Source of the DNA: Acidimicrobiales bacterium AG-410-I20 | GTDB taxonomy: Bacteria; Actinomycetota; Acidimicrobiia; Acidimicrobiales; MedAcidi-G1 | DNA: 37,187 nucleotides | Assembly (NCBI GenBank): GCA_949538625.1 | Contig: CATISD010000145.1 | Span: forward strand, 1-37,187 | Reading direction: 5' to 3' | Shown: positions 1-37,187 of the stretch, piece by piece | Numbering within the stretch: position 1 is the first letter of the stretch | Layout: each line of letters opens with the position of its first letter | Notes under the pieces: model-generated | Told to the model about the DNA's origin: nothing | The model's input: only the letters and a program-made list of their open reading frames with translations | The model's database searches: none | Position numbers and translations under genes: made by a program

Positions 1-2
1 AC

Positions 3-330
<328 letters not shown>

Positions 331-341
<11 letters not shown>

Positions 342-1764
342 GAAAGAACATGCAGGCACATGCGGGGGTTGTTGTGGTGATTGTGGTGGTTGTGGTGGTT
401 GTTGTGGTTGTTGTTGTGGTGGTTGTTGTGGTTGTGGTTGTGGTGGTGGTAGGCGGAACGTAATTCGGGCATCGCGGGTCTAACTCAACTGGTTCTTCTA
501 ACTCTTCATCGACTAAACAGGCAGCTGGATCAGAAAGTGTTCCATCGCAATTCAGTCCTTCTGGACGGTACAGAGCCTCAAAGTAATCAAGTGTGGTCGT
601 ATCTGTCTCCAACCATGTTCGGGTGCGTTCAGTGGACACTTCTGTGCATTCTTGTTGTATCTGTCGAGTTAATTGATCAGTCTGCTCACCAAGCACCCAG
701 GGTTGAGAGTAAAGCTGCACGGTAACTGAATCTGGAGTAACTGATGTCCAAAGGACCATTGGATAGGGCGTGCCATTCTTGAGTTTCAGGTCTGGCCAAC
801 CCCAAGAAATCGTAGCCTCACGACCATATGGGTATCTTCGGAAATATATCGAATGGCTTTTATATTCTTCAAAATCTAAACCAGCGAAGAAGGCAGCATT
901 AAATAATGTTGTAGCAAATTGCGAAATGCCGCCTCCAACCGTTTGTACGAGAACTCCGTAGACGATTGCTCCGTCTTCAACAAACCCATTTTCTATAGTT
1001 CGTTCACCAACGTGACCGTTAAGAGAGAACGTTTCTTCCGGTTCAATGACAACACCCCGAGTAAGTTCCGCTATGCGGTGAATGTTTGTTACACGAGGCC
1101 TTCCAGCAGGGTAGTAGGTAGTGAATTCTCCCACTAAATGTGAAGCACCCGTTGAAGCTATCCATTCTCTGTCACGCTCTCTGCTGACAGCTAGTAGATC
1201 AATAGTTACGTAGTCTTTACCTGAATCAAGAGCATCAGTTATGCGATTCACATCTTCTTGACTGCAACAAATAAGATCTGGTTGTCCTCCAACTATTTCT
1301 AACAAGTCATCATCGTTGGCTGTTAACCACACGTCGTTGCCTTCAATAAAGGCGTCACTGTAGGACGACGCTAATGATGCCTTCACCGACTCTTTGTCTA
1401 TTTTTATTGATGATCCATCAATAAAAAACCAAGTTCTCAATTCATCGGGGAAAAAAACAATTGGCCCCGCAGGACTTAATGTAAGAAATCCTTTTTCAAC
1501 AAGGTGGTTTAGATGGTTTATTGCCTGAAGCCGGTCGCTATAAGGAATAGGTGTAGGTGCAATAGCATCATTTTCTTCTATTTCAGCAGCAACTGGGATA
1601 GTTGACGTAAGAGAGATGAAAGACACATGCGGTTTTTTATCTGAGCCGGTAGAAGTTATTGCTGCAACTAGAAATAAAATTGCTGCGGTCGCGCTTACTA
1701 CAATCACCACACGCCATTTAATTGAGGTAGACGAGGTCCATCTTTGACCTTGACGTTTTAACAC
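331..1764 (-). CDS. VanW-like family protein with N-terminal TM segment; C-terminal poly-Thr tail probably not authentic
   Basis: N-terminal hydrophobic segment (VVIVVSATAAILFLVAAI) and VanW-type core 'GEFTTYYPAGRPRVTNIHRIAELTRGVVIEPEETFSLNGHVGERTIENGFVEDGAIVYGVLVQTVGGGISQFATTLFNAAFFAGLDF'. C-terminus after YVPP runs into the low-complexity tract. Confidence 0.8.
366..450. repeat. Low-complexity GGT/TGT tract (ACC/ACA poly-Thr on the minus strand)
   Basis: 382-450 is 23 consecutive GGT or TGT triplets; a GAT interrupts at 379-381 and further GTT/TGT/GGT triplets lie on the low-coordinate side. Confidence 0.9.
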
Positions 1765-1801
1765 AAGTTTTACCGTAGCGCTTGAAATGAATCGGGAAGA
1801 G

Positions 1802-2461
1802 TCAGAACAATTTCAATACGTTGGATTCCATTCCTCTTAACTCGTCATAATCAACTACTACACATTCAATTCCCCGATCTTCAGCCAAGACCTTTGCTTG
1901 TGGCTTTATTTCTTGAGCGACATACAGGCCTTTCACAGGGCTAAGTTCAGAGTCCCGATTTAGGAAATCGAGATATCGAGTGAGTTGTTCAACCCCATCG
2001 ATTTCTCCTCGTCTTTTAACTTCAACGGCGACGGTTATGCCTTCTTCGTTTTTACAAAGAAGATCCACAGGGCCGATTTCAGTAGGAAATTCTCTACGTA
2101 TTAGACGGAGTCCTTCGCCTAAAACCGAAGGATTCTCAGCAAGTAACTCTTGAATATGAGCTTCAACTCCGTCTTTTTGAAGTCCAGGATCCACTCCCAT
2201 CTCATAAGCACTATCGCTGAGCACCTCAAGAAAAGAGACGGTTAGGACTTCACCTTTAGAATTTGAAACACGCCAACGTCCTTCTTCTTCCACTAGGCGG
2301 TTTGGAGCATTCATCCAATTGAGAGGCTTATATGCCCCTCCGTCCGCATGAATAGCCACACAACCGTCTGCCTTTACCATTATTAGGCGCACAGCTTCAG
2401 GCAAATGAGCGGAAAGGCGGCCTTCATAATCAACAGTGCATTTAGCGATAACTAGTCGCAT
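1802..2461 (-). CDS. nucS: Endonuclease NucS/EndoMS (non-canonical mismatch repair)
   Basis: [23 protein letters not shown]...; nuclease core '[43 protein letters not shown]'; C-terminal LKLF motif. Confidence 0.9.
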
Positions 2462-3241
2462 TTAAGGCCGTCCACTCTGATTTAAAAGTTCCAAAACTGT
2501 TTCAGCTAAGTCTGGGTGACAGATTAATAGGTCGGGGAGCCAGGGATCTAAGTTGTTATATGAAAGTGAAGAGCCATCAAGGCGTGATACATGAAGTCCA
2601 TGAGATAAAGCTACAGCAGCAGGAGCACAGTTATCCCACTCATATTGCCCACCAGAGTGAAGATAAATATCTGCTTCCCCCCGAACGACCGACATTGCTT
2701 TTGCCCCAGCGGAACCCATTTCAATCATTTCTCCTGATAACGCATTACAAACCATTTCCGCTTCATTTGGAGGACGTGAACGACTAATAACCAACCGCGG
2801 GGAGTCTGGAACAGAAGTAAGATTCGTTTCAGATTGATGATTGGCAATAGAAGTAGACAGAGTCAGATTCAAAGCGGGGAGAGCGACAGCACCTACAACA
2901 GGTACTCGATGAATTACTAAAGCAACGTGAACTGCCCAATCAGTTCTTGGAGGATCTCCGTACTCCCTTGTCCCATCCACAGGATCAATAATCCACACAC
3001 GATTGCTTTCGGAGCGGTTTGGGTGCACTGAGTGCGCTGTCCCTTCTTCTGAAAGGACAGCATCTTCTGGGCGAAATTCTGCTAAAGAGTCCATAAGAAA
3101 CTGGTGAGACTGTTGATCACCAATCGTTCCTAGATCTGCAAAATCGTCTTCGGAAATAAGCTCTCTTTGCTCAAGCAGCAGCATTCCAGCGCGAGTGGCT
3201 AGATCAGCAGCAAGCAAATGGTCATCATGTTCTACCTTCAA
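2462..3241 (-). CDS. cysQ: 3'(2'),5'-bisphosphate nucleotidase / inositol monophosphatase-family protein (CysQ-like)
   Basis: 'VLSEEG', 'VWIIDPVDGTREY' and 'GGQYEWDNCAPAAV' match IMPase/CysQ metal-binding motifs; divergent from cysD. Confidence 0.85.
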   Translation of the reverse strand: MKVEHDDHLLAADLATRAGMLLLEQRELISEDDFADLGTIGDQQSHQFLMDSLAEFRPEDAVLSEEGTAHSVHPNRSESNRVWIIDPVDGTREYGDPPRTDWAVHVALVIHRVPVVGAVALPALNLTLSTSIANHQSETNLTSVPDSPRLVISRSRPPNEAEMVCNALSGEMIEMGSAGAKAMSVVRGEADIYLHSGGQYEWDNCAPAAVALSHGLHVSRLDGSSLSYNNLDPWLPDLLICHPDLAETVLELLNQSGRP

Positions 3242-3308
3242 GGGTCACCATCTTAGAAGGACAGGGTTAGCATATGTATAGAAATATTAAAATCTTTGGA
3301 AAGAAGTC

Positions 3309-4223
3309 ATGAGTATCACTACGTATGAACTCAATCACTTAGATCAGTTAGAGGCGGAAGCGATTCACATATTTCGGGAAGTCGCTGCCGAATTTGAGCG
3401 CCCTTGTTTAATGTTTTCCGGTGGTAAAGATTCCATAGTGATGCTGCATCTGGCAGCTAAAGCCTTTTGGCCTGCCCGTCTACCATTCCCGGTGATGCAT
3501 GTTGACACTGGTCACAATTTTCCTGAAGTTCTTGATTTCAGAGACAAGCGTGTTGAAGAATTAGGAGCCAGATTAGTAGTTGCCTCAGTGCAGAAGTCAA
3601 TTGATGATGGAAAAGTTGTTGAAGAAACCGGGCCTCGGGCGAGCCGAAATCGTTTACAAACCACAACATTGCTAGATGCCATTGAAGAACATAAATTTGA
3701 TGCACTTTTCGGAGGAGCCCGCCGTGATGAAGAAAAAGCACGAGCCAAAGAGCGGGTTTATTCATTTCGTGACGATTTTGGCCAATGGTATCCAAAAAAT
3801 CAGCGTCCGGAATTATGGAACCTTTACAACGGCCGAATACGAATAGGAGAACATATCCGGGTTTTCCCTATATCAAACTGGACTGAATTAGATATTTGGC
3901 AATACATAGCAAGAGAAAACGTTGAAATACCGAAAGTATATTTTGCTCATGACCGCCAAGTGTTTTCCCGCGACGGAATGTGGCTCGCTGATTCTCAATT
4001 CGTAACTCGAACCGAAGATGAAGAAGTAATAACACGTAGAGTTCGCTACAGAACAGTGGGGGATATGAGTTGCACCGGTGCCGTAGAGTCTGAAGCTGAA
4101 ACACTGGAACAAATTATTGAAGAGGTGTCAGCTACTCGTATAACAGAACGTGGGGCAACACGCGCTGATGACCGAGTCTCGGAAGCAGCTATGGAAGACC
4201 GCAAAAAAGAAGGGTATTTCTAA
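3309..4223 (+). CDS. cysD: Sulfate adenylyltransferase subunit 2
   Basis: 'CLMFSGGKDSIVMLHLAAKAFWPARLPFPVMHVDTGHNFPEVLDFRD' PP-loop; 'GGARRDEEKARAKERVYSFRDDFGQWYPKNQRPELWNLYNGR'. Confidence 0.96.
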   Translation: MSITTYELNHLDQLEAEAIHIFREVAAEFERPCLMFSGGKDSIVMLHLAAKAFWPARLPFPVMHVDTGHNFPEVLDFRDKRVEELGARLVVASVQKSIDDGKVVEETGPRASRNRLQTTTLLDAIEEHKFDALFGGARRDEEKARAKERVYSFRDDFGQWYPKNQRPELWNLYNGRIRIGEHIRVFPISNWTELDIWQYIARENVEIPKVYFAHDRQVFSRDGMWLADSQFVTRTEDEEVITRRVRYRTVGDMSCTGAVESEAETLEQIIEEVSATRITERGATRADDRVSEAAMEDRKKEGYF

Positions 4224-5479
4224 TGGAATTTCTTCGTTTTGCTACAGCTGGGAGTGTTGATGACGGTAAGTCAACTTTGATTGGAAGATTACTTTACGAC
4301 ACAAAATCAATCTTTCAAGACCAAATGGAATCTATTGAAAAAACTTCGGTCCAAATGGGAAATGACTATACAAATCTTGCATTACTAACTGATGGTCTCC
4401 GAGCAGAACGAGAGCAGGGGATAACGATTGATGTTGCTTACCGTTACTTTGCTACGCCCAAACGAAAGTTCATTATTGCAGACACACCCGGGCATATTCA
4501 GTACACACGCAATATGGTCACTGGAGCATCAACAGCTGATGTGGCACTTGTTCTAGTGGATGCTCGCCATGGAGTCGTGGAGCAATCAAGGAGGCATGCT
4601 TTTCTAGCATCGTTACTTCGAATCCCACACCTAGTCGTATGCGTAAACAAAATGGATCTAATTGGTTACGACGAGAAAGCATTCAACGAAGTAAAAGAAG
4701 AATTCCGTAACTTTGCAATGAAATTAGAGATTCCTGATTTGACATTCATCCCAGTCTCAGCTTTGCATGGAGACAATGTGGTAGAAAGATCTGCAAATAT
4801 GCCTTGGTATGAAGGGTCTTCTTTGCTTCATCACTTAGAAGAAGTTCATATTGCCAGCGATCGAAACCATATCGATGCACGGTTCCCAGTTCAATATGTC
4901 ATCCGTCCACAAAGTGACGAACATCATGACTATCGAGGGTACGCGGGGACAGTAGCAGGAGGGGTCTTCAAACCCGGAGACGAAGTCATGGTGCTACCAA
5001 GCGGCTTTACTTCAACCGTGGCTTCAGTGGATTCCTATGATGGCCCTGTTGATGAAGCATTTGGACCAATGGCAGTAACTATACGCCTTACAGATGATAT
5101 TGATATCTCGCGAGGCGACATGATTTGTCGACCAAATAATCAACCAGTTGCCAGTCAAGATATACAAGCCATGGTGTGTTGGATGTCGGAAAGTGCAGGT
5201 CTTACCCCTCGGATGAAGCTGGCTTTGAAACATACAACAAGGTCAAGCCGGGTTATGGTCACAGATCTTCATTACAGAATTGATGTGAATACTTTGCATC
5301 GAGAAGAAAGTCCATCTTCTCTTCAACTCAATGAAATTGGTCGGATCGCTTTGAGGAGCACTCAACCACTTTTCTTTGATGAATACCGTCGAAATCGGAA
5401 TACGGGCTCGTTCATACTTGTAGATGAAGCAACCAACGCCACTGTAGCAGCAGGCATAATTGTCGGTTCCGGAACCTAA
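4223..5479 (+). CDS. cysN: Sulfate adenylyltransferase subunit 1 (GTPase)
   Basis: 'TAGSVDDGKSTLIGRLLYDTKSIFQDQ', 'REQGITIDVAYRYFATPKRKFIIADTPGHIQYTRNMVTGAST', 'NKMDLI'. Confidence 0.96.
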   Translation: MEFLRFATAGSVDDGKSTLIGRLLYDTKSIFQDQMESIEKTSVQMGNDYTNLALLTDGLRAEREQGITIDVAYRYFATPKRKFIIADTPGHIQYTRNMVTGASTADVALVLVDARHGVVEQSRRHAFLASLLRIPHLVVCVNKMDLIGYDEKAFNEVKEEFRNFAMKLEIPDLTFIPVSALHGDNVVERSANMPWYEGSSLLHHLEEVHIASDRNHIDARFPVQYVIRPQSDEHHDYRGYAGTVAGGVFKPGDEVMVLPSGFTSTVASVDSYDGPVDEAFGPMAVTIRLTDDIDISRGDMICRPNNQPVASQDIQAMVCWMSESAGLTPRMKLALKHTTRSSRVMVTDLHYRIDVNTLHREESPSSLQLNEIGRIALRSTQPLFFDEYRRNRNTGSFILVDEATNATVAAGIIVGSGT

Positions 5480-5480
5480 C

Positions 5481-6077
5481 ATGGCTGACCACAATCCCAA
5501 CATCGTTTGGAATTCGGATGGTTTTAGCCATGAGGAAAGGTCAGCTGCTACGGGATTAAATGGTGCAACTATATGGTTTACTGGACTTTCTGGTTCAGGA
5601 AAATCTACGGTTGCTGCTGCTTGTGAACGTCTTTTGATTGCTTCTGGGAAACCTGCGTATCTACTAGATGGAGATAATTTGCGGTATGGCCTTAACAAAG
5701 ACCTTGGCTTTTCGGCCGAAGATCGGCATGAAAATGTTCGTCGTGTATCAGAAGTTGCACGGTTGTTCTCTGATGCCGGATTCATTTCTTTGGTGCCGCT
5801 CATAAGTCCTTACAACAAAGATCGAGAAATGGCGAGAGAAGTGCATGAGCTAGCAGGTATACCTTTTTTTGAAGTGTTCCTTAATGCCACAGTTGATGTA
5901 TGTGAAAAACGTGACCCAAAAGGACTTTATGCAAAAGCTAGAGCAGGAGAGTTGAAAGGCTTCACAGGCATAGATGATCCATACGAGAAACCGGATTCAC
6001 CAGATTTAGTCATTAGTCCCGAAGATGGCGCTCCGTTTGCTGTAGCGACAAAAGTAATAACTCTTCTAGAAAACTAA
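5481..6077 (+). CDS. cysC: Adenylylsulfate (APS) kinase
   Basis: 'GATIWFTGLSGSGKSTVAAACERLL', 'AYLLDGDNLRYGLNKDLGFSAEDRHENVRR', 'SLVPLISPYNKDREMAREV'. Start set to the ATG at 5481, just after the cysN stop. Confidence 0.95.
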   Translation: MADHNPNIVWNSDGFSHEERSAATGLNGATIWFTGLSGSGKSTVAAACERLLIASGKPAYLLDGDNLRYGLNKDLGFSAEDRHENVRRVSEVARLFSDAGFISLVPLISPYNKDREMAREVHELAGIPFFEVFLNATVDVCEKRDPKGLYAKARAGELKGFTGIDDPYEKPDSPDLVISPEDGAPFAVATKVITLLEN

Positions 6078-6089
6078 CTCGAGAAATAG

Positions 6090-7790
6090 TCAAGATCGAG
6101 TAAGGGGCTTGTATTTAAGACGAGTTGGGGCACTATCCGCTCCTAACTCTTTTCTACGAACGCTCTCGTATTCATCGAAGTTTCCCTCGAACCATCGAAC
6201 TTGAGAATTCCCCTCAAAAGCCAACACATGAGTAGCAACACGATCAAGAAACCAGCGATCATGACTAATAATCACAGCACATCCGGGATAAGTCTCTAAC
6301 CCACCTTCAAGAGCACGAAGAGTGTCAACATCTAGATCGTTAGTTGGTTCATCTAAGAGCAGTAAGTTGGAGCCGCTTTTAAGCACCTTCGCCAGATGAA
6401 CACGGTTCCTTTCTCCACCGGACAATTCCCCAACCTTTTTCTGTTGATCGGATCCTTTGAAATTAAACGAAGCTACATACGCCCTACCATTTACTTCCCT
6501 TGCTCCAACTTGGATGAACTCTTGACCATCAGTAATTTCTTCAAAAACAGAACGTTCCGAGTCAAGCGACTCACGTGACTGATCAACATAACCCAGTTCA
6601 ACAGTTGAACCGATACGGATTTCCCCAGAATCAGGAGTATATGGAGAATCTTGATTCTGTTCTGAAGCAGCGATAAGCATTCGAAATAATGTGGTCTTAC
6701 CGGCTCCGTTCCCGCCAATTACACCGACAATCCCCGCCGGAGGGAGAATAAAAGATAAATCTTCGATAAGAAGGCTGTCTCCGAACCCCTTTGAAATACT
6801 TTCAACTTCAATAACTTGATCTCCAAGGCGCTGGTTAGCGGGAATCGTAATTTGTAGCTCCCCATCTCTTTGACCAGCTTCCGCAGCCTCAGCTACTAGT
6901 TTTTCGTATGCTGCTAAGCGAGCCTTCCCTTTGGCTTGTCGCGCCTTGGGAGCCATACGTACCCACTCCAACTCACGCTCTAAAGTCCGTTGTCTAGCCG
7001 AGTCTGTTTTTTCTTCGGCTTCAAGGCGAGCACGTTTTTGCTCAAGCCAACCAGAATAATTTCCTTCGTAGGGGATACCTTTTCCTCGGTCTAACTCAAG
7101 TATCCACCCAGCGACATTGTCCAGAAAATATCGGTCGTGTGTAATGGCGATAACAGTTCCTGAATAGTCGCGTAAGGATCGTTCCAGCCAAGCTACTGAC
7201 TCTGCATCGAGATGATTAGTAGGTTCATCCAAAAGTAAGAGGTCTGGTCGTGATAGAAGCAGCTTACAGAGAGCTACACGGCGACGTTCGCCACCAGAAA
7301 GATGAGAAACGTTACTTTCGGCTGGCGGCAGGCGCAATGCATCCATCGCAATGTCAATAGTTCGCTGGAGATCCCAAGCACCCGCTGATTCAATTTGTTG
7401 CTCAAGATCTGCTTGTTCTTCACCTAATTTTTCATAGTCCGCTTCAGGGTCAGCCCATGCGGCTAAAACTTCGTCATACCTCGATAAAAGATTTGAAATT
7501 TCACCAAGACCTTCCATCACATTGCCTAGAACGTCTTTTTCGGGGTTGAGTCCAGGTTCTTGTTCTAATAGTCCAACTGTGAACCCATCAGTAAGTCGAG
7601 CTTCGCCTGAAAATTCTTCATCTAATCCCGCCATGATTTTAAGTAAAGACGATTTTCCTGCACCATTTGGACCAAGAACCCCAATTTTTGCTCCTGGGTA
7701 AAAAGCCAGGGTGATGTCTTTCAAAACTTCGCGGTCAGGCGGATAAAACCGACCAACCTTATGCATTGTGTAAATGAATTGTGCGTTCAC
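6090..7790 (-). CDS. ettA: Energy-dependent translational throttle-type ABC-F ATPase
   Basis: Two ABC domains (GPNGAGKS / GGNGAGKT; LSGGERRRVALCKLLLSRPDLLLLDEPTNHLD / LSGGERNRVHLAKVLKSGSNLLLLDEPTNDLD); N-terminus 'IYTMHKVGRFYPPDREVLKDI' is EttA-like. Confidence 0.93.
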   Translation of the reverse strand: MNAQFIYTMHKVGRFYPPDREVLKDITLAFYPGAKIGVLGPNGAGKSSLLKIMAGLDEEFSGEARLTDGFTVGLLEQEPGLNPEKDVLGNVMEGLGEISNLLSRYDEVLAAWADPEADYEKLGEEQADLEQQIESAGAWDLQRTIDIAMDALRLPPAESNVSHLSGGERRRVALCKLLLSRPDLLLLDEPTNHLDAESVAWLERSLRDYSGTVIAITHDRYFLDNVAGWILELDRGKGIPYEGNYSGWLEQKRARLEAEEKTDSARQRTLERELEWVRMAPKARQAKGKARLAAYEKLVAEAAEAGQRDGELQITIPANQRLGDQVIEVESISKGFGDSLLIEDLSFILPPAGIVGVIGGNGAGKTTLFRMLIAASEQNQDSPYTPDSGEIRIGSTVELGYVDQSRESLDSERSVFEEITDGQEFIQVGAREVNGRAYVASFNFKGSDQQKKVGELSGGERNRVHLAKVLKSGSNLLLLDEPTNDLDVDTLRALEGGLETYPGCAVIISHDRWFLDRVATHVLAFEGNSQVRWFEGNFDEYESVRRKELGADSAPTRLKYKPLTRS

Positions 7791-7854
7791 AGAAGTGAGG
7801 TTACTTCCTGTTCACCTAGGCCCCGTTGTTGGGAATGACATAACATAAAACCGC

Positions 7855-8478
7855 ATGATTGAAGCAGCTCTTTTTGACTTTGGAGGAGTCATCCTCACAA
7901 GCCCGTTTGAAACATTCGCGGCTTATGAAATTGAAGCTGGATTGCCACAAAACACAATACGGACGTTGAACTCTACAAATCCAGATGCTAACGCTTGGGC
8001 AAAATTTGAACGCCGAGAAATTAACTCAGAAGAATTCATTGCGCTTTTCCAGATCGAAGCAGCCGAGCAAGGTTTCGTGGTTGACGCCAGAAAACTAATT
8101 GAAAATTTACATGGAGCGTTAAGGCCCAACATGGTGGAGGCACTTCGTCGTTGCTCAAACAACCTTAAGACGGCCATGCTGACTAACAACATAACTCCAA
8201 TTGGATCACAGCCTCTTTCAGCGGATGTCCAAGAAGTAGTTGAAATGTTCGACGTGATTATTGAGTCAAGTGTTGAAGGGTGCCGAAAGCCAGAGGACAA
8301 ATTTTACGAAATAGCATGTAGTCGATTAAATGTAGAACCTGCTAACTGCGTGTTTTTAGATGATCTCGGTGTGAACTTGAAACCTGCACGAGCAATGGGC
8401 ATGTCAACAATCAAAGTCGTGGATCCAGAGCAAGCTATTGCAGAATTATCGACAGTTGTCGGATTCCCTTTGAGTTGA
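7855..8478 (+). CDS. HAD-superfamily hydrolase (subfamily IA-like)
   Basis: 'ALFDFGGVI' motif I, 'AMLTNN' motif II, 'CRKPEDKFYEIA' and 'CVFLDDLGVNLKPARAMGM'. Confidence 0.88.
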   Translation: MIEAALFDFGGVILTSPFETFAAYEIEAGLPQNTIRTLNSTNPDANAWAKFERREINSEEFIALFQIEAAEQGFVVDARKLIENLHGALRPNMVEALRRCSNNLKTAMLTNNITPIGSQPLSADVQEVVEMFDVIIESSVEGCRKPEDKFYEIACSRLNVEPANCVFLDDLGVNLKPARAMGMSTIKVVDPEQAIAELSTVVGFPLS

Positions 8479-8495
8479 GCGCTAACGTCAATTTC

Positions 8496-9278
8496 ATGCG
8501 AATTGTAACTTGGAACGTTAACTCACTAAAAGCACGGCTTTCTCGCGTTGAGGCTTGGATAAAAACTGTAGAACCAGACGTGCTTTGTTTACAAGAAACA
8601 AAAATGACAGACGAAGCATTCCCGCACGAGTCGTTTTCCTCGCTTGGATATGAATCGGCTCATTATGGAGAAGGCCGGTGGAATGGTGTAGCCATAATTT
8701 CCAAAGTAGGGCTTGAAAAGGTAAGACAAGGTTTTGAAGATGGGAGAGACGACCCTGATCCTGATGCAAGAATTCTATGGGCAACTTGTGGAGGGGTCCG
8801 AATCGCTTCTTGCTATGTGCCAAATGGACGTGAAGTCGGCCATGACCACTATCACTATAAACTCGACTGGCTTGATCGATTAAAAGATGATTTGAAAGCA
8901 AATGCCGACTGTTCAAAAGAACAAGTAGCAATAGTTGGTGACTTCAATGTGGCCCCCGATGACCGAGATGTTTGGAGCCCAGAAGCCTTTGCCGGTATGA
9001 CGCATGTGACAAAAGAAGAACGAAAAGCAGTATCAAGCTTGATTGATTTAGGTTTAGTAGATGCGTTTAGAGAAAAATTTGATCAACCAGGACTATTTTC
9101 TTGGTGGGATTATCGCGGCGGATCTTTTTATAAAAAGCAAGGGATGCGCATTGATTTAATTCTGACTTCTGCGCCATTAACAGAGAAATTAGAATTCATA
9201 GTCGTAGACCGGAATGAACGTAAAGGCGAAAAACCCTCCGACCATGCTCCGGTTGTTGCAGATTTCAAAGCGACTTGA
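8496..9278 (+). CDS. xthA: Exodeoxyribonuclease III / AP endonuclease
   Basis: 'MRIVTWNVNSLKARLSRV', 'PDVLCLQETKMTDEAFP', 'VAIVGDFNVAP', 'GMRIDLILTSAPL', 'PSDHAPVVADF'. Confidence 0.95.
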   Translation: MRIVTWNVNSLKARLSRVEAWIKTVEPDVLCLQETKMTDEAFPHESFSSLGYESAHYGEGRWNGVAIISKVGLEKVRQGFEDGRDDPDPDARILWATCGGVRIASCYVPNGREVGHDHYHYKLDWLDRLKDDLKANADCSKEQVAIVGDFNVAPDDRDVWSPEAFAGMTHVTKEERKAVSSLIDLGLVDAFREKFDQPGLFSWWDYRGGSFYKKQGMRIDLILTSAPLTEKLEFIVVDRNERKGEKPSDHAPVVADFKAT

Positions 9279-9679
9279 TTCGAATGGGTCCTCCCCCTAG
9301 TCCCAAACCTAAAGAAGGAATCTACTTGTCAGAAATGCGAAGAATTTGTTTAAATCTGCCTGAAACTGAAGAGCGATTCAACCATGGTATGCCAGGATTT
9401 GCAATAAAAAATAGAAGTGCTTTCGTTTTTTTGAGACAATCGCGGAAAGAAAATCATGCAGCCCTTTGGTTCAAAGCTTCATCAGGGGTCCAAGAAGAAT
9501 TAGTCGAGCAAGACCCTGATCGTTTCTTTGCACCCCCATATTTAGGCCCAGCTGGCTGGGTAGGCATGCGTTTAGATATTGATTTGGACTGGGAAGAAGT
9601 AGCAGAAGCAATGGAGCAAGCATGGCGACTAGTTGCTCCCAAGAAGGCAATCAAAGAATTCGAAGATGCTACTTTTTAA
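9275..9679 (+). CDS. MmcQ/YjbR family protein
   Basis: 'MRRICLNLPETEERFNHGMPGFAIKNRSAFVFLR...ALWFKAS' and 'GPAGWVGMRLDIDLDWEEVAEAMEQAWRLVAPK'. The true start may be downstream of 9275. Confidence 0.8.
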   Translation: MIRMGPPPSPKPKEGIYLSEMRRICLNLPETEERFNHGMPGFAIKNRSAFVFLRQSRKENHAALWFKASSGVQEELVEQDPDRFFAPPYLGPAGWVGMRLDIDLDWEEVAEAMEQAWRLVAPKKAIKEFEDATF

Positions 9680-11921
9680 AAAATTTTAATAGATCTTGAC
9701 CAAAATTTTCAGCTTTTGCCGGCCCTATTCCACGGATGGATAAAAGTTCATCTAAGTTCTGCGGTCGCTTTTCAGCAAGTTCATGAAGGGTCTCGTCGTT
9801 AAAAATAGTGAATGCCGGTTTATCAGCAGCCTTTTCTATTCGCCAAGCCTTTAGATCTGATATTACTTGATCATTGGAGTCCTCTAGTGAAGAAGTGACT
9901 TCTGAAGTTTCTTGAATTTGAGAGTTAACATTTGGAGGATCAAATTGGCGAAAAATATCTAGCAACTCTTCGCCGTATCTCTGAATGTTGTGTGCGCTAA
10001 AACCATTTACACTTTCCATTTCCTCAAGGGTTGTTGGCCATGATTCGGCAAGGGCATCTAACACGGCATCTGACAAAACCTCATAGGGCTGCAAACCGGC
10101 ATATTGAGCATGCTCGCCACGCCATGAAAGCAAAGCTATTTCTACAGGGTGTTTAGAATCGGAACTAGGAGTTTTCCCACTACGAGCCTTCCTTATTTGA
10201 TCAATTTGACCGTCTTTGTTTAAAGGCTTATCCAAACTATTGATCGCTTCTTGAATCTGTTCAAGCCACCTAGAACAGTCTCTTTGGATCGGCTCCTTAT
10301 CACCAAAACTTCTTTCTCCTGCCCAAGAAACAAACAAATTCTCTTTTGCTCTGCTGAGAGCGACGTACAAGAGTCGTTTTTCTTCAGCTAAAGAGACAGC
10401 ATCTCGAGCATAAGATATGGGGACAAAACCTTCCTCGAGCCCCACTATGTGGACCGTAGGCCACTCCAGTCCTTTAGCAGAGTGAAAAGTAGCGATCTCT
10501 ACTGCATCAATAGAGATATCGGTCACGGTACGGATATGGGTTTTGACCCATGAAAAAAACCCATCACCCGTAGCTGTTGGATCTAGAGCAAGATGCTCCT
10601 TTGCTAGAACCCTGATTTCAGAAAACGCATTAAAACGTTCTTGTTGACGCGCAGGGATTTCGTATTCTTCGCCTTCTTCAAAATCAACATGTAGATCTCC
10701 AAGAAGTTCTGTTAACGGCTGGTTGTTATTCTCAAAAGAACCCAGGACTCTTTTAACATCACCACGGTCAAAGAGGCTGCTTCCAGCAAGCGTTCGAACA
10801 GGTATTTCTACATCACGAAAAGCACGAGACAGTGCTTCCACCTGCGCATTAGTTCTAGCCAGAACTGCCTGATCAGACCATCGGCCATGAGGGCCACGGC
10901 TTTCACGAACCCTTTGAGCTAATGCAGTTAGTTCGTCCTTATCTGAAGAGAAATGAGTGATAGTTGGATTAGATCCACTTGATCTGTTTGCTTTGAAAGT
11001 CTTATCTTCAAGAACAGAAGTAGCAGTTCGTAATATTTGAGGGGTGCTTCTATAGTTCTGCTGTAGATCAACTATTTCTCCCCCTGGAAAGTGAGTGTCA
11101 AACCGTACAAGATGATCAGCATCTGCTCCATTCCATCCATAGATTGCTTGATTAGGGTCTCCCACTACACATAAGTTCTCATTACCGTTAAGCCATGAGT
11201 TGAGAAGATCGACCTGTACCGAATTTACGTCCTGAAACTCATCAACGTATAAGTGTTGGAATCGCCATTGTTGAGCAGCGGCAAAGGATCGATCCGAACG
11301 AATGGCTTTAGCACAAGACACAAGTAGATCGTCAAAGTCAACTTTGTTTTGCTCCTTTTTTAGGTCTTCATATTTTTGGTAAATCTGACCAATTTGCGTA
11401 GAGGGAATACCGATATTTCTCCCATTCTCTTCTGCCATGCCCGCATAAGCTTGTGGCCCGATTCGTCTTGCTTTTGCCCACTCAATTTCTCCTACTACAT
11501 CTAAAACTTTTATTGAGCGGTAGTCGCGAGGGAGCAATTTAGTGACAAATACAGATTTATTAGTAAGTAACTCCGGCTCGGGTAGAGACTTGTCTCTCCA
11601 GAAATTTTTAAGCTGAGCATAAGCCACTGCATGAAAAGTTCCAGCAGCAACTTGATCTCGAATACCAAGGCCGCGTAAGCGGTGGTTAAGTTCCGCTGCT
11701 GCTTTCCTTGTGAAAGTAAGTGCCAGAACTTTACGGGGGTCATCAAGGTCCATGGCAATCCGCCAAGCAATGCGATGCGTTAATACGCGTGTTTTACCTG
11801 AACCCGCACCGGCATGTATAGCAAGTGGGATTTGCTTAGCAGTGACAGCATGGCGCTGTTCTTCATTCAAATTTAGTAACAGTCCATCAGCTCCAGATGG
11901 AAAATGAATATTTTCAGACAC
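9669..11921 (-). CDS. UvrD/PcrA-family ATP-dependent helicase with two C-terminal HRDC-like domains
   Basis: 'LNEEQRHAVTAKQIPLAIHAGAGSGKTRVLTHRIAWRI', 'ALTFTRKAAAEL', 'LYVDEFQDVNSVQVDLL', 'VGDPNQAIYGWNGA', 'LQQNYRST', 'ATFHSAKGLEWPTVHIVGLEEGFVP', 'EEKRLLYVALSRAKENL'; two successive HRDC-like C-terminal segments. Confidence 0.93.
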   Translation of the reverse strand: MSENIHFPSGADGLLLNLNEEQRHAVTAKQIPLAIHAGAGSGKTRVLTHRIAWRIAMDLDDPRKVLALTFTRKAAAELNHRLRGLGIRDQVAAGTFHAVAYAQLKNFWRDKSLPEPELLTNKSVFVTKLLPRDYRSIKVLDVVGEIEWAKARRIGPQAYAGMAEENGRNIGIPSTQIGQIYQKYEDLKKEQNKVDFDDLLVSCAKAIRSDRSFAAAQQWRFQHLYVDEFQDVNSVQVDLLNSWLNGNENLCVVGDPNQAIYGWNGADADHLVRFDTHFPGGEIVDLQQNYRSTPQILRTATSVLEDKTFKANRSSGSNPTITHFSSDKDELTALAQRVRESRGPHGRWSDQAVLARTNAQVEALSRAFRDVEIPVRTLAGSSLFDRGDVKRVLGSFENNNQPLTELLGDLHVDFEEGEEYEIPARQQERFNAFSEIRVLAKEHLALDPTATGDGFFSWVKTHIRTVTDISIDAVEIATFHSAKGLEWPTVHIVGLEEGFVPISYARDAVSLAEEKRLLYVALSRAKENLFVSWAGERSFGDKEPIQRDCSRWLEQIQEAINSLDKPLNKDGQIDQIRKARSGKTPSSDSKHPVEIALLSWRGEHAQYAGLQPYEVLSDAVLDALAESWPTTLEEMESVNGFSAHNIQRYGEELLDIFRQFDPPNVNSQIQETSEVTSSLEDSNDQVISDLKAWRIEKAADKPAFTIFNDETLHELAEKRPQNLDELLSIRGIGPAKAENFGQDLLKFFKK

Positions 11922-11960
11922 GATTGCACCCTACTCAAGAGAAGAGCCATGCTCTAATGC

Positions 11961-12392
11961 TTACCGCATAAAAATCATTGGAAGATGTGGAATTCCATCA
12001 CCATCATCGAATTCTTCGCCGGTTACAACATAACCCAAACTTATGTACCAGTCTGCGAGATGAGATTGAGCATGCAGCGTCAACCTTCCTTCAGTTAAGT
12101 CGGCGACGTATTCAAGAAGTTCAGTAGCTAAACCGCGGCCGCGAAACTCAGCACTTGTAGCTACCCTCCCAATACGGTTTCCATCTGACTCTGATAGAAC
12201 GCGAAGATATGAGACGGGTTCATCTAATTTGTTTATCCAAATGTGTCGAGTCTGAGGATCCGTATCATGTCCATCAAGATCAAGGTAGATAGAAGATTGT
12301 TCTACGACAAAAATTTCAGATCTTAATCGCAGAATCTTATACAGAATCTCGGATTCCATTTCGGAAAAAGTGCAGTTCTGGATTTCACTCAT
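11961..12392 (-). CDS. GNAT N-acetyltransferase, ElaA-like
   Basis: 'LYKILRLRSEIFVVEQSSIYLDLDGHDTDPQTRHIW', 'RIGRVATSAEFRGRGLATELLEYV'. Confidence 0.86.
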   Translation of the reverse strand: MSEIQNCTFSEMESEILYKILRLRSEIFVVEQSSIYLDLDGHDTDPQTRHIWINKLDEPVSYLRVLSESDGNRIGRVATSAEFRGRGLATELLEYVADLTEGRLTLHAQSHLADWYISLGYVVTGEEFDDGDGIPHLPMIFMR

Positions 12393-12428
12393 TAAGGCGA
12401 CGTTATCGCCCGGTTTGCAGCAAACATC

Positions 12429-13286
12429 TTGAACTTGAAAGATAGTCGTATGCCATTAGCCTCTTTGCCTTCAGGTATTAACATATTCTACGAAAAATTT
12501 GGAGCTGACTCAGACCCTGCTCTTTTTCTCATGCATGGACTTGGAAGTCAAATGCTTCTATGGGACGAGGAGCTCTGCCAAGGATTAGTAGATCACGGGC
12601 TTCAAATCATACGTTTCGACTCTCGAGATTCAGGTCTTTCAAGCAGATTGCCTGACGGTGATCAATACACATTGACAGAGATGGCTCAAGACTTGTCCGA
12701 GCTGCTTGATTTCCTAAGGATAGAGCGCGCCCATATAGCAGGGTTCTCTATGGGAGGAATGATTGCCCAGACATTTGCTTCAAACCATTCAGAAAAGTGT
12801 TTAAGTCTTATATCAATGTCCTCAAATACAGGAAATCCGAATTACGGGCGCCCACATGGTGAGACTCTTGAAGCGATGTTGGCTCCTCCTCCACGAGACC
12901 CAAAGGGAAAGATAGAAAAAGAATTATCTGATCGTCGTTTATGGGCGAGTACTGAATGGCATGACGAAAATCACGCAAGAGCACTTTTTGAGGCATATGA
13001 AAATAGGTCACCTATGCCTCCATCCGCGTATGATCGTCAGTACAAAGCAGTTCTTGCTGATGGGAACAGGGAGGAGAGAATAAAAATGATTTCTTCGCCT
13101 ACTCGAGTCATGCATGGGACTGCGGACACTTTGATCGATGTGAGTGGGGGAGAGCGAACAGCAGCCATAATCCCAAATGCCGACCTCGTGCTTATTGATG
13201 GATGGGGGCACGATTTACCGCCAGACTCTTGGCCCCATGTCACTCAAGCAATAGTTGAACATGTAGAAAATTTACAAGCAGAATAA
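12429..13286 (+). CDS. Alpha/beta hydrolase
   Basis: 'ALFLMHGLGSQMLLWDEELCQGL', 'IIRFDSRDSGLSS', nucleophile elbow 'GFSMGGMIAQ', terminal 'GWGHDLP'. The start may be the ATG at 12450. Confidence 0.9.
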   Translation: MNLKDSRMPLASLPSGINIFYEKFGADSDPALFLMHGLGSQMLLWDEELCQGLVDHGLQIIRFDSRDSGLSSRLPDGDQYTLTEMAQDLSELLDFLRIERAHIAGFSMGGMIAQTFASNHSEKCLSLISMSSNTGNPNYGRPHGETLEAMLAPPPRDPKGKIEKELSDRRLWASTEWHDENHARALFEAYENRSPMPPSAYDRQYKAVLADGNREERIKMISSPTRVMHGTADTLIDVSGGERTAAIIPNADLVLIDGWGHDLPPDSWPHVTQAIVEHVENLQAE

Positions 13287-13308
13287 AGGAAAATCTGGAG
13301 GAAAAAAA

Positions 13309-14442
13309 ATGGGAGCACTCACAGGAGTTCAAGTTGTTGAATTAGCCGGCATAGGGCCTGGGCCTTTTTGCGGGATGATGTTAGCGGACATGGGTGCTGA
13401 TGTTATACGTATTGATCGATCAGCTTCAGTTAGATCAGAGAGACCTACTGACCCTCCACTGTCAGTTATTGATAGAGGGAGACGGAGCATAGGAATTGAT
13501 TTAAAATCTCCCGAAGGAGTTGAAGTAGCGTTAAATCTGATTGAACGCGCGGATATGTTTTTTGAAGGATTTCGCCCTGGAGTGGCTGAAAGATTAGGGT
13601 TAGGGCCCGAAACTTGCCTTGAGAGAAACCCTTCTTTGGTTTACGGGCGAATGACAGGATGGGGGCAAAGCGGCCCTTATTCTCAGACCGCAGGACATGA
13701 TATTAACTACATAGCTTTAGCTGGGGCGCTTGCGCATTTTGGACGGTCTGATTCTGGGCCTGTACCCCCTCTAAATCTTGTCGGAGATTTTGGTGGGGGA
13801 GGAATGTATCTTGCATTTGGAATGGTTTGCGCTCTTCTAAATGCGCGCTCCACTGGAGAGGGACAAATCGTAGATGCAGCAATGGTTGATGGAGTGGCAA
13901 GCCTGATGGGTTTTATCCATGGAATGATGGCAACAGGATTTCAAACCACTGACCGTGGAAGCAATCTTCTAGATACTGGTGCACATTTTTACGATGTTTA
14001 TGAATGTAATGATGGAAATTACATATCGCTTGGATCTATAGAGCCGCAGTTTTATGCCGAACTGATAGAAAAAATGGAATTAGACCCTGAAAAATTTGCC
14101 CCTCAAATGGACCGAACTAAATGGCCAGAGTTAAAAAATGAAATCAGGAAGACCGTAAAGACTAAAAGTAGAGATGAATGGAACGAGATCTTAGAGGGAA
14201 GTGACGTTTGCTATGCCCCGGTCCTCACAGTGGAAGAGGCGGTACAACATCCACATAATGTTGAAAGAAATACTTTCACTGAAGTCGCGGGGCTTACTCA
14301 ACCTATGCCTGCTCCAAGGCTAAGTGCTACGCCTGGTGCGATTCAAAGACCACCCGCTCATCCGGGTCAACATACAGAAGAGATACTTATTGAGGCAGGT
14401 ATGGATGCCGAATCTCTTCGCACATCAGGAGCCGTGGCTTAG
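13309..14442 (+). CDS. CaiB/BaiF family CoA-transferase / alpha-methylacyl-CoA racemase-like
   Basis: 'LTGVQVVELAGIGPGPFCGMMLADMGADVIRIDR', 'GRRSIGIDLKSPEGVEVALNLIERADMFFEGFRPGVAERLGLGPE', 'AGHDINYIALAGAL'. Confidence 0.93.
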   Translation: MGALTGVQVVELAGIGPGPFCGMMLADMGADVIRIDRSASVRSERPTDPPLSVIDRGRRSIGIDLKSPEGVEVALNLIERADMFFEGFRPGVAERLGLGPETCLERNPSLVYGRMTGWGQSGPYSQTAGHDINYIALAGALAHFGRSDSGPVPPLNLVGDFGGGGMYLAFGMVCALLNARSTGEGQIVDAAMVDGVASLMGFIHGMMATGFQTTDRGSNLLDTGAHFYDVYECNDGNYISLGSIEPQFYAELIEKMELDPEKFAPQMDRTKWPELKNEIRKTVKTKSRDEWNEILEGSDVCYAPVLTVEEAVQHPHNVERNTFTEVAGLTQPMPAPRLSATPGAIQRPPAHPGQHTEEILIEAGMDAESLRTSGAVA

Positions 14443-14446
14443 CAAA

Positions 14447-15265
14447 ATGGCAACAGTTGTTTTTTTTCATGCTCATCCTGATGACGAAGCCCTTTCGACT
14501 GGAGGAACAATGGCCCTAATGGCTAAAGCCGGCCATAGAGTCATCCTTGTAGTAGCTACACGGGGAGAAGAGGGAGAGCCAGTTGAAGGAATTCTGAAAG
14601 ACGGTGAGAAGTTAGAAGACCGCAGATCTCTAGAAACAGAGCGATCAGGAAAGATTCTGGGTGTTTCTAGGGTTGAATTTTTAGGATACCGAGACAGCGG
14701 CATGATTGATTCAAGCACTACAGCCCATCCGGAATGTTTCTGGCAAGCAGAAGAAGAAGCAGCAGTTAACAGGCTCTCAAATATTCTTAACGACGAAGAG
14801 GTCGATCTTATTGTTATTTATGATCCAAATGGAGGGTACGGTCATCCTGACCACATTCAAGTGCATCGTGTGGGGACGAAATGGGCGAAAGAGAACGGTG
14901 TCCGGCTGCGTTGGGTCACGCTTAATCGAGATGCTATTCGCCGGGTGGTAGAAGAGGCCATAAAAGCAAATATTGACGCAGGCCAAGAATTGGACAGCGA
15001 TTTGGCCAAAAGAGAAGAACGTTCTTCTGATGAATCTTTTGGAATGGCAGAAAGTGACATAACTCATGCAGTAGATGTGATCTCGGTTTTAGATCAAAAA
15101 AGACACGCTGTTGCTGCTCATGCCAGCCAAATAGCTTCTGATTCATTTTTTGTTACTTTAGGAAATGAAGAATATGCAAGAGCCTTTGGAAAAGAATGGT
15201 TTGTGGATCCTGATTCTCCAAGAACTGCAGAAGAATCGTTGCGAAGCGATCTTTTACTCAACTAG
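14447..15265 (+). CDS. PIG-L/LmbE-family deacetylase
   Basis: 'MATVVFFHAHPDDEALSTGGTMALMAKAGHRVILVVATRGEEGE', 'YDPNGGYGHPDHIQVH'. Start set to the ATG at 14447; the supplied ORF extends upstream into the previous gene. Confidence 0.9.
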   Translation: MATVVFFHAHPDDEALSTGGTMALMAKAGHRVILVVATRGEEGEPVEGILKDGEKLEDRRSLETERSGKILGVSRVEFLGYRDSGMIDSSTTAHPECFWQAEEEAAVNRLSNILNDEEVDLIVIYDPNGGYGHPDHIQVHRVGTKWAKENGVRLRWVTLNRDAIRRVVEEAIKANIDAGQELDSDLAKREERSSDESFGMAESDITHAVDVISVLDQKRHAVAAHASQIASDSFFVTLGNEEYARAFGKEWFVDPDSPRTAEESLRSDLLLN

Positions 15266-15291
15266 CACTCGGGAAGCGCATAGATGTCCAA

Positions 15292-15678
15292 ATGATCACA
15301 GCGATTCAGTTAAGTTCGTTACGCGATATCCATGAACTTTTGGCATGGGTAATCGTGATTGGTAATGGGGTTACAGGCTTTTGGGCTCTCGCTGCGCACC
15401 GATTTACAAGGGTTCGCCATCAATTTTTATGGTGGCTTACAGGTATTGCACAGGCAGCTATCGCTATTCAAGTATCTGTAGGAGTGGGATATATGGTTAA
15501 GGAGAATATTGACACGCCACAGTTTCACTTGTTTTATGGATTTGTGGCTTTAGTTACAGTCGGTATTGCTTATAGTTACCGGCAATCTCTTCGCCATTAC
15601 ATATATCTTTTGTATGGCGGCTCCGGATTATTTCTCATGGGACTAGGAATACGTGCCATGCTTCTAGGAAACACCTAA
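15292..15678 (+). CDS. Small integral membrane protein, about four TM segments, unknown function
   Basis: 128-aa ORF in a gap between better-supported genes, with repeated hydrophobic segments; His residues in 'IHELLAW' and '[10 protein letters not shown]'. Confidence 0.65.
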
Positions 15679-17468
15679 GACTGAAGACGGTGCTTGAGGT
15701 CATCTAATTCGTTGATCAGAGTATCCGGTAGTCTTTCACCGATGAAAGCAAAGTGACTCTCAATAAGAGACACTTCTTCAGCCCATTTTGAATTGTCCAC
15801 CGAAAGCAGTTCTCTTAATCTAGATTCGGTTAAATCAAGCCCATCTAGATCTAGACCGTTCGGAGATGGAACATTTCCTATAGCAGTTTCTGTGGCTTCT
15901 CCTGAACCCTCTACGCGTTCAAGAACCCATTTGAGAACCCTACAGTTTTCTCCAAATCCGGGCCAAAGAAACTTTCCTTCTTCGTCTTTTCTGAACCAGT
16001 TAACCCAAAAAAGGTTTGGTAATTTTTCTGGATCAGCATTAGAGCCGATTTTGAGCCAGTGGCTTATGTAATCCCCAACGTTGTAGCCCATGAATGGAAG
16101 CATGGCAAAAGGATCAAATCGAACTTCACCAAGGTTCCCTGATGCCGCTGCAGTTTTTTCGGAGCTCATGATTGAGCCAAGAAAAACTCCATGATCCCAG
16201 TCTCTTGCCTCAGTAACAAGTGGAACATTTGAAGCACGCCTACCTCCGAACAAGATTGCCGAAATAGGAACTCCTTTAGGGTCTTCCCATTCAGAGGCGA
16301 TTGAGGGACATTGTGCAGCAGGCGCAGTGAATCTCGCATTTGGATGAGCAGCTGGTGTCTCAGATTCAGGCGTCCATGACTGGCCACGCCAATCCGTCAA
16401 AATCGCTGGAGGCTTGTCCGTCATGTCCTCCCACCACACATCACCGTCTGAGGTAAGAGCAACGTTTGTAAAGATCGAATTTTTACTCACTGAAGCCATA
16501 GCATTTGCATTTGTTTTCTTTGAAGTCCCTGGGGCTACACCAAAAAACCCTGCTTCCGGATTAATAGCGTAGAGACGACCATCATCTCCAAACTTCATCC
16601 ACGCTATGTCATCTCCGATGGTCTCGACCTTCCATCCAGGCAAAGTAGGAACCAGCATTGCCATATTTGTTTTGCCGCATGCTGAAGGGAACGCGGCAGC
16701 AATGTAACTCTTTTTGCCTTCAGGAGAAGTAATGGAAAGAATAAGCATGTGCTCGGCCAACCAACCGTCGTCACGAGCCATGGTTGAAGCTATACGAAGA
16801 GCGAAACATTTTTTACCTAGTAAGGCATTGCCTCCATATCCTGAACCATAAGACCATATTTCACGTGTTTCTGGGAAATGAGAGATGTACTTATTTTCTG
16901 CATCACAAGGCCAAGGAACATCTTCCTCGCCTTCTTGCAAAGGCGCTCCAACCGAATGAACACAAGGAACGAATTTGTTGTCGCCTAATACATCGAGCAC
17001 TTCTTTCCCCATTCGGGTCATGACTCGCATACTGATTGCTACATAAGGCGAGTCAGTTAACTGCACGCCTATGTGGGCAATCGGAGAACCAAGTGGGCCC
17101 ATTGAAAATGGCACAACATATAGTGTGCGTCCTTTCATACAGTCTTTATAAAGAGACATCATCTCTTCTTTTAGCTCATTTGGGTCACGCCAATTATTTG
17201 TAGGGCCGGCATCGAGTTCTTCATTCGAAGCGATATAGGTTCTGTCTTCGACTCGCGCTACATCGTTAGGGTCTGATAACGCTAAGTAGCTGTTGGGACG
17301 TAGTGACTCATTTAATTTTTGAAAAGTTCCAGATTGTTGGAGGAGCGATGTAAGATTTTCAGCTTCTTCTTCGGACCCGTCACACCAGTAAATTTCTTTT
17401 GGATTAAGAATTTCTGCCCAGTGGTCGACCCACCCAATCAGGTCTTTGTTGGAGGTTTGAGAAGCCAT
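15675..17468 (-). CDS. pckG: Phosphoenolpyruvate carboxykinase (GTP)
   Basis: '[18 protein letters not shown]', '[36 protein letters not shown]', '[14 protein letters not shown]', '[20 protein letters not shown]'. Confidence 0.97.
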
Positions 17469-17540
17469 CTCCTAATTCATACTCGCGATCGAAGGCAAAT
17501 GCATAAATCTAGGGTGTGCCGTATGTCTCATTCAGGATTA

Positions 17541-17771
17541 CTAAATTTCCGGTGTCCCCATATCAACTTCGGAACCAAAAGAAAGAGAAGTAGCGCAGTT
17601 ATTGGCATTCAACTCAAATATCACACGCTGGCCAGGTCGAAGCATACGGAAAATAGAACCTTCAAGAGCGTCTTCGGCGAGATCGTACTCGTGAAATTCG
17701 GTTTGTTCTATAACGATTCCATCACCTGTACCAGGATCAAAAGACTTAATAACACCTTGCACGCTGTTCAC
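17541..17771 (-). CDS. Small cold-shock-domain-like (OB-fold) protein
   Basis: 'VQGVIKSFDPGTGDGIVIEQTEFHEYDLAEDALEGSIFRMLRPGQRVIFEL' resembles the CSD pattern G.VK.F....G.G.I. Confidence 0.65.
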   Translation of the reverse strand: MNSVQGVIKSFDPGTGDGIVIEQTEFHEYDLAEDALEGSIFRMLRPGQRVIFELNANNCATSLSFGSEVDMGTPEI

Positions 17772-17939
17772 CTCGCAGTTTTTTGAACCTTGCCATTTTC
17801 TTACCCCAATAATCCCATTTCAGATAGTTAAATACTATAAGGGAACTCAGTAAGGCTAGAGCCTTTTTAACCCTTACTTCAAATCTTTGTTTGCAAGGAT
17901 GGATGGTCGAAGCGAACAAGGTGAGTACGCTAAGGATTC

Positions 17940-19583
17940 GTGGCTAATACTTCTCAGTTAGAAGCGAAGGATATTCGCAGCTTTATGAACCAGTTTTTTG
18001 TGGCGCTGGTAGCTCATCGCGAAGCCTTGAACATGCTCAATGTATATCCGGTTCCTGATGGGGATACGGGTACGAATATGGCCATGACGGCAGAGTCAGT
18101 AGTTAACGCACTAAATGAACTACCAGAAGATGCCGAGATTACGGAAGTTACATCTGCGATTGCTCATGGCTCTCTAATGGGAGCGCGAGGAAACTCTGGA
18201 GTAATACTCTCACAGGTTCTTCGTGCTTTCTCTTCAGAGATAGGAAGTGCTGGTTCTTTGAATGCTGAATCTGCTTCAAATGGGCTTTCTGAAGCAGCGG
18301 AAGCAGCATATGGCGCTGTAATGACACCTGTCGAGGGAACAATTTTGACTGTGGTAAGAGAATCTTCTGAAGCAGCTGAAGTTGCTAAAGGAGAAGGAAA
18401 CGATCTTCTCGGGATTATTGAAGTAGCACTTGAACGCGGGAAAGATGCATTGGCTCGCACCCCTGACATGCTTCCAGTTCTAGCGGAGGCAGGAGTGGTA
18501 GATGCTGGAGGGAGCGGGTATTTGCTTTTACTAGACGCGCTTCTAAACGTAATTGACGGGCGCCCCTTGCCTGAGGCCCCAGAAGTGAATTCTTCTTTGA
18601 CCGGGGTAGGAGAGTCGCATGAAACAAAAGAGTCTCTTATTGAGGGTCCAAGATATGAAGTCATGTATTTCCTTGAAGCTGAAGACGAACTCATTCCCTC
18701 ATTTAAGGAAAATTGGAATCAGATTGGAGATTCAATAGTTGTAGTTGGAGGAGATGGCACATGGAACTGTCATGTCCATACAGACGATATAGGTGCAGCC
18801 ATAGAAGCAGGAATTAGTGTTGGCCGCCCTTATAAAATTCGTGTTTCTGACTTGCTGGAAGAAGCAGAAGAACAAGCATGGGTTCGCGAACAAATGATGG
18901 AAACCCGTGAAGAGGAAGCGGGACCCCCAGTTCCTTGTGCTGTTGTCGCTGTAGCAAATGGTGTTGGAATAGTTGATATTTTCCACTCATTGGGAGTTCA
19001 GAAAGTGATTGCTGGTGGCCAGTCAATGAATCCGTCAACAGAGCAACTACTTGAGGCCGTCGAAACAGTTCCTGCTGATGAAGTAGTGATCCTTCCTAAT
19101 AACGGAAACATTATCCCTGTTGCAGAACAGGTAGATGGACAGACATCTAAAACCGTCCGTGTTGTCAGAACAAAGGGAATTACTGAAGGGTTTGCTTCTC
19201 TCTTGGAATACGATCCACAAGGAACTGCAGAAGAAAACTTAGAGGGGATGTCTGTCGCTGCCTCTCAGGTAGTTGCAGGAGAGGTGACAGTCGCTGTAAG
19301 AGACTCTGGAAGTGACGCGGGGGAAATCTTCGAAGGCGATTATTTAGGGCTTTCAGATGGCAAAGTCCAAGTAATTGCGAACTCTCTCTTTGGAGCCACG
19401 ACTCAACTAATTAGTGAACTAATAGCAGATCATGAATTAGTGACGTTGATAGCTGGGGCTGAAGTAGAAGATTCCACAACATCGGAAATCGTTTCTTGGC
19501 TCGAAAAAGAACATCCTATGGTTGAATTAGAAACCCATTTTGGTGGACAACCTTTGTATCAGTATTTTCTTGGAATTGAATAG
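17940..19583 (+). CDS. DAK2/DegV-like kinase-family protein (YloV/FakA-like)
   Basis: GTG start; 'LNVYPVPDGDTGTNMAMTAESV', 'SLMGARGNSGVILSQVLRAF', 'GVVDAGGSGYLLLLDALL', 'ILPNNGNIIPVAEQV'. Confidence 0.9.
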   Translation: MANTSQLEAKDIRSFMNQFFVALVAHREALNMLNVYPVPDGDTGTNMAMTAESVVNALNELPEDAEITEVTSAIAHGSLMGARGNSGVILSQVLRAFSSEIGSAGSLNAESASNGLSEAAEAAYGAVMTPVEGTILTVVRESSEAAEVAKGEGNDLLGIIEVALERGKDALARTPDMLPVLAEAGVVDAGGSGYLLLLDALLNVIDGRPLPEAPEVNSSLTGVGESHETKESLIEGPRYEVMYFLEAEDELIPSFKENWNQIGDSIVVVGGDGTWNCHVHTDDIGAAIEAGISVGRPYKIRVSDLLEEAEEQAWVREQMMETREEEAGPPVPCAVVAVANGVGIVDIFHSLGVQKVIAGGQSMNPSTEQLLEAVETVPADEVVILPNNGNIIPVAEQVDGQTSKTVRVVRTKGITEGFASLLEYDPQGTAEENLEGMSVAASQVVAGEVTVAVRDSGSDAGEIFEGDYLGLSDGKVQVIANSLFGATTQLISELIADHELVTLIAGAEVEDSTTSEIVSWLEKEHPMVELETHFGGQPLYQYFLGIE

Positions 19584-19592
19584 AGAGTTACT

Positions 19593-21719
19593 GTGACTGA
19601 TAAAGGAGTCACACTTCGGGAATTAAAGGAACGACCCGTAACAGACCTCAATGGAGTAAATGCTAAAAAAGCCGAATCACTTGGAAAAATTAGCGTAACT
19701 TCAGTACTTGACTTAATAACTGTATACCCAAGAAGGTACATTGACCGCAGTAAGCAAATCAACATTGATGATTTGACTGTCGGTGAGGAGGGTATGATCC
19801 TCGTTACCGTTTCAAAAGTAACAACTCGACGAATGCGCAACCGTCGTTCTTTGGTTGAAGTATCAGCGACCGATGAAACAGGGTCTATGCGTTTAGTTTT
19901 CTTCAATCAACCTTGGCGCGTTAAACAACTTTCTGAAGGAAAAGAAATAATTATTTTTGGTCGACTTGACCTTTACCAAGGGCACAAGCAGATGACAAAT
20001 CCCATCGTAGATTTAGTCGGCGACCGAACCGGCAGAATCGTAGCGGTTTACCCTCAGTCAGAGATCGCCGGAGTGCAAAGTTGGGATTTAGATACATTGA
20101 TCGCCGAAGCGTTAAGACGGGTTATGAAGGTTAGAGGATTTGAAGACTCGGTCCCGGAGAAAATTAGAGATAGATACCGCCTCGTTGATCGATCAAAAGC
20201 ATTCCATCAGATTCACAGACCTGACTCAATGCAGGAGGTAGCTGAAGCACGACGAAGACTTGTTTTCGATGAACTTTTAAGAATTCAACTTGAATTAGTG
20301 CAGCGAAAGATTCAATTGGAGAAACTAACGAAAGGAATTAGTCACAAGTCATCAGGGGGGTTAGAAGCAAAATTTCATCAAGAACTCCCGTATGAACTAA
20401 CTGATGCCCAGAAGAGGGTAATTAATGAAATTTCAGGAGATTTAGAAAGCCATTCGCCCATGCATCGCTTATTGCAAGGTGATGTGGGCTCTGGGAAAAC
20501 AGTAGTTGCTGTAACTGCGTTACTGTCGGCGGTAGAAAGTGGCTATCAAGGAGCTTTTATGGCTCCAACGGAGGTGCTCGCTGAACAGCACTATTCAAGT
20601 ATTTCAAAACTTTTAGAGAATATAGAGGTCAAAGACGACTTAACGCTGCTTGAGCAACGCCCACTTCGAATTGAACTTTTAACAAGCAACATTTCAGCGA
20701 TCTACCGAAGAGAGTTGTTGCAGAAACTCTCCAATGGCGAGATTGATATTGTCGTGGGTACCCACGCTTTGATTCAAGATGAAATTTTGTTTGCCTCATT
20801 AGGTGTAGTCGTGATTGATGAACAACATCGATTCGGAGTAGATCAAAGAGCAGCGTTAAAAGAAAAACAGTCCGATGGGGTGGCTCCGAATGTGTTAGTG
20901 ATGACAGCCACACCAATTCCTCGGACAGCAGCAATGACTGTCTACGGAGATCTTGATGTTTCAGTTTTGGATGAAATGCCACCCGGCCGAATTCCGATTA
21001 GAACTTTATGGGTAAGAGAAGAACAGGAAGCATGGGAATCAATATTTGAAGAGGTTAGAGAAGGTAGGCAGGCATATGTTGTGTGTCCATTAATTGATGA
21101 ATCTGATTCACTAAATGTCCGTTCCGTAGAAGAAACATTTAGTCGTTTATCAAAACAGGTATTCCCTGATTTACGTGTTGAACTTTTGCATGGTCGAATA
21201 AAGACTAATGAAAAAAATGAAATCATGGAAAAATTTCGAGCAGGCAATATAGATGTTCTTGTGGCTACAACGGTGATAGAGGTAGGTGTGGATGTTCCTA
21301 ATGCCACCGTCATGGTTGTTTTAGACGCAGATCGGTTTGGAATCGCTCAACTTCATCAATTGCGTGGACGGGTAGGGCGTGGTTCGAGTTCAAGTATCTG
21401 TTTTTTAGTCGGAGAGCCAGGAACTGCTATTGGAGAAGAACGCCTTAAGGCCTTAGTGGAGACAACAGATGGATTTGAATTAGCTGAAGTAGATCTTGAA
21501 TTACGTGGAGAGGGAACGATCATGGCGGATCGCCAGAAAGGGCGCAATGACTTACGTTTAGCTTCTTTGCGTAGAGATCGAGAATGGGTAGAGATCGCCC
21601 GAGAGGTCGCAGTAGAAATGGTTAGTCAAGATCTAGATTTAGTCCGCCATCAGAACTTAAAAGAAGAAATTTCTGTCTTTCTTGAAGATTCAGACGGCGA
21701 GTATCTTCTCAAATCATGA
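19593..21719 (+). CDS. recG: ATP-dependent DNA helicase RecG
   Basis: OB-fold wedge region, 'HRLLQGDVGSGKTVVAV', 'APTEVLAEQHY', 'VVIDEQHRFGVDQRAAL', 'MTATPIPRTAAMTVYGDLDVSVLDEMPPGR', 'VATTVIEVGVDVPNATVMVVLDADRFGIAQLHQLRGRVGRG'. Confidence 0.97.
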   Translation: MTDKGVTLRELKERPVTDLNGVNAKKAESLGKISVTSVLDLITVYPRRYIDRSKQINIDDLTVGEEGMILVTVSKVTTRRMRNRRSLVEVSATDETGSMRLVFFNQPWRVKQLSEGKEIIIFGRLDLYQGHKQMTNPIVDLVGDRTGRIVAVYPQSEIAGVQSWDLDTLIAEALRRVMKVRGFEDSVPEKIRDRYRLVDRSKAFHQIHRPDSMQEVAEARRRLVFDELLRIQLELVQRKIQLEKLTKGISHKSSGGLEAKFHQELPYELTDAQKRVINEISGDLESHSPMHRLLQGDVGSGKTVVAVTALLSAVESGYQGAFMAPTEVLAEQHYSSISKLLENIEVKDDLTLLEQRPLRIELLTSNISAIYRRELLQKLSNGEIDIVVGTHALIQDEILFASLGVVVIDEQHRFGVDQRAALKEKQSDGVAPNVLVMTATPIPRTAAMTVYGDLDVSVLDEMPPGRIPIRTLWVREEQEAWESIFEEVREGRQAYVVCPLIDESDSLNVRSVEETFSRLSKQVFPDLRVELLHGRIKTNEKNEIMEKFRAGNIDVLVATTVIEVGVDVPNATVMVVLDADRFGIAQLHQLRGRVGRGSSSSICFLVGEPGTAIGEERLKALVETTDGFELAEVDLELRGEGTIMADRQKGRNDLRLASLRRDREWVEIAREVAVEMVSQDLDLVRHQNLKEEISVFLEDSDGEYLLKS

Positions 21720-21734
21720 GAATTTTGAAGTTAC

Positions 21735-21911
21735 CTAGCTAAACGTTTCTTCTTCGTCATCGAATTCAGGTAGAACAATATCCCATCTATCGAGACAGTC
21801 TTTGCAACGATAAGCCACTGAATCTCCAGGTTCGAATTCTGAGTCGGGATGAGGGAGGAGGTAACATTTCCCACCACAGTCAACACATATAATTGTTTGT
21901 GGAGCTTTCAT
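21735..21911 (-). CDS. 58-aa zinc-ribbon protein, missing from the ORF track
   Basis: Reverse strand reads MKAPQTIICVDCGGKCYLLPHPDSEFEPGDSVAYRCKDCLDRWDIVLPEFDDEEETFS*, with CxxC...CxxC and an acidic C-terminus; fills the recG-rsmD gap. Confidence 0.75.
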   Translation of the reverse strand: MKAPQTIICVDCGGKCYLLPHPDSEFEPGDSVAYRCKDCLDRWDIVLPEFDDEEETFS

Positions 21912-21931
21912 TTAACGCACCATACTGTTGT

Positions 21932-22465
21932 ATGAGGATAGTTGCCGGAAAGTTGAAGGGGCGCAGTTTGGATTCGCCAGAAGGCGACCAAGTACGGCCT
22001 ACCAGTAGTCGTGTGAAAGAAGCCATGTTTAATGCTCTTTACAGTCTTGACGCTATTGAAGATGCAAAAGTTCTTGATCTATTTGCGGGGTCTGGGGCAT
22101 TAGGAATTGAAGCACTGTCTCGAGGATCTGCAGAGGCAGTTTTTGTAGAAAAGTCTTCACGAAATGCAAAACTTGTACGTCAAAATATTGAAAAATGTGG
22201 ACTTGGTGAGCAGTCAGAAGTCCACATAGACGAAGCAACTAGGTGGCTTCGTAATAATTCTGGCCCTTGGGATTTGGTCATACTGGATCCACCATACGAA
22301 TTTGATGAATGGGAAAATATATTCAATGTTCTTGAAGCAAAAGTAGTTGTAGTCGAATCAAATCGAGAAATTAAGCCGGGGAATGGGTGGCATGTTCAAA
22401 GAAGTAGACAATATGGGGCTACCGTGGTGTTATTAGTTATTAGAGACCAGGAGAGCAAATCATAG
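21932..22465 (+). CDS. rsmD: 16S rRNA (guanine966-N2)-methyltransferase
   Basis: 'MRIVAGKLKGRSLDSPEGDQVRPTSSRVKEAMFNAL', 'VLDLFAGSGALGIEALSRGSAEAVFVEKS', 'WDLVILDPPYEF'. Start set to the ATG at 21932. Confidence 0.93.
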   Translation: MRIVAGKLKGRSLDSPEGDQVRPTSSRVKEAMFNALYSLDAIEDAKVLDLFAGSGALGIEALSRGSAEAVFVEKSSRNAKLVRQNIEKCGLGEQSEVHIDEATRWLRNNSGPWDLVILDPPYEFDEWENIFNVLEAKVVVVESNREIKPGNGWHVQRSRQYGATVVLLVIRDQESKS

Positions 22466-22483
22466 AAAAAGGGGGTTTGCCAA

Positions 22484-22963
22484 GTGACTTGTGTTTTGTA
22501 TCCAGGCTCGTTTGACCCTATACATAACGGGCACGTAGAAATGGTTGAAACCGCAGCTTCGCTATTTGATGAAGTTGTCGTTGGAACTCTAATGAACCCT
22601 TCTAAAGGAGGAGGACTTTTTTCTTTAGAAGAACGAATGGGTTTGTTAGATGAATGTTTCAAACATTTGACGAATGTTCGAACAACTATGTTCGATGGAT
22701 TAGTGGTCACGCTCGCAAAAGAAGAAGGAGCGGACTTTATAATTAAGGGGCTTAGAGCGGTGTCAGATTTTGAATCTGAACTACAAATGGCTCAAACCAA
22801 TTTGGCTATTTCTGGGGTTCACACCCTTTTTCTTCCAACCGCTTCGCGCCGTTCTTTTTTGGCCTCAGGTTTGATTAGAGAAGTGGCGCGACTCGGCGGA
22901 AATGTTGAAGATATGGTGCCTGACCCTGTCTACAAGAAATTAAAAGAAAAGCTGCCATCGTGA
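22484..22963 (+). CDS. coaD: Phosphopantetheine adenylyltransferase
   Basis: 'YPGSFDPIHNGHVEMVETAASLFDEVVVGT', 'IIKGLRAVSDFESELQMAQTN', 'RRSFLASGLIREVARLGGNVEDMVPD'. Confidence 0.95.
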   Translation: MTCVLYPGSFDPIHNGHVEMVETAASLFDEVVVGTLMNPSKGGGLFSLEERMGLLDECFKHLTNVRTTMFDGLVVTLAKEEGADFIIKGLRAVSDFESELQMAQTNLAISGVHTLFLPTASRRSFLASGLIREVARLGGNVEDMVPDPVYKKLKEKLPS

Positions 22964-23574
22964 CAGACGATTTTTCTCAGCTTTCGGAGCCTGATCCGTA
23001 TCGCCCTCCGCAAGTAGAGGCTATTTTGCGCGAAGCGCGTGACATCATCGAGAATGCTCGCGCCATGCCACTTTCAGCTTCATCAATGGTCAACAAAGAA
23101 GAGCTTTTGGAAATGATTGACGAGGCGATGCGAAGGATGCCTGATGATTTACGGAACGCCCGATGGCTTTTAAAAGAGCGCGAAGAGTTTTTAGCCAAAG
23201 TCACTCGAGAAGGAGATGAAATTCTTGAGTTGGCGCGATCTCGAGCTGAGCGCTTAGTGCAAAGAACTGAAGTGGTAAGAACTGCTGAACAAAAAGCAAG
23301 ACAACTTGTTGAAACAGCCAGAGAAGAGAGCCGAAGGATGCGCTTAGAAACAGAAGATTATTGTGACCAAAAGTTGAAAAATTTTGAGTCAGCTCTGGGA
23401 GAAGCAAAGGATGTTATTGCAGCAGGTCGCAGGAAACTGCAAGAGACAGGAACAGGGCGAAATCAAGAGAGTTTAGAAACTGATTCTCGTGAAATAGAAG
23501 TTGCAGAGAGTAGTTCTAGTTCTGGCGCAGCGCTTTTTGATCAGGACAACATCTCAGATAATGATGACTATTAA
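22960..23574 (+). CDS. SepIVA/DivIVA-like coiled-coil protein
   Basis: 'ILREARDIIENARAMPLSASSMVNKEELLEMIDEAMRRMPDDLRNARWLLKEREEFL' and 'TEVVRTAEQKARQLVETAREESRRMRLETEDYCDQKLKNFESALGEAKDVIAAGRRKLQ'; position between coaD and the DUF177 gene. Confidence 0.7.
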   Translation: MTDDFSQLSEPDPYRPPQVEAILREARDIIENARAMPLSASSMVNKEELLEMIDEAMRRMPDDLRNARWLLKEREEFLAKVTREGDEILELARSRAERLVQRTEVVRTAEQKARQLVETAREESRRMRLETEDYCDQKLKNFESALGEAKDVIAAGRRKLQETGTGRNQESLETDSREIEVAESSSSSGAALFDQDNISDNDDY

Positions 23575-24127
23575 TAAGTCAGTCGGTAAAGATCTTATTT
23601 TCCCATTGACGCTACTTAAGCGTAGACCAGAAAAAATTCACCATGTAAATAAAGAGGTCTCCCTAGATGGCTTAGAGATTTCTACAGCTCGTGTTCCAGA
23701 GGGGCGTGTAGGTTTGGACCTCACCGTCGAGTTGAGCAGAGAAGAAGTTTTAGTTGCTGGGAAAGTTGTCGCCAGTTGGAGCGCAGAATGCAGGCGTTGC
23801 GTTGAGGAAATTTCTGGACAATTAGAACTCTCTATTAGTGAAATTTTTCTTTCTGTTAATCAATTCAAGGATGAAGTTAATTTCAACGTTGAAGACGCCT
23901 TTCCTTTCAAAGAAATTGATGGAGAGGAGGCAATTGATTTAGAAGAAGTGGTTAGAGACTCGATTTTGTTGGCTTTACCGTTTTCTCCACTCTGCTCAGA
24001 GGAATGTCAAGGCCCTGACCCTCAAAGGTTTCCAACGCAGGCAAATACTGAAAAGAAAGACTTTGAAAAGGACCCGCGTTGGGCAGTTCTTGATCAATTA
24101 AAGTTCGACAAAGATAATTCCGCTTAA
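23564..24127 (+). CDS. YceD/DUF177 family protein
   Basis: 'WSAECRRCVEEISGQLELSISEIF', 'IDLEEVVRDSILLALPFSPLCSEECQG'; directly upstream of rpmF. Start ambiguous (23561 or 23564). Confidence 0.85.
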   Translation: MTINKSVGKDLIFPLTLLKRRPEKIHHVNKEVSLDGLEISTARVPEGRVGLDLTVELSREEVLVAGKVVASWSAECRRCVEEISGQLELSISEIFLSVNQFKDEVNFNVEDAFPFKEIDGEEAIDLEEVVRDSILLALPFSPLCSEECQGPDPQRFPTQANTEKKDFEKDPRWAVLDQLKFDKDNSA

Positions 24128-24228
24128 GTCACTGCCACCAAATACTTTTAGTTCCGCTAACCTTGCTAGTTCGTCAAATTAATAATCAATTGGCGTAACC
24201 TGTAAATAAATCAATTAAGGACCAGAAA

Positions 24229-24408
24229 ATGGCTGTTCCAAAGAAGAAAACCTCAAAAGCAAAAGGACGAAGCCGAAGAGCTTCGAACTGGACGCTGAGC
24301 GCTCCATCTCGAAGCACTTGCCCGCGGTGTGGCGCTATAAAAAGGCCACATCGAGTTTGCGGTAATTGTGGATGGTATGCAGGCAAACAAGCCATTGATG
24401 TTGAATAG
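24229..24408 (+). CDS. rpmF: 50S ribosomal protein L32 with zinc-ribbon cysteines, missing from the ORF track
   Basis: Translates [59 protein letters not shown]. Confidence 0.95.
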
Positions 24409-24417
24409 ATAGATCTG

Positions 24418-25410
24418 ATGCCTCCACTGTCGCCAATAGCTGTTGATGCGATGGGAGGGGATAAAGCCCCGGATGAAATTGTTGCAGGGGCACGACAAGC
24501 ATTCGAAAAACATGGCATACCAGTAGTTCTTGTAGGAGATCCAGGCAAGATTCAAAACTCTGGAGATCTTGACATCATTCCTGCTATGGAAGCAATCCCC
24601 ATGGATGCTGAGCCGGGATCTAGCGTCAGGAAGATGAAAGACTCCTCTCTGGTGCGGGCGGCTGAAGCAGTTCGAGACGGCAAAGCATCAGCAATGGTTA
24701 GCGCAGGAAATACAGGAGCAACTATGGCCAGTGCGCTTTTGCGAATGGGAAGAATCAAAGGAGTCGCACGACCAGCTATTGCAACACTTATCCCAACTCC
24801 TGGCTCAACATCAACAGTTTTTCTCGATGCAGGCGCAAACGCAGAATGCAGACCTGAATGGTTAGTTCAGTTTGCCAAGATGGGCTCAGTGTTTGCTCGC
24901 CTCCGACTTAATGTTGAGCAACCTCGTGTGGGACTTCTTTCCATTGGTGAGGAGCCTGGAAAGGGCAGTCCATTCATTAAAGAAGCATACGAAGAAATGT
25001 CCAAGGTCTCTTGGTCTGACTCGATCTTTCTTGGCAATGTAGAAGGTCGGGATTTGATGTCAGACCAAGTGGATGTAGTGGTAACAGATGGCTTTACTGG
25101 AAATGTCGCACTAAAAACTCTTGAAGGATCTCTAAAGACCTTAATGATGGCGCTTTTTACCGCGCTTGGTGAACGACCTGAAGCCGCTGAGGCCGCTCAA
25201 GTGCTTAGCCCGGAACTGGACGAACTGTATAAAGTCTTTCACCCAGATTCTTACGGTGGAGCAATGCTCCTTGGAGTTAAAGGGGTTTGCATAATTAGTC
25301 ACGGCTCTTCTAGTGCATTAGCTATAGAGAATGCAATTAATGTTGCGGCTGAAATGGTTGAAGCAGATGTAGTTGGAAATATTACGGCTTCCGTGAGCGA
25401 CAATATCTAG
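24418..25410 (+). CDS. plsX: Phosphate acyltransferase PlsX
   Basis: 'IAVDAMGGDKAPDEIVAGARQA', 'VSAGNTGATMASALLRMGRIKGVARPAIAT', 'DVVVTDGFTGNVALKTLEG', 'SYGGAMLLGVKGVCIISHGSS'. Confidence 0.96.
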   Translation: MPPLSPIAVDAMGGDKAPDEIVAGARQAFEKHGIPVVLVGDPGKIQNSGDLDIIPAMEAIPMDAEPGSSVRKMKDSSLVRAAEAVRDGKASAMVSAGNTGATMASALLRMGRIKGVARPAIATLIPTPGSTSTVFLDAGANAECRPEWLVQFAKMGSVFARLRLNVEQPRVGLLSIGEEPGKGSPFIKEAYEEMSKVSWSDSIFLGNVEGRDLMSDQVDVVVTDGFTGNVALKTLEGSLKTLMMALFTALGERPEAAEAAQVLSPELDELYKVFHPDSYGGAMLLGVKGVCIISHGSSSALAIENAINVAAEMVEADVVGNITASVSDNI

Positions 25411-25557
25411 CATCTCAGTATATTTCAGTACATTTAAGCATCTGCTGAGCAGTAGGTTTCTTCCGGTAAGATTGCAAATTGATGTTTAGTGTTAAAGAAA
25501 CACAATCTACAGTCCGGAGGAACCGTGCCTGCTGAAACACATATCCAAGGAGATCCT

Positions 25558-25815
25558 ATGAGCCGTGACGAAATTCTTAATCTTATAAGTGAAAGACTCG
25601 CAGACATTTTAGAAATAGAGACCCAGGAGATCGGAGAAGGGGATTCTTTCGCTGATGACCTTGAAGCCGACTCTTTAGCATTGATTGAACTAGTTGAAGC
25701 GATCGAAGAAGAGCTAAGTGAAAGATCTATCGGATTCCGATTTGAGGATGAAGACCTAGAAGATCTTAGAACAGTACGCGATGCGGTGGACTATGTCGTT
25801 TCTCGCCTTGGCTGA
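25558..25815 (+). CDS. acpP: Acyl carrier protein
   Basis: 'LADILEIETQEIGEGDSFADDLEADSLALIELVEAIEEEL' with DSL phosphopantetheine site. Start set to the ATG at 25558. Confidence 0.88.
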   Translation: MSRDEILNLISERLADILEIETQEIGEGDSFADDLEADSLALIELVEAIEEELSERSIGFRFEDEDLEDLRTVRDAVDYVVSRLG

Positions 25816-26533
25816 CAATTCTAGTCTTGCAGGGTCAGTGGAAAAACAGACCCAACAGATTGAGGATCTAGGTTACACATTTCAAGACATTGAGTTCCTT
25901 GCATCTGCCTTGACTCACCGTTCTTGGTGTGCAGAATTTGGTGGGACTTCTAACGAGCGCCTCGAATTTTTAGGAGATGCTGTATTAGGGCTAGTGGTAA
26001 CTCAAAATATCTATCTATCTAATCCAGATATTCCAGAAGGACAGTTAGCTAAAATTCGTTCTGCCGTAGTCAGTTCAAAAGCGCTTGCAGAGATAGCTGA
26101 ACAAATTGGTGTTGGTCAAGCGCTATGCCTTGGAAAAGGCGAAGAATCTTCAGGAGGCCGAAGTAAGTCTTCCATTCTGGCAGATGCTCTTGAAGCAATT
26201 ATTGGAGCAATTTATCTAGACGGAGGAATATCTTCAGCCACTGAGGTTATAGAGAGACTCTTCAAAGATGCAATTATAGAAGCCTCCATGGACCCTGGTA
26301 TTCACGACTACAAAACTCGCCTCCAAGAATTTTCTGCTCAACATTTTGGTGTAGCACCTACTTATCAAGTTGAAGCTAAAGGCCCAGATCATGATCGAGA
26401 ATTTTCTGCACTAGCACAAATTGAAGACCAGACTTTCGGTCCTGGTGCTGGGACTTCAAAGAAGGAGGCAGAACAAGAGGCAGCTCGAATTGCTTGTCAA
26501 GTATTAATCCCAGAAACAAATATCAATCGTTGA
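25781..26533 (+). CDS. rnc: Ribonuclease III
   Basis: 'ALTHRSWCAEFGGTSNERLEFLGDAVLGLVVTQNIY', 'ILADALEAIIGAIYLDGG', 'DYKTRLQEFSAQHFGVAPTYQV'. Start ambiguous; overlaps the acpP 3' end. Confidence 0.95.
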   Translation: MRWTMSFLALADNSSLAGSVEKQTQQIEDLGYTFQDIEFLASALTHRSWCAEFGGTSNERLEFLGDAVLGLVVTQNIYLSNPDIPEGQLAKIRSAVVSSKALAEIAEQIGVGQALCLGKGEESSGGRSKSSILADALEAIIGAIYLDGGISSATEVIERLFKDAIIEASMDPGIHDYKTRLQEFSAQHFGVAPTYQVEAKGPDHDREFSALAQIEDQTFGPGAGTSKKEAEQEAARIACQVLIPETNINR

Positions 26534-26543
26534 AAGAAGTATT

Positions 26544-27383
26544 GTGAGCACACCATTAGAACTTCCTGAAATAGAAATAATTCGGCGTGACCTTGAGAAA
26601 GATGTCGCCGGACGAAAAATTAAAAGTGTAGAAGTTTCTTCAATGAATCTTCTACCAAGATATAAAAGTCGGAAGGCATTTGTCGATGCGTTGTCAGGCC
26701 AAAAAATCAATTCCGCACGCCGCGCCGGTTTAGCTCTTGTTTTGATGATGAAAAATGATTATTTAGTCATGAAAATTGGAGAAGGTGCTTTCTTCGAACG
26801 TGTTCCTGCAAAAGCAAAGGTGACGAAAGGAACAGAGTTCACGATTGATTTCACGCAAGGAGGTCAACTTCGATTGGTGGACTCTGGAAAAAACTCTGAA
26901 CTTTGTGTAGTCCCAAGTGATGACCTATTTGAAGAGATGCCTGAGCTAAGAGGACTAGGTATGGACCCGATAGCAGATCCAATTCCTTTCCCTGCATTTG
27001 CAGGCGCAGTATTAGGACACTCGGTAGATTTGAAAGAACTACTTTGTGATGACGAAGTAGTTCTTGGGGTAGGAGATATTTACAGTGATGAGATTCTGTT
27101 TGCTGCTGGACTGAAGCACGATCGGGCGAGTGATTCACTCTCAACTCAAGAAATTCGCCGCTTACATCGTGCGCTAGTGGAGATCATCCATGAGGGGCTC
27201 CGATACCGTGGGACACACCTAGAAGAGCGGCCTTTCAACGATATTTTCGGAGTCCCAGGAACTTATCAAGAGCATCTGGCAGTCTATGGCCGCCATGGGG
27301 ACCTCAGCCAACGAAGTAGGGCCCCAATAAAGAGGAAAAAATATAAAGGCAGATGGACTTACTTCTGTGAAACACAGGTCTAG
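26544..27383 (+). CDS. Fpg/Nei (MutM)-family protein with degenerate active site and zinc finger
   Basis: GTG start; 'MSTPLELPEIEIIRRDLEKDVAGRKIKSVEV', 'VVLGVGDIYSDEILFAAGLKHDR', 'VYGRHGDLSQRSRAPIKRKKYKGRWTYFCETQV'; position between rnc and smc. Confidence 0.85.
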   Translation: MSTPLELPEIEIIRRDLEKDVAGRKIKSVEVSSMNLLPRYKSRKAFVDALSGQKINSARRAGLALVLMMKNDYLVMKIGEGAFFERVPAKAKVTKGTEFTIDFTQGGQLRLVDSGKNSELCVVPSDDLFEEMPELRGLGMDPIADPIPFPAFAGAVLGHSVDLKELLCDDEVVLGVGDIYSDEILFAAGLKHDRASDSLSTQEIRRLHRALVEIIHEGLRYRGTHLEERPFNDIFGVPGTYQEHLAVYGRHGDLSQRSRAPIKRKKYKGRWTYFCETQV

Positions 27384-27456
27384 GTATCAACACTGTCAGT
27401 GAAAAAAATTTCACATAGAAGTAGATAAATAACACCGATGTGATTTAGAAACGCTA

Positions 27457-30400
27457 GTGTCGTTTCTGGTGTTTCTTAAACGATTAACCATCAAAGGTTT
27501 TAAGTCATTTGCCGATGTGGCAGCGCTTGAAATGGAACCCGGCGTTACTGTAGTTGTTGGTCCAAACGGTTCTGGTAAATCAAACGTGGTTGATGCCATT
27601 GCCTGGGTATTAGGAGCACAAGCGCCGAGCGCAGTTCGAGCTCAAAAAATGGATGATGTTATTTTCGCCGGAACAGCATCAAAGCCGGCTTTAGGCCGAG
27701 CAGAAGTTTCTTTAACCATTGATAATGAATCTGGCCTGTTACCGATCGAATTTTCTGAAGTAACAATCACTAGAACGCTTTTTAGAAGCGGCGATAGTGA
27801 GTACTCGATAAATAATTCACCTTGTCGCCTTCTAGACATTCAAGAACTTCTTTCAGATGCGGGCGTTGGGCGCCAACAGCATGTGATTGTTTCACAGGGT
27901 CAAATAGACGCTGTATTGAATGCTCGACCCGAAGAAAGACGCATGATCATTGAAGATGCTGCGGGAATTCTTAAATATCGTAAGCGAAAGGAGAAAGCAG
28001 AGAGACGTCTTAAAGCAACTGAAACTAACCTCAATCGTCTTGGAGATCTTCAGCGTGAGGTAAGGCGCCAACTTCGACCATTAGAAAAACAAGCCGAAGC
28101 AGCTCGCCGTCATGGCGACTTGATTGGAGAACTGACTGCGTTACGTCTTTATCGCGCTTCAAAAGAGTTGACAGAACTTAGAGAACGCACACAGACAGAG
28201 GCAAAACAGAGAACAGATTTAACTCGCCAAGAAAGTGATTTAAAAGGTGATCTCTCACGACTTGACACAGAAGTAGTTTCGGCCGAAGCCGAGCTTTCAG
28301 CCCGTGGTGGAGATGAATTAAGTGATCAGTTAGTCCAACACGAGTCATTACGTGAAAGAGCAAAAGGCTTACGAGGAATCGTGATTGAAAGACTAAGAGG
28401 AATAGAAAATGATCGACGCTCTGCTAACTCCTATCAGATTGTTTTAGACCTTGAATCTGAAATAGCACGCTCCGAAGCAGAACTAGCAGCGATAGAGGTA
28501 GAAGTTGCCTCATTCACTCCCGAATCAGAACGTCTCTCTGTGTTAGAGGAAGAACTAAAAAAAGAACGAGATGCGTTTGGTCTGGAATGGGGAGATGGGA
28601 TGCCCGCTTCCGAAGGTCTAGCTTCTGAAGTAAGAGGGGAACTTGGGGCGCTTAGATCTTCAATAAATGAACTCAAAACCGAAAGAGACGGGGTATCAGA
28701 ACGACTGTCAATGCTTGATGCCTCCTATGCGCGATTAGATATAGAGGCAAGAAAGTTACGTGAAAGGCTTTCCGAAGGAGATGTAGTTGAAGAGCCTCTT
28801 GTAGCAGAAATGTTGGAAGTGGAGTCTCAAGCGAGCCAAAGTTCACAAGATCGAGATAGTGCATGGGAGCGTCTAGTTGCTGCAGAAGCAGAGTTAAGAA
28901 CTATTCGTGCTCGAGTTGAAGCTTTAGCATTAGCACTAGACGAAGCTCGTTCAAAAGCTGGCGCTAGTCATCTTGCCGAAATTGATGGCGTGCTGGGAAC
29001 CTTGCTTGATTTAGTTGAGATAGATGCGGGTTATGAATCTGCTTTTGAAGCAGCAGCTGGTGAAGCTCTTGACGCCGTAGTGGTTCAAGGGACAGATCAA
29101 GCGATCAAAGCTATAGAGGCTTTGAAACGCGGCAGTTTCAGTGCAGCAGTTCTGAGTCTTCATGGAATTACTTCAAATCTTGTGCAATCGGATATAGCGA
29201 CTTCAATCCGCCAGCATGTAAGGGCGCGTATGCCAGATGTAGATGAATTGCTAGACCGACTTCTTAGTCAAGTCGCTCTCGTTACTACTGGTAGTGCTGT
29301 GGCAATTGATTTGGCCATCGCTAACCCCGACACAATCATTGTTACAACGGACGGTGATCGGTTTGGGCCTTCAGGATGGAAGATAGGAGGGGGCCGAAGT
29401 GGGGCTACTGGAGCAGCGTTAGCTGAAGCTGAAATCCGTTTAGTAGCCGCTGAAATGGAAAGAACAGATGCAAAGTCAGCATTTGAAGAGGCTGAGAAGA
29501 GAGCAGCTGACTTAGATCAAGAAGTACATCGAGTAAACCAGTCGCTTAATGATCATGATAATGAATTCAGTGCAGCTGCAGAGGCGTTACAACAGTTGCA
29601 GTCTGAGCGCCGTGAATTAGCTGCAGAAATAAATAGTCTTCAGAATCGATCAAAAGAAATAACTAAAAGGATAGAAAATGAAACCGCTCGAGTTTCTGAA
29701 CTTGAAAAGCGTCTTTTAGAACTCGAAGAAGATGAGGAGAAACAGACTGAAGCCGCTCAGCGGATGGTTCAAGACCGTCATCAACTTGACAAAAAAATGG
29801 AAGAAATTTCTAAAAAGAGAACAGAACATGAAGTTCGATATGCGGATGTTGCCGCACGACAATCCTCAATAAACAAAAGATTAGATGATCAGAAAAATCA
29901 GTTGGCATCTCTGGAGGAGATACATTCTGAAGCTTCGGCCCAAAGAGAGCAGCTTGATAGACGTGAAACTATTAATAAACAAATTATTGAGGCTTTAGAT
30001 CTAGAAATCAGTGAAATTGAAATGCGTCTCAAAGATCTCCGTTTCGAGAGACAAAAACAATCAGATCGAGTGCAAGCTGCAGTAATCCGGTTAGATGGAA
30101 TTCGTCGTGAACGCTTGGAAAGCGAACGTGAGATATCTCAATTACGAGAGCGCCAATCACGACTTGAAATAGAAAGAGCGGAGACCAGATTACGTCTCGA
30201 AAACTTGGTGTCTAGAATTCGAACAGAGTTTGATAGAGAACCTGAAGCAATACTTGACGAGCCTCAACCAGAGCTCCCATCAGGAGTATCAGAGACCAAT
30301 AGAGTTTCTGAACTAGAGCATGACCTGAAGATAATGGGTCCAATCAATCCACTGGCATTAGAAGAGTTCGAAGCGCTCAATGAACGATACGAGTTTTTAC

Positions 30401-30978
30401 AAGAGCAACTTGAAGATGTTCGGGCGACTCGGCGCGAATTACGAAAAGTTATTCGTTCGATAGATGAAGAGATTGTAAGGGTCTTTTCTTCAGCGTGGGC
30501 AGAAGTCTCTGAGCACTTCACTAGTCTCTTCGGAAGCCTATTTCCGGGAGGAACAGGAGTGCTTCGGTTAACTGATACTTCAGATCTTTTGTCAACAGGA
30601 ATCGAGGTCGAAGCTCGCCCATCGGGGAAGAATGTCAAAAAACTTTCCCTCCTATCTGGTGGAGAAAGGTCGTTAACAGCTCTAGCTTTCTTGTTTGCTG
30701 TCTTTAGGAGTCGACCCTCACCTTTCTATGTCATGGATGAAGTAGAAGCTGCATTAGACGACGTTAATTTGCATCGCTTTCTTGGGCTCGTTGGACAATT
30801 CCGAGATGATGCTCAATTATTGATTGTTAGCCACCAAAAACGCACAATGGAAGCTGCAGATTGTTTGTATGGAGTCTCAATGGCACCAGGTGGCTCATCC
30901 CGTGTTGTAAGTGAAAGAGTTGAAAGACCAGAGATCAAATTAGAACCAGAAACGATGAAAACTGTAACAAACTCTTGA
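27457..30978 (+). CDS. smc: Chromosome segregation protein SMC
   Basis: 'LKRLTIKGFKSFADVAALEMEPGVTVVVGPNGSGKSNVVDAIAWVLG', long coiled coils, hinge region, 'LSLLSGGERSLTALAFLFAVFRSRPSPFYVMDEVEAALDDVNL'. Confidence 0.97.
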   Translation: MSFLVFLKRLTIKGFKSFADVAALEMEPGVTVVVGPNGSGKSNVVDAIAWVLGAQAPSAVRAQKMDDVIFAGTASKPALGRAEVSLTIDNESGLLPIEFSEVTITRTLFRSGDSEYSINNSPCRLLDIQELLSDAGVGRQQHVIVSQGQIDAVLNARPEERRMIIEDAAGILKYRKRKEKAERRLKATETNLNRLGDLQREVRRQLRPLEKQAEAARRHGDLIGELTALRLYRASKELTELRERTQTEAKQRTDLTRQESDLKGDLSRLDTEVVSAEAELSARGGDELSDQLVQHESLRERAKGLRGIVIERLRGIENDRRSANSYQIVLDLESEIARSEAELAAIEVEVASFTPESERLSVLEEELKKERDAFGLEWGDGMPASEGLASEVRGELGALRSSINELKTERDGVSERLSMLDASYARLDIEARKLRERLSEGDVVEEPLVAEMLEVESQASQSSQDRDSAWERLVAAEAELRTIRARVEALALALDEARSKAGASHLAEIDGVLGTLLDLVEIDAGYESAFEAAAGEALDAVVVQGTDQAIKAIEALKRGSFSAAVLSLHGITSNLVQSDIATSIRQHVRARMPDVDELLDRLLSQVALVTTGSAVAIDLAIANPDTIIVTTDGDRFGPSGWKIGGGRSGATGAALAEAEIRLVAAEMERTDAKSAFEEAEKRAADLDQEVHRVNQSLNDHDNEFSAAAEALQQLQSERRELAAEINSLQNRSKEITKRIENETARVSELEKRLLELEEDEEKQTEAAQRMVQDRHQLDKKMEEISKKRTEHEVRYADVAARQSSINKRLDDQKNQLASLEEIHSEASAQREQLDRRETINKQIIEALDLEISEIEMRLKDLRFERQKQSDRVQAAVIRLDGIRRERLESEREISQLRERQSRLEIERAETRLRLENLVSRIRTEFDREPEAILDEPQPELPSGVSETNRVSELEHDLKIMGPINPLALEEFEALNERYEFLQEQLEDVRATRRELRKVIRSIDEEIVRVFSSAWAEVSEHFTSLFGSLFPGGTGVLRLTDTSDLLSTGIEVEARPSGKNVKKLSLLSGGERSLTALAFLFAVFRSRPSPFYVMDEVEAALDDVNLHRFLGLVGQFRDDAQLLIVSHQKRTMEAADCLYGVSMAPGGSSRVVSERVERPEIKLEPETMKTVTNS

Positions 30979-31030
30979 TTCTTTAATAGAGCGACTATGA
31001 CAAGTCCGTTTCACGATGTAGCGTCACATT

Positions 31031-31720
31031 ATGAGAATTCTTGTCGTAGACGACGAAGTAGACCTTGTAGAAGCCATAGCAAGAGGTTTACGACGTCAAG
31101 GATATGCAGTAGATATAGCCACTAGTGGTAAAGAAGCCATAGACAAATCTTCGTATACAGCATATGACTTAGTTTGTTTAGATTTGACTATGCCCGATAT
31201 AGATGGACTTGAAGTCTGCAAAGTCTTACGTGAAAATCCCCCTGAAGGGATAATCCCTCGGATACTGATGCTTACTGCCCGAGATACTATCGAGGAGAGA
31301 ATCGCTGGATTAGATGTGGGCGCTGATGACTATTTAGTAAAACCCTTCGCATTTGATGAGTTAGCAGCGCGCATTCGTTCTTTGCTGCGTCGAGACGGCG
31401 GTCGTAGTGGCGCTGTTTTACAAGTCGGTTCACTAATTATGGATACTGCACGACACATTGTTACACGCGATGATCGGACTCTTGATTTAACGGCAAAAGA
31501 ATTTGCAGTTCTGCGCTATTTAATGTCTCGCCCCGGGGACGTTGTCTCGCAAGAGGATTTGTTAGAGCATGTTTGGGATGAACATGCGGATCCATTTACG
31601 AATACTGTTCGAGTAACTGTTGGAACGCTTCGTCGAAAAGTCAATTTTGATCAAGGAGATTCAATACTAGAAACCGTTGTAGGTCGTGGCTATCGATTAT
31701 CAGAAGAGCCGAATTTGTGA
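31031..31720 (+). CDS. OmpR/PhoB-family response regulator
   Basis: 'MRILVVDDEVDLVEAIARGLRRQGYAVDIA', 'DLVCLDLTMPDIDGLEV', 'LDVGADDYLVKPFAFDELAARIRSLLRR', C-terminal winged helix. Confidence 0.95.
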   Translation: MRILVVDDEVDLVEAIARGLRRQGYAVDIATSGKEAIDKSSYTAYDLVCLDLTMPDIDGLEVCKVLRENPPEGIIPRILMLTARDTIEERIAGLDVGADDYLVKPFAFDELAARIRSLLRRDGGRSGAVLQVGSLIMDTARHIVTRDDRTLDLTAKEFAVLRYLMSRPGDVVSQEDLLEHVWDEHADPFTNTVRVTVGTLRRKVNFDQGDSILETVVGRGYRLSEEPNL

Positions 31721-32934
31721 AAAAGAAAACTCGGATACCTTTAAGCGGATTACGCATTCGCCTAGCTTTTCTTTACTCAATATTGCTGTTTGGACTTGCT
31801 TCATTAGGAGTAGGAGTGATTTATTTAAGCCTTTCTGTATCTCTTTCAGATGAACCAATGTCACGAGATGCAGCATTCCAGATTTTGGTGGATGAATTAG
31901 GTGAATTCTCTTCCACCCCTACTGATATTGACAACGTCACAGATTTAACAGAGAACCATAAAACCCAGTTAGTGGGTTTTGAACAGGCGGTAAATCAGAG
32001 AGCGCTAGACCAGTTACGGTCTTATTCCGGATGGTCTCTTCTAGCCCTCTTTGCTGCCAGCATGTTGATTGGATGGTATGTATCTGGGCTAGTTCTTCGC
32101 CCAATAGGAAGGATCACCTCGGTAGCACGAGATATACAAGCAACCGACCTTTCTCGTCGAATTGAGTTAGGAGGACCAGCAGATGAATTACGCGATCTCG
32201 GAGACACATTCGACCAAATGCTTGACCGTCTCGACCAAGCGTTTGAAGGGCAAAGGCAATTTATTCAAGAAACTTCTCACGAACTTAGGAACCCTTTAGC
32301 AGTCATACGCGCGAATCTTGATGTTGTCTTAAACGATCCCAAAGCGAATTTAGAAGAGTTCCGATTCTCAGGAGAAGTAGCAAACCGTGCAGCAGTAAGA
32401 ATGTCAGCTTTAGTAGATGACCTCTTGTTATTGGCTCATCATGAAAGACGTGCTGTTCATCGTGAGCCCATCTTTTTGTCTCAAGTTGCGAGTGAAACAG
32501 TTGAAGATTTTTCTGCTTTCGCAAAAGAAAACAATGTTTCATTAACACTAGAGATGTCACCGCAGATAAAAGTTATTGGCGACGCAGCAGCTTTAAGAAG
32601 AGCATTAGCGAACCTGCTAAGTAATGCAATACGTATCACTGGCGCTCAAAAAATGGAAGGCTTAATCAAAGTCGTTGGAGGCCAAGACACAGATCAAGTC
32701 TGGATTTCAGTGGAAGATAATGGCCCCGGACTATCAACAGAAGATCTTGAACGAGTATTCCAGCGTTTTTGGAAAGGGAATGCTTCCGAAGCGAAAGAAT
32801 CTGGTCGTTCTGGTTTAGGTTTAGCAATTGTACGGCAGATAGTTGAAGGTCATGGCGGTCAAGTAACCGTTCGGTCTCAACTAGGAAGCGGTGCCACTTT
32901 CACCATTTGGTTACCTCGCTATATTACTTTGTAG
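31717..32934 (+). CDS. Sensor histidine kinase with TM segments and HAMP domain
   Basis: TM segments, HAMP-like region, 'QFIQETSHELRNPLAVIRANLDVVL' H-box, 'VEDNGPGLSTEDLERVFQRFWKG', 'GRSGLGLAIVRQIVEGHGG'. Confidence 0.95.
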   Translation: MKKKTRIPLSGLRIRLAFLYSILLFGLASLGVGVIYLSLSVSLSDEPMSRDAAFQILVDELGEFSSTPTDIDNVTDLTENHKTQLVGFEQAVNQRALDQLRSYSGWSLLALFAASMLIGWYVSGLVLRPIGRITSVARDIQATDLSRRIELGGPADELRDLGDTFDQMLDRLDQAFEGQRQFIQETSHELRNPLAVIRANLDVVLNDPKANLEEFRFSGEVANRAAVRMSALVDDLLLLAHHERRAVHREPIFLSQVASETVEDFSAFAKENNVSLTLEMSPQIKVIGDAAALRRALANLLSNAIRITGAQKMEGLIKVVGGQDTDQVWISVEDNGPGLSTEDLERVFQRFWKGNASEAKESGRSGLGLAIVRQIVEGHGGQVTVRSQLGSGATFTIWLPRYITL

Positions 32935-32974
32935 TTGCTGCTTATTTTTGATCTTGATTGTCTAGGTTAGAGCC

Positions 32975-34189
32975 ATGGAAGAAAATGATATTGAAGAACA
33001 TATGATCGGGAGTTCTTCATTTGAGGAAGATGAGGCTGAGAGCGTAATTTCAATAGATAGTGGCAGCGAATTATTAGAAGAGTCTCAGAGCTATTCTCCT
33101 TCTTTTTGGAGAAGACGAAAAAATGCATTTAAAATTTTTGCAGCATTCTTTCTTCTAGCTACCGGACTAGTTCTTGGCGGTCTCTTTATGTATTTATCTG
33201 AAGATGAACCACCTATTGAATCTCAGGTCACTTTTCAACTAGGAGAGACTCCAGTCCAAAGCCCTGGTGAAGAGCCAGTTGTAGAAGTCGCCAAAGCAGT
33301 TTCTCCTTCAGTTGTGCTAGTAGAGATCCCTACATTAGGTCAAGGATCAGGAATTATTCTTGACGCAGATGGGCATATAGCTACTAATGGTCATGTAGTA
33401 GATGATGCAGAATCTGTTCTGATCACTCTTCCAAATGGGCGAAAAATTGAAGCTAATGTCATTGGTTCTGATATCCGGCGTGATGTTGCCGTAGTGAAAC
33501 TTCTAGAAAAAGTTGAGAACTTAACTCCCGCGACATTTGCTCCGAGCGACGATATCCAAGTAGGACAGTTAGCAGTTGCAGTTGGAAGCCCCTTTGATCT
33601 TTCGCAAACAGTTACATCGGGAATAGTAAGTGCTCTTGGTCGGGTCGTTTCTTCTTATGGCTGTGAAGTCGGCGGCTTCAACAGCGCCGATTGTGCTGGA
33701 ATCTCTACAATTCAAACGGACGCTCCTATAAATCCTGGAAATTCTGGTGGGCCCTTAGCCGACAGGTACGGCAGAGTCATTGGCATGAATACCTTGATAT
33801 ATACCGACGGCATAGTTGAGGGAAACGTCGGGGTTGGATTTGCTTTGCCAAGCGACACCGTCGTGTTAGTGGCGCAAAGGCTTATTGCGGGTGAACCCGT
33901 AGGAACAGCATGGCTAGGTATTAGAGGAGAATCGCCAGAGGATGGTAGAGGGGGAGCAATAATAGTTGATCTAACTCAAGGGTCTCCTGCAGATCGCGCT
34001 GGCCTTGAAATCGGAGATCTCATTGTTGCATCAGAGAGTCGGCCAATATTAACAATGGAATCATTAAGGGCAGATATTCAACTTCGCTTGCCTGGTATGA
34101 CAATCACTCTTGACTATGAACGAAACAACGAACTATTTAGCGCGGAAGTGACATTGGGCGACCTAGATAAATTTCTAGCGGAGCCATAA
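32975..34189 (+). CDS. Membrane-anchored HtrA-like (S1C) serine protease with PDZ domain
   Basis: TM 'FKIFAAFFLLATGLVLGGLFMYL'; catalytic His/Asp/Ser in 'IATNGHVVDDAE', 'DIRRDVAVVKL', 'TDAPINPGNSGGPL'; C-terminal PDZ-like 'GSPADRAGLEIGDLIVA'. Confidence 0.94.
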   Translation: MEENDIEEHMIGSSSFEEDEAESVISIDSGSELLEESQSYSPSFWRRRKNAFKIFAAFFLLATGLVLGGLFMYLSEDEPPIESQVTFQLGETPVQSPGEEPVVEVAKAVSPSVVLVEIPTLGQGSGIILDADGHIATNGHVVDDAESVLITLPNGRKIEANVIGSDIRRDVAVVKLLEKVENLTPATFAPSDDIQVGQLAVAVGSPFDLSQTVTSGIVSALGRVVSSYGCEVGGFNSADCAGISTIQTDAPINPGNSGGPLADRYGRVIGMNTLIYTDGIVEGNVGVGFALPSDTVVLVAQRLIAGEPVGTAWLGIRGESPEDGRGGAIIVDLTQGSPADRAGLEIGDLIVASESRPILTMESLRADIQLRLPGMTITLDYERNNELFSAEVTLGDLDKFLAEP

Positions 34190-34194
34190 AACTT

Positions 34195-35085
34195 ATGACA
34201 TTCACGAGTCGTATTGGGAAAGTTCGGGCGTCCTTCACAGGCAGTCTCACAAAATTTCGATCACGGAATGAGGTGGATGGATTAATTTGGGAGGACTTAG
34301 AAGAAGCACTTCTGCTAGCAGATGTTGGAGCAACTACAACAGATCGACTAATAAACGAAGTTCGTCAATTATCTAAAGAAGAACAAGTAAATAACCCAGA
34401 AAGAGTCCTAGAAATACTGCAAAGAAAAATGATTGATTCTTTAGAATCTTCAAACAGAGAACTAAGGCAAGACTCTTCTCTCAGTATCTGGCTATTTGTA
34501 GGAGTAAATGGAGTAGGCAAAACAACAACTATTGGCAAGCTTGCAAGCCAAAGAAATTCCATGGGTCAAAAAATAGTTCTTGCAGCAGGGGACACCTTTC
34601 GCGCAGCTGCAGTGGAACAATTAAAACAATGGGCAGAACTATCTGAATCAACGGTTATAAGTGGATCAGAAGGAGCAGATCCAAGTTCTGTAATTTTTGA
34701 TGCAGTTGAACACGCAGCATCAAAGGGTGTTGAACTTGTGCTAGCTGACACAGCTGGCAGAGTTCATACCAAAAGTAATCTCATGGAAGAACTTCAAAAA
34801 ATAAGGAGAGTTGCTGAAAAAGGAGATGGCACTGTGACTGAAACTTTACTTGTTATAGATGCAACCACAGGACAAAACGGTTTGATTCAAGCTCGACAAT
34901 TCACTGAGGCTGCACAAGTTACCGGTGTTGCGCTCACTAAACTTGATGGGACCTCACGTGGTGGAATCATATTCGCAATAAACGAAGAATTAGGAATCCC
35001 AGTAAAACTCGTTGGGATAGGAGAGAGAGTTGAAGATCTCTTACCGTTTGAGCCAACTGATTTTGTAAACGCCCTGTTTGATTAA
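34195..35085 (+). CDS. ftsY: Signal recognition particle receptor FtsY
   Basis: 'GVNGVGKTTTIGKLAS', 'AAGDTFRAAAVEQLKQW', 'LADTAGRVHTKSNLMEEL', 'LTKLDGTSRGGIIFAI', 'GIGERVEDLLPFEP'. Confidence 0.96.
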   Translation: MTFTSRIGKVRASFTGSLTKFRSRNEVDGLIWEDLEEALLLADVGATTTDRLINEVRQLSKEEQVNNPERVLEILQRKMIDSLESSNRELRQDSSLSIWLFVGVNGVGKTTTIGKLASQRNSMGQKIVLAAGDTFRAAAVEQLKQWAELSESTVISGSEGADPSSVIFDAVEHAASKGVELVLADTAGRVHTKSNLMEELQKIRRVAEKGDGTVTETLLVIDATTGQNGLIQARQFTEAAQVTGVALTKLDGTSRGGIIFAINEELGIPVKLVGIGERVEDLLPFEPTDFVNALFD

Positions 35086-35104
35086 CATTTGAACGATCAA
35101 AGCT

Positions 35105-36553
35105 ATGTTTGAAACTCTTACAAACCGTTTCGACGGAATACTAAAAAAAATACGAAGTAAAGGCCTTCTTGGACCAGAAGAGGTCGAAGAAGTATTAAAA
35201 GAAATTCGAACAGCCCTTCTTGACGCTGATGTCAACCTAAAAGTGGTGCGCACTTTTCAAGAAAGAGTTCGTACACGTGCCTTAGGAGAAGAAGTAAGTG
35301 GCGTGCTCAACCCCGGCCAACAAGTAGTAAAAATTGTTTCAGAAGAGCTGACAAATATTCTTGGCGGAGAATCAGTAAAACTTACTTTTGCTTCAAAGCC
35401 CCCAACGATAGTAATGCTCGCGGGATTACAAGGGTCAGGCAAGACCACAGCAGCTGCCAAACTTGCGAAATGGTTCAAAGGACAAGGGAGAAACCCTTTA
35501 CTAGTCGCTGCAGACTTAGCTCGCCCAGCTGCAGTTGAGCAATTAAGAACACTTGGCTCTCAAATCGGAGTGCCAGTCTTCAGCGAAACTTCGGATCCGG
35601 TAAGTGTCGCTGAAGCTGGATTAGAAGAAGCAAGAAGTTTGGGTAGAGATGTCGTGATATGCGATACAGCAGGCCGACTTACGATCGACCAACTAATGAT
35701 GGAAGAAGTAAGTGATATCTCAAAAACACTCTCTCCTCACTACACATTCCTCGTTGTGGATGCCATGATCGGACAAGAGTCTACGACAGTAGCTGAAGCG
35801 TTCTATGAAAGTGTTGAATATGACGGAGTTATCCTCACCAAACTTGATGGTGATGCTAGAGGTGGGGCGGCCTTATCAATCTGTGAAGTTACAGGTAAGC
35901 CCATAGCGTTTGCTTCGACTGGGGAAAAAGTCGAAGATTTTGAAATTTTCCATCCGGATCGACTAGCTAGTCGAATTCTTGGAATGGGTGATGTCGAAAC
36001 TCTCATAGAGAAAGCTGAAGAAGCTTTTGAGGAAGAAAAATCTAAGGCAGCAATGGAGCGCATGCTTGAGGGGACTTTCACTCTAGATGATTTTCTTGAT
36101 CAGGTTCAGCAAATACGAAAAATGGGTCCGATCAGCAATGTAATGGGCATGGTGCCAGGTATGACGCAACCTGGGCAACAGATAGATGGAGAGGCAGAAG
36201 AAAGGCGTATAAACCGGTTAGAAGGAATCATCCAATCCATGACTTCTCTAGAAAGAGTCAAACCAGAAATAATTGACGGGTCAAGACGTGCTCGTATTGC
36301 CAAAGGTAGTGGAACACAGCCATCTGAAGTTTCACAACTAATAAAACAATTTCGTGAAATGAAAAAAATGATGAAGAAGGCTCCCAAGAGTAGCAAATCA
36401 AAGAAAAACAAGAATAAGAAAAAAGGTGGTCGAACCTCTCCAAAAGGATCAGTTTCAACGGCAAAGAAAGGCCTCTCTCTCCCTGGCTTAGGCGAAGATT
36501 CAGTAAAAGAAAGCCTAAAAAATCTAGATTTAAGTGATTTCGACTTCTCTTAA
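35105..36553 (+). CDS. ffh: Signal recognition particle protein Ffh
   Basis: 'MLAGLQGSGKTTAAAKLA', 'AADLARPAAVEQL', 'CDTAGRLTIDQLMMEE', 'LTKLDGDARGGAALS', M domain 'GPISNVMGMVPGM', Lys-rich C-terminal segment. Confidence 0.97.
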   Translation: MFETLTNRFDGILKKIRSKGLLGPEEVEEVLKEIRTALLDADVNLKVVRTFQERVRTRALGEEVSGVLNPGQQVVKIVSEELTNILGGESVKLTFASKPPTIVMLAGLQGSGKTTAAAKLAKWFKGQGRNPLLVAADLARPAAVEQLRTLGSQIGVPVFSETSDPVSVAEAGLEEARSLGRDVVICDTAGRLTIDQLMMEEVSDISKTLSPHYTFLVVDAMIGQESTTVAEAFYESVEYDGVILTKLDGDARGGAALSICEVTGKPIAFASTGEKVEDFEIFHPDRLASRILGMGDVETLIEKAEEAFEEEKSKAAMERMLEGTFTLDDFLDQVQQIRKMGPISNVMGMVPGMTQPGQQIDGEAEERRINRLEGIIQSMTSLERVKPEIIDGSRRARIAKGSGTQPSEVSQLIKQFREMKKMMKKAPKSSKSKKNKNKKKGGRTSPKGSVSTAKKGLSLPGLGEDSVKESLKNLDLSDFDFS

Positions 36554-36587
36554 TTCTAGATATGCCAAAAAAAGGCGGAATTCTCTC

Positions 36588-36593
36588 TATAAT
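36588..36593 (+). promoter_or_regulatory. Possible -10 element (TATAAT) upstream of rpsP
   Basis: TATAAT hexamer in the ffh-rpsP intergenic region; no convincing -35 box seen. Confidence 0.25.
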
Positions 36594-36688
36594 CGGGCAG
36601 AATGTTTCTCCGACTGGATGCATATTCTTAGCATCAGAAATTAAGCCATAAGATTAAGTGGTAAGAAACGAATAGAGAGTGAGCCATT

Positions 36689-37187
36689 GTGGCCGTAAAA
36701 CTTCGCCTCATGCGAATGGGAAAAAAGAAACAACCAACCTACCGAGTAGTAGCAGCTGATTCGCGAAAAGCGCGAAATGGTCGATTTATAGAAGTAGTAG
36801 GATTTTATGACCCTCGCCAAGACCCATCAGTAATTGAAATAGAAAATGAGAGAGCTGTTCACTGGCTTCAGCATGGCGCTCAGCCTTCAGAACGAGTCAA
36901 GAAATTACTTCAGATATCTGGAGCATGGGAAAGCTTCTCAGGTGAAGCATTTGTCCCTCCTCAACCTAGTGAGAAGAAAAAACAAAAAGCTGCTGAAGAG
37001 GTAGTTGAAGAGGCTGCTGAAGAGGTAGTTGAAGAGGCTGCTGAAGAGGCTGCTGAAGAGGCTGCTGAAGAGGCTGCTGAAGAGGCTGCTGAAGAGGTAG
37101 TTGAAGAGGTAGTTGAAGAGGCTGCTGAAGAGGTAGTTGAAGAGGTAGTTGAAGAGGCTGCTGAAGAGGTAGTTGAAGAGGCTGCTG
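36689..37187 (+). CDS. rpsP: 30S ribosomal protein S16 with long repetitive acidic C-terminal extension (3' end outside window)
   Basis: GTG start; VAVKLRLMRMGKKKQPTYRVVAADSRKARNGRFIEVVGFYDPRQDPSVIEIENERAVHWLQHGAQPSERVKKLLQISGAWESFSGEAFVPPQPSEKKKQKAAEEVVEEAAEEVVEE...; directly downstream of ffh; missing from the ORF track because no stop is reached. Confidence 0.95.
   Translation, partial: MAVKLRLMRMGKKKQPTYRVVAADSRKARNGRFIEVVGFYDPRQDPSVIEIENERAVHWLQHGAQPSERVKKLLQISGAWESFSGEAFVPPQPSEKKKQKAAEEVVEEAAEEVVEEAAEEAAEEAAEEAAEEAAEEVVEEVVEEAAEEVVEEVVEEAAEEVVEEAA
36989..37187 (+). repeat. In-frame 12-bp tandem repeat, two unit types (GCTGCTGAAGAG / GTAGTTGAAGAG), 16 full units plus a partial
   Basis: Direct reading with A = GCTGCTGAAGAG and V = GTAGTTGAAGAG: A V A V A A A A A V V A V V A V then partial GCTGCTG. 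Confidence 0.97.

Follow-up and report, generated by a model that had tools for sequence, protein, structure and literature searches.

The protein encoded between rnc and smc in Acidimicrobiales bacterium AG-410-I20 is a MutM (Fpg) homolog that has lost nearly all residues of the MutM active site and most of its zinc site, and the gene has nevertheless been kept intact. We put the chances at about even that the MutM gene at the rnc-smc locus of this class was turned, in place, into a pseudoenzyme that retains a noncatalytic, probably nucleic-acid-binding role. MutM is a textbook repair enzyme, for which we know of no established noncatalytic role. A lineage-wide, repeatedly evolved, conserved, and apparently dead MutM would render a second MutM function directly testable. 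The window, as the term is used here, is the whole stretch of 37,187 nucleotides that was analyzed (contig CATISD010000145.1 of assembly GCA_949538625.1, forward strand).

A MutM homolog between rnc and smc

The Fpg homology of the window protein is certain. Its matches to the N-terminal Fapy_DNA_glyco domain (PF01149; 57.3 bits, 3e-15) and to the H2TH domain (PF06831; 60.8 bits, 1.3e-16) both exceed the curated Pfam cut-offs, which places the protein in the Fpg/Nei superfamily. It also matches 32 MutM/Fpg sequences in the PDB (best 3.5e-35), with a full-length alignment to solved MutM chains. These matches and the flanking genes (Table 1) bear out an earlier note, made from the DNA alone, that had recognized an Fpg/MutM homolog between rnc and smc. 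The score against TIGR00577, the NCBIfam Fpg equivalog, is 166.7 bits, below the cut-off of 203.3.

Table 1. Coordinates of the features discussed, in window positions
Feature	Position	Strand	Remarks
mutM-derived putative pseudoenzyme gene, 279 aa	26544..27383	+	GTG start; 10 bases 3' of the rnc stop
rnc (RNase III)	25781..26533	+	Upstream neighbor in nearly all relatives
smc	27457..30978	+	Downstream neighbor in nearly all relatives; short gap
Leu5 codon, at catalytic N-terminal Pro2	26556..26558	+	42 degenerate relatives: L22, F11, Y5, T2, H1, V1; canonical: P46
Leu63 codon, at Lys60 (E. coli Lys57)	26730..26732	+	L in 40/42 degenerate relatives; K in 46/46 canonical copies
Gly115 codon, at Arg112 (E. 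coli Arg109)	26886..26888	+	Alignment
Asp178 codon, at Asn174 (E. coli Asn169)	27075..27077	+	Alignment
Arg229-Pro230-Phe231, loop capping the flipped base in MutM	27228..27236	+	Alignment
Zincless finger VYGRHGDLSQRSRAPIKRKKYKGRWTYFCETQV	27282..27380	+	Two Cys to Ser, fourth Cys lost; predicted hairpin, residues 263-267 and 270-274

The same note had stated that no usable start precedes the aligned proline. This held, as the GTG at codon 1 is the only in-frame start of the open reading frame and none other places Pro first. With a single start codon, a misplaced start or a shifted alignment that conceals the proline is ruled out. Pro4 of the N-terminal STPLELPE was considered as a displaced nucleophile and rejected, because it varies even within the genus (STS and SKS in relatives).

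A MutM that lies after rnc was also seen outside the class, in families f67, f101, and f109, with smc in view in most. The start codon of these copies (L275, L276, L278 to L280, L282 to L285, and L287 to L289) falls exactly at Pro2, and the other MutM motifs are intact in nearly all. An N-terminal proline is impossible in these proteins (M-ELPEVE) because the start is at the Pro2 position, in several directly after an in-frame stop; the amine of the Met would replace it.

Loss of active-site and zinc-site residues

Residues are given in Bacillus stearothermophilus MutM numbering, followed by the equivalent in the window protein. In addition to the substitutions at Pro2, Lys60, and Asn174 (Table 1), alignment showed that the phosphate-grip histidine is gone (His74 to Lys77), that Gln166 is also lost, and that the lesion-reading wedge is replaced (Met77 to Glu80, Arg112 to Gly115, and Phe114 to Asn117). 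Two of the zinc ligands have become serine (Cys249 to Ser255 and Cys252 to Ser258) and Cys269 is kept as Cys275, while the fourth, Cys272, is missing together with one deleted residue. Thus, the features expected of a MutM/Fpg enzyme, namely Pro2, the Lys60/Asn174/His74 set, the Met77/Arg112/Phe114 wedge, and the Cys4 zinc finger, were not found. Glu3 (Glu6 of the window protein), Glu6, Lys160, Tyr242, and Cys269 are retained. The motif comparisons of the earlier note, which had Pro, Lys57, HLGMSG, Arg109, and Asn169 lost, all agree with the aligned sequences; its claim that the zinc finger is lost stands for three of the four cysteines, with the refinement that Cys275 remains.

The same losses, which the note had proposed to look for across the Acidimicrobiia, recur in 42 deeply degenerate relatives. 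Pro2, Lys60, His74, Met77, Arg112, Phe114, Gln166, and Asn174 are all kept in 46 of 46 canonical locus copies, versus none of the eight in the 42 deeply degenerate copies (families f1, f7, f19, and f29), save Asn174 in 6, a contrast that is not due to chance. Both of the first zinc cysteines are substituted in these 42, Cys249 by serine in every one, and Glu3 and Glu6 are invariant across the set. Other families show partial loss. For example, 7 of 8 copies in family f9 still have Pro2, but Lys60, Asn174, and three zinc cysteines are gone from this family; families f10, f14, f15, f18, f21, and f33 and part of f40 have lost Lys60 and the wedge, with the zinc finger kept and Pro2 present in about half. 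Loss is therefore graded: lesion reading and the phosphate grip disappear before zinc and Pro2, which are lost in some lines only. One locus MutM (L059, genome G174) has an intact active site with a single one of the four zinc cysteines (CPRTK...YYSVSQV).

New conservation was found in the capping loop and the finger, where ten positions that are at least 90% conserved among degenerate copies carry a residue unlike the canonical majority. Newly invariant in the degenerate lineage are Arg229, which is absent in canonical copies, and Phe231 in the loop, and Leu254, Ser255, Trp271, Tyr273, and Thr277 in the finger. The finger also has invariant basic residues at Arg250, Arg257, Arg259, and Arg264 (window numbering), with Lys266 and Lys268 nearly so. 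Conservation of Arg264 (B. stearothermophilus numbering) and Asn174 is gone in the degenerate copies.

Retention, selection, and predicted fold

The gene was matched in 48 of 48 genomes of the window family with zero internal stops, although two of these genomes (G002 and G029) carry a partial gene and in a third (G022) it is split between two contigs. It is also conserved in ten other families of the order. Class-wide, a match at E <= 1e-20 was found in 299 of 395 genomes. Well over 100 locus copies from about 40 families were inspected, and canonical and degenerate copies alike had the order rnc-X-smc in almost every case with readable flanks. At the smc locus of ten divergent or incomplete genomes, Fpg was present in eight, two of which (family f34) had only the C-terminal part visible and another open reading frame before smc; in a ninth (G029) the contig ends inside the gene. 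No Fpg was detected near smc in L291 (G326, family f24), in which rnc is inverted relative to smc. The degenerate gene is therefore the locus MutM changed in place, as it occupies the same rnc-X-smc position as the canonical MutM of the class. The window gene descends, without having moved, from the MutM that the class ancestrally carried between rnc and smc, and is neither a stray copy nor a pseudogene.

The gene is under strong purifying selection. Pairwise omega was 0.02 to 0.05 within the genus and mostly 0.04 to 0.17 in other groups, with some pairs of family f9 higher, up to 0.43. In six of six groups, the median omega of the gene was similar to or lower than the rnc median from the same genomes. 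The dN/dS check proposed in the earlier note thus gave low values (mostly 0.02 to 0.17) comparable to those for rnc.

The note had also proposed an AlphaFold model. The full MutM fold was predicted with high confidence (pLDDT 94.5, pTM 0.90), a call that leans on canonical relatives because the input alignment of 49 rows had canonical zinc-bearing relatives among them. The two strands of the finger were predicted at a pLDDT of about 93, likewise from an alignment with zinc-bearing relatives among its rows. The nearest solved structures in a Foldseek search with the model were MutM-DNA complexes, with a TM score of 0.89 to 0.91 to B. stearothermophilus MutM.

The charge of the family's proteins has shifted: the mean pI is about 6.7 in the window family versus about 9.1 in canonical locus copies and 9.7 in the B-type MutM described below, and the net charge is about 8 lower than in canonical locus copies. 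About 20 basic positions are still invariant in the degenerate proteins, several of them newly so.

Independent origins of the degenerate state

In a tree of 96 locus copies from which the catalytic and zinc columns were left out, the degenerate state needed five changes, four of which were forced by well-supported branches alone. None of 200 bootstrap trees was compatible with one origin, and a constraint that united all degenerate rows was rejected (AU p 9e-65). The first group is a main clade of eleven families, the window family among them. The others are part of family f40, family f33, part of family f5 (G165, G153, and two named records), and G429, also in f5, in which Lys60, His74, Met77, and the Arg/Phe pair are lost and Pro2, Asn174, and the zinc cysteines are kept. 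Canonical relatives surround each group, which suggests that the direction of change was loss. The same disarming appears to have arisen about five times in the class. A single origin was initially considered, as a first tree that included the catalytic columns grouped copies from f33 and f40 with the main degenerate clade. It was dropped when these copies separated without the catalytic columns and with added relatives, and one clade was rejected.

A second MutM elsewhere in the genome

Of the 50 genomes on the tree with a degenerate locus copy, 46 were found to have a second, apparently intact MutM, versus 0 of the 44 with a canonical copy, of which about 34 were rechecked with all candidates scored and a few contig-edge fragments left unclassified. 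The class-wide search scored six candidates per genome and missed the B-type copy of G430, which was recovered later. The stronger other Fpg matches inspected from canonical genomes belong to distant subfamilies without MutM motifs. Among the second copies in the tally, that of G068 begins with Thr in place of Pro2. The B type, a canonical MutM away from the locus, was found nearly exclusively in families with degenerate locus copies and adjoins a parA-like gene in both f1 loci inspected. Other kinds of second copy were found in f33, G165/G153, and G429. Within family f40, the seven genomes with a second MutM have degenerate locus copies and the five without it have canonical ones. The exceptions in the tally, with a degenerate locus and no second intact MutM, are two rows of the window genus, G267, and G425; a further such case, G340, was not part of the tally. 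About 4 of 4 independent pairs point in the same direction, too few for p < 0.05.

No B-type MutM was found in the window genus. In the window genome (1.5 Mb, 85% complete), the only other Fpg-type gene seen lies on contig C131 (positions 1340-2119). Its protein keeps Pro2, Glu3, the active-site Lys, Met, and Arg, and Asn, and the gene is present in 8 of 8 genomes of the genus. The earlier note had suggested a check for a second canonical mutM; a second, different Fpg-type gene is there, with an unusual finger (CxxD...CxxH) and a score of 122.7 bits against TIGR00577, below the NCBI cut-off.

The subfamily of the C131 protein (MPEILEIE..., finger CxxD/E...CxxH versus four Cys) is widespread: at E <= 1e-45 it has matches in 122 of the 390 genomes searched in the class (relatives include L155 to L160, L162, L172, and L270). 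Further Fpg/Nei subfamilies of the class (L254 to L261 and L263 to L269; HLARGGW...TEKR or HLSQAG/HLMQGG...) keep the four cysteines and, where in view, the N-terminal proline, and the MutM wedge motifs are absent from them.

Comparison with known Fpg/Nei proteins

An Fpg-related fold without glycosylase residues is employed in RNA-linked work by NFACT-N/RqcH. That family is very distant from the window protein (weak H2TH match, E 0.15), which is instead a direct MutM ortholog. The window protein resembles MutM/Fpg (B. stearothermophilus 1r2y and 2f5q) in its predicted full-length fold, H2TH core, and Glu3/Glu6, and differs in the absence of eight active-site residues and the zinc site and in its sub-cut-off TIGR00577 score. 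Its hairpin, predicted without zinc, may be comparable to the zincless fingers of NEIL1 and of plant and fungal Nei; these proteins are active enzymes, and NEIL1 requires the finger for activity (PMC3188539 and references there). Mycobacterial Fpg2/Rv0944 is likewise an actinobacterial Fpg homolog; in M. tuberculosis it is truncated and lacks its N-terminal catalytic part, whereas M. smegmatis and M. avium have the complete protein (PMC2734929). The window protein is instead full length and substituted across many families. Mycobacterial Nei2 has an in vivo role independent of AP-lyase activity (PMC11323726), but Pro2, Lys51, and zinc are all in place in it and it is still an active glycosylase. 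Its K51A variant, at the equivalent of the Lys lost from the window protein, has neither lyase nor glycosylase activity, and its P2A variant retains glycosylase activity (PMC11323726).

No description of degenerate rnc-smc MutM proteins was found in the open literature, with most subscription journals outside the scope of the search. Fpg relatives that are dead or truncated are already known, as are zincless fingers; the surprise is repeated inactivation with retention. For many genomes of the class, naming the rnc-smc gene formamidopyrimidine-DNA glycosylase is probably incorrect.

Possible functions

Established MutM and Nei biochemistry suggests that the window protein would have neither base-excision nor AP-lyase activity. 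Loss of Pro2 alone would not end glycosylase activity, because Nei2 P2A keeps it, but both activities are presumably lost with the Lys60 equivalent, by analogy with Nei2 K51A. Among the points against the favored reading, Glu3, which Nei2 requires for glycosylase activity, is retained, and the window genus is without a B-type MutM, its C131 protein having an unusual finger and a sub-cut-off score.

The gene was disarmed, yet its deletion was not seen in degenerate lineages. Because the gene was disarmed about five times in the class and yet is strictly kept, its protein probably has another task, one that does not depend on catalysis. The locus MutM may have held such a second function, and where another gene could supply repair, selection on the active site would have relaxed and selection on the second function would have held. 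The nucleophile, phosphate grip, lesion-reading wedge, and zinc site could then have been lost. It is quite possible, if short of probable, that the rnc-smc MutM carries a selected nonenzymatic function across the class, in active enzymes too, and that this function is exposed where another gene handles 8-oxoG repair. If this is true, the roughly five independent inactivations would be natural separation-of-function experiments.

The likeliest form of this second function would be a non-excising nucleic-acid-binding or adaptor role without base flipping, for which the H2TH domain, the capping loop with its new invariant Arg229, and the zincless finger with its invariant basic residues are candidate surfaces. 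Nucleic acid is favored first and a protein partner second because of the new invariant loop and finger residues, the kept basic residues, and the lowered pI. The strictly conserved basic face of the finger is consistent with the DNA or RNA binding that the earlier note had suggested. Plain DNA binding is weakened by the fall in mean pI from about 9.1 to 6.7 and by the unconserved Arg264 (B. stearothermophilus numbering) and Asn174, and the residues that grip a flipped nucleotide are gone. It is conceivable, though on balance unlikely, that nucleic-acid binding was lost and that the protein is a protein-protein adaptor whose partner is RNase III, SMC, or the repair machinery, with the rim of the old DNA groove as its interface. 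The drop in net charge and the clustering of conserved positions in the C-terminal loop and finger would fit an adaptor, but not the roughly 20 invariant basic positions, several newly so. The permanent rnc-smc neighborhood would also fit but says little because it was inherited from active MutM.

Altered chemistry on nucleic acid, for example by a monofunctional glycosylase using Glu3, is improbable. In its favor, all deeply degenerate copies keep Glu3 and Glu6, Nei2 P2A retains glycosylase activity (PMC11323726), and MutMs of another class without Pro2 keep their other motifs. However, the losses include Lys60, whose equivalent is essential for both Nei2 activities, together with the wedge, His74, Asn174, and the zinc site.

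The co-occurrence of degenerate copies with a second intact MutM might indicate a modulator of canonical MutM, such as a competitor or hetero-oligomer partner. This is decidedly improbable, as the window genus, G267, and G340 keep a degenerate copy without a second MutM, and MutM acts as a monomer. Retention of the reading frame for a reason in cis, with the protein itself irrelevant, is hard to credit: the 10-base gap to rnc and the short gap to smc could reflect translational coupling or read-through transcription to smc, but protein-level constraint is as strong as that on rnc, new residues have become invariant, and the predicted fold is intact.

An early-decay pseudogene or an assembly error, to which the active-site losses and a genome fragmented into 149 contigs might point, is scarcely credible, given that independent assemblies of 42 relatives show the same losses, that purifying selection is strong, and that internal stops are absent from the family, and the pseudogene reading is ruled out by omega and retention. 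The proposal of the earlier note that the intact open reading frame has been repurposed rather than left to decay is strongly supported by retention, omega, the new invariant residues, and the predicted fold.
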